A stretch of 64,000 nucleotides of DNA from Pseudomonadota bacterium. Its GTDB lineage: Bacteria > Pseudomonadota > Gammaproteobacteria > Xanthomonadales > Xanthomonadaceae. The stretch lies in NCBI GenBank assembly GCA_018242365.1, contig JAFECB010000004.1, positions 1 through 64,000 on the forward strand, written 5' to 3'. How positions within the stretch are numbered: position 1 is the stretch's first letter; each line of letters begins with the position of its first letter. A program made the position numbers and the translations under genes. Shown here piece after piece: positions 1 through 64,000 of the stretch. Below the pieces are notes generated by a model that was not told the origin of the DNA, did no database searches, and saw only the letters and a list, made by a program, of their open reading frames with translations.

Positions 1-105
1 CTAACGCTTGAGTTAAGCCGACCGGCGTAGCGGCGGCAAATAAGAACGACCCAACCTTAGCACATTGCCGCCGCGAAGCTGGGTCGGCTTGAACGAATTG
101 TTAGC
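1..105 (-). repeat. attC site 1 (cut at window edge)
   Basis: CTAACGCTTGAGTTAAGCCG at the left and CGGCTTGAACGAATTGTTAG at the right enclose a longer imperfectly self-complementary centre (GGCGGCAA against TTGCCGCC). It is the 3' attC of the membrane-protein cassette at 108-479. The outer bases of the left core box lie beyond the window. Confidence 0.85.
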
Positions 106-107
106 TG

Positions 108-479
108 TCAACGACGAGCTGCAAGAGCTAAGCCGGTGAGGCTTGGTGCGAGAATTAAAATTCTTTTCTGGAACTCGATGTCGAGGAAGTAGGATGCACA
201 AATGCCAAGTACTGCCAGGCCGAACAACACTCGGGAAAAGACTACTCGCTCTTTGCGTGTCAGTGCGCGCGGCTGGGTAAGTACTGCGCGAGCGAACATA
301 AATGATGAGAGAACAAAAAGAAGGACGAGGACAGTCATGCCCACTGCGGCGCCGGCCTCGGTTGGCTCGAACCTAGATGCTGAGACCCACAGGACGAAAC
401 CAAAGAAGATGGTTGCAACAAGTGATAGAGCTGCTGCAACCGTGGTTTGCGTTCTTGTTGGCTTCTGTGCGTATGGCAA
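108..479 (-). CDS. Cassette-encoded small integral membrane protein
   Basis: The 123-residue product has a short polar N-terminus followed by three hydrophobic segments (around residues 15-35, 45-65 and 85-105) and ends in a hydrophobic stretch plus two arginines, so it is probably an inner-membrane protein with three or four helices. I chose the TTG at 477-479 because GGAG lies seven bases upstream; further upstream the frame runs through attC2, which would be non-physiological. The gene reads in the same direction as the attC polarity and stops three bases from attC1. I do not recognise the family. Confidence 0.6.
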   Translation of the reverse strand: MPYAQKPTRTQTTVAAALSLVATIFFGFVLWVSASRFEPTEAGAAVGMTVLVLLFVLSSFMFARAVLTQPRALTRKERVVFSRVLFGLAVLGICASYFLDIEFQKRILILAPSLTGLALAARR

Positions 480-497
480 ACCTGATCTCCAGTTGAC

Positions 498-588
498 AGC
501 TAACGGCTGAGTTAAGCCGGCCCGCTGCCGGCGCACATCACTTACCACGAGGCCGCGAAGCGGGCTCGGCTTGAACGAATTGTTAGGC
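498..588 (-). repeat. attC site 2
   Basis: The core boxes AGCTAAC (498-504) and GTTAGGC (582-588) flank GAGTTAAGCCGGCCCGC and a matching GCGGGCTCGGCTTGAAC arm, which would fold into the cruciform used by integron integrases. Confidence 0.85.
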
Positions 589-633
589 GGCTGCGCCTGA
601 CACAACTGCAACCACCACAGAAGGATCATAGCA

Positions 634-873
634 ATGGGAATCTTGACTGTTTCACTGCGCGGTAGCTTTGGCGAAGCGCGTATGCAGAACTTTACCGCCA
701 TGACTGGCGGGCACGCGCAGGCTGTTGCCGAGGCCATCAAGTACCTGTCCGAAGTGGAATTGCCGAAAGCGATACGCAACGACCACGAATGCCACCGCGA
801 CGGGATCGAGCCGAGCGAGGGGTTTGGAAAGCTAGGGAAGGTGCTTGTGCCGGGAGCCACAACTGCCGCCTAA
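634..873 (+). CDS. Cassette-encoded hypothetical protein
   Basis: This encodes a 79-residue soluble protein with no family that I recognise. The ATG is preceded by AGAAGGA at a spacing of eight bases, and the TAA stop lies inside the core box of attC3, as is typical for cassette genes. An alanine-rich amphipathic stretch (GGHAQAVAEAIKYL) sits near residues 26-39. It runs on the strand opposite to the polarity deduced from the attC sites; the reverse strand of this cassette has no well-initiated frame. Confidence 0.6.
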   Translation: MGILTVSLRGSFGEARMQNFTAMTGGHAQAVAEAIKYLSEVELPKAIRNDHECHRDGIEPSEGFGKLGKVLVPGATTAA

Positions 874-958
874 CGCCTGAGTTAAGCCGCTGCGCTGCGG
901 CTGAACACAAACCACGATCAAGCCACGAAGCGCAGTCGGCTTGAATGAATTGTTAGGG
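868..958 (-). repeat. attC site 3
   Basis: The core boxes GCCTAAC (868-874) and GTTAGGG (952-958) flank GAGTTAAGCCGCTGCGC and GCGCAGTCGGCTTGAAT, which are complementary arms with the extra base on the right arm. Confidence 0.85.
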
Positions 959-980
959 CGCATGCCCCAACGGAGGGAAT

Positions 981-1232
981 ATGAAGTACCACGCGCCAAC
1001 GAAAAGCTTTGTTGTGAACGGCGATTCCTACGAAATGGCCGCGCTGAATATGAAGTGTGCGATCAGGCACATTCGCACCTTGGCCGGCCTGCCGCTTGAG
1101 CCGCACAAGGGCAAAGTTGTAATGGGTGACGCTGAGTTTGCTGAGGCCGCCATCATTGGCATTGCCAATGCGCTTGGAATTGACCTTGGCACGCAACGGC
1201 ACGGCCACCTAGACGTGCGTGATGCGCCCTAA
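981..1232 (+). CDS. Cassette-encoded hypothetical protein
   Basis: This encodes an 83-residue protein. GGAGGGAAT immediately before the ATG is a strong ribosome-binding site. The TAA stop overlaps the core box of attC4. The sequence is mixed alpha/beta in look (VVNGDSYEMAALNMKCAIRHIRTLAG, then an alanine/isoleucine-rich helix near residues 52-68), without signal peptide or membrane segment. I do not recognise the family. Like its neighbours at 634 and 1338 it reads against the deduced attC polarity. Confidence 0.65.
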   Translation: MKYHAPTKSFVVNGDSYEMAALNMKCAIRHIRTLAGLPLEPHKGKVVMGDAEFAEAAIIGIANALGIDLGTQRHGHLDVRDAP

Positions 1233-1317
1233 CGCCTGAGTTAAGCCGGCCCGCTGCCGGCACACACAAACCGCACCGAGACCGCGAAGCGGGCTCGGCT
1301 TGAACGAATTGTTATGC
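1227..1317 (-). repeat. attC site 4
   Basis: The core boxes CCCTAAC (1227-1233) and GTTATGC (1311-1317) flank GAGTTAAGCCGGCCCGC and GCGGGCTCGGCTTGAAC. The right box deviates from the usual GTTAGGC, and its ATG is a possible earlier start for the next gene. Confidence 0.85.
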
Positions 1318-1337
1318 CACAACTAACCGGAGGCGAC

Positions 1338-1586
1338 ATGGACATTGATACAGGCGACACGGTGAAGCACAAACCTACCGGCGAAGAATGGCTGGTGGCT
1401 GGCGTGAAGGGTGACCGCTTGATGTGGTGTGGATGGCCCGAAGGATGGGCGGCGCTGACCGATTGCGAACTGGTGGAGAAGGCCACCCCGGAAGCGCGAG
1501 ACAAGCTGCTGCACGAATTGGCTGCGATGACTGGGCACGACATGCGAAAGAGCTACGCGATGCAGCGACTGGGGCATAACACCTGA
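1338..1586 (+). CDS. Cassette-encoded small protein of the WCGWPEG type
   Basis: This encodes an 82-residue protein beginning MDIDTGDTVKHKPTGEEW, with a central WCGWPEG motif followed by a charged helical tail. It resembles a small protein that I recall as recurrent in environmental integron cassettes, with an N-terminal SH3-like or Tudor-like beta fold suggested by the GDTVKH..TGE..LVAGV pattern; function unknown. GGAGG lies four bases before the ATG at 1338. An alternative ATG at 1314 is inside attC4 and less likely. The stop lies within attC5. Confidence 0.7.
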   Translation: MDIDTGDTVKHKPTGEEWLVAGVKGDRLMWCGWPEGWAALTDCELVEKATPEARDKLLHELAAMTGHDMRKSYAMQRLGHNT

Positions 1587-1633
1587 ATTAAGCCGCGCCG
1601 CGAAGCGGCGTCGGCTTGAATGAATTGTTAGGG
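1574..1633 (-). repeat. attC site 5 (short, 60 bp)
   Basis: This is a compact site with core boxes GCATAAC (1574-1580) and GTTAGGG (1627-1633) and a near-perfect central palindrome GCCGCGCCGCGAAGCGGCG. It is essentially the reverse complement of the aadA-type 60-bp attC known from class 1 integrons. Confidence 0.9.
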
Positions 1634-2020
1634 CTCATGCTTTTCGACATTTGTGATGGAGTCGATTTGCAATGTTGGCCTGAACCCATGCTCTGGCCAA
1701 TCATATTCTAGATTGACAATCCGACCCTTGAAGCGTGCCTTGATTGAGCCAAACGGAATTTTATTGGGGCCGAAAGCGGCGGGTAGCAAATCTCGAGGAT
1801 CGTCCGCCAGGGTGATTTGATGCCAGTCGTGCTTGGTGCAGGGGCCTATTTGCATTCCGTGATGGTGAATATAGATACAACCGTCAACTTGTAGGTTCTT
1901 GCCTATCAGGGAGTTCTTGCTTTGGGCAAGTGCTTCAGGCGTAAGAACAGCCGTTTGCTCCGAGGCAAGGCACGGCGTAGAGATCAGAAGAGCGGCGCAT
2001 GTCGCGATAATTTTGGTCAT
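1628..2020 (-). CDS. Cassette-encoded secreted or periplasmic protein
   Basis: This encodes a 130-residue protein with a clear signal peptide at residues 1-19 or so (MTKIIATCAALLISTPCLA). The mature part has two cysteines (GCIYIHHHGMQIGPCTKHDW) that could form a disulfide, and beta-rich C-terminal segments (KARFKGRIVNLEYDW) reminiscent of small OB-like periplasmic proteins; this fold suggestion is weak. The ATG overlaps the core box at 2024-2030 by proximity and the TAA is inside attC5. It reads with the attC polarity. An in-frame ATG at 2062 lies outside the cassette and was not chosen. Confidence 0.65.
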   Translation of the reverse strand: MTKIIATCAALLISTPCLASEQTAVLTPEALAQSKNSLIGKNLQVDGCIYIHHHGMQIGPCTKHDWHQITLADDPRDLLPAAFGPNKIPFGSIKARFKGRIVNLEYDWPEHGFRPTLQIDSITNVEKHEP

Positions 2021-2023
2021 GAG

Positions 2024-2060
2024 CCCTAACAAGTAATACACAGAGCGCGCAAGGTCTGCC
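2024..2060 (-). other. Array-terminal recombination box (possible attI remnant)
   Basis: On the minus strand TTACTTGTTAGGGC precedes the last cassette. GTTAGGG is a core-type crossover box, but no second palindromic arm follows, so it is not an attC. It could be an attI site or a remnant of one. No integrase gene is found within the next kilobases. Confidence 0.4.
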
Positions 2061-2390
2061 ATGACATATCGTCGATCAAATCGCTACCGACAACGCATCG
2101 CGCATCACCAGCGCGCGATGCAGGAAGGCCGCGCGCGCGCGCGCATGGCCCGCGAGCCAGTGCAACGATGGCACCCGCCAGATCTTCGCCGCCGCCTGAT
2201 CGTCGAGGATTACGACACCGGCGCAGTCGTCCGCACAATCATCGACATGCACGCAACAACGCGCATCGACAGCTATCGCGTAGTCGTCAACGGCAACACC
2301 CAACCAGGACGCGTCGGCTGGTCACGAATCCTAAGCGTGTTGCGCGCAGCCATCCCAAGAAAATGCAGTTCGAGGTGGGCAACCGAATGA
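2061..2390 (+). CDS. Hypothetical protein, mobile-element type
   Basis: This 109-residue protein has an arginine/histidine-rich N-terminal half and a C-terminal part (RRLIVEDYDTGAVVRTI...DSYRVVVNG...GWSR) that resembles small proteins of phage or plasmid-derived islands in Xanthomonadaceae; function unknown. AAGG lies six bases before the ATG. The TGA overlaps the ATG of the next gene (ATGA), indicating translational coupling. Base composition in the 2110-2160 stretch is very GC-biased (GCGCGCGCGC run). Confidence 0.55.
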   Translation: MTYRRSNRYRQRIAHHQRAMQEGRARARMAREPVQRWHPPDLRRRLIVEDYDTGAVVRTIIDMHATTRIDSYRVVVNGNTQPGRVGWSRILSVLRAAIPRKCSSRWATE

Positions 2391-2635
2391 CCTCAGATGT
2401 TGGACACGCACTGACCACACTAGCGGCGCTGGTTGAAGGCAACCGCGCGCTCGGCGTCGAGGCCTCCGCTTTGCTGCTGGCTGTCCCAGTCGGCACGTTC
2501 CGGCAAATCGCCGCGCGTCCAGGCTTCCCGCGACCTGTCAAGATCGGCAAACGCCTGACTTATCTCCGCAGCGAGCTGCTGGAATGGTGGGAGGCAGAGC
2601 GCGGGCGGCAAAATCGTGGCAAGAAAGCGGCCTGA
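2387..2635 (+). CDS. AlpA-like helix-turn-helix regulator
   Basis: This 82-residue protein has the pattern of AlpA/excisionase-type regulators: a helix-turn-helix (LLLAVPVGTFRQIAARPGFPRPVKIG) followed by the wing-like KRLTYLRSELLEWWEAE. Such proteins control excision or expression of integrated elements. The start at 2387 has GAGGTG nine bases upstream and overlaps the previous stop. It lies directly beside tRNA-Leu, a common integration site, which fits a remnant of an integrative element. No integrase is seen. Confidence 0.7.
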   Translation: MTSDVGHALTTLAALVEGNRALGVEASALLLAVPVGTFRQIAARPGFPRPVKIGKRLTYLRSELLEWWEAERGRQNRGKKAA

Positions 2636-2650
2636 CTCCGACAAAATTAC

Positions 2651-2678
2651 GCCACGCCGCAGGGGAGCTAAGCGTGGC
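2651..2678. repeat. Small inverted repeat between AlpA gene and tRNA-Leu
   Basis: GCCACGC and GCGTGGC form a perfect 7-bp stem with a 14-base loop. It could be a weak terminator or an attachment-site arm next to the tRNA 3' end; it has no T-run. Confidence 0.35.
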
Positions 2679-2688
2679 GCATAACCTT

Positions 2689-2773
<85 letters not shown>

Positions 2774-2896
2774 GGTGGTGAGCTGCGCATTGTCCGGTTC
2801 GAATGGGGCGCTGTCAACGACGAATTGTCGAATGCGACGAAAGATTCCCACCGGGCTGGCATCGAGCCGCACACGACCACCCTGTATCATCGAGGC

Positions 2897-5368
2897 ATGA
2901 CCAAATCCTCCGGCAAGCGCGGCGGTGGCCGCGGCAAGGGCGCGACCACGCGTGGCGATGGCAAGGCGACGCAGCGCGGCCACACCGGCAAGTCGGAACC
3001 GGGCAAGCGACCGGGCCAGGGCGGGGGCAAGCCGACATCGCTGCCACCGTGGATGCCACAGGCCACGGCGATGTCCGCGCCACGCAAAGGTGGCCGCGTG
3101 GATACCCATCCCACTGCGCCACGCTTCGATCCCCATGCCCAGCGCGAGGCGCAGCGCTACGAGTATCCGATCGCCAGCCGCGAGATGATCCTGCAGGTCT
3201 TGGCCGCGCAGGACGGGCCGATGGATGCGGATGCACTGGCGCAGAAATTGGGGCTGACCGCCGATGACCGCTACGCCGCACTGGAAAAGCGCCTGCAGGC
3301 AATGCTGCGCGACGGCCAGCTGCTGCAGAACCGGCGCGGTGGCTTCGTGCCGGCGTCGAAGACCGCATTGATTCCTGGCACCGTGATCGCCAATCCCGAC
3401 GGCTTCGGCTTCCTGCGCCCGGAAGCCGGTGGCGACGATCTGTTCCTGCCGCCATTCGAGATGCGCAAGGTCAGCCACGGTGACCGCGTGCTGGCCAGCC
3501 TCACCGGCATGGATCGGCGCGGGCGTGGCGAGGCCAGCATCGTTGAAGTGCTGGAGCGTCGCCTGACCCGCCTGCTCGGGCGCTACGTGGAAGAGCTTGG
3601 CATCGCCTACGTGGTGCCGGACGACAAGCGCATTCAGCGCAACGTGATGATCCCGCAGGACGCCCGCAGCGACGCCAAGGCCGGGCAATTGGTGGTCGCC
3701 GAGATCACCACGCCGCAGGACGCGCATCGGCCGCCGATCGGCAAGGTGCTGGCGGTGCTTGGCGACAAGCTCACCGCCTCGCAGGCGGTGGAAGCGGCGA
3801 TCCACGGGCACGACATCCCGCACGAATTCCCACCGGAGGTGCTGGCACAGGCCACGGCGGTGCCGCTCACGTTACAAAATGCCGACATCACCGGGCGCGT
3901 GGACCTGCGCGCCATCCCGCTGGTCACCATCGACGGCGAGGACGCCAAGGATTTCGACGATGCGGTGTGGTGCGAACCCAATGCAGACGGCTTCCGGCTG
4001 ATCGTCGCGATTGCCGATGTTTCGCACTATGTGCGGCCCGGCACGCCACTGGACGAGGAAGCGCAACTGCGGGCGACCTCGGTCTATTTCCCGGGCTTCG
4101 TGGTGCCGATGCTGCCGGAGACCCTGAGCAACAGCATCTGCTCGCTGATGCCGAAGGTGGATCGATTGTGCTTCGTCTGCGACATGCAGGTCGGTCGCGA
4201 TGGCATCGTCACCCACGCCAGCTTCCACGAAGCGGTGATGCATTCGCACGCACGCCTGACCTATACCGACGTGTGGAATGCGGTGGGCGATGGCATTCCC
4301 GAGGACGAGCACCAGGCCGCGCTGGCGAAGATCGGCCCGCTGCTGCCGCAAATCCAGCGCCTGCACCAGCTCTACAAGGTGCTGGACAAGGCGCGCGCCA
4401 AGCGCGGCGCGATCGAGTTCGAAAGCAGCGAAGTGCGCTTCGTGCTGGATGCGCAGGGCGCGGTGGCGCAGGCAGGAATGCTCCAGCGCAACGATGCCCA
4501 CAAGCTGATCGAAGAGTGCATGATCGCGGCCAATGTGCAGGCCGCCCTGCACCTGCTGCAGGCACGCATCCCCGCGCCCTACCGCGACCACGACAAGCCG
4601 CCGGAATCCAAGTACGCCGATCTGGAGGAATTCCTCAAGGAATTCAAGCTGCGCCTGCCGCCGTGGGCCAAGGTCAAGCCGAAGGACTTCCGCACGCTGC
4701 TGGCCACCATCCGCGAACGCTCCGACGCGGCCCTGCTGGAATCGGTGATCCTGCGCAGCCAGTCACTTGCGGTGTACGCGCCGGACAACATCGGCCACTT
4801 CGGGCTGGCGTTGGAAGCCTACGCGCATTTCACCTCGCCGATCCGCCGCTATCCCGACCTGCTGGTGCATCGCGCAATCAAGCACGCATTGACTGGCGGC
4901 CGCCCGGACACCTACACCTACTCGCCGCATGAAATGGCCAGCCTGTCGCTGCAATGCTCGGAACGCTCGCGCCGTGCCGACGAGGCCCAGCGCGAAGTCG
5001 ACGAACGCTACCGCGCGGCGTGGATGGAAGGCCACGTCGGCAAGGAATTCGACGGCGTGATCAGCGGCGTGACCAGCTTTGGCCTGTTCGTCGAACTCGA
5101 CGAATCCAAGGTGAATGGTTTAGTGCACGTCACTCAATTGCCGCGTGACTTCTACCACTTCGACGCCGTCCGCAAGACCCTCAGTGGCGAACGCCGTGGC
5201 CTGGAATACCGGCTGGGTGACCGCGTCCGCATCGTGGTGCTCAAGGCCAGCGTGGAAGACCGCAAGATCGACTTCCGTCTGGTCGAGGTGGACGAGGGCT
5301 TCGCCCGTGGCGTGAAGCCCTTGCCCGAACGCGGCAAGCCCGCAAATCGGGTGAAGCAGAAGCATTAG
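2897..5368 (+). CDS. rnr: Ribonuclease R
   Basis: This encodes a processive 3'-5' exoribonuclease that degrades structured RNA and takes part in mRNA and rRNA quality control. The 823-residue product has a lysine/glycine-rich N-terminal extension (residues 1-50), a winged-helix region, cold-shock-type RNA-binding domains, the RNB catalytic core with IDGEDAKDFDDAV near residues 343-355 (metal-binding aspartates), the RNB C-terminal motif HFTSPIRRYPDL, and a C-terminal S1 domain (FDGVISGVTSFGLFVEL) followed by a short basic tail. I chose ATG 2897 because the upstream part of the frame runs through tRNA-Leu. Length fits the family. Confidence 0.97.
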   Translation: MTKSSGKRGGGRGKGATTRGDGKATQRGHTGKSEPGKRPGQGGGKPTSLPPWMPQATAMSAPRKGGRVDTHPTAPRFDPHAQREAQRYEYPIASREMILQVLAAQDGPMDADALAQKLGLTADDRYAALEKRLQAMLRDGQLLQNRRGGFVPASKTALIPGTVIANPDGFGFLRPEAGGDDLFLPPFEMRKVSHGDRVLASLTGMDRRGRGEASIVEVLERRLTRLLGRYVEELGIAYVVPDDKRIQRNVMIPQDARSDAKAGQLVVAEITTPQDAHRPPIGKVLAVLGDKLTASQAVEAAIHGHDIPHEFPPEVLAQATAVPLTLQNADITGRVDLRAIPLVTIDGEDAKDFDDAVWCEPNADGFRLIVAIADVSHYVRPGTPLDEEAQLRATSVYFPGFVVPMLPETLSNSICSLMPKVDRLCFVCDMQVGRDGIVTHASFHEAVMHSHARLTYTDVWNAVGDGIPEDEHQAALAKIGPLLPQIQRLHQLYKVLDKARAKRGAIEFESSEVRFVLDAQGAVAQAGMLQRNDAHKLIEECMIAANVQAALHLLQARIPAPYRDHDKPPESKYADLEEFLKEFKLRLPPWAKVKPKDFRTLLATIRERSDAALLESVILRSQSLAVYAPDNIGHFGLALEAYAHFTSPIRRYPDLLVHRAIKHALTGGRPDTYTYSPHEMASLSLQCSERSRRADEAQREVDERYRAAWMEGHVGKEFDGVISGVTSFGLFVELDESKVNGLVHVTQLPRDFYHFDAVRKTLSGERRGLEYRLGDRVRIVVLKASVEDRKIDFRLVEVDEGFARGVKPLPERGKPANRVKQKH

Positions 5369-5476
5369 CGCTTCGCTGCACCTGCCATCCACGGAACGAG
5401 CCCGCGGCAGGCGCTGGACTTGTCAGCGAAAGCAGCGTGACTAGCCCGGACCTGGCTCAGCGCAACCAGCGGCACG

Positions 5477-5527
5477 AAAAAGCAAAAGGGCCAACAGGCG
5501 CTAGCCCATTGACCCTTGTGCTTTTTT
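5477..5527 (-). terminator. Rho-independent terminator after tRNA-Arg
   Basis: On the minus strand a stem built from AAAAGCACAAGGG and CCCTTTTGCTTTT (12 of 13 positions pair) ends in T-rich sequence directly downstream of tRNA-Arg. Confidence 0.7.
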
Positions 5528-5529
5528 GG

Positions 5530-5606
5530 TGGCGCGCCCGGAGAGATTCGAACTCCCGACCCCCAAGTTCGTAGCCTGGTGCTCTATCCAGCTGAGCTAC
5601 GGGCGC
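5530..5606 (-). tRNA. tRNA-Arg(ACG)
   Basis: The minus-strand gene starts GCGCCCGTAGCTCAGCTGG, has stem CCAGG/CTTGG around loop CTACGAA (anticodon ACG), T-loop TTCGAAT, acceptor CGGGCGC and an encoded CCA. Confidence 0.97.
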
Positions 5607-5683
5607 AGAAACGCAATTGTGATGCATTGCAGCGCAGTGCGTCAACGCAAACGTTGGTGCATTTTGCTGTCGCACAGCGGAAC

Positions 5684-5776
5684 TGGCGGAGACTGAGGGA
5701 TTCGAACCCTCGATGGAGCTTTTGACCCCATACTCCCTTAGCAGGGGAGCCCCTTCGGCCTCTCGGGCAAGTCTCC
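5684..5776 (-). tRNA. tRNA-Ser(GCT)
   Basis: The minus-strand gene starts GGAGACTTGCCCGAGAGG, has stem CTCCC/GGGAG around loop CTGCTAA (anticodon GCT), a long variable arm, T-loop TTCGAAT, acceptor AGTCTCC and an encoded CCA. It lies between csrA and tRNA-Arg, the usual order in xanthomonads. Confidence 0.97.
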
Positions 5777-5834
5777 GGGTCGCGCAGTGCGAGCGCGCAA
5801 GGATACAGGCAAGGCCCGATTCGGGCAAACCTTT

Positions 5835-6050
5835 TCAGTCGTCGGATGGGTCCGGCTCGCCTGTTGCCGCCGATGCTTCCGGCCTGCCGCCGCCCTGGAT
5901 GCGTTGGTAGATCTCTTCGCGGTGGACGGCCACGTCCTTCGGCGCAGTGATGCCGATGCGCACCTGGTTGCCCTTCACGCCGAGCACGGTGACGGTGATC
6001 GCATCACCGATCATCAGGGTTTCGCCTACGCGTCTGGTCAGGATCAACAT
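5835..6050 (-). CDS. csrA: Carbon storage regulator CsrA
   Basis: This encodes a small dimeric RNA-binding protein that binds GGA motifs in mRNA leaders and controls translation and stability. The 71-residue product begins [16 protein letters not shown], the classic CsrA N-terminus, and retains the [21 protein letters not shown] segment. The C-terminal tail of about 15 acidic/glycine residues is variable in the family. It lies downstream of alaS and upstream of tRNA-Ser on the same strand. Confidence 0.97.
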
Positions 6051-6170
6051 CGCAACTCCCTTGCCGCGGTGGTACGCACGATCGTGTGCACGCGGTCACG
6101 TCCGGTTCATGGATGATACCGTCGGCGGTCCCCGCGCAACAAGTCGGCCGTCACGGTTCGCGAAACCGAT

Positions 6171-8807
6171 TTACGACACAGCTTTCTGCACCCAGCCCGC
6201 CACCTCGGCGAGCGCTGCCTGCAATGCCGGGCCGTCCTCACCACCACCCTGGGCCATGTCCGGACGGCCGCCACCCTTGCCATTGCTCTTGCGGGCGACC
6301 TCGCCCAGCACCTCGCCGGCCTTGATCTTCCCCAGCGCCGCGCCGGACACGCCTGCCACCAATGCGGCCTTGCCGTCCTGCACGCCGGCCAGCACGATCA
6401 CCGCATCGCCGAGCTGCTGCTTGAGCCGATCCATCGCATCGCGCAGGGCCTTGGCATCGAAGCCTTCCAGGCGTGCGGCCAGCACCTTGATGCCGGCCAC
6501 GTCCTGCGCCTGCGCGCCGAGGTCGCCGGTGGCATTGGAGGCCGCCTTGGCTTTCATCGCCTCCAGTTCGCGTTCGAGCTTCTTTTGCCGGTCCAGCAGC
6601 GCGTGCAGCTTGTGCGCCAGTTCCGCCGGATTGCCGCCCAGCATTTGCGCGGCTTCGTGCAGGCGTTGTTCTTCTTCGCCAACGAAGTCCAGCGCGCCCT
6701 GCCCGGTCACCGCTTCGATGCGGCGCACACCGGCCGACACGCCGCCTTCACTGACCAGCTTGAACAGGCCGATATCGCCCGTGCGTCCCGCGTGGGTACC
6801 GCCGCACAGCTCGGTGGAGGTGGGACCAAAGCGCAGCACCCGCACGTTTTCGCCGTATTTCTCGCCAAACAGCGCCATCGCACCGAAATCCAAGGCCTCC
6901 TGCATCGCCATGTGGCGCACTTCGCCTTCATGGTTGGCGCGCACTTCGGCATTGACCCGCCGTTCGACCTCGGCCAGTTCCTGCGCCGTCATCGGCTGGA
7001 AGTGGGAGAAGTCGAAACGCAGGCGATCAGGCGCGACCAGCGAGCCTTTCTGCTGGACATGGGTACCGAGCACGTTGCGCAGCGCTGCGTGCAGCAGGTG
7101 CGTAGCGCTGTGGTTGAGCACGATGGCCTTGCGGCGCGCCGCGTCCACCGCGCCGTGCAGCACGTCGCCCTTCTTCAGCGCACCGGCCGTCAACGCGCCG
7201 CGATGACCGTGGAACTGGCCGGCCAGTTTCAGCGTATCGCTGACGGCAAAGGCCACGCCCGCCGCCGACAAGGCACCGGTATCGCCAACCTGGCCACCGG
7301 ATTCGCCATAGAACGGCGTGCGATCGAGCAGGACGATGGCGTCATCGCCGGCGGCAATCGCATCCACCGGCTTGCCGTCCTTCAATAGCGCCAGCACGGT
7401 CAGGCCGTCAGCCGATAGCGCCTCGTATCCGAGGAATTGGGTGGATGACAGTGTCGCCACCAAATCCGCTGGCAATTGCACGCCGCCACCGAACTTGCCG
7501 GCCGCACGCGCGGTTTCCTTCTGCTGATCCATCGCTGCATCGAAGCCGGCCACGTCCACCGACATGCCGCGTTCGCGTGCCATGTCCTGGGTGAGATCCA
7601 GCGGGAAGCCGTAGGTGTCGTACAGGCGAAACACATCGCCGCCGGGGATGATCTGGTCGCTGACGCGCGCGGCCACGTCTTCGAAAATTTTCATGCCCGA
7701 ATCCAGCGTTTCGGCAAAACGCTCCTCTTCGGCTTTCAGCGCACGCTCGGTGGTGGCGCGGCCTTCGCGCAGCACCGGATAGGCTTCGCCCATCAGCGCA
7801 TCCAGCGTCGCCACCAGCTTGTGGAAGAACGGCTGGCGCACGCCCAGCATCCAACCGTGGCGCAGGGCGCGGCGGATGATCCGGCGCAGCACATAGCCAC
7901 GGCCTTCGTTGGACGGCAGCACGCCATCGACGATCAGGAACGCGCAGGCGCGGATATGGTCGGCGATCACGCGCAGGGATTTGTTTTCCAGATCGGCGGT
8001 CGACGTGAGTTCGGCGGCGTGCTTGATCAGCGCCTGGAACAGGTCGATTTCGTAATTGGAATGCACGTGCTGCAGGATCGCGGTGATGCGCTCCAGGCCC
8101 ATGCCGGTGTCCACGCAGGGCGCGGGCAGCGGCGTCAGCGTGCCGTCGGCGGCACGGTCGAACTGCATGAACACGTTGTTCCAGATTTCGATGTAGCGAT
8201 CACCATCCTCGTCGGGCGAACCGGGCGGGCCGCCGAAATGCTCGGGGCCGTGGTCGTAAAAAATCTCGCTGCACGGCCCGCAGGGGCCGGTATCGGCCAT
8301 CTGCCAGAAGTTGTCGGAGGCGAACGGCGCGCCCTTGTTGTCGCCAATTCGGATGATCCGCTCCGGCGGCAGGCCGATGTCGTTCAACCAGATGCCATAG
8401 GCTTCGTCATCGGTGTGATACACCGTGGCCAGCAGGCGCTCCTTGGGCAGCTGCCAGACTTCGGTCAGGAGCTCCCATGCCCATGCAATCGCCTCTTTCT
8501 TGAAGTAATCGCCGAACGACCAATTGCCCAGCATCTCGAAGAAGGTGTGATGGCGTGCGGTGTAGCCCACCGAATCCAGATCGTTGTGCTTGCCGCCGGC
8601 GCGCAGGCAGCGCTGCACATCGGCCGCGCGCACGTAGCTGCGCTTTTCCGCACCGAGGAACACGTCCTTGAACTGGACCATGCCGGAATTGGTGAACAGC
8701 AAGGTCGGGTCATTGCCCGGTACCAGTGGTGCCGACGGCACGATGGTGTGGCCCTTGGCGGCGAAGAAATCGAGGAAGTCGCGGCGGATGTCGGCGGTGG
8801 TTTTCAT
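6171..8807 (-). CDS. alaS: Alanine--tRNA ligase
   Basis: This charges tRNA-Ala with alanine in the cytoplasm. The 878-residue product has the class II synthetase core at the N-terminus ([25 protein letters not shown]), the editing domain with zinc-binding [12 protein letters not shown] and CGGTHA motifs, and the C-terminal DHHA1 domain ending near [13 protein letters not shown] chose ATG 8807 (MKTTADIRR) because the 27 residues upstream are not part of the family. It precedes csrA, as in most gammaproteobacteria. Confidence 0.97.
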
Positions 8808-9019
8808 GCGGGCAAACAGGGATGGGAGGAGGCGGGCATGACACGCCCGCAGGCCGCTCACGATGTGGCCGCAGAGTCGAGTCGACAACCCAAACCGGGA
8901 AGTTTACAGGGCCGGAGCCAGTACGACCCGAACCGGTGCAGGCCTGCTTTGCCGAACGCCACGGACTGTGGTTTGATCCGATTTGCTGACGCCACATCGC
9001 CAGTGGGCTGGAGTGCATC

Positions 9020-11755
9020 TTGGACGAATGGATCCTGCTGGGCCTCTTGCTCGCTCTCGTTGTGCTGCTGGGGCCCATCCTCGGCATCACCGCCTTGTTC
9101 AAAGCCTCCCGCCTGCGCCAGCAACTGGGCAGGCTGGAAAACGAACTTGAACAGCTGAAGACACAGCAAGCCGACCGGCCTGCCATGGCGACCGCTACCG
9201 CCCGCGCGTACGCCGCTTCCGAATCGAAGCCTGCGCAGACGTCCGATTTCCGTGGACCTGCGGAAGCGGTGGATCGCTGGACGGCTCCGTCTGAACCAGT
9301 ACCGACGCCCACAACCAGCGCAGCGCCTGCGCCTCCACCGCTACCGGACTGGGATCGGGTGCTGGGCGCGAACAGGGCACCGCTGGGTGATACGCCGGCG
9401 GAGCCCGCATCGCCGCGCCTGCCGGACGCTCCCAGTGCGGTCGAGATCGGCATCGCCCGGGTCAAGCAATGGTTCGCCAGCGGCAACGTGCCGGTCAAGA
9501 TCGGCATGCTGGTGTTGCTGGTCGGCGTGGCCTCCCTGCTGCGCTACGCCAGCAACCAGGGCTGGCTGCATGTCCCGGTCGAGCTGAAGCTGGCCGGGAT
9601 CAGCGCAACAGCCATTGCGGCGCTGGCCTTCGCCTGGCGCAAGCGCGAGAGTCATCGCAGCTTCGCTCTCGCACTGCAAGGTGGCGCGATTGGCGTGCTG
9701 CTGCTGGTCGCGTTCGCCGCGTTCAAGACCTATCACCTGATCGGTGCCGGTTCGGCATTCGGCTTCAGCGTCCTGTTGATTGCGGGGCTGGCGGTCATGG
9801 CGGTGCTGCAGGATTCGCGCACCTTGGCCATCCTCGGCACCCTTGCCGGCTTCATGGCGCCGATCTGGCTGTCCGATGGCAGCGGCAACCATGTCGCGCT
9901 GTTCTCCTACTACGCCGTGCTCAATGCCGGCATCCTCGCGATGGCGTGGATGCGGCCGTGGCGCATCCTCAACCTGCTCGGGTTCGGCTTCACCTGGGGG
10001 ATCGCAACAGCCTGGGGCGTGCTGGACTATGCGCCGGAGAAATTCGCCAGTACCGAACCCTTCCTGCTGCTGTTCTTCGCCTTCTACCTCGCCCTGCCCT
10101 TGCTGTATGCGCGCAAGGCGAGCACACCGGGCGGGGCGCGAATTGACGGCTGCCTGCTGTTCGGCACGCCGCTGATCGCGTTCTCGCTGCAGGCGGGGCT
10201 GTTGCAGGGCGAGCGCATGCCGTTGGCGCTGTGCGCCTTAGGGCTAGCGGCCCTGTATGCCGTGTTGGCGCGACTCTTGATCGGGCGTGAACGGATGCAA
10301 TTGCTGGCGCAGGGATTTGCAATCCTCGCGGTGGGTTTTGCCACCTTGTCGATCCCGTTGGCGTTGTCGGCCCGGGCCACCGCTTCGGTCTTTGCGCTGG
10401 AAGGTGCCGGGTTGGTCTGGCTGGGTATGCAGCAGCAACGCCGGCTGGCGCGTTGGACCGGCGTGGCCCTGCAACTGGCCGCGGCCTATGCGCTGGGCAT
10501 CGGCGCGACCGGGCTTGCCACCCCCGACGCCATCGCCGTTGCCAACCCTGGTTTCATGGGCGCGCTGCTGATCGCCCTCGCCGGCTTCATGACGGCATGG
10601 CTGTATCGCAAGGCCGGATCGATGGCAGTTGCAGGCGTGTTCTATGGCTGGGGCCTGCTGTGGTGGCTGGGCGATGGCTTGGGTGAAATCGCCCGCTTCG
10701 CACCGCACGAAAACACGCTGCATCTTGACTTGCTGCTATTTGGCATCTCGGCCTGGCTGGCGTCGGAATTCCATCGCCGCGACCCGGCGCGTGGACCGGC
10801 ATGGACGACCTTGGGCGGATTGCTGCTGGCCCTGCCGCTGGCGTTCGCCCAGACCGTGACGCAGGACCAGCCATTCGCGCAGGCCGGCATCTGGACCTGG
10901 CCAGTGTTCGCGGTGCTCGCCCTGCGCAGCCTGGTTTGTTTGCGCGCGAGCGGAACCGCAACCGCCGGGTGGGCGCAACTGGTCTGGTGGATGCTGTGGC
11001 CGACGGTGCTGTCGCTGCTCGCCTGGCATGTCGGCGATGTCTACGACCTTGCCGATGGCTGGGTGTGGATGTTGCTGGCGCTGCCGTGGTTGGTACTCGC
11101 GGCCACTGCCCTGCTCCGCTGGGACTGGCTGACACCGCCGCTGGGTGCCCTGTTCGACGACAAGCGCCTGCCGCTGCAAGTGCTGGCATCGGTGGCCCTG
11201 ATCCTCTGGTGGGGCCTGGCCTTGACCGACCCCGGCAACAGCGCCCCGCTGCCGTGGCTGCCGCTGCTGAATCCACTCGATCTGGCACAGGCCGCGCTGC
11301 TGGTATTGCTGGCGCAGACGCTGCGTGACCACGGCCTGCCCGCCAGCTCGCCCTGGCGCCTCGCCGTGCTGCTGGCGGCGCTGCTGCTGGTTTCGGTGAT
11401 GACCCTGCGCGGCGTCCATCACTGGGGCGGCAAGGCTTGGGATGTCGATCTGCTTCCGAGCATGCAGGCGCAAACCAGCCTCGCCGTGGTCTGGAGCTTG
11501 CTGGGCGTGATCGGCTGGGTGCTGGGCTCGCGACGCGGCCAATGGGGGCTGTGGCTGTCGGGTGCCATCCTGATGGGCATCGTGCTGCTGAAGCTGCTCT
11601 TGGTCGATCGCACCAATCTGGGCGACCTGCTCGGCATCGGCGCCTTCATCGCCTATGGCCTTCTGTGCACGCTGGTCGGCTGGATGGCGCCGGTACCGCC
11701 ACGGCGCACGCTGCCGCCGCCCACACCCGCCGCAGCCGATGGAGTCGAGGCATGA
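9020..11755 (+). CDS. DUF2339 polytopic membrane protein
   Basis: This 911-residue protein starts with one membrane segment (residues 5-28), then a short coiled coil (ASRLRQQLGRLENELEQL) and a proline/alanine-rich linker to about residue 150, followed by more than twenty hydrophobic segments to the end. This is the architecture of DUF2339 proteins, whose function is unknown; an envelope role is commonly guessed. Start TTG at 9020 has GGAG six bases upstream. Its stop overlaps the start of the DUF3999 gene (ATGA), so the two are coupled. Confidence 0.85.
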   Translation: MDEWILLGLLLALVVLLGPILGITALFKASRLRQQLGRLENELEQLKTQQADRPAMATATARAYAASESKPAQTSDFRGPAEAVDRWTAPSEPVPTPTTSAAPAPPPLPDWDRVLGANRAPLGDTPAEPASPRLPDAPSAVEIGIARVKQWFASGNVPVKIGMLVLLVGVASLLRYASNQGWLHVPVELKLAGISATAIAALAFAWRKRESHRSFALALQGGAIGVLLLVAFAAFKTYHLIGAGSAFGFSVLLIAGLAVMAVLQDSRTLAILGTLAGFMAPIWLSDGSGNHVALFSYYAVLNAGILAMAWMRPWRILNLLGFGFTWGIATAWGVLDYAPEKFASTEPFLLLFFAFYLALPLLYARKASTPGGARIDGCLLFGTPLIAFSLQAGLLQGERMPLALCALGLAALYAVLARLLIGRERMQLLAQGFAILAVGFATLSIPLALSARATASVFALEGAGLVWLGMQQQRRLARWTGVALQLAAAYALGIGATGLATPDAIAVANPGFMGALLIALAGFMTAWLYRKAGSMAVAGVFYGWGLLWWLGDGLGEIARFAPHENTLHLDLLLFGISAWLASEFHRRDPARGPAWTTLGGLLLALPLAFAQTVTQDQPFAQAGIWTWPVFAVLALRSLVCLRASGTATAGWAQLVWWMLWPTVLSLLAWHVGDVYDLADGWVWMLLALPWLVLAATALLRWDWLTPPLGALFDDKRLPLQVLASVALILWWGLALTDPGNSAPLPWLPLLNPLDLAQAALLVLLAQTLRDHGLPASSPWRLAVLLAALLLVSVMTLRGVHHWGGKAWDVDLLPSMQAQTSLAVVWSLLGVIGWVLGSRRGQWGLWLSGAILMGIVLLKLLLVDRTNLGDLLGIGAFIAYGLLCTLVGWMAPVPPRRTLPPPTPAAADGVEA

Positions 11756-13146
11756 AACCGAATGCACGAGGGCTGGTGATCACTGCGCTTGCCCTGTTGT
11801 TCCTTACCGGTGCACAAGCGCCGCCGCAATTCGCGCGGCAATGGCCGATCAGCCTGTCACGGCCCGATGCCGGGGCCTATCGGATCGCGCTGGATGCCGA
11901 TGTCTACGCCGCCACCTACTGGCGTGACCTGCGCGACGTGCAGGTGATCGACGCCGACGGCAAGCCGGTCGCCAGCACGGCTTATGCGGCGGCCACTCCT
12001 GCCGCTGACTCGAAACGGCAGGTGGCGCTGCACTGGTTCGCCTTGCCTGCGACCGCCACCGTCGACAGCAGCGACCTCGCGCTGATGGTCGAACGCACGA
12101 CCGATGGCACGGTGGTGTCCGTGCATGCGCCGACTGCATTCCCTGCGGCCAGCAGCAATGCACCGACACCCTGGCTGATCGATCGCGGCAGCGACAAGGA
12201 CACCCTGACCCGGCTCATCGTCGACTGGGCCGATTCCGACGCGGCGCTAGATGCCAGTTATCGGCTGGAAGGCAGCGACGATCTGCGCAACTGGGAGCTG
12301 CTGGACCCGCAACTGCACTTGCTGCAATTGCGCAACCAAGGTCAGCAACTGCGGATGGACAGCGTGCGCCTGGACACATCGCTGCGCTACCTGCGGATGA
12401 TTCCGATGAAGGTTCAGGGCGCGCTGGTGCCGACGGGCTTTCGTGGCGAAGTCAGTGCGCCAGCGATCGACGCGGATTGGCAGTGGATCAACGCATCGCT
12501 CACTGCGGCCGGAAATCAGGAGTTCAGCTATGCCCTGCGCGGACGATTCCCGATCCAGCGCGTGGACGTAGTCATGCCGGGAAATAGTTCTGCACGCTGG
12601 AGCGTCTCCAGCCGTGACACGGCGGTGTCAGGGAGTTCGATGTCCGGGAGCGCACAACCCCGTTGGCAAGCCCGAATCGACAATCTGGCCAGTTGGAGTC
12701 TCGAAGAGGCCGGCAAACCATTGCATTCCGCCCCTGTTACCTTCGATGAGGCCGTGACCGATCCGCAATGGAAACTGCATCAGGACTCGGGCGCACCATT
12801 GGCTACGGCACCCGTCCTGCGACTGGGTTACCGCAGCGGCAGCGTGATCTTCCTCGCGCAAGGGCGCGCACCGTATCGCCTGGTTGCAGGCAGCGCCGAT
12901 GCCACAGCGAACACTGCGGCGCTGGAGCCGTTGCTGGATGACCTTCGCGCACGCCATGGCCAGCAATGGCAACCGGCATCCGCAACACTTGGTGCCGGAG
13001 CTGACTTGGCGGGAGCCGCCGCGTACCAGCCTGCCCCGAAGCCGCGCGACTGGAAATCGCTGACCCTTTGGGCAGTGCTGGTCGTGGGGGCATTGCTGGT
13101 CGGTGGACTCTCCCTCAGCCTGCTGCGCGGGAAACCGACAGCGTGA
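11752..13146 (+). CDS. DUF3999 family membrane-anchored protein
   Basis: This 464-residue protein has an N-terminal signal sequence (ALALLFLTGAQA), a large extracytoplasmic beta-rich part and a single C-terminal membrane helix (LWAVLVVGALLVGGLSLSLL) ending in a short basic tail. This matches DUF3999 proteins, which are usually found next to DUF2339 proteins. The pair probably acts together in the envelope, with the DUF3999 domain facing the periplasm; the job is unknown. ATG at 11752 overlaps the previous stop. Confidence 0.8.
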   Translation: MKPNARGLVITALALLFLTGAQAPPQFARQWPISLSRPDAGAYRIALDADVYAATYWRDLRDVQVIDADGKPVASTAYAAATPAADSKRQVALHWFALPATATVDSSDLALMVERTTDGTVVSVHAPTAFPAASSNAPTPWLIDRGSDKDTLTRLIVDWADSDAALDASYRLEGSDDLRNWELLDPQLHLLQLRNQGQQLRMDSVRLDTSLRYLRMIPMKVQGALVPTGFRGEVSAPAIDADWQWINASLTAAGNQEFSYALRGRFPIQRVDVVMPGNSSARWSVSSRDTAVSGSSMSGSAQPRWQARIDNLASWSLEEAGKPLHSAPVTFDEAVTDPQWKLHQDSGAPLATAPVLRLGYRSGSVIFLAQGRAPYRLVAGSADATANTAALEPLLDDLRARHGQQWQPASATLGAGADLAGAAAYQPAPKPRDWKSLTLWAVLVVGALLVGGLSLSLLRGKPTA

Positions 13147-13213
13147 TGCGTTGCCCAAGGCAACCAGCAGGCATTCCCACGCGATCCAGACAAGGCCCAC
13201 TGCCGGGGTTCGA

Positions 13214-13933
13214 ATGGAAACGCTGACATTGTTGGACGGCTCCGAGCCATTCGATGTGTCGGCCCATGCCGCATCTGCAGGCAAGCCCGCCGTCCTGTTC
13301 GCGGTGGGCGCAGGCGGCGACCCGTTGCGCTACGGCACCCTGCTTGCGGCGTTGGCCAACGCCGGCTGCACCGTGATCGCGCCGCATTTCCAGCGCTTGG
13401 CAGCGACCACGCCCAGCGAAGGTGAGTTGATGCGCAGGGCACGCCGGTTGCGACTTGCCATGAATTCCTTGACCGAGGCCAGCGCCACCGTGACGGCAAT
13501 CGGCCATTCCATTGGTGGTGCCACCTTGCTCGCCCTCGCCGGAGGCCAGCTCTGGCTGGGGCCCGGACAGCACATCGAGATCCCGACGGCGCCACGCATC
13601 CGGAAACTCGCACTGCTGGCGACCCCAACCGGGTTCTTCCGCGCACCCGGCGCGCTTGATACGGTGCACGCGCCGCTGCTGGCATGGGCAGGCAGCGAGG
13701 ATCACATCACTCCGCCGGCGCAAAGCGAATGGCTTGTGCAGACCTTGCAAATGCAGGCCCTGCAAACAGCGCGAACCGCGCAGACCACGAAACTTCACAT
13801 CACCCGCGGCGCTGGCCACTTCTCATGCATGGACCAGCCGCCGCCGCACACCGTTGAGCCACTGCAGGACAAGCACGCGTTTCTGGAAGGGTTGGCCGGG
13901 ACGCTCTGCAGGTTCGTGGTCGGGACGGACTGA
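13214..13933 (+). CDS. Alpha/beta hydrolase family protein
   Basis: This 239-residue cytoplasmic protein has the alpha/beta-hydrolase nucleophile elbow GHSIGG (Ser99), a likely acid in GSEDHITPP and a catalytic-type histidine in GAGHFSCMD near the C-terminus. An early oxyanion-type segment (FAVGAGGD) is present. Substrate is unknown. It follows the DUF3999 gene by 67 bases on the same strand and converges with recX, so it may be the third gene of that transcription unit. ATG 13214 was chosen as the first in-frame start after the DUF3999 stop. Confidence 0.75.
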   Translation: METLTLLDGSEPFDVSAHAASAGKPAVLFAVGAGGDPLRYGTLLAALANAGCTVIAPHFQRLAATTPSEGELMRRARRLRLAMNSLTEASATVTAIGHSIGGATLLALAGGQLWLGPGQHIEIPTAPRIRKLALLATPTGFFRAPGALDTVHAPLLAWAGSEDHITPPAQSEWLVQTLQMQALQTARTAQTTKLHITRGAGHFSCMDQPPPHTVEPLQDKHAFLEGLAGTLCRFVVGTD

Positions 13934-13952
13934 CGACAACCAACCGAGGCGC

Positions 13953-14501
13953 TCATTCCTCGACGCGCAACGCGCCCCTGACCTGCTCCATTGAAAACCC
14001 GCGGCGGAGCAGGAAATCGGCGGCCTTGCGGCGCGCCTGCCGATCACCTTCACCGACCAGCGAAAATCGCCGCCGCACCAGATCACCAGCACGTTCGATC
14101 CAATCGCCATCGTAGTTTTCGAGCGCGACGGCAATTTCCTCGGCGCCCAAGCCATGCGTCGCCAGTTCCGCGCGGATATAGCCCGGCCCGTAGCCACCGC
14201 TGGCTCGCGCACGTACCAATGATTCGGCAAAGCGCGCATCGCTCTGCCAGCCCGCTGACTCCAACGCGTCTGCCGCCTGCTGCGCCTGCTCGACACTGAC
14301 GCCGCGCGCCTGCAGTTTTCGCTGCAATTCCTTGCGCGAGTGCTCACGCCGCGTCAGCAGGGCGAGCGCGCGTTGGGTCGGGGTTGGCTCGGGGCGGCGC
14401 GGCTTGCCGCGAAAACTGCCTGGCGCCAGACCGGCGGAATCTCCAGCGCGGGAGTCGGCATCTCCATTGCATGCTGCCGTGGCGGTTTGATCGGATGTCA
14501 T
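13953..14501 (-). CDS. recX: Recombination regulatory protein RecX
   Basis: RecX binds RecA filaments and limits their extension. The 182-residue product has an N-terminal variable, disordered part (residues 1-40) and the three-helix repeats of the family, seen in ALALLTRREHSRKELQRKLQARG, GWQSDARFAESLVRARASGGYGPGYI and KAADFLLRRGFSMEQVRGAL. It overlaps the TfoX-like gene by four bases (ATGA) and is downstream of recA on the same strand, as expected. Confidence 0.95.
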   Translation of the reverse strand: MTSDQTATAACNGDADSRAGDSAGLAPGSFRGKPRRPEPTPTQRALALLTRREHSRKELQRKLQARGVSVEQAQQAADALESAGWQSDARFAESLVRARASGGYGPGYIRAELATHGLGAEEIAVALENYDGDWIERAGDLVRRRFSLVGEGDRQARRKAADFLLRRGFSMEQVRGALRVEE

Positions 14502-14887
14502 CGTGCTGGTTTGTCCGTACGCTTCCGCGGCGCTTTCGCCGCCCCGCGCTGAACCGCACGCCTGGATGCCTTCGGCTTCGGCTTCGGCATCGGCACCGCA
14601 TCCGCCGTGGCCTGCAACAACCGGCGCAGCAGATCGCTGTCATCCAGGTACTCGTCAAGGACGAAGTAATCCTTGGCTTCCGGATAGGGTTTGCCCGGCG
14701 TGACCGTGGGCAGCAGCACGCGCGCCGCATCGGTGGGCTTCAGGAACAAGCTGTTATCGCAAGCGAATGCGACCACCTTCCCATCCAGATAGATCCCGTA
14801 CTCGCCGAACATGCGCTTGTGGGTCAGGCGTTCTTCCAGGCCCGCCTGTTCGTGAATGTAGCCGATGAAATCTGAGTCCGTGGCCAT
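14498..14887 (-). CDS. TfoX/Sxy N-terminal domain protein
   Basis: This 129-residue protein has the TfoX N-terminal fold (LTHKRMFGEYGIYLDGKVVAFACDNSLFLKPTD) and ends in a lysine/arginine/proline-rich tail (PKPKPKASRRAVQRG). TfoX/Sxy proteins act in competence regulation in some bacteria, but single-domain versions are mostly uncharacterised. It lies between recA and recX and is translationally coupled to recX, so it is probably co-expressed with the SOS genes. The link to DNA uptake is inference. Confidence 0.85.
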   Translation of the reverse strand: MATDSDFIGYIHEQAGLEERLTHKRMFGEYGIYLDGKVVAFACDNSLFLKPTDAARVLLPTVTPGKPYPEAKDYFVLDEYLDDSDLLRRLLQATADAVPMPKPKPKASRRAVQRGAAKAPRKRTDKPAR

Positions 14888-15019
14888 CAGGGCCTCCGAG
14901 CGATGGCCGCAACGCGTGAACGAAGATCATCCACCCCCTGCATGCCAAATCCTGACCCGGGCGACAATGACGGCACCATACTGACGAGGACAAGGTGCCG
15001 CCACCGTCACCCGGACCCA

Positions 15020-16051
15020 TCAATCGACGCTGCCTTCGCCTTCGTCGCGCGCAGCCTCTTCCGGCACGAACTGCTCACGTAACGCGGCTTCGAGCTTGGC
15101 TGCTGCCTGCGGATTTTCCTTCAGGAACTGGCGTGCATTTTCCTTGCCCTGGCCGATGCGCTCGCCGTCATAGCTGTACCAGGCACCGGCCTTGTCCACC
15201 AGCTTGGCATTCACGCCCATCTCGATCAGCTCGCCTTCGCGCGAGATGCCCTCGCCGTAGAGGATCTCGGTGATGACCTGCTTGAACGGCGGCGCCAGCT
15301 TGTTCTTGACCACCTTGATCCGGGTCTGGTTGCCGATGATGTCCTCGCCCTTCTTGATGCTGCCGATGCGGCGAATATCCAGCCGCACCGAGGCATAGAA
15401 CTTCAGCGCATTGCCGCCAGTGGTGACCTCCGGGCTCTGGCCCGGCATCATCACGCCGATCTTCATGCGCAGCTGGTTGATGAAGATCACCAGGCAATTG
15501 CTGCGCTTGATGTTGCCGGTCAGCTTGCGCAGGGCCTGGCTCATCAGGCGGGCCTGCAGACCGGGCAACTGGTCGCCCATCTCGCCTTCGATCTCGGCCT
15601 TGGGCGTGAGCGCGGCCACCGAATCGACCACCACCATGTCCACGGCGTTGGAGCGCACCAGCATGTCGGCGATTTCCAGTGCCTGCTCGCCGGTGTCTGG
15701 CTGCGACAAATAAAGATCATCGAGGTTGACGCCCAGCTTCTGTGCGTACACCGGATCGAGCGCATGCTCGGCATCGATGAAGGCGCAGGTGCCACCGGCC
15801 TTCTGGCATTCGGCGATGGCCTGCAGGGTCAGGGTGGTCTTGCCAGAGGATTCCGGGCCGTAGACCTCGACCACGCGGCCCTTGGGCAGACCGCCGATGC
15901 CGAGCGCGATATCCAGCATCAGCGAGCCGGTGCCGATGGTTTCCACCGCTTCCACGGTGCGATCGCCCATCCGCATCACCGAACCCTTGCCGAACTGGCG
16001 CTCGATCTGGGTCAGGGCCGCGGCCAGCGCGCGCTTCTTGTTTTCGTCCAT
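15020..16051 (-). CDS. recA: Recombinase A
   Basis: RecA catalyses strand exchange in homologous recombination and, as a filament on single-stranded DNA, stimulates LexA self-cleavage. The 343-residue product has Walker A GPESSGKT (residues 65-72), the MAW-type region [10 protein letters not shown], Walker [10 protein letters not shown], and DNA-binding loop residues around [10 protein letters not shown]. The acidic C-terminal tail is present ([13 protein letters not shown]). AAGGAG precedes the ATG at 16051. lexA is upstream on the same strand with about 190 bases between. Confidence 0.99.
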
Positions 16052-16245
16052 CGGGGTGCTCCTTGAAGGGTGAAAGCGGGGAATGGGTTGATCAATCGGG
16101 TACGTGGACAGGCTAGATCGGGTCAGTCGCACAGGCTGCGACAGCGCCAGTCCTCAGGGAAAATTTCGCACTCGTTGCTGGTGGCGCATATCGGACAACA
16201 CCGCAATACAACTCGGAATTGCACCCGACCGTCCTGCAGAGAGGC

Positions 16246-16881
16246 TCACGCATGCGGGCGCACCAGTCCGCAGTACAAGCCTTCGATGGCGAAGTCCTGG
16301 CCCGGCTGGACTTCGATCGGCGCATGATCGGGATTGCGCGGCAATAGGCGTATCCGGTCGCGCGTCGGTTTGAACAGCTTGACCGTGATTTCATCGTCGA
16401 TCCGCGCGATCACCACCTGCCCGCTGCGTGCTTCATTGGTGCGATGCACGCCGATCAGGTCACCATCGAAGATGCCCTCATCGCACATCGAATCCCCCTT
16501 GACCCGCAGCAGGTAATCCGGGGTGAGGGTGAACAGGGTGCGATCCATCAGCACCACCTGCTCGCTGCCGATGTCGGCGCCGATCGGAATGCCGGCCGCC
16601 ACCTGGCCCAGCACCGGCAGTTGCAGTGCATCGTCATTGGCTGCCAGTTGCAGTTGCTGCGGCCGATCCGGCCATTGCAGCAGGCGCAGGCTGCGCGCGC
16701 GACCGGGGCTGCGCTCGATCACCCCGGCCGCCTCCAGCGCTTCCAGGTGGTACTGCGCGGCGCGCACGCCCTTGAAGCCGAAGGCACGGGCTATTTCCGT
16801 CTGCGAGGGCGCGAAGCCATCGGCCTCGATGCGTTCGGCGAGGAAGGTGTGGATGGCACGTTGGGTGTCGGTCAGGCTCAT
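16246..16881 (-). CDS. lexA: LexA repressor
   Basis: This represses the SOS regulon and inactivates itself by cleavage when RecA filaments form. The 211-residue product has an N-terminal winged helix with the recognition region around residues 27-50 (QTEIARAFGFKGVRAAQYHLEAL), the Ala96-Gly97 cleavage site (VAAGIP), and catalytic Ser131 (GDSM) and Lys168 (ITVKLF) of the S24 peptidase domain. A perfect palindromic LexA operator lies two bases upstream of the start codon, so autoregulation is expected. Confidence 0.98.
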   Translation of the reverse strand: MSLTDTQRAIHTFLAERIEADGFAPSQTEIARAFGFKGVRAAQYHLEALEAAGVIERSPGRARSLRLLQWPDRPQQLQLAANDDALQLPVLGQVAAGIPIGADIGSEQVVLMDRTLFTLTPDYLLRVKGDSMCDEGIFDGDLIGVHRTNEARSGQVVIARIDDEITVKLFKPTRDRIRLLPRNPDHAPIEVQPGQDFAIEGLYCGLVRPHA

Positions 16882-16883
16882 GG

Positions 16884-16902
16884 TTAGTAGTAATACTACT
16901 AA
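16884..16902. promoter_or_regulatory. LexA operator
   Basis: TTAGTAGTAATACTACTAA is a perfect 9+1+9 palindrome of the Xanthomonas type (TTAG-N6-TACTA) immediately upstream of lexA. No second copy is evident in front of recA, the TfoX-like gene or recX, so these may depend on transcription from here or on sites that I cannot recognise. Confidence 0.93.
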
Positions 16903-16934
16903 CTCATATCCGGGTCAACACCCTTCCCCTCGTC

Positions 16935-17432
16935 TCAGTCCAGCAACCGCTTCAGACCGTGCAGGGCCGCCGCCACGGTCTGTCGCCGCACCGCGTCACG
17001 GTCACCATCGAAATGGAAGACCTCGGCATGGGCATAGCCACCACGCCGCTTCCAGCCGATCCAGACCGTCCCCACCGGCTTGTCCTCGCTGCCACCGCCC
17101 GGCCCGGCGATGCCGGTCACGGCCACCGCCACCGTTGCGCCCGAATGCACCAGCGCCCCGGACACCATCTCCACCACGGTCTCGCGACTGACCGCGCCGA
17201 ATTGCTCGAGAGTCTGCGGACGCACTCCCAATAACGCCTGCTTGGCCTCGTAGCTGTAGGCCGCCATGCCGCAGTCGAACCATCCCGACGAACCCGGCAC
17301 ATCGGTCATGCACTTGGCGATCCAGCCACCGGTGCAGCTTTCCGCCGTCACCAGCATCTGCCGCGCCGCGAGCAGGCGCTGGCCCAGCTGCGTGGACAGG
17401 GCATCCAGTTCAACATCGGTGGGAACGTTCAT
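16935..17432 (-). CDS. pncC: Nicotinamide-nucleotide amidohydrolase (CinA C-terminal domain)
   Basis: This deamidates nicotinamide mononucleotide to nicotinate mononucleotide in pyridine-nucleotide recycling. The 165-residue single-domain product has VTAESCTGGWIA, AYSYEAKQALLGV, TGIAGPGGGSEDKPVGTVWIG and the C-terminal helix of the family. Start ATG 17432 leaves a normal N-terminus; the 28 residues upstream look non-coding. It lies upstream of lexA on the same strand; the classical neighbour mutS is displaced by the restriction island at 17534-24391. Confidence 0.95.
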   Translation of the reverse strand: MNVPTDVELDALSTQLGQRLLAARQMLVTAESCTGGWIAKCMTDVPGSSGWFDCGMAAYSYEAKQALLGVRPQTLEQFGAVSRETVVEMVSGALVHSGATVAVAVTGIAGPGGGSEDKPVGTVWIGWKRRGGYAHAEVFHFDGDRDAVRRQTVAAALHGLKRLLD

Positions 17433-17533
17433 CGGCAACCCGTTCGGAGGCGTGAGCGCGTTGTAGCGCATTCGGGTGGTGAAGACAAAACCACGGGGCG
17501 TGTCGGGGGCAAGCACTTGCAGCGCTTCGTCGC

Positions 17534-18070
17534 TTACTGCTTTGCAATGCCCATGTGGTTCATCAACGCCGCCAATTGCGGCACCCGTTCCCGGGCTTCA
17601 TCCAGCACAGCGCGAGTGAGCTGCACCATCCAATCGGGCTCGTGTGCTTCACAGCCGGTTGCCGCCTTGAATGCCCGCTTCATGTGCCGGGTGTCACCCT
17701 CGGTTTCAACACCGAGGATTTTCAACAGCCACGCCTCAAGGCATGGCTCGGACTCGATGACATCCAGCTTTCCTCGTCTACCGACGCTACTCCTGCGCGT
17801 CCTGGCACGCTCGTCGTCACCCCAATCCGTATCGATATCCAGCAGCAACACCACCTTGTCGTGATCGCGATTGTTCGCGCGACGCCGGGCGGTATCCAGG
17901 ACATGCTTGCCGCCCTTGCCGTGCGCGTTGATCTCCTGAACCGAGCGCCCCAGAACGTCGCCACAAGTTCGCTTCACATGACGAACGAAGGCGACTTCGG
18001 CGTCGCCTTCGCCGACGACCAGCAAGGTCTCCCGGGCCGCACGATTCCTGGCGACCGGACTCGGCGTCAT
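17534..18070 (-). CDS. RloB-like TOPRIM protein
   Basis: This 178-residue protein has the TOPRIM-type pattern of RloB/DUF4435-like nucleases: a glutamate in LLVVGEGDAEVAFV near the N-terminus, a DxD in VVLLLDIDTDWGD, and the family hallmark SEPCLEAWLLKILG. RloB proteins are named for their position as R-linked ORFs inside type I restriction loci. It overlaps the ATPase gene rloA by four bases (ATGA), so the two products should be made together; by analogy with ATPase/TOPRIM defence pairs such as PARIS, it may be the effector nuclease. That role is inference. Confidence 0.75.
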   Translation of the reverse strand: MTPSPVARNRAARETLLVVGEGDAEVAFVRHVKRTCGDVLGRSVQEINAHGKGGKHVLDTARRRANNRDHDKVVLLLDIDTDWGDDERARTRRSSVGRRGKLDVIESEPCLEAWLLKILGVETEGDTRHMKRAFKAATGCEAHEPDWMVQLTRAVLDEARERVPQLAALMNHMGIAKQ

Positions 18071-19284
18071 ATCCGAGGGACGGCTCCATAGGCGCCACTC
18101 ATGTATTTCGCATACAGATTGTCTTGCGTGCGCACACCCTCCATCGTGTCCAGGCGCCAGGCTTCGCTGACGCAATCGTTCTTTTCCACCAGGACCACCT
18201 GCGACCTGCCGAGCAGACTGATCACTTCGATCGAATGGCTGGTGAAGATGATCTGTGCATGGTGCGGGTTGGTATGCGGGCTGGCGAACAGATCGAGCAA
18301 GGGCGCGATCATGTGCGGGTGCATGTCGCTTTCCAGTTCATCGATGACGGCAATGCCGCCATTGGCCAGCACGCTCAATAGATACGAGAGTTGCGTGAAT
18401 GCCGTGCGCGTACCGCTGGACTCCTCCAGCATGTGCAGTTCGTGCCTGGAGCCGTCCTTCAACGTATGAACGCCAAGCACCTGGTATTGGGGTGGTAGCT
18501 TCACGCCATCCGGTAGCTTCATCTCTGGCGGAGCAACGAGGTCCAGTTTGCGGATCTCAACACCTGACAAACCGAAGTCCAGATCGCGCAACAGGGTTTC
18601 CATCTGCTGCTTCAGCGCAGAATTCTCATGGAAGAAGATGGATGCATGCTGGAAGCCGCGATTGGGATCGACACGGCCTACCTGCATGATGTTGCTGGCG
18701 ACATTCGCGCCCACCAGACGCTGCGCGACTTCCACGCCATACTGCGCCGCAGTCGAAATCAACGAGGCATTCTGGCGCACCTTCTTCGCTTCGGCCGGGC
18801 TGAGGTCAAAGTCGCCATCCTGCTTGATGACGTACTGCTTCGCGGCCGCGTCCCAGTCGCGCTCGAACAGATAGGAGAACTTCGCACGCTTCCGGTTCGG
18901 GCGCCGGTAGACCGCCTCGTGCAGCACGCGCTCCGGCGTGAGCCGCAACACATAGCGCCAGAGCGTGCCTTCCTGATCGTCGGCATGCAGTTCGAACTCG
19001 ATCGGAGCGTTCTGCGCGGCAAAATGCGGCTTGACCGGAATGTGCGCAGTCGGCTGGCTCTGAAATGAGTGGACGATGAACCAGTTCAGGAACGCCAAGG
19101 GCTTGATCAGCGAGGTCTTGCCCGCGCCATTGGCGCCGATCACGGCCAGGGCCGTGGCTAGGCGCTGGCCGGACGGCGAGACCGCGTCCCAGCCGTGCGC
19201 AGCGGCCTTTTTGGTCAAGGCAAAAGACACTTCGGTGCGTTCCCTGAACGAATGGAAGTTCTTGAACGCGTAGGAGTGGAGCAT
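18067..19284 (-). CDS. RloA-like AAA ATPase of ABC/OLD type
   Basis: This 405-residue ATPase has a RecF/OLD-type beginning (MLHSYAFKNFHSFRERTEV), Walker A GANGAGKTSLIK, a signature-like region and Walker B with D-loop in IAVIDELESDMHPH, followed by the H-loop IIFTSHSIEVI. Proteins of this kind pair with TOPRIM nucleases in phage-defence systems. The gene follows hsdS after 143 bases that contain its own promoter, and overlaps the RloB-like gene. Start ATG 19284 fits the family N-terminus; a longer frame upstream is disregarded. Confidence 0.8.
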   Translation of the reverse strand: MLHSYAFKNFHSFRERTEVSFALTKKAAAHGWDAVSPSGQRLATALAVIGANGAGKTSLIKPLAFLNWFIVHSFQSQPTAHIPVKPHFAAQNAPIEFELHADDQEGTLWRYVLRLTPERVLHEAVYRRPNRKRAKFSYLFERDWDAAAKQYVIKQDGDFDLSPAEAKKVRQNASLISTAAQYGVEVAQRLVGANVASNIMQVGRVDPNRGFQHASIFFHENSALKQQMETLLRDLDFGLSGVEIRKLDLVAPPEMKLPDGVKLPPQYQVLGVHTLKDGSRHELHMLEESSGTRTAFTQLSYLLSVLANGGIAVIDELESDMHPHMIAPLLDLFASPHTNPHHAQIIFTSHSIEVISLLGRSQVVLVEKNDCVSEAWRLDTMEGVRTQDNLYAKYMSGAYGAVPRI

Positions 19285-19327
19285 GGTCGTCCCCCGCTTG
19301 AACGGCCAGATTTCGACCGTGAAACGC

Positions 19328-19357
19328 ATTTTAGGACAATTTATTGTCTGTTATCAA
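19328..19357 (-). promoter_or_regulatory. Putative sigma70 promoter with in-spacer palindrome, for the rlo pair
   Basis: On the minus strand TTGATA (19352-19357) and TAAAAT (19328-19333) are 18 bases apart, about 45 bases upstream of the RloA-like start. The spacer holds GACAATAAATTGTC (19335-19348), whose 6-bp arms are perfectly complementary, so a repressor could bind between the two hexamers. Confidence 0.55.
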
Positions 19358-19427
19358 GTTTCACGACAGAATTTGCAGGCGATTCGACTGGACCGTCGCC
19401 CAGCCGTTCAGCCGCCCAAGGGCGGGA

Positions 19428-20603
19428 TCAGTCGGGCTGGCGGCAGGCGAAGGACTGATGAAGCAAGGCGTCGAACGTTGCCTGCGCGGTCGCCAACGCG
19501 GCTGCTTGCTGGGTGGCTATGCCGCGAACGGCCTCGGCCTTGGCAGCAAATTGGCGCTGCAGTTCGATCGGAGGAACTGGCAATTCCAGGGTCTTCAACT
19601 TGGCTTGCGAGATGTTCTTCATCGAGCCGCCGGTGCCAGAAGCAAGCCGGCTCAACTTGCTTCGCATTGCGGGCTGTTGGAGCAAATGCAGCGCAAACCT
19701 CGGTTCGATAGTTGCGTCGCCGCGCCATACGAAACGCCAAATTTTGTCGGGGAGCAATGCCCTGCCGTCAGTGATCTCCACGATTGCAGTTGCGCCAACC
19801 AACGCTTCCGTATTCGCACGGGAAATCAGCAAGTCGCCCGTGCCGATGAAATGCGATTCTGCTGGAACCAAGTCGTTCGGGGCAGGCTTTGATTCGCTTT
19901 CGATATAGCGGCCTGAGGTCACTGCGCTGATTTTCAGGATTCGATATGTTGCCGACTCATCATCCCCTGCTTGTACGTTCTTACCACCCTCGAATCGCTC
20001 GACGAGTTCGTCTATGCGACGTACCGGCCACCCCTTCGGGTTGCTAGCCGGGTCACCGAACATTTCCCGGAACAGCGCGGGCACCAGTTCGGCGGCCTTG
20101 CGCTGGGCTTCGAGGCGCAGTCGGACAATGCCTTCGGCGCGGGAGAGCAGATCCACAATTCGGCGCTGTTCTGGGAGCGTCGGCAACGGAATGCTCAACC
20201 CCAGCAAGTGATTCATGTCAGCACGCGGCATTCGCGCGCCAGCAGTGCGCGCGACAATCGCGTCAACAGTTGCCTTCCTTCGCAGGAAGTAGGCTAAATA
20301 CTGACGATCCAGAGATTCTCCCGGCAACAATGGGATAAGTTCAGTTGAACACTTTCCTTCGAAGTTTGGCGCAACAACCTTATTGAGATACGGGCGTAAC
20401 TTCCCGTAAAGAACATGTCGCGTATCGAAGTGAAAACTTACGGCGCGCGGATCTTCTGGCGTCTTCGACAATTCGCCATCAACAAAGGCCCCCGTACCAG
20501 CCTCAACAGATTCGAGGCCGACATACTTCAAGTCAGTACGTTCGCCTGGGCGAATCTGCTCGCGAGCCTGTGAGCACACATCGCGCAACAAAACCTGCGT
20601 CAT
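19428..20603 (-). CDS. hsdS: Type I restriction enzyme specificity subunit
   Basis: HsdS recognises the bipartite DNA target for methylation and cleavage. The 391-residue product has two target-recognition domains, each followed by a conserved helical region: LPTLPEQRRIVDLLSRAEGIVRLR near the middle and VPPIELQRQFAAKAEAVRG near the end. The FREMFGDPASNPKGWPVRRI linker between halves is typical. It overlaps hsdM by four bases (ATGA). GC content is visibly lower than in flanking genes, consistent with exchange of specificity modules. Confidence 0.93.
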   Translation of the reverse strand: MTQVLLRDVCSQAREQIRPGERTDLKYVGLESVEAGTGAFVDGELSKTPEDPRAVSFHFDTRHVLYGKLRPYLNKVVAPNFEGKCSTELIPLLPGESLDRQYLAYFLRRKATVDAIVARTAGARMPRADMNHLLGLSIPLPTLPEQRRIVDLLSRAEGIVRLRLEAQRKAAELVPALFREMFGDPASNPKGWPVRRIDELVERFEGGKNVQAGDDESATYRILKISAVTSGRYIESESKPAPNDLVPAESHFIGTGDLLISRANTEALVGATAIVEITDGRALLPDKIWRFVWRGDATIEPRFALHLLQQPAMRSKLSRLASGTGGSMKNISQAKLKTLELPVPPIELQRQFAAKAEAVRGIATQQAAALATAQATFDALLHQSFACRQPD

Positions 20604-22240
20604 GCTGCGTCTTCCGCTAGAGCCTCACGCAAGGCTTCAACCTCGCTAGCAATCTCCGCCTCCAGCGCTGCCAACTCGTCCAACAGCTCGCGAGGGTCAC
20701 GGTGATCCACCTGGGCCGCACTCAACGGCCGGTACTTGCTGGCGCTCAAGTTGTAGTCATTGCCACGCAAGGCCTCCGCCGTGGCGAACCACCAGTTCTT
20801 CGTCCACTCGAAGTTGGTAGCGGGGGCAGGATTTGAACCTGCAGCCTGCCACTCGGCCCAACGATCATCACGGGTACGGAACGCCTCGATCAGGCCCGAC
20901 AGATCGTCCGCCTCTATCGGCTGATCGTGGTTCGCGTCCAGCTTGTAGCCGTCATTGTCCGCGTGCAGGAACAACACCCGATCCGTGCTGCCGCCCTTGC
21001 GGAAAAACAACGCAGAAGTCTTCACCCCCGAATACGGCTGGAACACACCACCCGGGAAGGACAGCACTGCCTCCACCGTATTGTTTTCCGCCAGCAACCG
21101 GCGGATTTCCTTGTGCGCGCCCGTCGAGCCGAACAACACGCCTTCCGGCACGATTACCCCGCAGCGGCCACCCGGCTTCAACGAGTCCAGCATGTATTTC
21201 AGGAACAGGATCTCTGTGGCGCCGGTGTTCCCTACCCGCACGTCCTCCACGATCCGGTCGCGGTCCACGCGCCCGGAGAATGGCGGATTGGCCAGCACCA
21301 CGTCGTAGGCGTCCGGCAACCCCAGGTCAGCACGCTGCTGCACGTCCAAGGTGCTGGTCAGCGCATTGCGGCGCAAAATCCGCACGTTCGGCAAGCCACG
21401 CAGGGTCAGGTTCATCGTCGCCAGGCGCACCATCTTCGGGTCGACGTCGTTGCCGTAGAAGGTGCGGTTGGCCAGTTGGCTTTGCTGCGCCTGGTTGAGC
21501 CGATCGCCCAGCCCGCGCCGTTGCTGCTTGCCGTCGGACTCGACGGTCTCGATGGCCGCCTCCGATGAGTTGGCCAGGCGAATATGGTTGTAGGCCGCCG
21601 CCAGGAAGCCGGCGGTACCGGCAGCCGGGTCGTAGACGGTTTCGCCGATCTGCGGATTCACGATGTCCACGATGGCGCGGATGATGTGGCGCGGCGTGCG
21701 GAACTGGCCCAGTTCACCGGCCTGCTTGATCTGGCGCAGCACATGCTCGAACAGATCGCCCTTGGTGTCGGCGTCGGCCTCGTCCAGGCGCAGTCCGTCC
21801 ACGTCGGTGACCAGCTTCGATAGAACGGCCGGGTCATCGATACCCAGACGGGCACCATCCATGAAGTTCACCGCACTGTCGGCAGCGATATCGGCGAAGA
21901 ACGGGAAGACCTCGTCACGCACGAAACGCACCAGATTTTCACCGGACAAGCCACGCGCCCACAGCGACCAGCGCAGGCGCTCGGCCGGGATCGCCGTATC
22001 GCCCTTGTTCGGCGCGTTGAGTGGATTGCGCAGCGTCCACTCGCCCGCGAACAGGCTGGTGTAGGGCTGCCTCAGCACCCGGGCGCGGGCCGCATTCTGC
22101 TTGTCGATGCCTTCGATCAGGTAGAAGAAGAACAGGAATGCCAGTTGTTCGGCATTGCTCACCGGGTCGGGATAGCCACCACCAAACAGGTCGTCGCGAA
22201 TGCGATCCACCTTCTGGCGGAGTTCGGGAGTCATCGGCAT
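20600..22240 (-). CDS. hsdM: Type I restriction-modification methyltransferase subunit
   Basis: HsdM methylates adenine in the target site. The 546-residue product has an N-terminal helical domain, SAM-binding DPAAGTAGFL (motif I), the catalytic NPPF (motif IV, ANPPFSGRV) and a C-terminal helical tail. Near residues 468-476 it contains an unusual GSNPAPATN segment, encoded by sequence equal to a tRNA 3' end (20815-20843). It lies between hsdR and hsdS; the hsdR stop is nine bases upstream. Start may be ATG 22240 or ATG 22234. Confidence 0.93.
   Translation of the reverse strand: MPMTPELRQKVDRIRDDLFGGGYPDPVSNAEQLAFLFFFYLIEGIDKQNAARARVLRQPYTSLFAGEWTLRNPLNAPNKGDTAIPAERLRWSLWARGLSGENLVRFVRDEVFPFFADIAADSAVNFMDGARLGIDDPAVLSKLVTDVDGLRLDEADADTKGDLFEHVLRQIKQAGELGQFRTPRHIIRAIVDIVNPQIGETVYDPAAGTAGFLAAAYNHIRLANSSEAAIETVESDGKQQRRGLGDRLNQAQQSQLANRTFYGNDVDPKMVRLATMNLTLRGLPNVRILRRNALTSTLDVQQRADLGLPDAYDVVLANPPFSGRVDRDRIVEDVRVGNTGATEILFLKYMLDSLKPGGRCGVIVPEGVLFGSTGAHKEIRRLLAENNTVEAVLSFPGGVFQPYSGVKTSALFFRKGGSTDRVLFLHADNDGYKLDANHDQPIEADDLSGLIEAFRTRDDRWAEWQAAGSNPAPATNFEWTKNWWFATAEALRGNDYNLSASKYRPLSAAQVDHRDPRELLDELAALEAEIASEVEALREALAEDAA
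20815..20843 (-). other. tRNA 3'-end-like segment inside hsdM
   Basis: On the minus strand this 29-base stretch has a T-stem GCAGG/CCTGC around the canonical T-loop TTCAAAT, then CCCCGCT and ACCA, which is the 3' quarter of a tRNA including CCA. It resembles the initiator tRNA-Met 3' end of many proteobacteria. It is read in frame as GSNPAPATN. There is no tRNA 5' part next to it. Confidence 0.7.
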
Positions 22241-22249
22241 GGGCAGAAC

Positions 22250-24391
22250 CTAGTGAAGGAAAGCGGAGACGGCGTCGCCAGCATGGCCGGGGCCCGTCGC
22301 TTCAGGTGAGAACACGGCAAGACTCAGGCTGGACAGCATATTTTCCAGCGCCTGCGCGCCGCCGAACAGGCGGATCGCCGCAGCTTGGCCGCCCAGCGCC
22401 GTGAAAGACTGGAAGAAGTCCAGGTGATCGGCGGTGAAGTCGTCCAGCGTGTCGGCATTGGCGCGCAGGGTGTTACCGATCAGGCGCAGCCAGCGCAGCT
22501 GTTCCGGGTTGAATTGTGCTTCCCGCGGCAACAGCCAGGACTCGAAGCGCGCACCGATGGCCTGCGCCAGTGCCTCAACCGCTTCCGGCTGCACCAGATT
22601 GCCGTCGGCGTCCATGGTGAGCCAGGCACGCGTGGTCGGATCGATCTGATCGTCGATATCCAAGGCCAGCAGGCGCCGAGGCTGCTGCGGGCGGGGTTTG
22701 GGTTCTCTCACGCGGACGGCACCACCCTCGACCGGGCGATCGTCGCCTTCGTGCATGTCCGTCACGCCGACAAAGTCGAACATCGTAAACAAGGCTTTGC
22801 CCGGCGCCTTGCGCGCGCCGCGGCCGCGCATTTGCCGGTAAAGGATGGCGGACTTGGTGTAGCGGGCGAAGATCAGATTCTGCAGTTCCGGGAAATCGAA
22901 GCCGGTATCCAGCATGTTCACGGATACCAGGATCTGCGGGTACTTCTCTTTCTTGAACGCGCGGATCCTCGTCATGCCGTCGCGGGTGTCGTCGCCACCG
23001 GTGTCGGACACGACATAGTCGGCATAGCGCACGGCAGGATGTGGCTTTTCGTCGGCAAAAGCGTCGTCGAACAAGCGCGCCAACGTTTCCGCGTGGCGCC
23101 TGGTCACGGCAAACACGATGGTCTTGCCGGGTACGGGCTTGCGCTGAATCCCCTTGGCATCCAGATAGCCATTGCGCATGACTTCACGGAACTCGCGCAC
23201 GATGGCGCGGTTGCGTTCGGGAATAGTGAAACGGCGTTCCAGGGCATTGGGATCGACGGTAATGCTCTTGCCGGCGCCGAATGCGTCGCGCAACTCGGCG
23301 GCAGTGGCCTCGTCCATCGCCGACCAGTCGAGCTCATCCTTGTTGACCTCGAAGCCGCATTCGGCAGCCGTCTTGACGGTCTTTGCCTTGTAGATCTGAT
23401 ACGGCACCAGATATCCGTCATCGATGGCCTGGCCGATTCCGTAGCTGAAGGTGGGCTTGTCCACGCCGAAGAAGCGCAGCGTGTCGCGCACGAAGGCCCT
23501 GTCGTCCTCGGCCTGATCCTCGCCCGCAACGCAAGGCGTAGCCGTCAGGCCCAACTGGATCCCGTCGAAGTGCCGCAGCACGCCCGACCATTGCCCGTAA
23601 ATGCTGCGATGGCATTCGTCGGTGATGATCAGATCGAAATAACCCGCCGAATAATCGCGGTAGATGTTCACCATGCTTTGCAGGGTGGCGATGGTGATCC
23701 GCTTGGCGTCATCGAAGCGCCTGCCCGCTCGCAACACGTAGCAAGGCAACTCTGGCAGGTAGTCGATGAAGTTTTCTTCGGTCTGCCCGGCCAAGGTGAT
23801 CCGGTCCACCAGGAACAGCACGCGGGTGGCGGCATTGGCCTCGAACATGCGCTTGATGAAAGCGGCGGCGGTGCGGGTCTTGCCGGTGCCCGTGGCCATT
23901 TCCACCAACAGGCTGCGTCGGCCCTGCCTTACTTCGGTGGACAGCGCGTCGATACAGGCATGCTGGTAGTCGCGACCGGCAATGCGCTTGTCGATGGGCA
24001 CCGACAGCAGGTCCCGGCGCTGGATGGCCGTTGCAATCCGCCGTTCCAGGTCAACCTGCGAATAGAACGTGGAGACCAAGCGGGGATGCGCTTCGTTGCG
24101 CCAATCCCAGAACCAGATTTCACGGCCATTGGCCAGAAAGATGAAGGGGACATCGGCCAGTTCGGCGTAATGCCGGGCCTGGTCGGCAGCAGTCGGGGCA
24201 TGGACGCTGCTGCGCTTGGCTTCCACCACCGCCAAGCCGCGGCCGTTGCGGTCGCACAGCAGGTAGTCGGCCTTGGTGCCGTCCGCCAGCAGGTATTCGA
24301 AGTGTGTGCTTACGCCATCACTGATCTTCCATCCGGCGTCGCCGAGCTGGGCGTCGATCAATGTCCGCGAAAAGGCTTCATTCGTTGCCAT
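22250..24391 (-). CDS. hsdR: Type I restriction enzyme motor/nuclease subunit
   Basis: HsdR translocates DNA and cuts unmodified DNA away from the target. The 713-residue product has an N-terminal nuclease site (TKADYLLCDRNGRGLAVVEAK, a PD-(D/E)xK motif), Walker A MATGTGKT, the DEAD-type DECH box, LTATP, and the second RecA-like domain with MLDTGFDFPEL and RQMRGRGAR. The C-terminal domain is of the EcoEI type. Start ATG 24391 (MATNEAFSRT) fits the family. It is the first gene of the island and diverges from mutS. Confidence 0.94.
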   Translation of the reverse strand: MATNEAFSRTLIDAQLGDAGWKISDGVSTHFEYLLADGTKADYLLCDRNGRGLAVVEAKRSSVHAPTAADQARHYAELADVPFIFLANGREIWFWDWRNEAHPRLVSTFYSQVDLERRIATAIQRRDLLSVPIDKRIAGRDYQHACIDALSTEVRQGRRSLLVEMATGTGKTRTAAAFIKRMFEANAATRVLFLVDRITLAGQTEENFIDYLPELPCYVLRAGRRFDDAKRITIATLQSMVNIYRDYSAGYFDLIITDECHRSIYGQWSGVLRHFDGIQLGLTATPCVAGEDQAEDDRAFVRDTLRFFGVDKPTFSYGIGQAIDDGYLVPYQIYKAKTVKTAAECGFEVNKDELDWSAMDEATAAELRDAFGAGKSITVDPNALERRFTIPERNRAIVREFREVMRNGYLDAKGIQRKPVPGKTIVFAVTRRHAETLARLFDDAFADEKPHPAVRYADYVVSDTGGDDTRDGMTRIRAFKKEKYPQILVSVNMLDTGFDFPELQNLIFARYTKSAILYRQMRGRGARKAPGKALFTMFDFVGVTDMHEGDDRPVEGGAVRVREPKPRPQQPRRLLALDIDDQIDPTTRAWLTMDADGNLVQPEAVEALAQAIGARFESWLLPREAQFNPEQLRWLRLIGNTLRANADTLDDFTADHLDFFQSFTALGGQAAAIRLFGGAQALENMLSSLSLAVFSPEATGPGHAGDAVSAFLH

Positions 24392-24486
24392 GGGCTCCCC
24401 TTGCCCGACAAGGATAGGCGAAACGCCCCCCAGAGGACCTCTCCAACCCACTATCATTCCGATCCATTGGACTGTGTGCGGCAGGC

Positions 24487-27126
24487 ATGCCCCCGTATTG
24501 CGACCGCAGCTCCCCTCCACAAGCGCACAAGAGACACAACGCTTTGAATATCAGGGAATCAACAAGTGCGCCAGAACACACACCCCTGATGCGCCAATTC
24601 TTCGCCGCCAAGGCGGAGCATCCGGACGTGCTGCTGTTCTTCCGCATGGGCGATTTCTACGAGCTGTTCTACGACGATGCGCGCAAGGCGGCGCGGCTGC
24701 TGGACATCACCCTGACCCAGCGCGGCAATTCTGCAGGCGCACCGATCCCGATGGCGGGCGTGCCGCACCATGCGTATGAGAGCTATCTGGCGCGGCTGGT
24801 GGCACTGGGTGAGTCGGTCGCGATTTGCGAGCAGATCGGCGATCCGGCCACCAGCAAGGGACTGGTGGAACGCAAGGTGGTGCGCATCGTCACCCCCGGC
24901 ACGGTGACGGATGAGGCGTTGCTGGACGAGCGTCGCGACACCCTGTTGCTGGCGATCTCCCGCGGCAAGCATGGCTACGGTCTTGCGTGGGCGGATCTGG
25001 CCAGTGGCCGGCTGCGGGCGAATGAAGTGGCCGGCATCGATGCACTGGAAGCCGAGCTGGCGCGGCTGCAGCCGGTGGAAACGTTGATTGCCGATGAAGA
25101 CGGCTGGGCGAACAGCGTGCTGGAACTGCGCGGCCTGCGCCGGCGTGCGCCGTGGCTGTTCGATGCCGATTCTGGCCGCCGCCAGCTGCTGCAGTTTTTC
25201 CAGGTCCACGACCTGACCGCGTTCGGGATCGACGACAAATCGCTGGCCACCGCCGCATCCGCCGCGCTATTGGGCTATATCGAAGAAACCCAAAAGCAGC
25301 GCCTGCCGCATCTGCGTGCGATCGCGCTGGAAACCAGCGACGAGGCGGTGGCGATGAATGCCGCCACCCGTCGCCATCTGGAACTGGATTCGCGTGTCGA
25401 TGGCGATGTGAAAGCCACCTTGCTGGGCGTGCTGGATTCCACCGTCAGCCCGATGGGCGGCCGCCTGCTGCGGCGCTGGCTGCATCGCCCACTGCGCGAT
25501 CGCAGCGTGGTGGGGCAGCGCCACCATGCGGTGCAGACACTCATTGAGCAGCGCGCTGACAATGCACTGCGCGAGGCGTTCCGCAGCCTCGGCGACATGG
25601 AGCGCATCCTCTCGCGGGTGGCGCTGCGCAGCGCCCGCCCGCGTGACCTGTCCACCTTGCGCGACGGGCTGGCGATGTTGCCCGCCCTGCGCGGCATCCT
25701 TGCACCGCTGGATTCGCCGCGTCTTGCGGCCCTGCATGCGGAGCTAGGCGAGCACGATGCCACCGCCGCGCAGCTACGCAGTGCCATCGTCGAACAACCG
25801 CCGCTGCTGGCACGCGATGGCGGCGTGATTGCAGAAGGGTTTGATGCCGAACTCGACGAGCTGCGCCAGCTGTCCACCCATGCCGATCAATTCCTGATTG
25901 ACCTGGAAGCCCGCGAGCGCGCCGCCACCGGGATCGCCACGCTGAAAGTCGGCTACAACCGCGTGCACGGCTATTTCATCGAAATCAGCAAGGGCCAGGC
26001 CGACAAGGCTCCGGTGCACTACACCCGCCGGCAAACCCTGACCGGTGCCGAGCGCTATATCACCGAAGAACTGAAAGGTTTCGAGGACAAAGTGCTGTCC
26101 GCACGCGAGCGCTCGCTGGCGCGGGAAAAGCTCTTGTATGAAGGTGTGCTGGATGCATTGAACACCGTGCTGGAGCCGCTGCGCCGCTGCGCCTTGGCGC
26201 TGGCCGAACTCGACGTGCTGGCCAGCTTTGCCGAACGCGCACAAACGCTGGACTGGAGCTGCCCGCAGCTGCGCGAGGAACCGGGAATCACCATCGAACG
26301 TGGTCGCCATCCGGTGGTGGAAGCACTGCGCGATGCGCCGTTCGAGCCGAACGATCTGCACTTCGATGCAGACACGCGCATGTATGTGATCACCGGCCCG
26401 AACATGGGCGGCAAGTCCACCTTCATGCGCCAGAACGCGCTGATCGTGTTGCTGGCGTTGATTGGCAGCTTCGTGCCCGCCGCGCGTGCGCAGATCGGCC
26501 CGATCGACCGCATCCTCACCCGCATCGGTGCCGGCGATGACCTTGCCCGCGGCCAGTCCACCTTCATGGTGGAAATGAGCGAGACCGCCTACATCCTGCA
26601 CCACGCCAGCGAACAATCACTGGTGTTGATGGACGAGATCGGCCGCGGCACCTCCACCTATGACGGCCTTGCACTCGCCGATGCGGTGGCGCGCCAGCTC
26701 GCCGCCAGCAATCGCAGCTACACGCTGTTTGCCACGCACTATTTCGAACTGACCCAACTGGCCGAACCCGGCAGCGGCATTGCCAATCTGCATCTGGATG
26801 CGGTGGAGCATGGCGATGCCTTGGTGTTCATGCACGCAGTGCGGCCGGGGCCGGCCAATCGCAGCTTCGGCCTGCAGGTCGCGGCACTGGCCGGATTGCC
26901 AAAACCCGCGCTGCAACAAGCACGCGCAAGGCTTGCAGAGCTGGAAGCGCATAGCCGCGATACGCCGGTTGCGCCACTGAGTGCGCCGGCACTGGATGCG
27001 CCGCAGCAGTTCGGCTTGTTCGCATCCAACTCTGCCGCACTCGACGCACTGGCCGGGATTGACCCCGATGAGCTCACGCCGAAACAGGCATTGGAAGCGC
27101 TGTATCGCTTGAAGGCGTTGACGTGA
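24487..27126 (+). CDS. mutS: DNA mismatch repair protein MutS
   Basis: MutS recognises mispaired bases and starts mismatch repair. The product of up to 879 residues has the N-terminal mismatch-binding FxE-type motif ([11 protein letters not shown]), the lever and clamp domains, the Walker [11 protein letters not shown] near residue 640, Walker [23 protein letters not shown], and the C-terminal dimer segment. The start is uncertain: ATG 24487 has no clear ribosome-binding site, and a TTG at 24544 gives a more typical N-terminus. Its stop overlaps the GTG of the MOSC gene. Confidence 0.97.
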
Positions 27127-27824
27127 GTCTTGCGCACTCGGTGCGGGTGGATGCGCTACTGACCGGCAAGGCGGTGCCGTACACCCGTCCCGATTCTCGC
27201 AGCGGCATCGACAAACACCCGCGTGCAGGCCTGATTCGCATCACCGAATTGGGACTCTCCGGTGACGAGCAAGGCGATTTGCGCGTACATGGCGGCATCG
27301 ACAAAGCCGTGCATCACTACCCGTTCGAACACTATGCCAGCTGGCGCGACGAGATGGGGGCGCATCCCATGCTGGAAGCCCCCGGCGCGTTCGGCGAAAA
27401 CATCAGCACGCAAGGACTGACCGAAGCGACGGTCTGCCTCGGTGATCGCTTCGAACTGGGCGATGTGCTGCTGGAAGTCAGCCAAGGTCGCCAGCCCTGC
27501 TGGAAGCTCAATGACCGTTTCGATGTGCCGGACATGGCGCGACGCGTGCAAGATACTGGCCGCAGCGGCTGGTACTACCGCGTGCTGCACGCCGGCCACG
27601 CACAAGCCGGCGACACCCTCACCCTGATTGAACGCCCGCATCCCGGCTGGCCACTGGCGCGACTGGCCACCCTGCTCTACCAGCGCATATTGGATCCGAA
27701 GCATCTGGAGCCCGCACTGGCGCTGCCGCTGGTGCCGTCGTGGCGAAAAATCATTGAACGTCGGTTGCAGCAGAGTGCGGTCGAGGATTGGAGCAAGCGT
27801 ATCGACGGACCGGGGACAGGCTGA
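27123..27824 (+). CDS. MOSC domain protein (YiiM-type)
   Basis: This 233-residue protein has the MOSC fold pattern: [55 protein letters not shown] with the conserved cysteine, and a C-terminal helical part. Such proteins reduce N-hydroxylated compounds with the molybdenum cofactor. It starts at GTG 27123, overlapping the mutS stop (GTGA). Cofactor supply could come from the moa/moe genes in the same window, though this link is inference. Confidence 0.85.
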
Positions 27825-27870
27825 TTCCCGGCGCATCCGATAGCCAGAGGAAATCAAGGATATTCAATCA

Positions 27871-27886
27871 ATCAATTTCCATTGAT
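27871..27886. promoter_or_regulatory. Inverted repeat upstream of catalase
   Basis: ATCAAT and ATTGAT, six bases each, are separated by TTCC in the 111-base gap before the catalase gene. This is a candidate operator; no specific regulator can be named and it does not fit an OxyR consensus well. Confidence 0.35.
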
Positions 27887-27935
27887 CGACTGCAGTCCCT
27901 AACGTTGGCGCACCACCCATCCTCCGGAGCCCGCC

Positions 27936-29396
27936 ATGCGCAAGCCGACCGACACGCCGACCCACCTGACCACCGACTTCGGCGCGCCCGTGCCGGACAA
28001 CCAGAACAGCCTGACCGCCGGCCCGCGCGGCCCGCTGCTGGCGCAAGACGTGTGGCTCAACGAGAAGCTGGCCAATTTCGTGCGCGAAGTGATCCCGGAG
28101 CGGCGCATGCACGCCAAGGGTTCCGGCGCATTCGGCACCTTCACCGTCACGCACGACATCAGCAAATACACGCGCGCAAAAATCTTCAGCGAAGTCGGCA
28201 AGAAAACGGAGCTGTTCGCCCGCTTCACCACCGTCGCCGGCGAACGCGGTGCGGCCGACGCCGAGCGCGACATTCGCGGCTTCGCGCTGAAGTTCTACAC
28301 CGAGGAAGGCAACTGGGACATGGTGGGCAACAATACGCCCGTCTTCTTCATCCGCGACCCGCTCAAGTTCCCCGACCTCAACAAGGCGGTGAAGCGCTGC
28401 CCGCACACCAACCTGCGCAGCGCCACCTACAACTGGGACTACTGGACGCTGCTGCCCGAGGCGCTGCACCAGGTGACGGTGGTGATGAGCGACCGCGGCA
28501 TCCCCGCCAGCTACCGCCACATGCATGGCTTCGGCTCGCACACCTATAGTTTCTGGAACGAAGCCGGCGAGCGCTTCTGGGTGAAGTTCCATTTCCGCAC
28601 CCGGCAGGGCATCAAGAACCTGACCGACGCCGAAGCCGCCACGCTGATCGGCCACGACCGCGAAAGCCACCAGCGCGACCTGTTCGACGCCATCGAACGC
28701 GGCGACTTCCCGAAGTGGACGATGTACGTGCAGGTAATGCCGGAAGCCGACGCCGAGAAAGTCAGCTACCACCCGTTCGACCTGACCAAGGTGTGGCCGC
28801 ACGCCGACTATCCGCTGATCGAAGTCGGCGAGTTCGAGCTGAACCGCAACCCGGAAAACTTCTTCGCCGACGTGGAGCAAAGCGCGTTCGCGCCGAGCAA
28901 TCTCGTGCCGGGGATTGGTGTATCGCCCGACAAGATGCTGCAAGCACGCCTGTTCAACTACGCCGACGCGCAGCGCTACCGCCTCGGCACCAACTACCAG
29001 CAAATCCCGGTCAACGCCGCGCGCTGCCCGGTGCACAGCAACCACCGCGACGGCATCGGCCGCGTCGATGGCAACTACGGCAGCCGCCCGCATTACGAAC
29101 CCAACAGCTTCCACCAGTGGCAGCAGCAACCGCAGTACCGCGAGCCGCCGCTGAAGATCGACGGCAACGCCGACCACTGGGATTTCCGTCAGGACGATGC
29201 CGATTACTACAAGCAACCCGGTGACCTGTTCCGGCTGATGACGCCCGCGCAGCAGCAGGCGCTGTTCGACAACACCGCCCGCGCGATGGGCGATGCACCG
29301 GACTTCATCAAGCAGCGCCATATCGACAATTGCACCAAGGCCGATCCCGCTTACGGCGCGGGTGTTGCCGCCGCGCTGGCGAAGCTGTCCAGCTGA
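27936..29396 (+). CDS. katA: Monofunctional haem catalase
   Basis: This disproportionates hydrogen peroxide to water and oxygen. The 486-residue, small-subunit-type product has the distal histidine His59 ([12 protein letters not shown]), the essential asparagine around residue 132 ([11 protein letters not shown]) and the proximal haem-ligand tyrosine Tyr342 ([12 protein letters not shown]). A signal peptide is not evident, so it is probably cytoplasmic. The gene stands alone with an inverted repeat in its upstream region. Confidence 0.95.
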
Positions 29397-29485
29397 ACCA
29401 TTCCCGTGCCTGCGCGGGCGCGTCGGGAAATCCTGTCGCACCCGCACAAGTTTGTTATGTTGGCCGCACCGAAACTCGCGCATCC

Positions 29486-30103
29486 ATGCAGGATTCCCCC
29501 ATGCCATCCCTGACCGACGACATCTTGTCCCACCTCTCCGGCCCCTCGCTGCAGCAAATCGCCAGCCAACTCGGCATCGATCCGCAGCAAGCGTCGAGCG
29601 CGATCAATACCGCCTTGCCATTGTTGATGGGCAAATTGGGTGCCAACGCGTCACAGCCGCAAGGTGCGCAGGCACTGCTCGGTGCCCTGCAGAACAACCA
29701 TAGCGGGCTGGACACCGGCAGCGTCCTGAGCGACGTGCTCGGCGGCGGCGGCGGTGCCGCCAGCAATGGCGCCGGCATCCTTGACCATATCTTCGGTGGC
29801 CAGCAGGGTGCTGCGCAGGCGGGCGTGGCGCAGGCCAGCGGCCTGCAGTCCGGCCAGGCCGGCCAGTTGCTGCAAGTGCTGGCCCCGATCGTGATGGCGC
29901 ACCTCGGCAACCATGCCGCCACCAGTGGCGGCGCGGACGCCCTCAGCAGCCTGCTGGGACAGGAGCACACCGCCATTCGTCAACAAGGTGGCGCCGCAGG
30001 CGGCCTGCTCGGATCGATGCTCGATCAGGACGGTGACGGCCAGCTTGGGCTGGGCGATTTACTGAAGGCGGGCGAGGGTTTCCTCGGTGGCGGCGGGCGC
30101 TAA
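29486..30103 (+). CDS. DUF937 domain protein
   Basis: This 205-residue protein is rich in alanine, glycine and glutamine, with DUF937-type helical repeats (LSHLSGPSLQQIASQLGIDPQQASSAI, LQVLAPIVMAHLG) and a glycine-rich linker. The end has an EF-hand-like DQDGDGQLGLGDLLK segment. Function is unknown; some relatives (YidB-like) affect surface phenotypes. ATG 29486 was chosen; an ATG six codons... later at 29501 is also possible. Confidence 0.8.
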   Translation: MQDSPMPSLTDDILSHLSGPSLQQIASQLGIDPQQASSAINTALPLLMGKLGANASQPQGAQALLGALQNNHSGLDTGSVLSDVLGGGGGAASNGAGILDHIFGGQQGAAQAGVAQASGLQSGQAGQLLQVLAPIVMAHLGNHAATSGGADALSSLLGQEHTAIRQQGGAAGGLLGSMLDQDGDGQLGLGDLLKAGEGFLGGGGR

Positions 30104-30113
30104 GGGGGTCTGA

Positions 30114-30206
30114 ACAACTCCATCCAGGAGTTGTCAGCCCACGTCGAGTCCGGTACAGGGCCGGACTCGTCTCGCACGAATCAATCACTTGCATGATTGA
30201 TTCGTG
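30114..30206. repeat. Three consecutive hairpins after the DUF937 gene
   Basis: Stems at 30114-30121/30127-30134 (ACAACTCC), 30145-30153/30161-30169 (CGAGTCCGG) and 30175-30187/30194-30206 (CACGAATCAATCA, 13 bp) are all perfect, with loops of five, seven and six bases. They start ten bases after the stop codon. None ends in a strong T-run. They may form a compound terminator or a small structured RNA. Confidence 0.6.
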
Positions 30207-30252
30207 GCCAGCCATCCTTGCTCTTCAAAAGATGGCGGGCGGGAACCTCTGG

Positions 30253-30435
30253 GAACCTGTTCACGATCCCGACACATGTCACACCGAGGCCGACAAGGGT
30301 CAGGGCAAGGAATCGCGAGGGAGTGTATGTCGATACACGACCGAGCGATGACGCCGCACTGGGCCTTGTCGGCCCGGCGCGAAGGGTGGCCGCGTCAGCG
30401 GCCATGTGGCGTGTGTCGAGATCGTGAACAGGTTC
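30253..30435. repeat. Nested palindromic element, about 183 bp
   Basis: Outer arms 30253-30276 and 30412-30435 pair over 24 positions with one mismatch. Inner arms GGCCGACAAGG (30288-30298) and CCTTGTCGGCC (30364-30374) pair perfectly, and GTGTATGTCGATACAC (30323-30338) forms a hairpin in the middle. The whole looks like a MITE-like or REP-like element, or a structured RNA. Open frames across it have no ribosome-binding sites. The surrounding 30207-30669 holds no convincing gene. Confidence 0.65.
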
Positions 30436-30669
30436 TGTGTAAAGAGGCTCCCTAAACTCCCTACTGCAGCGCAACAACCGTTCAACCCGCGATTGCGCCC
30501 GTTCATCCCGTGAATGCCGGGATCGGCGCCATCGGCGACCGGTTCAAGCCGGGCACTACGTCTATGATGACAACCGGGCGCGTGTTGGGGATTCCAGCGC
30601 TGAGATGCACTGTCACAGCGAGCCGGATGGCATCACCATCCCGCTCCGGTTCCTGTCAGGAGGCACCAC

Positions 30670-31125
30670 TTGAGCAATTGGTTCTCAACGCTGCTCCAAG
30701 GCTTGTTCGCGGGCGGCAAGTCCAAATCGAACAGACCGGCCATGTCGGCAAGCGTCGATGATGAGATGCGCGAGGTATTCCTCGCCGAATTGACCGAGAT
30801 CGTGCAGAACGTCGAGAAAGCCTTGGTGGCCTGGCGCTCGGACTACGCCAATCCCGCCTACACGCGTTCGTTGACCCGTGGCTTCCACACCTTGAAAGGC
30901 TCCGCGCCGGTGGTGGGTGCGCCGTTGCTGGCGGAACTCGGGCTCGCCGCCGAGCAGACCGCCAAGCGAGCCGGCCGCAAGCGCAATCCGGACATGGCGC
31001 AGATCGAGGCGATCGAGGCTGCGGTCGCGCTGTTGCCGCAGTGGCTCGCCGCGATGCGCGACAACCTGCCGGTTCCCGAGACCACGCGCAACGTGATCAG
31101 TGCGCTGAAGCGTTCGGGAAGCTGA
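30670..31125 (+). CDS. Hpt (histidine phosphotransfer) domain protein
   Basis: This 151-residue protein has an Hpt four-helix pattern with the phospho-accepting histidine in RGFHTLKGSAPVVGA. It looks like an isolated N-terminal P1-type domain of a CheA/FimL-like protein, suggesting a role in a phosphorelay; no kinase or receiver gene is adjacent. Start TTG 30670 has AGGAGG six bases upstream; a later ATG at codon 25 is also possible. Upstream lies the structured non-coding region. Confidence 0.8.
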   Translation: MSNWFSTLLQGLFAGGKSKSNRPAMSASVDDEMREVFLAELTEIVQNVEKALVAWRSDYANPAYTRSLTRGFHTLKGSAPVVGAPLLAELGLAAEQTAKRAGRKRNPDMAQIEAIEAAVALLPQWLAAMRDNLPVPETTRNVISALKRSGS

Positions 31126-31222
31126 GATCAAGCGGTCGCGATCCGCTGCGTCATCGGTGCGCCGATTGTGACCGACGCGCTGCTTGTCCGATCCTGTTTC
31201 GAGTGACGAAAGCGAAAACCGG

Positions 31223-31242
31223 ATCCCGGCATTCGCCGGGAT
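31223..31242. repeat. Short REP-like hairpin
   Basis: ATCCCGGC-ATTC-GCCGGGAT is a perfect 8-bp stem with a four-base loop, in the 168-base gap between the Hpt gene and the convergent PLP lyase. A similar imperfect copy is at about 30502-30522. Such sequences recur in many xanthomonad genomes; here the hairpin may also end transcription. Confidence 0.55.
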
Positions 31243-31293
31243 GAAAAGCAGCCCTCATATGCCGCTGGATCGCTCCACCGGCGATGCAACGGC

Positions 31294-32457
31294 TCAGCCC
31301 ATCGCCTGCACGAGATCGTCCCACAGATCCTCGACGTCCTCGATGCCGACCGACAGCCGCAGCAGTCCCGGGGTGATGCCGGTGGCCAGCTTGACGTCGT
31401 CGGGCACCATCCGGTGGGTCAAGCCTGCCGGATGCTGGATCAGGCTGTCGACCGAACCCAGGCTCACCGCCGAGGTCATCACCTGCACCTTGGCCATGAC
31501 GTTGGCCGCGGCTTCGTGCCCGCCACGCATTTCGAAGGCCATCAACGAACCCGGGCCGGACATCTGGGTACCGACCAGATGGGCGTTGGGCGAATCGGCC
31601 AAGCCCGGGTAATGCACCTTCGCCACCGCCGGGTGTTCGGCCAGCCGCTGCGCCAGCACCTTGGCATTGGCCTGCGCGGCCTCGACCCGCATCTTCAGGG
31701 TCGGCAGGCCGCGATGCAGCAGATAGGCCGCCAGCGGATGCAGCAACGCACCGGTCGCCGCGCGCATGGTGCGCAGCGGGGCCGCGCGGGCCTCGCTACA
31801 GCACACCACCCCGGCGATCACGTCGCCATGACCGCCGAGGAACTTGGTGGCGCTGTGCCAGACATAGGCCGCACCGAGTTCGATCGGTCGCTGCAGCACG
31901 GGCGTCGCGAACGTCGAATCCACCGCCACCGGCACCGCGCCGGCGGCCTGCACCGCGGCGCGGATGTCGATCAGGTTCAGGGTCGGGTTGGACGGGGTTT
32001 CGATGATCACCAGCGCGGTGTCGGGACGCAGATGCGCCGCGATCTGGCCGGCGTCGGTGATGAACTCGGCCTGCACGCCACAGAGGCCGCTTTCCAGCAG
32101 ATGGTCCGAGGTGCCGTACAGCGGCCGCACCACCAGCACGTGCTTGCCGTGCTGGGCGCGGTCCATCAGCAGCGCGGTCAGCGCGGCCATGCCCGAGGAA
32201 TAGGCGACGCATGCTTCGGTGCCTTCGAGCACGGCAATGGCCTTTTCCGCACGCGCCACGGTCGGGTTGTGCAGGCGCGCGTAGATCGGGTTGGCGGCAT
32301 CGGCGGCGCCGCCGATCAGCGCATCGAAACTGGCACTGCCGGTGCCGAGATCGGTGATCGGATAGGTGGTGGACAGATCCAGCGGCGGCGCGTGCACGCA
32401 CAGCGTGTTGAAATCCTCGCGCCCGGCGTGGACGGCGGTGGTCTGGAAACGGGTCAT
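31294..32457 (-). CDS. PLP-dependent trans-sulfuration enzyme (Cys/Met metabolism family)
   Basis: This 387-residue product has the Cys/Met metabolism fold: YARLHNPTVARAEKAIAVLEG, SSGMAAL, the PLP-binding lysine in YVWHSATKFLGGHGD, and SLGSVDSLIQHPA near the end. It could be a cystathionine lyase or a methionine gamma-lyase; the sequence alone does not settle the substrate. Divergent from an Lrp-type regulator gene with 96 bases between, which suggests amino-acid-responsive control and a catabolic role. Confidence 0.88.
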   Translation of the reverse strand: MTRFQTTAVHAGREDFNTLCVHAPPLDLSTTYPITDLGTGSASFDALIGGAADAANPIYARLHNPTVARAEKAIAVLEGTEACVAYSSGMAALTALLMDRAQHGKHVLVVRPLYGTSDHLLESGLCGVQAEFITDAGQIAAHLRPDTALVIIETPSNPTLNLIDIRAAVQAAGAVPVAVDSTFATPVLQRPIELGAAYVWHSATKFLGGHGDVIAGVVCCSEARAAPLRTMRAATGALLHPLAAYLLHRGLPTLKMRVEAAQANAKVLAQRLAEHPAVAKVHYPGLADSPNAHLVGTQMSGPGSLMAFEMRGGHEAAANVMAKVQVMTSAVSLGSVDSLIQHPAGLTHRMVPDDVKLATGITPGLLRLSVGIEDVEDLWDDLVQAMG

Positions 32458-32499
32458 GGCACACCTATGATCGGCTGTAAACCCGTATCCTAGAACGCA

Positions 32500-32526
32500 G
32501 TTCGACAAGGAACCATCACGTCGAAC
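32500..32526. promoter_or_regulatory. Inverted repeat between the PLP lyase and Lrp-type genes
   Basis: GTTCGAC and GTCGAAC are perfectly complementary and 13 bases apart in the divergent intergenic region. This is a plausible operator for the adjacent Lrp-type regulator. Confidence 0.45.
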
Positions 32527-32553
32527 AATATTTCTTGATCGAGACCCATTTCC

Positions 32554-33015
32554 ATGCTCGACCGAACCGATTACGCGCTGTTGCGCCTGCTGCGAAAGAA
32601 TGCGCGCCTCGCCAACAAGGACCTGGCCGCGAAAACCGGGATCGCGCCATCGACCGCGCTGGAACGGATCCGCCGGATGCGCGAAGCGCATGTGCTGCTC
32701 GGCTATCACGCCGAGATCGCGCCGGAGGCCATCGGCATCGGTTTGCAGGCGATGGTATCGGTGCGATTGGCGCGGCATTCACGCGCCTTGGTCGACAGCT
32801 TCCATCGCCATGTGCTGGCGCTGCCGGAAGCGCTGGCCTGCTATCACGTCGCCGGTGCCGACGACTTTCTTGTCCACGTCGGCGTGCGCGACAGCGAGCA
32901 CCTGCGCAATTTCACCCTGACCGCGTTCACCGAACGCGAAGAAGTGGCGCATATCGAGACCCGCCTGATCTTCGAATACCAGCGCAATGTCGAGCTGCCG
33001 CCGCAGCCGGCATGA
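32554..33015 (+). CDS. Lrp/AsnC family transcriptional regulator
   Basis: This 153-residue product has the N-terminal helix-turn-helix (DYALLRLLRKNARLANKDLAAKTGIAPSTALERIRRM) and the C-terminal ligand-binding RAM domain (VSVRLARHSRAL...ACYHVAGADDFLVHVGV). It is probably an octameric regulator sensing an amino acid. Its divergent neighbour is the PLP lyase at 31294-32457, the likely target. Confidence 0.9.
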   Translation: MLDRTDYALLRLLRKNARLANKDLAAKTGIAPSTALERIRRMREAHVLLGYHAEIAPEAIGIGLQAMVSVRLARHSRALVDSFHRHVLALPEALACYHVAGADDFLVHVGVRDSEHLRNFTLTAFTEREEVAHIETRLIFEYQRNVELPPQPA

Positions 33016-33091
33016 CGACAGAAGCCATCAGCACGGATGGCGTGTCGCGCGCCTGCCACAATCCCCTGGTCACTGAACCGCGGATACTCCG

Positions 33092-34528
33092 ATGAACGAT
33101 CCGGCCAATCTTGAATTCCCGCCCGAAACCATGCGCGCGATGGGCCACGCGGTCGTCGATCGCGCAGTCACGCATCTGGCGGCGCTGGGTGATGCTCCGT
33201 CGTGTGGCGACTTCGAGGGCATCGAGGACCTGTGCCGCGCGCTGGTCGAACCCGAGCCGCTGGACGGCACCTCGCTGGAGGCGGTGCTCGATCCCCTGTT
33301 CGAGCAATGGATCCCGCGCTCGTTCGGCACGCCCGGCCCCGGCTATCTGGCGTACATTCCCGGCGGCGGCATCTATCCGGCCGCATTGGCGGATTTCATT
33401 GCCGACACCTGCAATCGCTACACCGGCATCTGGCAGGCCTCGCCAGCACTGGTGCAACTGGAAGCCAATGCGCTGGACTGGATGCGCGAGTGGATGCAGT
33501 TCCCGAAATCGGCGCGCGGCCTGTTCACGACGGGTGGCTCGATGGCGATGTTCAACGCCATCGCCGCCGCGCGCGAGCAGCGATTGGGCACCGATATCCG
33601 AAGCGGCGTGCTGTACGTATCGTCGCAATCGCACCACTCGATCAGCAAGGCGGCGCGGCTGGCCGGGATTGCACATGACCGCGTGCGCACGATTGCCGTC
33701 GATGACGATTTCCGCATGCGTGTGGACGCGCTGCAGGCCGCGATTGCGTCTGACCGAGCGGCCGGACTGAAACCCTTCATGGTGTTCTCCACCGCCGGAA
33801 CCACCAATACCGGCGCAGTCGATCCGATCGACGCCATCGCCGACCTGTGCGCACGCGAAGGGCTGTGGCATCACGTCGATGGTGCCTATGGCGCGTTCTT
33901 CCACATGGTGCCGGGGCTGCGCCCGCTGCTGGCCGGATTGCCGCGCGCCGATTCGCTGACCCTGGATCCGCACAAGGGCCTGTTCCTGCCCTACGGCACC
34001 GGCGCCCTGCTGGTGCGCGACGGCGAGGCGCTGCGCGCGCTGCACGGCTCCGAAGCCGGCTATCTGCCTGCCAATCAAAACGAGTTCTACGACCCGGCGC
34101 AGTACGGCCCCGAGTTGTCGCGCGGCTTCCCGGGCCTGCGGGTGTGGCTGACGATGAAGCTGCTGGGCACCGACCGTTATCGCGCCGCGCTGTCGGAAAA
34201 ACGCGGCCTCGCGCTGTGGGCCGCCGATGAAATCGCGAAGATTCCCGGCATCGTGATGGACGCCGCGCCACAACTGTCGCTGTTCGCTTTCCATCTCGAA
34301 CATCCGAACTTGCCGACGCTGGAAGCACAGAATGCCGCGACCCGCGCACTGATGCAGCGCGTGACCGCCCGCGGCAGGGTGATGGTGACCGGCGCGCAAA
34401 TCGGTGATCGCTTCCTCGGCCGCGTCTGCGTGCTCAGCTTCCGTACTCGCCGCGCGCAGATCGAGGCCTGTGTCGAGGACATCGCCAGCGAAACCGCAGT
34501 GCTGATTGCTGGCGATCAGGCGATCTGA
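33092..34528 (+). CDS. PLP-dependent group II decarboxylase (aromatic-L-amino-acid type)
   Basis: This 478-residue product has the group II decarboxylase pattern: FGTPGPGYLAYIPGGGIYPAALADFI, TTGGSMAMFNAI, STAGTTNTGAVDPI, HVDGAYGAFF and the PLP lysine Lys295 in LDPHKGLFLP (W in most relatives is G here). The substrate may be an aromatic amino acid, but this is not certain. It lies 76 bases downstream of the Lrp-type gene on the same strand and might share its regulation. Confidence 0.85.
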   Translation: MNDPANLEFPPETMRAMGHAVVDRAVTHLAALGDAPSCGDFEGIEDLCRALVEPEPLDGTSLEAVLDPLFEQWIPRSFGTPGPGYLAYIPGGGIYPAALADFIADTCNRYTGIWQASPALVQLEANALDWMREWMQFPKSARGLFTTGGSMAMFNAIAAAREQRLGTDIRSGVLYVSSQSHHSISKAARLAGIAHDRVRTIAVDDDFRMRVDALQAAIASDRAAGLKPFMVFSTAGTTNTGAVDPIDAIADLCAREGLWHHVDGAYGAFFHMVPGLRPLLAGLPRADSLTLDPHKGLFLPYGTGALLVRDGEALRALHGSEAGYLPANQNEFYDPAQYGPELSRGFPGLRVWLTMKLLGTDRYRAALSEKRGLALWAADEIAKIPGIVMDAAPQLSLFAFHLEHPNLPTLEAQNAATRALMQRVTARGRVMVTGAQIGDRFLGRVCVLSFRTRRAQIEACVEDIASETAVLIAGDQAI

Positions 34529-34539
34529 GTCGCCGGCAA

Positions 34540-35181
34540 TCAGCGCCCCGGCATCGGATGCGCCGGCAGCAAGGCCTCGTCACGGGCGGTAGCCCGCAGG
34601 AACGCCGGCCGCGCGGCATGCCGCTTGGCGAACTCGACGAAGGCCGGGCGCGGCGCAATCGCACCGATGCGCATGTAGTAACCGAGGCACGCCGCGACAT
34701 AGAGATCGGCGGCGGTGAAGGCATCACCGGCCAGGAATTCACGCCCGCTCACCGCTTGCTCCAAGGCATGCAGGGTGTCGTCCGGATTTCCGTAGCCGGC
34801 AGTGAATGCCGACGCCAGGCTGCCACTGGCCTTGGCGGTGAGCATCGCTTCCAGCGGGCCCGAGGTGAAGAACAGCCAGCGATAGTAGCTGCCGCGCTCA
34901 GGCGATCCGGCCGGTGGTGCCAAGCCTGCCTGCGGTACCAGCTCGGCGAGGTAGGCACAGATCGCCGCGTTCTCGGTCACCACCACATCGCCGTGCATCA
35001 GCGCCGGCACCTTGCCCATCGGATTGATCGCGAGATAGTCGGGCGATTTCATCGAGGTGCCGTAATCGAGGATCACCTCGTCATACGGCAGGCCGGTTTC
35101 CTCCAGCATCCAGCGCGCGACCCGGCCGCGCGACATCGGGTGGGTGTAGAAGGTGATCGAACCGTGGCTTGGCGTATTCAT
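34540..35181 (-). CDS. Glutathione S-transferase family protein
   Basis: This 213-residue protein has an N-terminal thioredoxin-like domain (ITFYTHPMSRGRVARWMLEETGLPYDEV, with the NPMGKVPAL cis-proline loop and VTENAAICAYLAEL) and a C-terminal helical domain. It probably conjugates or binds glutathione; substrate unknown. Overlaps the WYL regulator gene upstream by four bases, so the two are co-transcribed. Confidence 0.9.
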   Translation of the reverse strand: MNTPSHGSITFYTHPMSRGRVARWMLEETGLPYDEVILDYGTSMKSPDYLAINPMGKVPALMHGDVVVTENAAICAYLAELVPQAGLAPPAGSPERGSYYRWLFFTSGPLEAMLTAKASGSLASAFTAGYGNPDDTLHALEQAVSGREFLAGDAFTAADLYVAACLGYYMRIGAIAPRPAFVEFAKRHAARPAFLRATARDEALLPAHPMPGR

Positions 35182-35945
35182 GCGGACTCCGTTGCGCTGT
35201 GTGGGCAGCCAGTGTGCGCGGGGCTGCTGTCAGGTTCTGTCAGCAGTGACGCAGTCGGTTCACGGCGCTGACGTTGCCGTTCGTGTTCACGCCAGCGCTT
35301 GAGCAATTGGTGCCGCCGCTGCGGGTAGCGTTGTCCGGTGGCTGCGAGGCTCAGCACACGGTCGGCGCGGAAGTGACGGAACTCGTGGCGCAGCTCGCAC
35401 CACGCTGCCAACAGACGAACCTCAGCCAGGAAGGCCATCGCGAACGGCCAGATCACCCGCTCGCTGGCGCGTCCGCCGGCATCGGCATAACGCAGCAGCA
35501 GTGCCTGCTCTTCACGAATGGCGGTACGCAGCAAGGGCAGCCAAGGCTCGGCGGTCGTCTGGCCCCAATACGGCGCAAACAATCCGGACGTTTCCACTTG
35601 CAGGCGCAGGCTGTCCGGCAACACGCCAGCGATGCGATCCATCGCCTTGCTGGCCGACGTCGCAAGATCCGGGTCCGCATGCGCGGCCACCCAGCACGCA
35701 CCCAGGGCCAGCGCTTCGAGTTCCTCGGTGGTGAACATCATCGACGGCAACAGGAAGCCCGGGCGCAGCTGGTAACCCACGCCGGGATCGCCCGCGATAT
35801 CGGCGCCCTGACCGCGCAATACCTCGATGTCGCGATACAGGGTGCGCAAGCTGACGCCGAACAATTCCGCCAATACCGCGCCTTGCACCGGCTTGCGGCG
35901 ACGGCGCAGCTCGTCCAGCAATGTCAGCAATCGGGTGGCACGCAT
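35178..35945 (-). CDS. YafY-type HTH/WYL transcriptional regulator
   Basis: This product of 255 residues has a DeoR-like helix-turn-helix (QGAVLAELFGVSLRTLYRDIEVLRGQGADI) followed by a WYL-type ligand-binding domain (FTTEELEALALGACWVA...LLLRYADAGGRASERVIWPFAM). The C-terminal 40 residues are basic, then polar. It probably controls the GST gene with which it overlaps. The start is ambiguous between ATG 35945, ATG 35951 and GTG 35957. Confidence 0.85.
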   Translation of the reverse strand: MRATRLLTLLDELRRRRKPVQGAVLAELFGVSLRTLYRDIEVLRGQGADIAGDPGVGYQLRPGFLLPSMMFTTEELEALALGACWVAAHADPDLATSASKAMDRIAGVLPDSLRLQVETSGLFAPYWGQTTAEPWLPLLRTAIREEQALLLRYADAGGRASERVIWPFAMAFLAEVRLLAAWCELRHEFRHFRADRVLSLAATGQRYPQRRHQLLKRWREHERQRQRREPTASLLTEPDSSPAHTGCPHSATESA

Positions 35946-36005
35946 GGGCATCAGCACCGACGAAAGGCAGCACAGGATAGCGGCCTATGCCGAAGCTGCT
36001 GCGCA

Positions 36006-36416
36006 TCAAAGTGCGTCGAGATCACCCAGTGCACGAATCAGGCGGCGCGCGCGCTTGTCGGGCTTGCCTTCTGGTGGCTGGTAGCCGGCGCGTTCGGCTG
36101 CTCGCTGTGCGCGCAGGCGTTCGCGTGCGGCCTGCGACTCTGGCGATTCCCGATACAGTGCCTGCGCCACGCTGGCCGGGCCGCGGGCACTGGACAGCGC
36201 CAGCACTTCGATCTCGAAGCGCTCACCGGCCTGTTCGACGACCAGCGATTCGCCGGGACGGAGCAGTCGCGCCGGCTTGGCGTGCTGGCCGCCGACCTCG
36301 ACCTTGCCGGTTTCGACTGCGGTCTTGGCGAGGGCGCGGGTCTTGAAGAACCGCGCCGCCCACAACCACAGGTCAAGGCGCACGCCGGCGACAGCAGGTT
36401 GGATGGCTTGCGGCAT
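36006..36416 (-). CDS. hslR: Heat-shock protein 15, S4-domain RNA-binding protein
   Basis: Hsp15 binds free 50S subunits carrying nascent chains. The 136-residue product has an S4 domain (VRLDLWLWAARFFKTRALAKTAVETGKVEVGGQHAKPARLL) and a basic, arginine-rich C-terminal tail. Start ATG 36416 is right for the family. A hairpin at 36437-36458 separates it from rplS, so it may use its own promoter or readthrough. Confidence 0.92.
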   Translation of the reverse strand: MPQAIQPAVAGVRLDLWLWAARFFKTRALAKTAVETGKVEVGGQHAKPARLLRPGESLVVEQAGERFEIEVLALSSARGPASVAQALYRESPESQAARERLRAQRAAERAGYQPPEGKPDKRARRLIRALGDLDAL

Positions 36417-36436
36417 CGGTCGTCCCTGAAACGCAA

Positions 36437-36458
36437 ACGGCCACCCGGAGGTGGCCGT
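36437..36458 (-). terminator. Terminator of the rpsP-rplS operon
   Basis: ACGGCCACC and GGTGGCCGT form a perfect 9-bp stem with a four-base loop, 23 bases after the rplS stop, followed on the minus strand by TTTGCGTTT. Confidence 0.75.
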
Positions 36459-36481
36459 CGTGCGCATCCGGATCGGATGGC

Positions 36482-36892
36482 TTACTCGGCAGCCGCTTCG
36501 GCTGCGGCCTTGGCACGCGCCTTGGCGTTGCCGGCGAGGTCTTCCTTGATGCGCGCCTTCTTGCCTTCGAGGCCACGCAGGTAGTACAGCTTGCTGGCGC
36601 GCACGGCGCCACGGCGCTTGACCTCGACCGAATCGATCGCGGCGCTGTGGGTCTGGAACACGCGCTCGACGCCGAAGCCGTGGGAAATCTTGCGGACGGT
36701 GAAGGCCGAGTTCAGGCCGGCATTCTTGATGCCGATGACGACGCCTTCATAGGCCTGCACGCGCTCGCGATTGCCTTCCTTGACCTTGACGTTGACGATG
36801 ACGGTATCGCCGGGGCCGAAGTCGGGCAGCGTGCGCGAAACCTGGGCGGCTTCGAAACCTTGGAGAAGGGTATGGATCGAGGGCTTGTTCAT
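36482..36892 (-). CDS. rplS: 50S ribosomal protein L19
   Basis: L19 is a component of the large subunit near the subunit interface. The 136-residue product has [49 protein letters not shown] and an extended alanine/lysine-rich C-terminal tail (about 20 residues longer than in E. coli). It is the last gene of the rpsP-rimM-trmD-rplS block. Confidence 0.98.
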
Positions 36893-37050
36893 GGGATCAA
36901 CCTGCTGAAATGATGTGCGTGTCGTGCACGCGCCTGTTGGTGGTGTTGTTGCGCGAGTGCACGTGGACCCGCGTCATGGCTCTGGTGTTGCAACGTCAGG
37001 GCATGGCCCAGCCGCGCATTGTAGCGGTTTTTTCCTGACTGCGCGGGGAT

Positions 37051-37812
37051 TTACGCTGGATCACCCGGGCTGTCGGCATGTTTTGCGCGAAACTCGGCCA
37101 GCAGCGCCCGATCCTGCTTGGACAACACCGCCTCGTCCAGCAAATCCGGACGCCGCTGCCAGGTCCTGCCCAGCGCCTGCATCCGCCGCCATCGGGCGAT
37201 CTGCGCGTGGTTGCCGGACAGCAGCACCTCCGGCACCGCGCCCAGCGCGTGCTCCACCGGACGGGTGTAGTGCGGACAGTCCAGCAGGCCGTCCGGGCCA
37301 AAACTGTCCTGCTCGTGCGACTGCGCATCGTTCAAGGTGCCGTCGAGCAATCGCGCCACCGCATCGATCAAGACCGCGGCCGCCAGCTCGCCGCCGGAGA
37401 GGATGTAGTCTCCGATCGACAGCTCTTCATCGATTTCGGCACGCAACAAGCGCTCATCGACGCCTTCATAGCGTCCACACAGCAGGATCAGACGCGGCTC
37501 GGTCGAAAGCGCACGCACCTTGGTCTGGTCGAGTCGGCGGCCTTGCGGACTGAGATAGACCACCTTGGCCGGTGCCGGATCATCCGCGCGCGCGGATGCA
37601 ATTGCAGTGCGCAGCGGTTCGATCAGCATCACCATGCCGGGACCGCCGCCAAACGGACGATCATCCACGCGCCGGTAATTGCCCTCGGCATGGTCGCGTG
37701 GATTCCAGCCGTGGATGTCGATCAGCCCGCGCTCACCTGCCCGTCCCACCACGCCATGGGCTGCAAGGTTGGCGACGAATTCGGGAAACAGGCTGATGAT
37801 GTCGAAGCGCAT
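37051..37812 (-). CDS. trmD: tRNA (guanine37-N1)-methyltransferase
   Basis: TrmD methylates G37 next to the anticodon and prevents frameshifting. The 253-residue product has the SPOUT knot regions ([37 protein letters not shown]) and the C-terminal helical domain with CPHYTRP and [13 protein letters not shown]. Start ATG 37812 ([12 protein letters not shown]) is preceded by GGAGGGACC. The 5' part of the gene (37659-37812) lies in a 354-bp unit repeated at 38013-38366, so upstream DNA is not the usual direct rimM junction. Confidence 0.97.
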
Positions 37813-37842
37813 GGTCCCTCCGAAATGCAGTGGCGGCTTGTC

Positions 37843-37918
37843 TGTGGGAGCGCACCGCAGGGGCGCGATTGAAGCTCCGCGGGAAAGAGCTTTCGCGCCC
37901 CTGCGGTGCGCTCCCACA
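37843..37918. repeat. Long perfect hairpin, copy 1
   Basis: Arms 37843-37868 and 37893-37918 (beginning TGTGGGAGCGCACCGCAGGG) are perfectly complementary over 26 bases with a 24-base loop. It is a REP-type palindrome 30 bases upstream of the intact trmD. Confidence 0.85.
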
Positions 37919-37931
37919 ATGCTCGGATCCG

Positions 37932-38018
37932 TCAGAAATCCGCGTCCCAATCAACCCGGATGATGCCCGCATCGAAATCCGCCTCGCGCACGTATTCGGG
38001 CTGCACGAACGGGATCAT
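37932..38018 (-). pseudogene. rimM 3' fragment
   Basis: An open stretch of 28 codons plus stop reads [19 protein letters not shown] and ends VDWDADF. It matches the C-terminus of the intact RimM ([19 protein letters not shown]...VDWDAEF) with several substitutions. It is the truncated rimM part of duplication unit 1, too short to be functional. Confidence 0.8.
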
Positions 38019-38166
38019 CCACGCGCCGGCAATTGCCCTCGGCATGATCGCGCGGATTCCAGCCGTGGATATCGATCAGCCCGCGCTCACCTGCCCGTCC
38101 CACCACGCCATGGGCTGCAAGGTTGGCGACGAATTCGGGAAACAGGCTGATGATGTCGAAGCGCAT
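38013..38166 (-). pseudogene. trmD 5' fragment
   Basis: It begins [20 protein letters not shown], nearly identical to intact TrmD for about 51 codons, to the VDD motif, and then runs into the rimM 3' fragment in another frame, stopping at 37951. The start codon and ribosome-binding site are intact, so a peptide of about 71 residues could still be made. Confidence 0.85.
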
Positions 38167-38197
38167 GGCCCCTCCGAAATGCAATGGCGGCTTGTCC

Positions 38198-38271
38198 GTG
38201 GGAGCGCACCGCAGGGGCGCGATTGAAGCTCCGCGGGAAAGAGCTTTCGCGCCCCTGCGGTGCGCTCCCAC
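38198..38271. repeat. Long perfect hairpin, copy 2
   Basis: Arms 38198-38222 and 38247-38271 are complementary over 25 bases and identical to copy 1, 354 bases away. It lies fifteen bases downstream of the rimM stop. Confidence 0.85.
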
Positions 38272-38285
38272 AATGCTCGGATCCG

Positions 38286-38807
38286 TCAGAACTCCGCATC
38301 CCAATCGACGGTGATGACGCCCGCAGTGAAATCAACGCCCTGCACGTAATCCGGTTGCACGAACGGAATCATCCGCTCGCGCTCGCCGATGACGACCAGC
38401 ACCAGGTTGGCGCCGGTGTCGAACAGATGCGAGACGGTGCCGAACTCGACGCCTTCCAGATTGACCACCCGCAGGCCTTCCAGGTCCACCCAGTAGTACT
38501 CTCCAGGCCCCGGTGGCGGCAGCACCGAACGCGGCACCAGCACCTCGGTTCCGCGCAGGGCTTCGGCACTGTCGCGATCCACGACATCAGGCAAGGTCGC
38601 GATCAAGCCCTTGCCGCCAGTGCGCACACGCACACCCTCGACGCTGCGCTCGCCGCCACGGCCATCGCGCAGGATCCACGGCTGGTAACGCGCGATCGAG
38701 AGTTCAGGATCGGTGTAGCTTTCCAGCTTCACTTCGCCGCGCACGCCGAACGCACCGTGCAACCGCCCCACGGCAATCATCCGCTGGTCGGTGTCCGGTG
38801 CGCTCAT
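38286..38807 (-). CDS. rimM: Ribosome maturation factor RimM
   Basis: RimM assists 30S head assembly and binds S19. The 173-residue product has the N-terminal RimM barrel ([25 protein letters not shown]) and the C-terminal PRC-type barrel ([36 protein letters not shown]). The end VDWDAEF is normal for the family. Its last 27 codons belong to duplication unit 2. It lies between rpsP and trmD as in most proteobacteria. Confidence 0.97.
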
Positions 38808-38860
38808 GGGGATTCGCTCGCCATGTTCGGCGCATCAACGCCGAACGCAGCAGGTGTTGT

Positions 38861-39109
38861 TCAAGCGGCCTTGCTGGCCTGCTTGTAGAGGTCGGCAACC
38901 TTGTCGGTGAACTGGGCACCACGCTCGAGCCAGAACTTCACGCGCTCGGCTTCGAACTGGACGCGCTGCTCGCCGCCCTGCGCCACCGGGTTGTAGAAGC
39001 CGACGCGCTCGATGTTGCGGCCGTCACGGGCGCTGCGGCCGTCGGTCACGATGATGTGGTAGAAGGGGCGCTTCTTGGCGCCGCCACGGGTAAGGCGGAT
39101 CTTGACCAT
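38861..39109 (-). CDS. rpsP: 30S ribosomal protein S16
   Basis: S16 is a small-subunit assembly protein. The 82-residue product begins [20 protein letters not shown] and contains VGFYNP and the [11 protein letters not shown] segment. Start ATG 39109 removes 17 non-family residues. It is the first gene of the rpsP-rimM-trmD-rplS operon. Confidence 0.98.
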
Positions 39110-39215
39110 TGCAGTTTCTCGGTGTTGCCCAGCGGTCGGAATGACCGGGTAAGCCCGCAAGTATATCGGGATTCAGGCAGCGACACCAACCTGTGCCGTC
39201 GCATGATCCAAGTGC

Positions 39216-39683
39216 CTATTTCGCGCCGTGCGGGCTGGTGTAATCGTGCACCGTGGTCCGGAAGGCAATGTTTAAGCGGTTCCAGCCATTGATGGCGATG
39301 ATGGCGAGGGTCAGGTCCACCAGTTGTTTCTCGTCGAAGTGCTTGCGCGCTTCGTTGTAGGCCGCATCGGAGACATCCTGGGTGCTGGCCACGCGGGTCA
39401 CTTCTTCCGTCCACGCCAGCGCGGCGCGTTCCTTGGGCGTGTAGCAATGGGCATCGCGCCACGCCGCCAGCAGGTACAAGCGCTGCTCGGTTTCGCCCAT
39501 CGCCCGTGCATCCTTGGTGTGCATCTCCAGGCACCAGGCGCAGCCGTTGATTTGCGAGGCGCGGGATTTGACCAGTTCCAGCAGGGGCTCCTCCAGCCCG
39601 AAGGTATGAACCTGCTGCTCCAGATGGAGCATGGCCTTGAACGCTTCCGGAGACGCGGTTTGGTAGGCAAGACGCTGTGACAT
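39216..39683 (-). CDS. AhpD-like carboxymuconolactone decarboxylase family protein
   Basis: This 155-residue protein has the AhpD core motif: Glu36, Cys48 and Cys51 (NGCAWCLEMH) and His55. Such proteins are peroxidases or use the Cys pair in redox reactions. It is expected in the cytoplasm. It lies 19 bases downstream of the PEP-mutase-like gene on the same strand, so the two probably form one unit inserted between ffh and rpsP. Confidence 0.88.
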   Translation of the reverse strand: MSQRLAYQTASPEAFKAMLHLEQQVHTFGLEEPLLELVKSRASQINGCAWCLEMHTKDARAMGETEQRLYLLAAWRDAHCYTPKERAALAWTEEVTRVASTQDVSDAAYNEARKHFDEKQLVDLTLAIIAINGWNRLNIAFRTTVHDYTSPHGAK

Positions 39684-39702
39684 GGGAGTTTCCTGTGAAT
39701 CG

Positions 39703-40524
39703 TCAGGAGGGCGGGAACGTCTGTTGTAACGCGTCGTAGCTCATGCGCGCGTCAAGGCCGTCGAAACGGCCGCTGTCACGCACCGATTGCGCCGCCTCAC
39801 GCGCCGCCGCCAACGCCACCATCGCCAGTCGCGTCGCCGTACTCACCCGCGCCACGCCCAGCCGGCCCAAGGCAGCAAGATCCGGCAGTCCGGCACGCGC
39901 GCCGACGTTCACCGGCGCAGGGACTGCGGCACAGAAGCGCCGGATCGTGTCGGGATCCGCCAGCGCGATCGGATAGATGCCATCAGCGCCCGCATCCAGA
40001 TAGGCACGGGCACGCTGTACGGCGTCATCGAACAGCGCGTCTCCATCCGCACCACCGACGATCCAGTTGTCGACGCGGGCATTGATGAAGGCCGGGACTG
40101 CCGCTGCATCCGCGGCCTTGCGTGCCGCAGCGATGCGGGCGGCGGCTTCGTCCAGCGGCCGCAAGGACGCATGCGCGATGCCGTCTTCCAGATTCAATCC
40201 GACCGCGCCGGTATCCAGCAGGGCGCGCACGCTTTCACCGACCAGCACGGGCGTCACGCCGAATCCGGCTTCGAAATCGACGGTGACCGGCACATCGACG
40301 ACACGCACGATCCGCCGCACCACCGTCAGCAACTCTGCCAGCGGCACGCATTCGCCATCGGGGTAGCCCAGTGACCACGCCACCCCGCCACTGGTGGTGG
40401 CGATGGCCTTGAAACCGAGGCTGGCAAATAGCGCTGCACTGCCGGCATCCCAGGCATTGGACAGGAGCAGCGGCTGGCCAGTCTGGTGCAGTTCGCGGAA
40501 ATGCTGCGCCAATGCCTGCCCCAT
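39703..40524 (-). CDS. Isocitrate lyase/PEP mutase superfamily protein
   Basis: This 273-residue protein has the alpha/beta-barrel of the PEP mutase/isocitrate lyase superfamily: SNAWDAGSAALFASLGFKAIATTSGGVAWSLGY, VTVDFEAGFG and NLEDG (metal ligands), and the INARVDN strand. The KKCGH motif of true lyases is not seen, so carbon-carbon lyase activity with another substrate (for example oxaloacetate-like) is possible. ATG 40524 chosen. It ends 19 bases before the AhpD-like start. Confidence 0.85.
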   Translation of the reverse strand: MGQALAQHFRELHQTGQPLLLSNAWDAGSAALFASLGFKAIATTSGGVAWSLGYPDGECVPLAELLTVVRRIVRVVDVPVTVDFEAGFGVTPVLVGESVRALLDTGAVGLNLEDGIAHASLRPLDEAAARIAAARKAADAAAVPAFINARVDNWIVGGADGDALFDDAVQRARAYLDAGADGIYPIALADPDTIRRFCAAVPAPVNVGARAGLPDLAALGRLGVARVSTATRLAMVALAAAREAAQSVRDSGRFDGLDARMSYDALQQTFPPS

Positions 40525-40544
40525 TGGCCTGCCCGCGGCCTGCA

Positions 40545-41918
40545 TCAGCGCATCATCGGCGGCATCCCGCCGCGGCCACCCATCATCCCGGACAGGCCGC
40601 GCATCATGCCCTTCATGCCGCCACGGCCGAGCTTGCCCATCATCTTTTCCATCTGCTGATACTGCTTCATCAGCTTGTTGATGTCGGCCGGGGTCAGGCC
40701 GGAGCCGCGGGCGATGCGGGCGCGCCGCGAGCCGTTGAGGAGGTCGGGGTTGCGGCGCTCTTTCTTGGTCATCGAATTGATGATCGCGATCATCCGCGGC
40801 ACTTCCTTGCCGGTGACCTGCTGCTTGACCGACTCCGGCAGTTGCCCCATGCCCGGCAGCTTGTCCATCAGGCCGTGCAGGCCGCCCATGTTCTGCATCT
40901 GCTCGAGCTGGTCGCGCATGTCATTGAGGTCGAAACGCTTGCCCTTGGCGACTTTCTCGGCGAGCTTTTTCGCCTTGTCCTGATCGACCTGCGATTCCAC
41001 CTGCTCGACCAGCGACAGCACGTCGCCCATGTCGAGGATACGGCCGGCGGCGCGCTCGGGATGGAACACGTCCAGCCCATCGGGCTTCTCTCCGACGCCG
41101 ATGAACTTGATCGGCTTGCCGGTGATGTAGCGCACCGACAGCGCCGCGCCACCGCGGGCATCGCCGTCGGTCTTGGTCAGCACCACGCCGGTCAGTGGCA
41201 GGGCCTCGCCGAAGTGCTTGGCGGTGACGGCCGCGTCCTGGCCGGTCATCGAATCGACCACAAACAGGGTCTCGACCGGATGCACGGCGGCGTGCAGGGC
41301 CTTGATCTCGGCCATCATGGCATCGTCGATCGAGGTGCGGCCGGCGGTGTCGACGATCAGCACGTCAGCAAAGGTTTTCTTCGCCTCGTCGATCGCCGCC
41401 CTGACGATGGCCTCGGGCTTCTGCGCGGCATCGGAGGGGAAGAAGATCGCGCCCACCTGCCCGGCAAGGGTCTGCAACTGTTCGATCGCGGCCGGACGAT
41501 AGACGTCGGCGCTGACCACCATAACCTTCTTCTTGCGCTTGTCCTTCAAGTGCTTGGCGAGCTTTGCCACGGTGGTGGTCTTGCCGGCGCCTTGCAGGCC
41601 GGCCATCAGGATGACGGCGGGCGCCGGCACGTTGAGATTCAGGTCAGTCGCCTGCGAACCCATCACCGCCGCGAGTTCGTCGCGCACGATCCGCACCAGC
41701 ACCTGGCCGGGGGTCAGCGAGCGCAGCACCTCCTGGCCGAGTGCGCGCACCTTGATGCGCTGGACCAGCGCCTGCACCACCGGCAAGGCCACGTCGGCTT
41801 CCAGCAGGGCGATGCGCACCTCGCGCATGGCTTCGCTGATGTTGGATTCGGTCAGGCGGCCACGGCCACGCAGGCGCTCGATGGTGCCGGAAAGGCGCTG
41901 GGTCAGGGATTCGAACAC
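40545..41918 (-). CDS. ffh: Signal recognition particle protein Ffh
   Basis: Ffh binds signal sequences and SRP RNA and targets nascent membrane proteins. The 457-residue product has the N domain, G domain (GLQGAGKTTTVAKLA, DTAGR, TKTDGDARGG) and a methionine-rich M domain ending in a GMKGMMRGLSGMMGGRGG tail. Start is GTG 41918. It is followed by the PEP-mutase-like gene and, further on, rpsP; upstream lies the molybdate and nitrate block. Confidence 0.98.
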   Translation of the reverse strand: MFESLTQRLSGTIERLRGRGRLTESNISEAMREVRIALLEADVALPVVQALVQRIKVRALGQEVLRSLTPGQVLVRIVRDELAAVMGSQATDLNLNVPAPAVILMAGLQGAGKTTTVAKLAKHLKDKRKKKVMVVSADVYRPAAIEQLQTLAGQVGAIFFPSDAAQKPEAIVRAAIDEAKKTFADVLIVDTAGRTSIDDAMMAEIKALHAAVHPVETLFVVDSMTGQDAAVTAKHFGEALPLTGVVLTKTDGDARGGAALSVRYITGKPIKFIGVGEKPDGLDVFHPERAAGRILDMGDVLSLVEQVESQVDQDKAKKLAEKVAKGKRFDLNDMRDQLEQMQNMGGLHGLMDKLPGMGQLPESVKQQVTGKEVPRMIAIINSMTKKERRNPDLLNGSRRARIARGSGLTPADINKLMKQYQQMEKMMGKLGRGGMKGMMRGLSGMMGGRGGMPPMMR

Positions 41919-42075
41919 GCGGGGATGGCCGGTTTGTGATGGATTTTCCGGATTATAAAGGGCACGGCCCATCGACCGAGGCGAATCGCTAAACTGCGAG
42001 GCCGAATCGGTGCCCGCGACAGCCAGACCGAACCCAGCCGATCCACCACATCCACATTCGAGAGGACAACTCGCG

Positions 42076-42882
42076 ATGACCCGCATTCGATGGATCGCAC
42101 GGGCTTGGCTGGCTTTGGCGGCGACCGCGGTGTTCGCGATGCTGCCGGCGCTGGCCGCGACGCCCGCCCCATCATCGACCAAACCCAAACCAGCACCGGT
42201 CACCGCACGCATCGCGGTGGCGGCGAATTTCGCCGATGTCGCGCGCATGCTGGCTGCCGAGTACGGCAGGCGCAGCGGCAACCGCATCACGATTTCATCC
42301 GCCTCGACCGGCAAGCTCTACGCGCAGATCCACAACGGCGCGCCGTTCGATGCCCTGCTGTCGGCCGATGCGTCGACGCCGCGGCTGCTGGTGAACGAAG
42401 GCTTGGCCGAAGGCAATACGCTTCAGGACTACGCCACCGGTCGGTTGGTGCTGTGGAGCCGCGATCCGGCCTTGGTCCGCGACGGCGAGGCACTGTTGCG
42501 CCAAGGCAGCATCAGCAAGCTCGCCATCGCCAATCCGGAATTGGCACCCTACGGCGCAGCCGCCCGCGAAACACTGCAATACCTGCGCCGCTGGACCGAG
42601 CTGCAACCCAACTTGGTGATCGGCGAGAACGTCGGACAAGCGGCACAGTTCGTCGCCAGCGGTGCCGCGCCGCTGGGCCTGCTGCCGGCATCGCTGGTGC
42701 TTCCGGCACGCGGGCGGCCCGCAGGCTCGTCCTGGACCGTGCCTGCCGCATGGCATGCGCCGATCGTGCAGAGTGCGGTACTGCTGCGACACGGACGCGG
42801 CAACGCGGCTGCGCGTGGCTTCCTGCAATACCTGCAAAGCCCCGGCGTGCGCGCCAAGATCCGCACCCTCGGCTACGACTGA
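42076..42882 (+). CDS. modA: Molybdate ABC transporter, periplasmic binding protein
   Basis: ModA captures molybdate in the periplasm. The 268-residue product has a signal peptide (about residues 1-28, ending LPALAA) and the family pattern VAVAANFADVARMLAAEYGRRSG, ISSASTGKLYAQI..GAPFDALLSAD, and VIGENVGQAAQFVASGAAPLGLLPASLV. Start ATG 42076 fits the signal peptide. modB follows after seven bases, and it diverges from ffh. Confidence 0.95.
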   Translation: MTRIRWIARAWLALAATAVFAMLPALAATPAPSSTKPKPAPVTARIAVAANFADVARMLAAEYGRRSGNRITISSASTGKLYAQIHNGAPFDALLSADASTPRLLVNEGLAEGNTLQDYATGRLVLWSRDPALVRDGEALLRQGSISKLAIANPELAPYGAAARETLQYLRRWTELQPNLVIGENVGQAAQFVASGAAPLGLLPASLVLPARGRPAGSSWTVPAAWHAPIVQSAVLLRHGRGNAAARGFLQYLQSPGVRAKIRTLGYD

Positions 42883-42889
42883 GGCGACC

Positions 42890-43582
42890 ATGCCGCTTGA
42901 ACCCACCACGCCGGCTTGGCTGATGGCTGCGTGGGTGTCGTTCAAACTCGCCGGCCTCACCACCCTGATCCTGCTGGTTCTCGGCACGCCGTTGGCATGG
43001 TGGCTGGCGCGCACACGTTCGCGCTGGCGTGCACCGATTGGCGCGGTGGTGGCCTTGCCGATGGTGCTGCCGCCGACCGTGCTCGGCTTCTACCTGCTGG
43101 TCGCATTCGCACCCTCCGGCCCGATCGGGCAACTGACGGCGACGCTCGGCCTCGACACGCTGGCGTTCACCTTCAACGGACTGCTGGTGGCCTCGGTGCT
43201 GTACTCGTTGCCGTTCGTGGTGCAGCCGCTGCAGGCCGGGTTCAGTGCCATTCCGCAGGCCACGCTCGACGCAGCCTCCACCCTGCGCGCATCGCCAGTG
43301 GATCGCTTCCTCACCGTGGCCTTGCCACTGGCCAAGCCGTCCCTGCTCGCTGGCGCCCTGCTCGGCTTCGCGCACACCATCGGCGAGTTCGGCGTGGTGT
43401 TGATGGTGGGCGGCAACATCGAGGGCGAGACCCGGGTGCTGTCGGTGCTGCTGTACGACCAGGTCGAAAGCATGGCCTATGGCGACGCGCATCGGCTGGC
43501 GGCCGGGCTGCTGGTGTTTTCCTTCGCGCTGCTGCTGTTGATGCAGTGGCTGGGCCGACGCACGGCGATGGTCAATGACTGA
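42890..43582 (+). CDS. modB: Molybdate ABC transporter permease
   Basis: ModB forms the inner-membrane channel. The 230-residue product has about five membrane segments and the cytoplasmic EAA-type loop (QATLDAASTLRASPVDRFLTVALPLAKPSLLAGALLGFAHTIGEFG). Start ATG 42890 follows the modA stop by seven bases; its stop overlaps modC by eight bases. Confidence 0.96.
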   Translation: MPLEPTTPAWLMAAWVSFKLAGLTTLILLVLGTPLAWWLARTRSRWRAPIGAVVALPMVLPPTVLGFYLLVAFAPSGPIGQLTATLGLDTLAFTFNGLLVASVLYSLPFVVQPLQAGFSAIPQATLDAASTLRASPVDRFLTVALPLAKPSLLAGALLGFAHTIGEFGVVLMVGGNIEGETRVLSVLLYDQVESMAYGDAHRLAAGLLVFSFALLLLMQWLGRRTAMVND

Positions 43583-44648
43583 GCACGACGCAAGCGTCGA
43601 GATCGCGCTGCGACTGGCGCGCGGCGAGTTCGTGCTGGAGGTCGACCTGCGTCTGACGGCGCACGGCACCAGCGTAGTGTTCGGCCCCTCGGGCTGCGGC
43701 AAGAGCACCCTGCTGCGTGCGATTGCAGGCCTGGAACCGACCAGCACCGGCACGCTGCGGGTGGCCGGCCAGACCTGGCAGGACGCCAGCACCTGCGTGC
43801 CCGCGCATCGGCGCGCGGTCGGCATGGTGTTCCAGCACAGCGCCCTGCTGCCGCACCTGCGCGTGCTGGACAACCTGCGCTATGGCTGGAAGCGCGCCGG
43901 CGCGAGCGCCGACCTGCTCGAGCGCTGGATCGACCGACTGGCGCTGAAACCCTTGCTGGCGCGCAAACCGGATTCGCTGTCCGGTGGCGAACGCCAGCGG
44001 GTGGCGCTGGCGCGGGCGCTGGCCTGCGCACCCGAATTGCTGTTGCTGGACGAACCCTTGAGCGCGCTGGATGCCCCGCGGCGCGCCGAGATCCTGCCCT
44101 TCATTGAAGCGGTGCGGCGTGAGGCCGGCATTCCGCTGCTGTACGTCACCCATTCGGTGGAGGAAGTGGCGCGGCTGGCCGATCATCTGGTACTGCTGGA
44201 CGCAGGCAAGGTGGTGGCGCACGGGCCCGCGCTGGAGTTGCTGAACCGCCCCGACATCCCGCTGGTGCTGCGCGACGATGCCGGCGTGGTGCTGGAGGCA
44301 CAGGTCATCGAACGTGATCGCCATGGCCTGCTGCGCTTGCGCACCGCCGCCGGCGTGCTGCATGCGCACGGCCCGGAGTATCCGGCCGGGACACCCTTGC
44401 GCGTGCGCATCCAGGCCCGCGATGTCAGCCTGGCCCTGCAGCAACACGAGGACACCAGCCTGCTCAATCTGCTGCCCGCCACGCTGGTGGAACTGACCGA
44501 GCTTGCCGGTGGCCAGGTGCAGGCGCGACTGGACGCCGGCGGCACGCTGCTGCTGGCGCGCATCTCGCATCGCAGCGTCGAACGCTTGCAGCTGCGACCC
44601 GGCATGGCCTTGTGGGCGCAGATCAAGGCGGTGGCACTGCTGGTGTGA
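43575..44648 (+). CDS. modC: Molybdate ABC transporter ATP-binding protein
   Basis: ModC drives import. The 357-residue product has Walker A FGPSGCGKST near residue 36, the Q-loop FQHSALLPH, signature LSGGERQRVALARAL near residue 135, Walker B LLLLDEPLSALD and H-loop TH. The C-terminal 65 residues form a TOBE/Mop domain that binds molybdate. Start overlaps the end of modB. Last gene of modABC. Confidence 0.96.
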   Translation: MTEHDASVEIALRLARGEFVLEVDLRLTAHGTSVVFGPSGCGKSTLLRAIAGLEPTSTGTLRVAGQTWQDASTCVPAHRRAVGMVFQHSALLPHLRVLDNLRYGWKRAGASADLLERWIDRLALKPLLARKPDSLSGGERQRVALARALACAPELLLLDEPLSALDAPRRAEILPFIEAVRREAGIPLLYVTHSVEEVARLADHLVLLDAGKVVAHGPALELLNRPDIPLVLRDDAGVVLEAQVIERDRHGLLRLRTAAGVLHAHGPEYPAGTPLRVRIQARDVSLALQQHEDTSLLNLLPATLVELTELAGGQVQARLDAGGTLLLARISHRSVERLQLRPGMALWAQIKAVALLV

Positions 44649-44658
44649 GCCCGCAGAT

Positions 44659-44672
44659 CTGATTTCGATCAA
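44659..44672. promoter_or_regulatory. FNR/ANR-type box before the TDT channel gene
   Basis: CTGATTTCGATCAA differs from TTGAT-N4-ATCAA at one base. It lies 99 bases upstream of the ATG at 44772 and is followed by the palindrome CCGGACGCGTCCGG (44674-44687). Confidence 0.6.
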
Positions 44673-44771
44673 ACCGGACGCGTCCGGGCGGCGCTAGCCT
44701 CGATGGAATCCTGTCACTCCGCGCCCGCAGCACGCAGGCGGCGCGTCGTTTGCCTGCCTACGGGGCCGCCA

Positions 44772-45827
44772 ATGTCACGCTTGCTCGATCACGTCCGCGC
44801 CTCGATCGAAACGATGTCACCCGGCTATTTCAGCATGGTAATGGCCACCGGCATCCTGTCGCTGGCGGCGCACCTGCTGTCCATTCCCTACCTGCCGCAG
44901 GGCCTGTTCGCGCTGAATTGGCTGCTGTTCGCGGTGATCGGTGTATTGGCCCTCGCCCGCCTGCGCTGGCATACCAGGCTGGTGCTGCTGGACCTGCAGG
45001 ATCACATCAAATCCTTCGGCTTCTTCACTTTCGTCGCTGCCTGCTCGATCCTCGGCGGACAGACCCTCCTGCTCGGCGGCAGCCTCGCCATCGCCGTGGC
45101 CCTCGGCATCGCCGGACTGCTGGCGTGGGTGCTGCTGACCTACGCCATCTTCACCACCCTCACCATCAAGCAGGACAAGCCCGGCCTGGAAACGGGCATC
45201 AACGGCGGCTGGCTGCTTGCGGTGGTAGCCACCCAATCCATGGCAGTGCTGGCCGCGCTGATATCGCAATCGGCCGGCCAGCCGCTGCGGATGGAGATGA
45301 ACTTCTTCGCCCTGTCGATGTGGCTATGGGGCGGGATGCTCTACATCTGGATGATGTCGCTGATCTTCTACCGCTACACCTTCTTCGCGTTCTCGCCCGC
45401 GGATTTGTCGCCGCCGTACTGGATCAACATGGGCGCGATGGCCATCTCCACCCTGGCCGGCTCGCTGTTGATCCTGAACGCCGCGCACGCCCCCTTCCTG
45501 CAGTCGATCCTGCCCTTCATCAAGGGCTTCACCGTGTTCTATTGGGCGACCGGCACCTGGTGGCTGCCGATGCTGATCCTGCTGGCGATCTGGCGCCACG
45601 GCGTGCGCCGATTCCCGTATCGCTACGATCCGATGTACTGGGGCGCGGTGTTCCCGGTCGGCATGTACGCGGCCTGCACGATCCGCCTGGAACACGCGAT
45701 GGACCTGCACTTCTTCGGCTGGCTGCCGCATGTGATGCTGTGGGCCGGCCTGCTGGCGTGGGCTGTCCTGTTTGCCGGGCAATTGCAGGCAGTTGGCCGG
45801 TTCTGGAAGAGCCGCCTGCGCAGCTGA
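44772..45827 (+). CDS. TDT/SLAC1-type anion channel or exporter
   Basis: This 351-residue protein has about ten membrane segments and the TDT family pattern (SPGYFSMVMATGILSLA, KSFGFFTFVAACSILG, NGGWLLAVVATQSMAVL, YWATGTWWLPMLILLAIWRH). Relatives include TehA, malate and anion channels; SLAC1 proteins conduct nitrate. It converges with narK and has an FNR-type box, so it could move nitrate, nitrite or an organic acid during anaerobic growth. Substrate is inference. Confidence 0.85.
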   Translation: MSRLLDHVRASIETMSPGYFSMVMATGILSLAAHLLSIPYLPQGLFALNWLLFAVIGVLALARLRWHTRLVLLDLQDHIKSFGFFTFVAACSILGGQTLLLGGSLAIAVALGIAGLLAWVLLTYAIFTTLTIKQDKPGLETGINGGWLLAVVATQSMAVLAALISQSAGQPLRMEMNFFALSMWLWGGMLYIWMMSLIFYRYTFFAFSPADLSPPYWINMGAMAISTLAGSLLILNAAHAPFLQSILPFIKGFTVFYWATGTWWLPMLILLAIWRHGVRRFPYRYDPMYWGAVFPVGMYAACTIRLEHAMDLHFFGWLPHVMLWAGLLAWAVLFAGQLQAVGRFWKSRLRS

Positions 45828-45896
45828 GGCCCCTTCACACCGGCCTCATCGCGCAGGCTACCAAGCCTCTGCATCCTTGGGCTGGCCGGATGACAG

Positions 45897-47300
45897 CTAC
45901 GCCTTGAGCTTGCGCGCCGCATCGGCCGCCGCAGCCGCCGCCTGCGCAGCCTGCTGCGCGGCATCGGCCGCGACCTTGGCATGGCGCGCGGCTTCCTGCG
46001 CGGCCATGATTTCCGGCAGGTCGGTGTCAGCCATGAGTTCGGGGTGACGGTCGCGATTCATCTTCAGGATCGAGAAATGCATCCACAGCAGGTTGGTCAG
46101 CGCGATCCCGAACAGCAGCATGAAGCAACTGCTCCAGATGCCGACGAGGTCATTCATCACGCCGAAGGCAATCGGCAGGATGAAGCCGCCGAGGCCGCCG
46201 ATCATGCCGACCACGCCGCCGACCGCGCCGACGTGCTGCGGATAGTAGGTCGGGATGTGCTTGAACACGGCCGCCATGCCGAACGCCATCACCATGCCGA
46301 GCAGGCACAGCACGATCGCGCGTTCCGCCAGTGACGGCGCAATGGTGAAGGCGATCGGGCCGCGGATGCCGTCGACGACATAGTGGGTGCTCGGGTAGGA
46401 CAGCAGGAACAGCCCGACCATGCACACCGAGAACGCGATGTACATCATCCGCCTTGCACCGAAACGGTCTGCCAACGCGCCACCCACCGCGCGGAACAGG
46501 GTGGCCGGCAAGGCGAAGCTGGCCGCCAGCATGCCGGCCTCGGCCAGATCGACGCCGTACACGCCCATGTAGTAGCGCGGCAACCACGAGGCCAGCGCGA
46601 CGAAGCCGCCGAACACCAGGAAGTAATAGGTCGAGAACCGCCAGACCTGCAGGTTGCGCAAGGGTGCGAGGCGCACCGCCAGCGGCGCCGGCCGCTCGCC
46701 GCTGGCGCGGCGCTGCAGCAGCAGCGGATCGGGCTGCGCGAACAGCAACAACAGGACGGCGGTCACCAGTGCCGCCAGCGCGTAAATCTGCGCCACCTTC
46801 TGCCATTCCATGATCAGCAGCAACTGCGGCGCGATGAATCCGGTCAGTGCGGTGCCGGCGTTGCCCATGCCGAACAGGCCCAGCGCCGTGCCCTGCTTCT
46901 CACGCGGGAACCAGGCCGAGACATAGACAATCCCGACTGCGAACGAGCCACCGGCCAGCCCCAGCCCGAGCCCGAACAACAGCAGCAAGCTGTAGGAATG
47001 CGCCGCATACGGCAGCGCGAAGGTGAAGCCGGCGACGACCAGCATCAGCAGCGCGTAAATGCGATGCCCACCGAGAGTCTCGGTCCAGATGCCCAGCAAG
47101 GGGCGGCTGATGGAGCCGGTCAGAATCGGGGTGGCCACCAGCAGGCCGAACTGCGAGTCGCTGAGGCCGAGGTCTTGCTTGAGCTTCACGCCGATGATCG
47201 AAAAGATCACCCAGATCGCGAAACACACGCCCATTGCGAACGTGCTGAGCCATAACGCCCGCTGCTGGCGGGCCGGGGTGACGGGGGTGATGTCCTGCAT
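45897..47300 (-). CDS. narK: Nitrate/nitrite transporter NarK
   Basis: This is an MFS transporter of the nitrate-nitrite porter family. The 467-residue product has twelve membrane segments, the two nitrate signatures (AGGSFAVGIVYVSAWFPREKQGTALGLFGMGNAGTAL and VGAVGGVVGMIGGLGGFILPI) and a C-terminal cytosolic tail of about 40 residues rich in alanine and glutamate (QEAARHAKVAADAAQQ). ATG 47300 has GGAAG eight bases upstream; a TTG at 47324 is less likely. Last gene of the nar operon. Confidence 0.95.
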   Translation of the reverse strand: MQDITPVTPARQQRALWLSTFAMGVCFAIWVIFSIIGVKLKQDLGLSDSQFGLLVATPILTGSISRPLLGIWTETLGGHRIYALLMLVVAGFTFALPYAAHSYSLLLLFGLGLGLAGGSFAVGIVYVSAWFPREKQGTALGLFGMGNAGTALTGFIAPQLLLIMEWQKVAQIYALAALVTAVLLLLFAQPDPLLLQRRASGERPAPLAVRLAPLRNLQVWRFSTYYFLVFGGFVALASWLPRYYMGVYGVDLAEAGMLAASFALPATLFRAVGGALADRFGARRMMYIAFSVCMVGLFLLSYPSTHYVVDGIRGPIAFTIAPSLAERAIVLCLLGMVMAFGMAAVFKHIPTYYPQHVGAVGGVVGMIGGLGGFILPIAFGVMNDLVGIWSSCFMLLFGIALTNLLWMHFSILKMNRDRHPELMADTDLPEIMAAQEAARHAKVAADAAQQAAQAAAAAADAARKLKA

Positions 47301-47359
47301 GGACGCGCTTCCAGTCTTGGTCAAGAAACCGAATGCCGGCGGCGCGCCTGCTGCGCGGT

Positions 47360-48268
47360 TCAGGCGGCTTCGGCCTCGATGGCCGCCAGCCCCCGTACCT
47401 CGTAGCGCTCCTGCAACCCTTGCAGGTATTGCTGGAGTTCGCGCTGCCGAACTTGCAGCTCAAGGTAATCGGAAATGCGCTGGCGGACTTGATCAAACGC
47501 AAGTTTCTCGCCGGTTTCCAGCGCATCCACGGTGACCACGTGATAGCCCCAGCGCGACTCCACCGGGAAGGCCGCAAGACCCTCGCGCAGGCGGAAGATC
47601 TGGCGGTCGAATTCCGGCGTGGTCTGTCCATGTTCCAGCCAGCCCAAGTCGCCGCCTTCGGTTTTCGACGGGCAATCGGAATGGCGCAGCGCGAAATCGG
47701 CGAACAGGTGCGGCTGTGCCTTCAGTTCGACGATGAGCTTCTCGCCCTGCTCGCGTGCGCTGAATCGGCCGTTGACATCATCCACCTCCGCCGCCAGCAG
47801 GATATGGCGCAGGCGGATCCGATCCGGCGCATGGAAGCGCTCCGGGTTCTGATCGAAATAGCGCCGGCAGTCGTCTTCGCTGGGCACGCGGTTTTCCACT
47901 TCGCGCTCCAGCAACACGCGAATGCAGGCTTCCTCGCCGGCCTCGCCGCCGTTGGTTTCCACCTCGCCTTGCAGTCCGAGGCGCTCGATCTCGCGTCGCA
48001 GCAGCTCGCGCACCACCAGCGCCCGTGCTGCATCGGCGCGCGACTGCTCCGGCTTCATCGCGCGATGGAATTGCATCTCGCGGGCGATTTCGGCCTCGCT
48101 GATCGCGGTATCGGCGACGAACAGGAAATTCGGTGCCGGCCGGCCGAGGCTGCGCGGCCCTTCGTCGGCATGATCGTGGTGGTCGGCGCGGGCGTCTTCC
48201 GCCACCGGCTTGCCGGAATCGATCACCGTGATCGGCAATACTCTTTTGTCGCGCTGCTGGCTGGCCAT
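47360..48268 (-). CDS. PpiC-type peptidylprolyl isomerase of the nar operon
   Basis: This 302-residue protein has an N-terminal SurA-like helical part and a parvulin domain (IRLRHILLAAEVDDVNGRFSAREQGEKLIVEL, SDCPSKTEGGDLGWLEHGQTTPEFDRQIF, GYHVVTVDALE). There is no signal peptide, so it is probably cytoplasmic. PpiC-type genes are recurrent in nar operons of Pseudomonas and relatives, where the protein may help fold or assemble nitrate reductase. It lies between narI and narK; only four bases separate it from narI. Confidence 0.9.
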   Translation of the reverse strand: MASQQRDKRVLPITVIDSGKPVAEDARADHHDHADEGPRSLGRPAPNFLFVADTAISEAEIAREMQFHRAMKPEQSRADAARALVVRELLRREIERLGLQGEVETNGGEAGEEACIRVLLEREVENRVPSEDDCRRYFDQNPERFHAPDRIRLRHILLAAEVDDVNGRFSAREQGEKLIVELKAQPHLFADFALRHSDCPSKTEGGDLGWLEHGQTTPEFDRQIFRLREGLAAFPVESRWGYHVVTVDALETGEKLAFDQVRQRISDYLELQVRQRELQQYLQGLQERYEVRGLAAIEAEAA

Positions 48269-48272
48269 GCCG

Positions 48273-48977
48273 TCAGTCCCTCGGCCCGTAGTTCAGTGTG
48301 CGCTGGCGACGACGCACGACTTGATAAGGCCGCCACAGGTAGCTGAGCGGGATGCTCCAGATGTGCACCAGGCGAGTGAACGGCGTCACCAGGAACAAGG
48401 TCAGGCCGAGCACGATGTGCGCCTTGTAGACCCAGTGCACCGGCGCGACCAGTTCGGCCGCACCCGGGCGGAAGGTGATCAGGCGCTGCGCCCAATCGGC
48501 CAGCGCGGTCATCACGCTGCCATCCATGTGGTGGGTGGACTGCACGATGGTGTACAGGCCCAGCAGCAACTGCGCCATCAGCAGCGCCAGCAGCAACACG
48601 TTGCGCCAGTTGTCGGTGGCGCGGATGCGCGGATTGAACAGGTGCCGCCACATCAGGATGCACATGCCGATCAGGCAGATCACGCCGAAGGTGCCGCCGA
48701 CCACCATCGCCATCAGCTGCTTGTGTTCCTGGCTGATGAAGATCGTGTAGATCGAGTGCGGTGTCAGCAGGCCGACGATATGGCCGCCCAGCACCACCAG
48801 GATGCCGACGTGGAACATGTTGCTGCCGATCCGCATGCCACGGCTGGACAGCAGCTGGCTGGAGCCGCTGCGCCATGTGTACATCGAATGGTCGAAGCGG
48901 ACCAGGCTGCCGATGAAGAACACCGACAGGGCGACGTAGGGGTAGATCTGGAACAGCAATTCGTTGATGAAGTTCAT
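48273..48977 (-). CDS. narI: Respiratory nitrate reductase gamma subunit
   Basis: NarI is the b-type cytochrome that oxidises quinol and passes electrons to NarH. The 234-residue product has five membrane helices and the haem-ligand histidines at 56, 66, 187 and 205, exactly where E. coli NarI has them. Start ATG 48977 overlaps the narJ stop by four bases. The ppiC-type gene follows. Confidence 0.97.
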   Translation of the reverse strand: MNFINELLFQIYPYVALSVFFIGSLVRFDHSMYTWRSGSSQLLSSRGMRIGSNMFHVGILVVLGGHIVGLLTPHSIYTIFISQEHKQLMAMVVGGTFGVICLIGMCILMWRHLFNPRIRATDNWRNVLLLALLMAQLLLGLYTIVQSTHHMDGSVMTALADWAQRLITFRPGAAELVAPVHWVYKAHIVLGLTLFLVTPFTRLVHIWSIPLSYLWRPYQVVRRRQRTLNYGPRD

Positions 48978-49654
48978 GGCTGCACCTGACGGGGAGCGGA
49001 GCGTGCGGGCAAACGGGTGGGCGGGGCGCAGTCTTCGCCGGGGGCTTCCGGGCCGAAGCGCACGGCCTCCTCTTCCCACAACTGGTCCATCGCCTCGGGG
49101 GTGTCGTCGCGTGGTTCCTGGCTGGCGCGCTGGCGCAAGGCGGCGAGATCGAGCTTGCCTTCGGCCAGCTCGACCAACAGTTCAAACAACGGCGCGTAAG
49201 GGCTTTGGCGTTCACCGGCACGCGCGGCCAGCAGGCCGACGATATGGCTGACGTGCTTGAGCCAGTCACGGGCCTCCTCGGCCGGACGCTGGCTGAGGTA
49301 TTCCAGCAACAACGGCAGGTAGTCCGGCAACTCCTTGGCCGACAACTCGTAACCGTGCTTGCGGTAGGCCTCGATCAGATCGACCATGGCCTGGCCGCGA
49401 TCGCGCGACTCGCCGTGGATGTGTTCGAACAGCAACAGACTCATTGCCCGTCCACGATCGAAGGTGGACAGCCAGCGATCCTGTGCCTCCAGCGAATCGG
49501 TCGCCAGCAGTTCGCGCACGAAGGCCACCAGCGTGGCGCGTCTCGCCGGTGCAAGCTCCGCCGCCTGCGCGGCTTGCAGCAATTCGTCGCCGTGCTGCCA
49601 GAGCGCATCCTGCGGATAGTCGAGCAGCACGCTGACCAGTTTGAGCAGGCTCAT
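48974..49654 (-). CDS. narJ: Nitrate reductase assembly chaperone NarJ
   Basis: NarJ binds NarG before membrane insertion and helps molybdenum-cofactor insertion; it is not part of the final enzyme. The 226-residue product begins MSLLKLVSVLLDYPQDALW and has the conserved FEHIHGESRDRGQAMVDL and ELPDYLPLLLEYLSQRP motifs, then an acidic, proline-rich tail. Both ends overlap neighbours by four bases (ATGA), so translation is coupled. Confidence 0.97.
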   Translation of the reverse strand: MSLLKLVSVLLDYPQDALWQHGDELLQAAQAAELAPARRATLVAFVRELLATDSLEAQDRWLSTFDRGRAMSLLLFEHIHGESRDRGQAMVDLIEAYRKHGYELSAKELPDYLPLLLEYLSQRPAEEARDWLKHVSHIVGLLAARAGERQSPYAPLFELLVELAEGKLDLAALRQRASQEPRDDTPEAMDQLWEEEAVRFGPEAPGEDCAPPTRLPARSAPRQVQP

Positions 49655-51195
49655 TCGAGCACCTCGAATTTTTCCTGCCGGTTCGGATGCACCGAATAGG
49701 TCGCGGTCTTGCGCTGGGTGAACAGGTCGGCCGGGGAATCGCTGCTGCAGCCATTGCCCCAGGTGAAGCCGCAACCGCCACGCTCGCCGAAGGCATCGTT
49801 GGCATATTCGCGGTGCGCGGTGGGGATGACGAAACGATCCTCGTAATTGGCAATGGCGAGATAGCGATACATGTCCTCGGCCTGCGCCACGGTCAGCCCG
49901 GCCTGCTCCAGCACCTTGGTGTCCTCGATGCCATCGACATTGCGGGCGCGACGCCACGCGCGCATCGCCATCATCCGTTCCAGCGCGCGCACCACCGGCG
50001 CTTCATCGCCGGCGGTGAGCATGTTGGCCAGATAGCGCACCGGGATGCGCAAGGACGCCACGTCCGGCAATTCGCCGTTCATGCCGACACGGCCGCGCTC
50101 GGCGGCGGACTGGATCGGCGACAGCGGCGGCACGTACCAGACCATCGGCAAGGTGCGGTATTCGGGGTGCAGCGGCAGCGCCAGCTTCCAGTCGATGGCG
50201 AGCTTGTAGGTGGGCGAAATCTTCGCCGCTTCCAGCCAGTTGTCGGGGATGCCTTCCTTGCGCGCGGCTTCGATCACCTTGGGGTCGAACGGGTCGAGGA
50301 AGATGTCCAGATGGGCCTGATAGAGGTCTTTTTCCGCCGGCGTGGATGCCGCTTCCTGGATGCGGTCGGCGTCGTAGAGCAGCACGCCGAGGTAGCGGAT
50401 GCGGCCCACGCAGGTTTCCGAACACACCGTCGGCTCGCCCATCTCGATGCGCGGGAAGCAGAAGATGCACTTCTCGGATTTGCCCGACTTCCAGTTGTAG
50501 TAGATCTTCTTGTACGGGCAGGCCGACACGCACATGCGCCAGCCACGGCACTTGTCCTGATCGATCAGGACGATGCCGTCCTCCTCGCGCTTGTAGATCG
50601 CGCCCGACGGGCAGGCCGAGACGCAGGCCGGGTTCAGGCAGTGCTCGCACAGGCGCGGCAGGTACATCATGAAGGTCTTTTCGAAGGCGCCGTAAATCTC
50701 TTTCTGCACGCCGTCGAAATTGCGATCCTTGGCGCGCTTGGCGAACTCGGTGCCGAGGATTTCCTCCCAGTTCGGGCCCCATTCGATCTTCTGCATGCGC
50801 TGGCCGGAAATCAGCGAACGCGGGCGCGCGGTCGGCTGGTGCTTGCCGTCTGGCGCTTCGTGCAGGTGCTGGTAATCGAAATCGAACGGCTCGTAGTAGT
50901 CGTCGATCTGCGGCAGGTCGGGATTGGCGAAGATCTTGGACAGCATGCGGAAGCGCCCACCGGCCTTCGGCACCAGCTTGCCGGCCTTGGTGCGTACCCA
51001 GCCGCCGTTCCACTTGTCCTGATTCTCCCATTCCTTGGGATAGCCGATGCCGGGCTTGGTCTCGACGTTGTTGAACCAGGCGTATTCGACGCCCTCGCGG
51101 CTGGTCCAGACGTTCTTGCAGGTGATCGAGCAGGTGTGGCAGCCGATGCACTTGTCCAGGTTCAGCACCATCGCGATTTGTGCACGGACCTTCAT
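49651..51195 (-). CDS. narH: Respiratory nitrate reductase beta subunit
   Basis: NarH carries four iron-sulfur clusters between NarI and NarG. The 514-residue product has CIGCHTCSITCKNVW, CEHCLNPACVSACPSG, KCRGWRMCVSACPYKKIYYNW (Trp where the second [3Fe-4S] cysteine is replaced) and CIFC...CSETC. Start ATG 51195 shares its last base with the narG stop (TGATG). Confidence 0.98.
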   Translation of the reverse strand: MKVRAQIAMVLNLDKCIGCHTCSITCKNVWTSREGVEYAWFNNVETKPGIGYPKEWENQDKWNGGWVRTKAGKLVPKAGGRFRMLSKIFANPDLPQIDDYYEPFDFDYQHLHEAPDGKHQPTARPRSLISGQRMQKIEWGPNWEEILGTEFAKRAKDRNFDGVQKEIYGAFEKTFMMYLPRLCEHCLNPACVSACPSGAIYKREEDGIVLIDQDKCRGWRMCVSACPYKKIYYNWKSGKSEKCIFCFPRIEMGEPTVCSETCVGRIRYLGVLLYDADRIQEAASTPAEKDLYQAHLDIFLDPFDPKVIEAARKEGIPDNWLEAAKISPTYKLAIDWKLALPLHPEYRTLPMVWYVPPLSPIQSAAERGRVGMNGELPDVASLRIPVRYLANMLTAGDEAPVVRALERMMAMRAWRRARNVDGIEDTKVLEQAGLTVAQAEDMYRYLAIANYEDRFVIPTAHREYANDAFGERGGCGFTWGNGCSSDSPADLFTQRKTATYSVHPNRQEKFEVLE

Positions 51196-54100
51196 CACGC
51201 CACCTCCTGTGCATTGGCGGGCACTGGCTCGCCATCCAGCCAATCGATCTTCTTCATCTTGCGCACGATCACGAACTCGTCGCGGTTGCTGCCCACCGTG
51301 CCGTAGTAGTTGAAGCCGTAGGCGAACTGGGCATAGCCGCCGATCATGTGGGTCGGCTTCTGCACGATGCGCGTCACCGAATTGTGGATGCCGCCACGGG
51401 TGCCGGAGATCTCCGATCCGGGCACGTTGATGATGCGTTCCTGCGCGTGGTACATCATCGCCATCCCGCTCATCACACGTTGGCTGACCACCGCGCGGGC
51501 GGCAATCGCACCGTTGACGTTGAACAGCTCGATCCAGTCGTTGTCCTCGATCCCGGCCTCTTTCGCGTCGGGCTCGCTGATCCACACGATCGGGCCGCCA
51601 CGCGACAGGGTCTGCATCAGCAGATTGTCGGAATAGGTGCTGTGGATGCCCCACTTCTGGTGCGGGGTGATCCAGTTCAGCACGATCTCCTTGTTGCCGT
51701 TGCTGCGCTGGTTGTGCAGCGGCGCGATGGTCTTGGTGTCGACCGGCGGCCGGTACTGCATGAAGCCTTCGCCGAAGGCACGCATCCATTCGTGATCCAT
51801 GTAGAACTGCTGGCGACCGGTGACGGTGCGCCACGGGATCAGCTCGTGGACATTGGTGTAGCCGGCGTTGTAGCTGACGTGCTCGTCTTCCAGCCCCGAC
51901 CACGTGGGCGAGGAAATGATCTTGCGCGGCTGCGCCTGGATATCACGGAAGCGGATCGCCTCGTGCTCCTTGCCTTCGGCGAGGTGGGTATGGTCGCGGC
52001 CGGTGAACTTGCCCAGCGCCTGCCATGCCTTCACCGCGACGTGGCCATTGGTCTCCGGCGCCAGATGCATCACGCATTCGGCCGCATCGATCGCCGAAAG
52101 CATGTTCGGCCGGCCCTGGCTCACGCCTTCCTCGCGCACGCGATGGTTGAGATCACCGAGGAATTTCACCTCATCCTTGGTATCCCAATTGATGCCTTTG
52201 CCGCCGTTACCCTGCTTGTCCAGCAGAGGGCCGAGCGAGGTGAATTTCTTGTAGATCGCGCTGTAGTCGCGTTCGACCACATGGATCGAGGGCATGGTCC
52301 GGCCCGGGATCGGCTCGCACTCGCCCTTCTTCCAGTCGGTGACGCCGAGCGGCATCGACAACTCGCCGGGGGTGTCGTGCAGGGTTGGCAGCAGCACCAC
52401 GTCCTGTTCGACCCCGAGCACGCCCGGCGCCATCGCGCTGACCGTTTTCGCCACGCCCTTGAAGATATCCCAGTCGCTGCGCGCTTCCCATGCTGGATCC
52501 ACCGCCTTCGACAGCGGGTGGATGAACGGATGCATGTCGGAAGTATTGAGGTCGTTCTTCTCGTACCAGGTCGCGGTCGGCAGCACCACGTCGGAATACA
52601 GCGCGGTGGTGCACATGCGGAAATCGAGCGTCACCAGCAGGTCGAGCTTGCCTTCCGGCGCTTCGTCGCGCCACTTCACTTCCTCGGGCTTGACCGCGCC
52701 GCGCTCGCCCAGATCCTTGCCCTGCAAGCCATGCCGCGTGCCCAGCAGGTGGCGCAGCATGTATTCGTGGCCCTTGCCGGAACTGCCGAGCAGGTTCGAG
52801 CGCCAGATGAACATCACGCGCGGGAAGTTCTGCGGCGCATCCGGATCGGCATAGGCGAAATCCATCGCCCCGCTCTTGAGCTGGGACACCACATAGTCCT
52901 GCGTGCTGAGGCCAAGCTCCTTGGCCGACTTGGCGATGCCCAGTGGATTGCGGTCCAGCTGCGGCGCGCTGGGCAACCAGCCCATGCGGATCGCCTGCAC
53001 ATTGCAATCGGCCTGGCTGCCACTGAACTTGGACGCATCGGCCAAGGGTGAGAGCAATTCGCTCATCTCGACCTTTTCATAGCGCCACTGGTCGGACATG
53101 AAATAGAAGTACGAGGTGCCGTTCATGTGCCGCGGCGGCTTGCTCCAATCCAGCCCGAACGCCACCGGCAGCCAGCCGGTCTGCGGCCGCAGCTTTTCCT
53201 GCCCCACGTAATGCGCCCAGCCGCCACCGGTCTGGCCCACGCAGCCGCACATCACCAGCATGTTGATGAGGCCGCGGTAGTTCATGTCGTTGTGGAACCA
53301 GTGGTTCATCCCGGCGCCGACAATGATCATGCTGCGGCCGCGGGTCTTGGCCGCGGTGCTGGCGAATTCGCGGGCGATCTCGATGACCTCCGCGCGCGGC
53401 ACGCCGGTGATCTTTTCCTGCCACGCCGGGGTGCCCGGCACGTTGTCGTCGAAGCTAGATGCGACATTGCCGCCGCCAAAGCCGCGATCGACGCCGTATT
53501 GCGCCAGTTGCAGGTCATAGACGGTGGCGACCAGCCATTCCTTGCCATCGGCCAGAGTCAGCTTGCGCACCGGGATGTTGCGTTCGAGGATGTCGTCGAA
53601 CTTGGACGCGGTGAAGCGGTCGTGCTCGACCCCGCCGAAATACGGGAAGCTGACCGAGGCGATGCCGTCGTTACCGTCCTTGAACGACAGCAGCAGGCGG
53701 GTTTCGCGGCCGGCGGCGTCTTTCTCCTCGATGTTCCACTTGCCCTGCTCGCCCCAGCGGAAGCCGATCGAGCCGTTTGGCACCGTAATCGCGCCGCTGG
53801 CCTCATCGAAAGCCAGCGTCTTCCACTCGGGATTGTTGGCCTCGCCCAGGCCGCCAAGGTCGGACGCACGCAGGAAACGCTCGGGCACGATGCGGCCGTC
53901 GGCGCGTTGTTCGAGGCGCACCAGCATCGGCATGTCGGTGTACTGGCGGCAGTAGTCGACGAAGTACGGCGCCGGGTTGTCGACGTGGAATTCCTTCAGG
54001 ATCACATGCCCGAAGGCGAACGCCAGCGCGGCATCGGTGCCCTGCTGCGGGTGCAGCCAGTGGTCGGTGAGTTTGGCCACTTCCGCATAGTCGGGCGTGA

Positions 54101-54938
54101 TTGCCACCGTCTTGGTGCCGTTGTAGCGGGCTTCGGTGAAGAAATGCGCATCCGGCGTGCGGGTCTGCGGGACATTGCTGCCCCAGGCGATGATGTAGCG
54201 GCTGTTGTACCAATCGGCCGATTCAGGCACGTCAGTCTGCTCGCCCCAGACCTGCGGGCTGGACGGCGGCAGGTCGCAATACCAATCGTAGAAGCTCAGG
54301 CAGGCGCCACCGATCAGCGACAGGTAGCGCGCGCCGGAGGCATAGGAAATCATCGACATCGCCGGGATCGGCGAGAACCCGATCACCCGATCCGGGCCGT
54401 GTTGCTTGATGGTGTGCAGGTTGGAGGCGGCGATAATCTCATTCGCCTCGTCCCAATGCACCCGCGCAAAGCCGCCCATGCCGCGGCGGGACTTGTAGTC
54501 CTTGGCCTTGGCCGGATCGTTGACAATGCTGGCCCAGGCATCGACCGGTGACATGGTCTTGCGCGCCTGCCGCCACATCCGCAGCAGCGCGCCACGCACC
54601 AGCGGGTACTTCACCCGGTTGGCGCTGTACAGATACCAGGAATAGCTGGCACCGCGCGGGCAGCCACGCGGCTCGTGGTTGGGCAGGTCCGGGCGCGTGC
54701 GCGGGTAGTCGGTCTGCTGGGTTTCCCACGTCACCAGCCCGTTCTTGACGTAGATCTTCCAACTGCACGAACCGGTGCAGTTCACGCCGTGGGTGGAACG
54801 CACGATCTTGTCGTACTGCCAGCGCGCCCGGTAGGTGTTCTCCCAATCCCGGTTCTCGGTCTTGGTGAAGCCGTGGCCATCGGCGAACGGCTCCGGGTTG
54901 CGCTTGAAGAATTGCAGGCGATCGAGGAAGTAGCTCAT
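51195..54938 (-). CDS. narG: Respiratory nitrate reductase alpha subunit
   Basis: NarG is the molybdenum catalytic subunit facing the cytoplasm. The 1247-residue product, the family length, has the FS0 cluster ligands His50, Cys54, Cys58 and Cys93 (THGVNCTGSCSW, RGCPRG) and the large MPT-binding domains, with WGSNVPQTRTPD and WYEKNDLNTSDMHPF. No Tat signal is expected or seen in this membrane-anchored type. It is the first gene of the narGHJI-ppiC-narK operon, with an FNR-type box about 190 bases upstream. Confidence 0.99.
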   Translation of the reverse strand: MSYFLDRLQFFKRNPEPFADGHGFTKTENRDWENTYRARWQYDKIVRSTHGVNCTGSCSWKIYVKNGLVTWETQQTDYPRTRPDLPNHEPRGCPRGASYSWYLYSANRVKYPLVRGALLRMWRQARKTMSPVDAWASIVNDPAKAKDYKSRRGMGGFARVHWDEANEIIAASNLHTIKQHGPDRVIGFSPIPAMSMISYASGARYLSLIGGACLSFYDWYCDLPPSSPQVWGEQTDVPESADWYNSRYIIAWGSNVPQTRTPDAHFFTEARYNGTKTVAITPDYAEVAKLTDHWLHPQQGTDAALAFAFGHVILKEFHVDNPAPYFVDYCRQYTDMPMLVRLEQRADGRIVPERFLRASDLGGLGEANNPEWKTLAFDEASGAITVPNGSIGFRWGEQGKWNIEEKDAAGRETRLLLSFKDGNDGIASVSFPYFGGVEHDRFTASKFDDILERNIPVRKLTLADGKEWLVATVYDLQLAQYGVDRGFGGGNVASSFDDNVPGTPAWQEKITGVPRAEVIEIAREFASTAAKTRGRSMIIVGAGMNHWFHNDMNYRGLINMLVMCGCVGQTGGGWAHYVGQEKLRPQTGWLPVAFGLDWSKPPRHMNGTSYFYFMSDQWRYEKVEMSELLSPLADASKFSGSQADCNVQAIRMGWLPSAPQLDRNPLGIAKSAKELGLSTQDYVVSQLKSGAMDFAYADPDAPQNFPRVMFIWRSNLLGSSGKGHEYMLRHLLGTRHGLQGKDLGERGAVKPEEVKWRDEAPEGKLDLLVTLDFRMCTTALYSDVVLPTATWYEKNDLNTSDMHPFIHPLSKAVDPAWEARSDWDIFKGVAKTVSAMAPGVLGVEQDVVLLPTLHDTPGELSMPLGVTDWKKGECEPIPGRTMPSIHVVERDYSAIYKKFTSLGPLLDKQGNGGKGINWDTKDEVKFLGDLNHRVREEGVSQGRPNMLSAIDAAECVMHLAPETNGHVAVKAWQALGKFTGRDHTHLAEGKEHEAIRFRDIQAQPRKIISSPTWSGLEDEHVSYNAGYTNVHELIPWRTVTGRQQFYMDHEWMRAFGEGFMQYRPPVDTKTIAPLHNQRSNGNKEIVLNWITPHQKWGIHSTYSDNLLMQTLSRGGPIVWISEPDAKEAGIEDNDWIELFNVNGAIAARAVVSQRVMSGMAMMYHAQERIINVPGSEISGTRGGIHNSVTRIVQKPTHMIGGYAQFAYGFNYYGTVGSNRDEFVIVRKMKKIDWLDGEPVPANAQEVA

Positions 54939-55127
54939 GGTGCCAGCCCTCCAAAGGGTGCGCAGGCCCGCATCGCGGGCTGCAAGCGTGTGGATGGGAA
55001 TGCCGTCACTACCGTCTGGATCGCCATGGACTGCCTGCCTCGTTCGAGTGGGTCGGTTCCGGGGTGACCAATGTCGGCCGCCACCGTCTCCACGCATACA
55101 AGATGCGCCCCATCCAGCGGGTCCACT

Positions 55128-55141
55128 TTGATCGGCGTCAA
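55128..55141. promoter_or_regulatory. FNR/ANR-type box upstream of narG
   Basis: TTGATCGGCGTCAA matches TTGAT-N4-RTCAA. It lies about 190 bases before the narG start, in a 255-base gap between narG and the DUF7009-like gene, consistent with oxygen-dependent control of the nar operon. Confidence 0.7.
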
Positions 55142-55193
55142 AATCCGCCCACAGGGATTGAAAAGCCTCGTACAGGCTCGACTGGCCGCGATC

Positions 55194-55541
55194 TCAGCGT
55201 CGCGCCTTGCCCCGCACCCGCGCGCTGTCACGGACATCGACCTCGACATCGATCCGCAGCGCCTCGCCACCAGCAGCGGCCAAATCGAAGCCCAGCCCGT
55301 CCTTGCAGGGCAGCCGTCCAACATAGGCCTCAACTTCCGCCCGCGGCAGGACCAGACACCAGTCATTGACCGTGCCGGTCATCGCCGCCGAGCCCGCCCC
55401 GTCCAAACGCAGCCGCTGCACGCAATCATCGCCCAGCGGCAGACGGCTACGATTTTCGACCTCGCCTCCGTCGCGCAGGCGTTGCAGTTCGGCCTCATCG
55501 ATGCGCAAGCGCAGGCTCTGGCCTTGCCATTGGACCTTCAT
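55194..55541 (-). CDS. Hypothetical protein (DUF7009-like) of the moa/nar cluster
   Basis: This 115-residue protein begins MKVQWQGQSLRLRIDEAELQ and looks beta-rich, with a cysteine near the centre (GLPCK-type context VGRLPCKDGLGF) and no signal or membrane segment. It resembles small uncharacterised proteins of the DUF7009 type. It overlaps the moaE stop by four bases and ends the moaA-moaE run just before the narG promoter. A link to molybdenum cofactor or nitrate reductase is plausible from context only. Confidence 0.65.
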   Translation of the reverse strand: MKVQWQGQSLRLRIDEAELQRLRDGGEVENRSRLPLGDDCVQRLRLDGAGSAAMTGTVNDWCLVLPRAEVEAYVGRLPCKDGLGFDLAAAGGEALRIDVEVDVRDSARVRGKARR

Positions 55542-56011
55542 CCGTGCCCGCCTTCGCCATCCGCATGCACGCACAGCGAGCAGCCTTCGCTCCAGACGCT
55601 GTCGCCGTCGGCGTAGTGCTCCTGCTTCCAGACCGGGCTTTCGTGCTTGACCGCTTCAATGGCCATCCGGCAGGCGCGGAAGGCTTCATCGCGATGCGGT
55701 GTGCCGGCGGCCACCACCACCGCCAGATCGCCGATCCCGAGCCGGCCCTTGGCGTGGGCGATGTAGAGCTTGAGCTGCGGCCCGAACTGCGCCTCGCCGC
55801 GGGCTGCGATATCGGTAAACCCGTTCAGCGCCAGCACGTCGAACATGTCGTAGCTGACGCCGGTGACGACACGGCCGTGGTTGAGGTCGCGGACTCGGCC
55901 GACGAACATGGTGATGCCGCCGAAACCCGGATCGGACACGAACTCCAGTGCGGCAGCCGGATCAAGCCGGGCCTGCGCGATATCGACGACAGCGCAATGA
56001 TGTCGCTCCAT
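55538..56011 (-). CDS. moaE: Molybdopterin synthase catalytic subunit MoaE
   Basis: MoaE with MoaD converts cPMP into molybdopterin. The 157-residue product has FVGRVRDLNHGRVVTGVSYDMFDVLA, IAHAKGRLGIGDLAVVVAAGTPHRDEAFRACRMAIEAVKHESPVWKQEHYADG, including the catalytic lysine context. Start ATG 56011 lies one base after the moaD stop; GGAGG from the moaD terminal glycine codons is its ribosome-binding site. Confidence 0.96.
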   Translation of the reverse strand: MERHHCAVVDIAQARLDPAAALEFVSDPGFGGITMFVGRVRDLNHGRVVTGVSYDMFDVLALNGFTDIAARGEAQFGPQLKLYIAHAKGRLGIGDLAVVVAAGTPHRDEAFRACRMAIEAVKHESPVWKQEHYADGDSVWSEGCSLCVHADGEGGHG

Positions 56012-56012
56012 C

Positions 56013-56273
56013 TCAACCTCCACTGACCGGCGGCAGCACGGCCATCTGGCCGTCTGCGGGGATCGGATCACCCTCGCGCAACACCGCGCGCTCACTGGCA
56101 AAGGCCGAGTGCGCCAGCAGTGCGGGCCGGAAATTCGGCCAATGTACGGTTGCGTGGGACGCCAGCGCGCTGCGCACGTCCGCCACGGTCGCCTCGGGCG
56201 TCAATTCCAGCCGCACCCGCGCATCCGCCTCGTAGTCACGGAAGGCACCAAACAGCTTGATTTCCACGTTCAT
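56013..56273 (-). CDS. moaD: Molybdopterin synthase sulfur carrier subunit MoaD
   Basis: MoaD carries the thiocarboxylate used by MoaE. The 86-residue product has a ubiquitin-like fold and ends in the required Gly-Gly (LPPVSGG). It overlaps moeA by four bases. Confidence 0.95.
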   Translation of the reverse strand: MNVEIKLFGAFRDYEADARVRLELTPEATVADVRSALASHATVHWPNFRPALLAHSAFASERAVLREGDPIPADGQMAVLPPVSGG

Positions 56274-57520
56274 GCATGCACTCCGGCAAGGCTTGGGGCC
56301 TGCAAATGTCCCAGCCCGTAAACATCCACCGATGCGCCCGCCGCCAAATCCTGCGCGTCTTCGTCGAGGACGATCCAGGCATTGCTGCGCGCCATCGGTG
56401 CGATCTTGAAGGACTCCTGCCCCGGCAGGATCCGCGCGTGCAGCCGGCCTTGCGTGTCCACCGCCAACGCGCCCTTGAGATGAAAGCGCAGTGGATGGCG
56501 CTTGCGATAGCCGTCCGCCAACGGCAACCGCAGTGGAGCCTCGACCGGCAGGCCGAGCATGCGCCGCAGCACCGGCTCGACGAAAAAACGCAGCCCGACC
56601 GCACTCGACACCGGATTACCCGGCAAGCCGAAGAACAGCTGCCCATCCGGCAGAGTGGCGAACAACAGGGGTTTGCCGGGACGGATCTTCACCTTGTGGA
56701 AATGCAAGTTCGCGCCCAGCCCGCGCAGGGCATCGGGGATGAAGTCGTAACGCCCCATCGACACCGCGCCGGTGCTCAGCACCACCTGTGCACCGGCATC
56801 CAACGCGCGCTGCAAGGCGGCGAGGAATGCCGCCTCGTCATCGCTGACGGTCTCGCGCAATACCAGTTCCGCACCGGCATCGTTGATGCGCTGCGCCAGA
56901 TACGATCCATTGCTGTTGCGAATCTGCCCGGAGGCCAGCGGCTGGCGCGGATCGTCCACCAATTCGCGGCCGGTGTTGATCAGGGCCACGCGCGGCGGGG
57001 CAGCCGCCGCGACCTCGGCCACACCCAGCGCCGCCAGCAGCATCATTTGTGCCGCTTCCAGACGGGTGCCCGCCGTCAGCACCGCCTCGCCCTGAGCCAC
57101 GTCCTCGCCGCAGCGGCGGATGTGTTGCGCATGCGGCACATCGGCATTCAAACGGATGCGCTGCGGGCGATCATCCGCATGACGCACCAGCACCTCGACC
57201 TGCTCCACCGGAATCACCGCATCGAAGCCTTGCGGAAGGCGTGCGCCGGTCATGATTTCCCAGCAGCCGGCCCCGGCTTCGGCGGCGTCATCACCGGCGG
57301 CCTGTGCGCCGCACACGTCGTACTCCATCCCGCCGCGCGCACCTTCGGCACCGACGCGCAGGGCAAACCCGTCCATCGCCGAATTGTCGAACGGCGGCAG
57401 GTCTTCACCGCTGACGACCGCCTCCGCCAGCACCTGCCCGACTGCCGGCATCTCTCGCAGTTTCTGCATCGCAGGCGCTTCGCGTAACAGAATCTCCAGC
57501 GCTTCCGCATACCTGATCAT
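56270..57520 (-). CDS. moeA: Molybdopterin molybdenumtransferase MoeA
   Basis: MoeA inserts molybdate into adenylylated molybdopterin. The 416-residue product has the four-domain MoeA pattern: PPFDNSAMDGFALR, EIMTGARLPQGFDAVIPVEQVEV, NTGRELVDDP, STGAVSMGRYDFIPDAL, and HKVKIRPGKPLLFATLPDGQLFFGLPGNPVSS. It overlaps the MoaC-MogA gene and moaD by four bases each. Confidence 0.97.
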   Translation of the reverse strand: MIRYAEALEILLREAPAMQKLREMPAVGQVLAEAVVSGEDLPPFDNSAMDGFALRVGAEGARGGMEYDVCGAQAAGDDAAEAGAGCWEIMTGARLPQGFDAVIPVEQVEVLVRHADDRPQRIRLNADVPHAQHIRRCGEDVAQGEAVLTAGTRLEAAQMMLLAALGVAEVAAAAPPRVALINTGRELVDDPRQPLASGQIRNSNGSYLAQRINDAGAELVLRETVSDDEAAFLAALQRALDAGAQVVLSTGAVSMGRYDFIPDALRGLGANLHFHKVKIRPGKPLLFATLPDGQLFFGLPGNPVSSAVGLRFFVEPVLRRMLGLPVEAPLRLPLADGYRKRHPLRFHLKGALAVDTQGRLHARILPGQESFKIAPMARSNAWIVLDEDAQDLAAGASVDVYGLGHLQAPSLAGVHA

Positions 57521-58515
57521 GCGTGCGGCCGTCCGTCCATCATCGCCAAGGCGTGCGCCAGCAGCGGTGCAAGGATGTCCATGCACTGCCGCGCCGCGCG
57601 CGGGCTGCCGGGCAAGGCGAACACCAGCATCCCGCCCACCTGCACGACCTCGGCGCGACTGAGCCAGGCCAGCGGCGTGTGCTTGGCGCTTTCACTACGC
57701 AGCATCTCGGCCAGGCCTTCCACCTGCCGATCCGCCACCATCCGCAGCGCCTCGGGCGTGACATCTCGTGGCCCCAGCCCGGTGCCGCCGGTGCACAGAC
57801 ACAGCCGCACGCCCTTGGCGGCCAAGGCGCGCAGGCGTTCGGCCAGCGGATCGAGGCCATCGGGCAACACCTCGACGTGCGTCAGTTCGGCACCGAGTCT
57901 TTTCAGCCCCGCCACCAATTCCGGGCCGGACCTGTCTTCGTAGTCGCCTGCGCTGGCACGGTCGCTCAGGGTGAGCACCGCGCAGGCCACGCCGTCCAGC
58001 CGCGCCAGATCGCGCGGGCGATAGTGCTCGCGCTCTGCGTCATCCATGCCCTCGGGATGGATCCACAAGCCCTTCTTTCCGCCTTCCTTGAACAGCAGGC
58101 GCACGCCGCTGATCGTCAATGCCGGCTGCACCGGCTTGGTCAGGTCGTACAGGGTCAACAGGGCCGCATTGACTCCTGCCAGCGCCTCCATTTCGACGCC
58201 GGTGCGGGCTTCCAGCGCGCATTCGCAATACACGCGGATGACATGTCGCTCGACCACTGGCACGCAGCGTACGCGCACCAGTTCCAGTGAAATCGGATGG
58301 CAGAGTGGCATCAATTGCGAGGCCATCTTGGCGCCCTGCAAGCCGGCGATTTCCGCCATCACCAGCGCATCGCCCTTGGGCAAGCGGCGCTCGATGATGG
58401 TCTGGAAGGCCTCAGTGCCCGGATGGAACTCGCCCACCGCCACCGCGCGCCGACGGGTGGGTCGCTTGTCGCGGATATCGGCCATGTGGAAGGCCGCGGC
58501 CTGTTGTTCATTCAT
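57517..58515 (-). CDS. MoaC-MogA/MoaB fusion, bifunctional cofactor synthesis protein
   Basis: Residues 1-155 form MoaC (cPMP synthase: VAVGEFHPGTEAFQTIIERRLPKGDALVMAEIAG, LCHPISL, GVEMEALAGVNAALLTLYDLTK), and residues 175-332 form a MogA/MoaB-type adenylyltransferase (VACAVLTLSDRASAGDYEDRSGPELVAGL, CTGGTGLGPRDVTPEALRM). The fusion would couple an early and a late step of cofactor synthesis. Start ATG 58515, four bases after the moaA stop, is preferred over the GTG at 58527. Fusions of this order are known in several bacteria. Confidence 0.95.
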   Translation of the reverse strand: MNEQQAAAFHMADIRDKRPTRRRAVAVGEFHPGTEAFQTIIERRLPKGDALVMAEIAGLQGAKMASQLMPLCHPISLELVRVRCVPVVERHVIRVYCECALEARTGVEMEALAGVNAALLTLYDLTKPVQPALTISGVRLLFKEGGKKGLWIHPEGMDDAEREHYRPRDLARLDGVACAVLTLSDRASAGDYEDRSGPELVAGLKRLGAELTHVEVLPDGLDPLAERLRALAAKGVRLCLCTGGTGLGPRDVTPEALRMVADRQVEGLAEMLRSESAKHTPLAWLSRAEVVQVGGMLVFALPGSPRAARQCMDILAPLLAHALAMMDGRPHA

Positions 58516-58519
58516 GCGT

Positions 58520-59500
58520 TCAACCACCGATCGACGCCAGATGCGGAGTGATCCCGCTATTGCCTTGGTGCAGGCCGTGCCCGGCCGCCTTCAAGCCGAG
58601 TTGGGTGGCGATGCGGCCCATCAGGGCTTCGTGGTCGGCATCGGATTGCAGCAAAGGCCGGAGCGGGATACCGAACTCGCCGAACAGGCACAGCCGCAGA
58701 TCGCCGCGTGCGGTGACGCGCAGGCGATTGCAGCCGGCGCAGAAGTCTTTCGAATACGGCGCGATGATGCCGATCCGGCCGCGATACGCGGGGTGCGCAT
58801 ACTCGCGCGCAGGCCCGGCGTCGGCGGCCCGCGGTGTCAACATCCATCCTGCCTGCTGCAACTGTTGCTCCAGCACCTCGGCGCGGACGTGGTGGCGTTC
58901 GAAATAGGCCTTGTTGTCGCCGGTGCGCATCAGTTCGATGAAGCGAATGGAAATATCGCGCTCGCGCAGGTAATCCATCCACGCCGGCAGTTCGTCGTCG
59001 TTGCGGCCGCGCAGCAGCACCGCATTGAGCTTGACCGCATCGAAGCCCAGGCCCAGTGCCAGCTCGACGCCCTCGATGACCTCGTCGAAGCGGTCGTGCC
59101 CGGTGATCGCGTGGAATCGCTGCGGATCGAGGCTGTCGACGCTGACGTTGAGCGCGGTCAGGCCGGCCTCGCGCCACTGCCGCACCTTGTTCAGCAGCAG
59201 GCAGCCATTGGTGGTCATCGCCACCTTGCGCACGCCGGGGGTACTGGCGGCGATGGCGATGATTTCAGGAAGATCCTTGCGCAGGCTGGGCTCGCCGCCG
59301 GTCAGGCGCACCTTGCGCATGCCGAGGCCGGCGAAGGCGTGCAGCAGGCGGCGGATTTCATCGCGGTCGAGGAAGATCGGGCGGCCATTGGCCTGATAGC
59401 CGTCGGGCAGGCAATAACTGCAACGGAAATTGCAGGCTTCCGTCAATGACAGCCGCAGATAGGGGAATTTCCGGCCGAAGCCGTCGACGAGGATTGCCAT
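58520..59500 (-). CDS. moaA: GTP 3',8-cyclase MoaA
   Basis: MoaA is the radical-SAM enzyme that starts cofactor synthesis from GTP. The 326-residue product has the N-terminal cluster motif CNFRCSYC (Cys23, 27 and 30), RLTGGEPSLRKDL, and the C-terminal cluster region CAGCNRLRVTARGDLRLC, ending in Gly-Gly. ATG 59500 or ATG 59518 may be the start. It is the first gene of the moaA-moaCB-moeA-moaD-moaE-DUF7009 unit, with an FNR-type box about 180 bases upstream. Confidence 0.96.
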   Translation of the reverse strand: MAILVDGFGRKFPYLRLSLTEACNFRCSYCLPDGYQANGRPIFLDRDEIRRLLHAFAGLGMRKVRLTGGEPSLRKDLPEIIAIAASTPGVRKVAMTTNGCLLLNKVRQWREAGLTALNVSVDSLDPQRFHAITGHDRFDEVIEGVELALGLGFDAVKLNAVLLRGRNDDELPAWMDYLRERDISIRFIELMRTGDNKAYFERHHVRAEVLEQQLQQAGWMLTPRAADAGPAREYAHPAYRGRIGIIAPYSKDFCAGCNRLRVTARGDLRLCLFGEFGIPLRPLLQSDADHEALMGRIATQLGLKAAGHGLHQGNSGITPHLASIGG

Positions 59501-59670
59501 GTTGTCCACTCGCTCCATTCCAAGCACGGGAGATCGGCCCGTTTCCAGTGCCGACCCGGTGACCCCCGCACATGCAGGGGCCACGGCCCAAGCGCCATCT
59601 CCGCGAGGAATTAGGCGCAAGGGCTTGGAGATACCACCACCGCAGGATAGTGCGAATTCGCCGGCGGCAT

Positions 59671-59684
59671 TTGATCGCGATCAA
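59671..59684. promoter_or_regulatory. Perfect FNR/ANR box between moaA and the hypothetical gene
   Basis: TTGATCGCGATCAA is a perfect TTGAT-N4-ATCAA palindrome. It lies 170 bases before moaA (minus) and 75 bases before the ATG at 59760 (plus), so it may serve both. Confidence 0.75.
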
Positions 59685-59759
59685 GAATCACCAAAATCCC
59701 GTGCCACCACCTGCGAGGGCATGCTACGGTCGCGCCCTGCCTGAACAGCCAATGCATCC

Positions 59760-60170
59760 ATGACCACGGAACTCTCCAGCTTCGACGACCTGCTCGTGGC
59801 CGCCCGCCAGCAGGCCGAACCGCAACGCCTGCTGTTCGTGTTCGCCCGGGTCGAGCTTCCGGCCAATGCCACCGACGCCCAGCGCGAACGCTTTGATAAG
59901 CGCGAGGGCGGCACGATCTCCCCGTGCCTTTGCGTGGACAAGGCACCGGATGAGATCGCCGATTTCGCCGCGCTGAAAGCCGAATCGGAAGCCACCGGAC
60001 AGCCTTGGGACATGGTCTTTGTCGGCAGTCTCGACGGTCGCGGCGGCATCGCGCCCAGCGCCGACGAAGCGGCCCAGCCGCTGCGCTTCATGGTCAATGC
60101 GATCAACGATGGCCGGGTGTCGGATTTTGCCGCCTTCGATCGTGACGGTTCCGTACTGCGCTTCGCCTGA
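59760..60170 (+). CDS. Conserved hypothetical protein next to an FNR-type box
   Basis: This 136-residue soluble protein has an N-terminal helix, LLFVFARVELP, a central CLCVDKAPDEIADF segment with two cysteines, and WDMVFVGSLDGRGG. I recall similar proteins annotated with an unrelated ribonucleotide-reductase name in databases; no function can be assigned. It is divergent from moaA and shares the box at 59671-59684, so expression under low oxygen is likely. Downstream, 87 bases before the CcsA-type gene. Confidence 0.7.
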   Translation: MTTELSSFDDLLVAARQQAEPQRLLFVFARVELPANATDAQRERFDKREGGTISPCLCVDKAPDEIADFAALKAESEATGQPWDMVFVGSLDGRGGIAPSADEAAQPLRFMVNAINDGRVSDFAAFDRDGSVLRFA

Positions 60171-60257
60171 GGCAACGCTGGCGTTGACAGTGCCTGCCAA
60201 CCCTGCGCGCATGCGCAAGGGCCGCAGCCCAATGGGCGGCTGTGCGACACTTCCAGC

Positions 60258-61046
60258 ATGAGCCTCAGCGTCATTTCCGCCCTGCTGTACGCGCTTGCGA
60301 CCTTCCTGCTGGCGCGCGGCGTCCGTGCCGACAGCCCCGGCCGTCACTGGTTATGGGCGGCGATCCCGGCGATCGCCCTGCACGCGGCGGTGCATTGGCA
60401 GGGCTGGCAGTTCACCGGCACCACCGACCTGCACTTCTTCGCCGCACTCTCGCTGGTGGGCTTGGGCATGGCTACCCTGACCGTCGCCGGCACCGCCACC
60501 GGCACCGCACGCGCACTGGGCGTGGTCGTGTTTCCACTGGCAGCCGTGATGCTGCTGGCCTACGGCGTCTACGGCCACACCATTCGCCCCGAGCCGCTGC
60601 GCTGGCAATTGCTGATGCATGCCTGGCTGGCCCTGCTCAGCTACGCGACCTTGTCACTGGCGGCGGTACTGGCGATTTTCCTGTGGGCGCAGGAGCGCGC
60701 CCTGCGCCGGCGCGACTTCCACGCCTGGCTGCGCGCCCTGCCGCCGCTGACCGAGCTGGAGACCCTGCTGTTCCGCACGATTACCGTGGGCTTCGTCCTG
60801 CTCACCGGCACTCTGCTGACCGGCGCACTGTATGTCGAGAACCTGCTCGCCCAGCACATCGTCCACCACACCGTGCTCAGCATCCTGAGCTGGTTGGCCT
60901 TCGGCGCGCTATTGCTGGGCCGCTGGCGGCGCGGCTGGCGCGGCGCGCTGGCGGTGCGCTGGACGCTGACCGCAATGGCCTTGCTGGCGCTGGCCCTGTT
61001 CGGCAGCAAATATGTGCTGGAGCTTGTGCTTGGGCGCACGGGATAG
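60258..61046 (+). CDS. ypjD: CcsA/YpjD-type cytochrome c assembly family membrane protein
   Basis: This 262-residue protein has about eight membrane segments and the CcsA-family pattern (LHAWLALLSYATLSLAAVLAIFLWAQERALRRR, HHTVLSILSWLAFGALLLGRW). YpjD-type proteins sit beside ffh in many gammaproteobacteria; here ffh is 18 kb away. A role in haem or cytochrome assembly is implied by the family but not shown for YpjD. Confidence 0.85.
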   Translation: MSLSVISALLYALATFLLARGVRADSPGRHWLWAAIPAIALHAAVHWQGWQFTGTTDLHFFAALSLVGLGMATLTVAGTATGTARALGVVVFPLAAVMLLAYGVYGHTIRPEPLRWQLLMHAWLALLSYATLSLAAVLAIFLWAQERALRRRDFHAWLRALPPLTELETLLFRTITVGFVLLTGTLLTGALYVENLLAQHIVHHTVLSILSWLAFGALLLGRWRRGWRGALAVRWTLTAMALLALALFGSKYVLELVLGRTG

Positions 61047-61068
61047 CGATTTCCCAGTGCAGCTTAAT

Positions 61069-61104
61069 TTGCATATGCGATATTTGCATTGACAACTATT
61101 GCAT
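61069..61104. promoter_or_regulatory. Three TTGCAT repeats at 15-bp spacing before marR
   Basis: TTGCAT occurs at 61069, 61084 and 61099, exactly 15 bases apart, with the first followed by the palindrome GCATATGC. The last is followed by TTGC-N8-GCAA. This is the likely operator/promoter region of the MarR-efflux unit. Confidence 0.5.
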
Positions 61105-61115
61105 GGGCTAGCAAA

Positions 61116-61580
61116 ATGCCGCCCATGACGCCCGCCCCGCTCGAACAGGCCTGCAGCGGTTCTGCGCTCGGCCTGCTGTTCCGCCAGGTCCGCGATGCCA
61201 TGTGGGCGCGGATGGAGCGCGAACTTGCCGCCGCCGGCCATGAGCTGACCTTCAGCCAGTTCATCACCATCAAATACCTGGCCAAGGGCAGCGCCGGGGT
61301 CACCGATCTCGCCCGTCTCGCCGATCTCAACCCGGGGGCGATGACCCGCCTGCTGGACAAGCTCGAGGCACGCGGACTGCTGGTGCGCAATGCCGATCCG
61401 AACGACCGCCGCGCGATCAATATCCAGCTCACCGAGGCCGGCCTGGCCATCTGGCGCGACATCGACCAGTGCGGCACGCGGGTGCGCGAATGCGCCCTGC
61501 ACGGCATGGACGACGCCACCCGCATCCAGCTCACCCGTCTGCTGGAACAAGCCCGCGACAACCTCCTTTCCACGGACTGA
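61116..61580 (+). CDS. MarR family transcriptional regulator
   Basis: This product of about 154 residues has the MarR winged helix (LTFSQFITIKYLAKGSAGVTDLARLADLNPGAMTRLLDKLEARGLLVRNADPNDRRAINIQLTEAG). It should repress the outer-membrane channel and EmrA genes that follow by four and seven bases, in the emrR-emrAB manner. Start is uncertain between ATG 61116, ATG 61125 and a TTG at 61089. Confidence 0.9.
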   Translation: MPPMTPAPLEQACSGSALGLLFRQVRDAMWARMERELAAAGHELTFSQFITIKYLAKGSAGVTDLARLADLNPGAMTRLLDKLEARGLLVRNADPNDRRAINIQLTEAGLAIWRDIDQCGTRVRECALHGMDDATRIQLTRLLEQARDNLLSTD

Positions 61581-61584
61581 ACCC

Positions 61585-63045
61585 ATGTCCAAACCCCTTC
61601 CCCTCGCTGCCGCCCTCGCCGGCGCTTTGCTGGTTTCCGCCTGCGCCAGCACCCGTGGTTTGCAGCCGGCAAGCACGCCGAACGACCCCGCCAGCCTCCC
61701 GGTCGCGCACAGCCTCGCCGGGATCCCACTGAGCGATGCCGCCTTCCCGCGGCAGGACTGGTGGCGTGCGCTCGGCGATCCACAACTCGATGGCTTGATC
61801 GATGAGGCCTTGCGCGGCACGCCGTCGCTGGCGGCGGCCGACGCCCGCGTGCGCAAGGCGCAAGCACAGGCGGGCCTCGCCGATGCCGCACGCAAGCCGA
61901 CCATTGGTGCCAGTGGGCAATACGCCCTGGCCGAACTGCCGGAGGGCCTGGCCGGCGACGAGATCGGCGGCAAGCTGCTGCGCAATGCCGTGCTGATGAT
62001 GAAGTTCGATCTTCCGCTGGATGTCTGGGGCGGCAAGCGCGCGCAGTACGAGGCGGCGCTCGACCAGGTCCATGCCAGCCAGATCGAAGCCCAGGCTGCG
62101 CGCCTGACCTTGGCCGCGAATATCGCCCGGGCTTATGTCGCCTTGGCACAAGCCTTCGACACCCAGCAACTCATCCAGCGCGAACAGGCCCGCAGCGCGC
62201 AGCTGCAGCGGCTGGCACAGCAGCGCGTCGATGCCGGCATCGACAACCGCATGACCCTGCGCAATACCGAAGCGGCGGTCGCAAGCGCCAAGGCGCAGGC
62301 CGACGCCGCGCAGCAGCAGATCGACACCCTGCGCAACACGCTGGCGGTCCTTTTGGGACAAGGACCGGATCGCGGCCTCGCGATCCAGCGTCCGCATCTG
62401 TTGCAGGCGGCCGCTCCCGCGCTGCCGTCGGTCCTGCCAAGCGAATTGCTGGGGCATCGCCCCGATGTGGTCGCCGCACGCTGGCGGGTGGAAGCGGCCG
62501 CGCAGGGGATTGCCTTGGCCAAGGCCAGCTTCAAGCCCAGCATCGATTTGAGTGCACTGGTCGGCCTGGCCTCGACCGGATTCTCCGATCTGTTCCGCAG
62601 CGACGCCCTGCTCGGATTCGGCGGCCCGGCAATCAGCCTGCCGATCTTCGACGGTGGCCGCCTGCGCAACAACCTGTCCGCGCGCGACGCCGACTACGAC
62701 CTCGCCGTTGCCGATTACGACGCCACCGCCGTACAAGCCCTGCGCGAGGTCGTCGACGCGCTGCAGACGATCCGCGCGCTCGACGCACAACGCGCAGCAC
62801 TGGAGCAAGCCGATTCGGCAGCCCGCGCCGCGTTCGATCTCGTCAATGCCCGCCACCAGGCCGGCATGAGCAGCACGATCGATGTCCTGGCCGCACAGAA
62901 GCCCGTGCTGCAGATCCAACAGCAACTGGCGACCCTGCGCGCACAACGCTACGCCGCCGGCATCGACCTGAACCGCGCACTCGGCGGCGGCCTCGCCGTC
63001 GATGCCCCCAATCCCACCGCGTCCACCGACGCCGCCAAGCACTGA
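61585..63045 (+). CDS. Outer-membrane efflux lipoprotein (NodT/OprM type)
   Basis: This 486-residue protein starts with a lipoprotein signal (LAGALLVSACAS, lipobox cysteine Cys20) and has the two OEP repeats of TolC-like channels (QDWWRALGDPQLDGLIDEAL, GHRPDVVAARWRVEAAAQGI, VARQ/RVDAGIDNRMTL-type segments). It would form the outer-membrane exit for the tripartite pump with the EmrA-like adaptor. Start ATG 61585 is four bases after the marR stop. Confidence 0.93.
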   Translation: MSKPLPLAAALAGALLVSACASTRGLQPASTPNDPASLPVAHSLAGIPLSDAAFPRQDWWRALGDPQLDGLIDEALRGTPSLAAADARVRKAQAQAGLADAARKPTIGASGQYALAELPEGLAGDEIGGKLLRNAVLMMKFDLPLDVWGGKRAQYEAALDQVHASQIEAQAARLTLAANIARAYVALAQAFDTQQLIQREQARSAQLQRLAQQRVDAGIDNRMTLRNTEAAVASAKAQADAAQQQIDTLRNTLAVLLGQGPDRGLAIQRPHLLQAAAPALPSVLPSELLGHRPDVVAARWRVEAAAQGIALAKASFKPSIDLSALVGLASTGFSDLFRSDALLGFGGPAISLPIFDGGRLRNNLSARDADYDLAVADYDATAVQALREVVDALQTIRALDAQRAALEQADSAARAAFDLVNARHQAGMSSTIDVLAAQKPVLQIQQQLATLRAQRYAAGIDLNRALGGGLAVDAPNPTASTDAAKH

Positions 63046-63052
63046 CGCCGCC

Positions 63053-64000
63053 ATGACCACCGAAACCACTCCGAACACGTCCGCTGGCCAAGGCGCACCG
63101 CTGCCGGCCTCGCAAAGCCCGAACAAGCCCAACGGCAAGCGCAAGCGTGCATTGTTGATCCTGCTCGCCATCGTGCTGCTGCTGGGCTGTGCATGGCTTG
63201 CCTGGTACCTGCTGGTCGGACGCTGGCACCAGGACACCGACGACGCCTATGTGCAGGGCAATGTCGTCAGCATCACCGCGCAAACGCCGGGCACGGTGGT
63301 GGCGATCAATGCCGACGACGGCATGCGTGTGCGCGCCGGGCAGGTGCTGGTGCAACTCGACCCCAACGATGCCAAGGTGGCGTTGGACCAGGCCGAGGCC
63401 AACCTCGCCGCCACCGTGCGCCAGGTCCGCGGCCTGTACAGCAGCGTGGAATCCGCACAGGCCGACATCGCCGCGCGCGAAGTGGCCTTGCAACAGGCCC
63501 GTGCCGACGTTGCACGGCGCAGTGGCCTGGTTGCCAGCGGCGCAGTCTCGCCCGAGGAATTGGCGCACGCACAGACGCAGCTGAAGGCCGCGGAAGCAGC
63601 GCTATCCGGCTCGCGCGGGCAGCTCTCGCGCAGCCGCGCCTTGATCGACGCCACCACGGTCGCCAGCCAACCACAGGTGCAGGCTGCCGCCGCGCAGCTG
63701 CGCCAGGCCTATCTCAACCTGCAACGTGCGGCCATCGTTGCGCCGGTCGATGGCTATGTCGCCCGCCGCAGCGTGCAGCTCGGCCAGCGCGTGCAGCCGG
63801 GCGGCCCGTTGATGGCGGTGATCCCGCTGGAGCAGGTCTGGGTTGATGCCAATTTCAAGGAAACCCAATTGCACAACCTGCGCCTCGGCCAGCCGGTCAC
63901 GCTGACCGCCGACCTGTACGGCAGCAACGTCACCTTCAACGGCACCCTGGACAGCCTCGGCATGGGGACCGGCAGCGCGTTCGCCCTGCTGCCCGCGCAG
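63053..64000 (+). CDS. EmrA/HlyD-type membrane fusion protein (3' end beyond window)
   Basis: The open frame runs for 316 codons to the window end without a stop. The product has a basic N-terminus, one membrane helix (LLILLAIVLLLGCAWLAWYLL), the biotinyl-lipoyl-like part (DDAYVQGNVVSITAQTPGTVVAI), a coiled-coil region and the adaptor domain (AIVAPVDGYVARRSVQLGQRVQPGGPLMAVIPL...VDANFKETQL). It links an inner-membrane drug transporter, probably EmrB-like and encoded just outside the window, to the outer-membrane channel. Start ATG 63053 follows the previous stop by seven bases. Confidence 0.93.
   Translation, partial: MTTETTPNTSAGQGAPLPASQSPNKPNGKRKRALLILLAIVLLLGCAWLAWYLLVGRWHQDTDDAYVQGNVVSITAQTPGTVVAINADDGMRVRAGQVLVQLDPNDAKVALDQAEANLAATVRQVRGLYSSVESAQADIAAREVALQQARADVARRSGLVASGAVSPEELAHAQTQLKAAEAALSGSRGQLSRSRALIDATTVASQPQVQAAAAQLRQAYLNLQRAAIVAPVDGYVARRSVQLGQRVQPGGPLMAVIPLEQVWVDANFKETQLHNLRLGQPVTLTADLYGSNVTFNGTLDSLGMGTGSAFALLPAQ

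Follow-up and report, generated by a model that had tools for sequence, protein, structure and literature searches.

The window, by which we mean the entire 64,000-nucleotide stretch analysed here, carries on its minus strand a type I restriction-modification (R-M) operon, in which hsdR, hsdM and hsdS are accompanied by two AbiL-like genes (Table 1). This region, extending over positions 17534-24520, lies between a mutS-like gene on one side and cinA-, lexA- and recA-like genes on the other, these names being read from the translations. The HsdM protein shows the features of a type I R-M modification subunit, with an N6_Mtase domain, an NPPF motif at residues 318-321, and hsdR and hsdS as operon partners. 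Among 395 genomes of the family, this type of HsdM was detected at E < 1e-100 only in the genome that carries the window, and its best relative in named genomes occurs in a Dokdonella MAG (L001), with 94% amino acid identity over the alignment and about 85% DNA identity over the operon. The operon is thus patchy in its distribution, such that an empty site is not readable from close kin, and it was probably acquired horizontally.

Table 1. Features of the R-M operon in the window, the tRNA-derived segment within hsdM, and displaced copies of the same tRNA end in other genomes of the family
Feature	Position	Strand	Basis or remark
Small AbiLii-like protein	17534-18175	-	PADLOC AbiLii 2e-7
AAA ATPase, AbiLi-like	18067-19329	-	PF13304 5.7e-32; PADLOC AbiLi 5.9e-71
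The two AbiL-like operon genes together	17534..19329	-	
hsdS, specificity subunit	19428..20603	-	PF01420 1.2e-14; PADLOC Specificity_I 1.1e-65
hsdM, type I DNA N6-adenine methyltransferase, 546 aa, intact frame	20600..22240	-	PF02384 (N6_Mtase) 1.2e-53; PADLOC MTase_I 3.2e-129; solved relatives 5ybb, 2okc, 2y7c
Linker of HsdM that tolerates insertions, preceded by helix 457-467 and followed by strand 483-487	20796..20851	-	80-homologue comparison; AlphaFold model
29-nt tRNA-Met 3' end	20814..20842	-	29/29 against own tRNA-Met(CAT) gene
T-arm	20842-20826	-	
Acceptor 3' strand and discriminator	20825-20818	-	
CCA	20817-20815	-	
Trailer A	20814	-	
hsdR, restriction subunit	22250..24520	-	ResIII 6.2e-35, EcoEI_R_C, HSDR_N; PADLOC REase_I 3.8e-78
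Copy in G037	4 nt after odhB stop (odhB/lpd)		name read from translation
Copy in G062 and G241	8 nt after stop of esterase-like gene		name read from translation
Copy in G251	72 nt before aroA		name read from translation
Copy in G335	some 300 nt from tRNA-Ser gene		
Copy in G153 and G290	apparent intergenic region, beside GGGAATC-type repeat		
Copy in G216 (L151)	C14, around 70956-70996; in frame, near HsdS C-terminus		HsdS by Pfam

Within hsdM, the 3' end of an initiator tRNA is reproduced exactly. Read on the minus strand from 20842 to 20815, the copy consists of the 28 nucleotides GCAGGTTCAAATCCTGCCCCCGCTACCA, which run from G49 of the T-stem to the CCA, and it is followed at 20814 by an extra A that also matches the trailer of the tRNA gene, giving GCAGGTTCAAATCCTGCCCCCGCTACCAA as the full copy; at the other end, base 20843 departs from the tRNA, with T in place of C. 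The initial annotation, made from the letters alone, had recognised the sequence correctly and had placed it at 20815-20843, one base away from the exact match at 20814-20842. Its suggestion that the sequence resembled the end of an initiator tRNA-Met was borne out by comparison with the tRNA genes of the same genome, which yielded a donor, tRNA-Met (CAT) at C8:188147-188220 on the minus strand, identical at 29/29 positions over the T-stem from G49, the T-loop, the acceptor strand, the discriminator, the CCA and the first trailer base. Within the 2.63 Mb genome, the 18-base core has only two exact occurrences, namely in the hsdM copy and in the tRNA-Met gene, and since a 29-mer would be expected in the genome by chance only about 2e-11 times, a fortuitous match is ruled out.

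The copy is translated in frame as AGSNPAPATN, residues 467-476 of HsdM, and several of its codons are rare in six open reading frames of the window (TCA, 7% of Ser; CCT, 8% of Pro; GCT, 7% of Ala), as would be expected of a sequence derived from an RNA gene. It does not represent a whole tRNA gene or pseudogene, given that ARAGORN called none at 20.8 kb and that the sequence upstream is that of hsdM, with no 5' half, D-arm or anticodon arm. A scan of the genome with a general T-arm and CCA pattern recovered the true tRNA and tmRNA genes together with three other matches: the hsdM insert, a half-tRNA on contig C33 and a fortuitous hit inside a coding sequence. The C33 half-tRNA (L118, 42013-42037, minus strand) is a tRNA-like 3' end, GGTTCGAATCCCAGCGCGGCAACCA, that escaped tRNA annotation; it adjoins an int-alpA-like RNA, which scores 28.5 bits and lies below the gathering score, and it probably serves a P4-like element as attachment site.

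Comparison with 80 HsdM homologues confirmed the earlier proposal that the tRNA-derived residues stand in frame where relatives carry a short run, the norm being W-Q-A-R-D-x-x-A-E-W. Neither AGSNPAPATN nor the tRNA end is encoded by any of the 80, so that the possibility of ordinary protein sequence, which the initial annotation had proposed to check by such an alignment, is ruled out. From one TGG to the next, the native linker spans 30 bases and that of the window 48, of which 29 derive from the tRNA and 19 are native; judged from the relatives, about 11 native bases would therefore have been lost. The window copy does not show clear microhomology at both of its junctions. An allele of the same hsdM lacking the insert was not found in the comparison, and joint inheritance with the closest relative was rejected because the latter carries a different insert at the linker, CGTCATTCCCGCGAAGGCGGGAATCCAG, translated as RHSREGGNP.

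The closest relative is one of 10 among the 80 homologues that carry other in-frame palindromic, REP-like inserts at this linker. CTCTCCC..GGGAGAGGGG-type units occur in seven of them (L005, L013, L020, L030, L034, L035 and L036) and TTCGCCCTGAGC-type units in two (L033 and L063). The CGTCATTCCCGCGAAGGCGGGAATCCAG repeat occurs at 18 places in the Dokdonella genome as against none for a reversed control, and the CTCTCCC..GGGAGAGGGG-type in G397 (69 places, control 40), G402 (88, control 26) and G403 (122, control 17), whereas G396 and G398 contain hardly any copies or no more than the control. Several of the linker inserts, not all of them, are thus proven members of multicopy repeats. The multiple alignment revealed similar inserts in three other HsdM loops, after residues equivalent to about 77, 356 and 415 of the window protein. 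Four of the homologues (L030, L033, L034 and L063) carry several in-frame palindromes in different loops, amounting to as many as about 60 extra residues at one loop. An AlphaFold2 model of HsdM, built from 27 homologues and with a mean pLDDT of 77, places the tRNA-derived residues in a coil, with pLDDT below 50 at 471-477. The linker is therefore a permissive loop, predicted to be disordered, and the occurrence of unrelated palindromes there and in three other loops indicates that the site is marked by its tolerance rather than by any one element. The insert resembles members of the Rickettsia palindromic element (RPE) kind in being in frame, absent from homologues and located at a tolerated loop.

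Of the 398 genomes of the order, 158 contain the exact 28-mer, in line with the conservation of the tRNA, and a sequence so common names no donor of the operon. Inspection of genomes carrying an extra 28-mer showed that those of G037 and G062 are not tRNA genes, while those of G087, G113 and G155 are full tRNA genes and not displaced ends. We then surveyed the 395 family genomes for the fMet 3' end only, with a pattern that excluded tRNA genes by the base at -13 and left the T-stem positions free. Displaced ends were detected in nine of the 395 genomes, with none for the reversed control, and one copy per genome, these counts applying to full 28-base matches, since shorter copies go unseen by the pattern and longer ones reaching into the anticodon loop are excluded. 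One site is common to G062 and G241 and another to G153 and G290, which leaves seven independent sites, the window included. Most copies are intergenic or adjoin stop codons, and one lies in frame in another R-M subunit, the HsdS of G216, which reads ...TARSKGRR-AGSNPAPATN-AHASSRK... In its central spacer this HsdS additionally has a CGTC-type palindrome, likewise translated, and its gene is followed by a RhuM-like gene. The ends of the copies vary, extending 0-5 nt upstream of the T-stem and including 1-9 nt of trailer. For the six of the nine copies that were compared, the trailer bases agree with those of the tRNA gene in the genome or genus concerned, which argues that the template was DNA or a precursor and not the mature tRNA, while the variability itself argues against a fixed element end. 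The exactness of the window copy, together with the displacement at six more sites, establishes that the phenomenon is real and recurrent and not due to chance. No HsdM with the tRNA end was found in the plasmids and phages searched, and the open-access literature yielded no description of a bacterial protein with a tRNA-end insert.

The initial annotation had raised the possibility of a trace of integration or recombination at a tRNA-type attachment site. On such a reading, an integrative element or phage with the fMet 3' end as its core would have entered hsdM as a secondary site and later been lost. Phages using fMet do exist: eight viral contigs (L159, L165, L175, L179, L182, L188, L191 and L195) carry displaced initiator-tRNA halves extending from CTCATAACCC to the CCA, which are apparently the attachment sites of fMet-targeting phages. 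Half-tRNA attachment sites also occur near some R-M loci, as for the tRNA-Pro half at L031:7272-7296 (minus strand), which starts from the anticodon loop, lies downstream of a type I R-M locus and is probably an island attachment site. However, the displaced copies in viruses have their start within the anticodon loop (CTCATAACCC...), the hsdM-type inserts at the T-stem, and among the 42 viral contigs carrying the 28-mer none showed a copy with the T-stem boundary of the insert, one contig starting at the 28-mer and not being judgeable. Moreover, no integrase, island or element boundary is present beside the hsdM copy, where the R-M operon continues on both sides; the displaced copies in other genomes lie between core genes (odhB/lpd) or next to one (aroA), with no integrase in the flanks that were read, and a precise loss that preserved the frame is improbable. 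We consider an integration scar quite unlikely.

The layout of the bottom strand suggests a different kind of mobility. There, GTAG-CGGGG is followed by a hairpin (GCAGG/CCTGC; -4.4 kcal/mol, z -2.4), as in REPs of the GTAG class, and the copies are also dispersed in a REP-like manner, close to the ends of genes and within permissive loops (PMC3733652). The fMet 3' end could then be a small non-autonomous unit moved by a Y1 (RAYT-type) single-strand transposase, and two RAYT-like Y1 transposase genes are present in the genome of the window (L120 at C31:12906 and L121 at C8:126904). These, however, have short terminal inverted repeats of other kinds on their flanks, GGGGTCAGAGTC and GGTGTCAGGGACAATTT, in place of GTAG hairpins, so that they are rejected as movers. 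The T-arm hairpin is weak, and the copies run 3 to 11 bases past GTAG, which is therefore not an end. Each genome has a single displaced copy, not dozens, and within the genome of the window only two copies exist, including the tRNA itself, where GTAG-class REPs are multicopy. REP-like movement by such an enzyme is accordingly doubtful, and it likewise seems unlikely to us that the fMet 3' end has founded a sporadically mobile DNA unit in the family, inserting intergenically and in frame into proteins.

Two further explanations bear on the origin and the retention of the sequence. The piece starts near the T-stem and ends at or just past the CCA, and is thus of the size of a 3' tRNA fragment, which might have been reverse transcribed and integrated. 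However, the CCA is encoded in the genome and hence proves nothing as to an RNA origin, and copies with 6-9 trailer bases, such trailer bases being seen in G062, G241 and G251, are not fragments of mature tRNA; this route appears very improbable. The absence of any substitution in 29 bases, where the DNA of hsdM differs by about 15% from that of the closest relative, could alternatively reflect conservation of the sequence for use as protein or as an mRNA hairpin, for example a T-arm mimic bound by tRNA-modifying enzymes. A recent insertion also explains the identity, the sequence is lacking in all 80 homologues and the peptide is predicted to lie in a disordered loop, and we regard a conserved use as very unlikely.

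On balance, we consider it probable that a short piece of the tRNA gene was captured by templating into the permissive loop of hsdM, either by illegitimate recombination or by a template switch. The donor would have been a piece of the initiator tRNA gene, from the T-arm to just past the CCA, and the route a patch-like, illegitimate recombination involving a single-stranded fragment or a switch of template to the tRNA gene. About 11 native bases of the linker would have been replaced by the 29, with a net gain of 18 and the frame kept, and the insert would have been retained since frame and fold survived. AGSNPAPATN would have no function of its own, and the permissiveness and predicted disorder of the loop suggest that the change was tolerated and near-neutral. 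Counting against capture is the recurrence of the same tRNA and of nearly the same segment, which a purely random process would not favour; this bias may be an artefact of the search, since only the fMet segment was searched for.

The in-frame repeats known from bacterial proteins derive from dedicated repeat families; here the insert is supplied by a functional tRNA gene, the donor is nameable to the base and the same segment is found at independent sites. The movement of very short DNA patches in bacterial genomes is thereby made testable, given that donor, junctions and family-wide copies can all be listed, and the loops of type I R-M subunits are seen to be sinks for short foreign DNA. If the fMet 3' end were after all a mobile unit, it would be a bacterial analogue of the tRNA-derived short interspersed elements.

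The insertion shares features with several known systems. It resembles the tRNA-type attachment sites of integrases in that the 3' part of a tRNA is duplicated outside the tRNA gene; it differs in that the core starts from the T-stem, whereas the viral fMet copies start from the anticodon loop, and in that the hsdM copy lies within a reading frame of the R-M operon with no adjoining element or integrase. Short-patch illegitimate recombination, reportedly described by Harms et al. in 2016, is said to exchange a small number of native bases for a short stretch from elsewhere in the genome, and the event proposed here would be similar, while the recurrence of one tRNA segment is a feature of the present case that is not known to be part of that description. 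The RPEs and the in-gene REPs (GTAG and CGTC classes) are likewise short palindromic DNA inserted in frame at tolerated loops, but they constitute multicopy repeat families of their own, whereas here the end of a functional tRNA gene is involved, with one displaced copy per genome. Bacterial genes with in-frame repeats are already documented, among them recB of two Xanthomonas species, where different REPs occupy one place (PMC3733652); the kind of insertion is thus known and it is the donor that is new.
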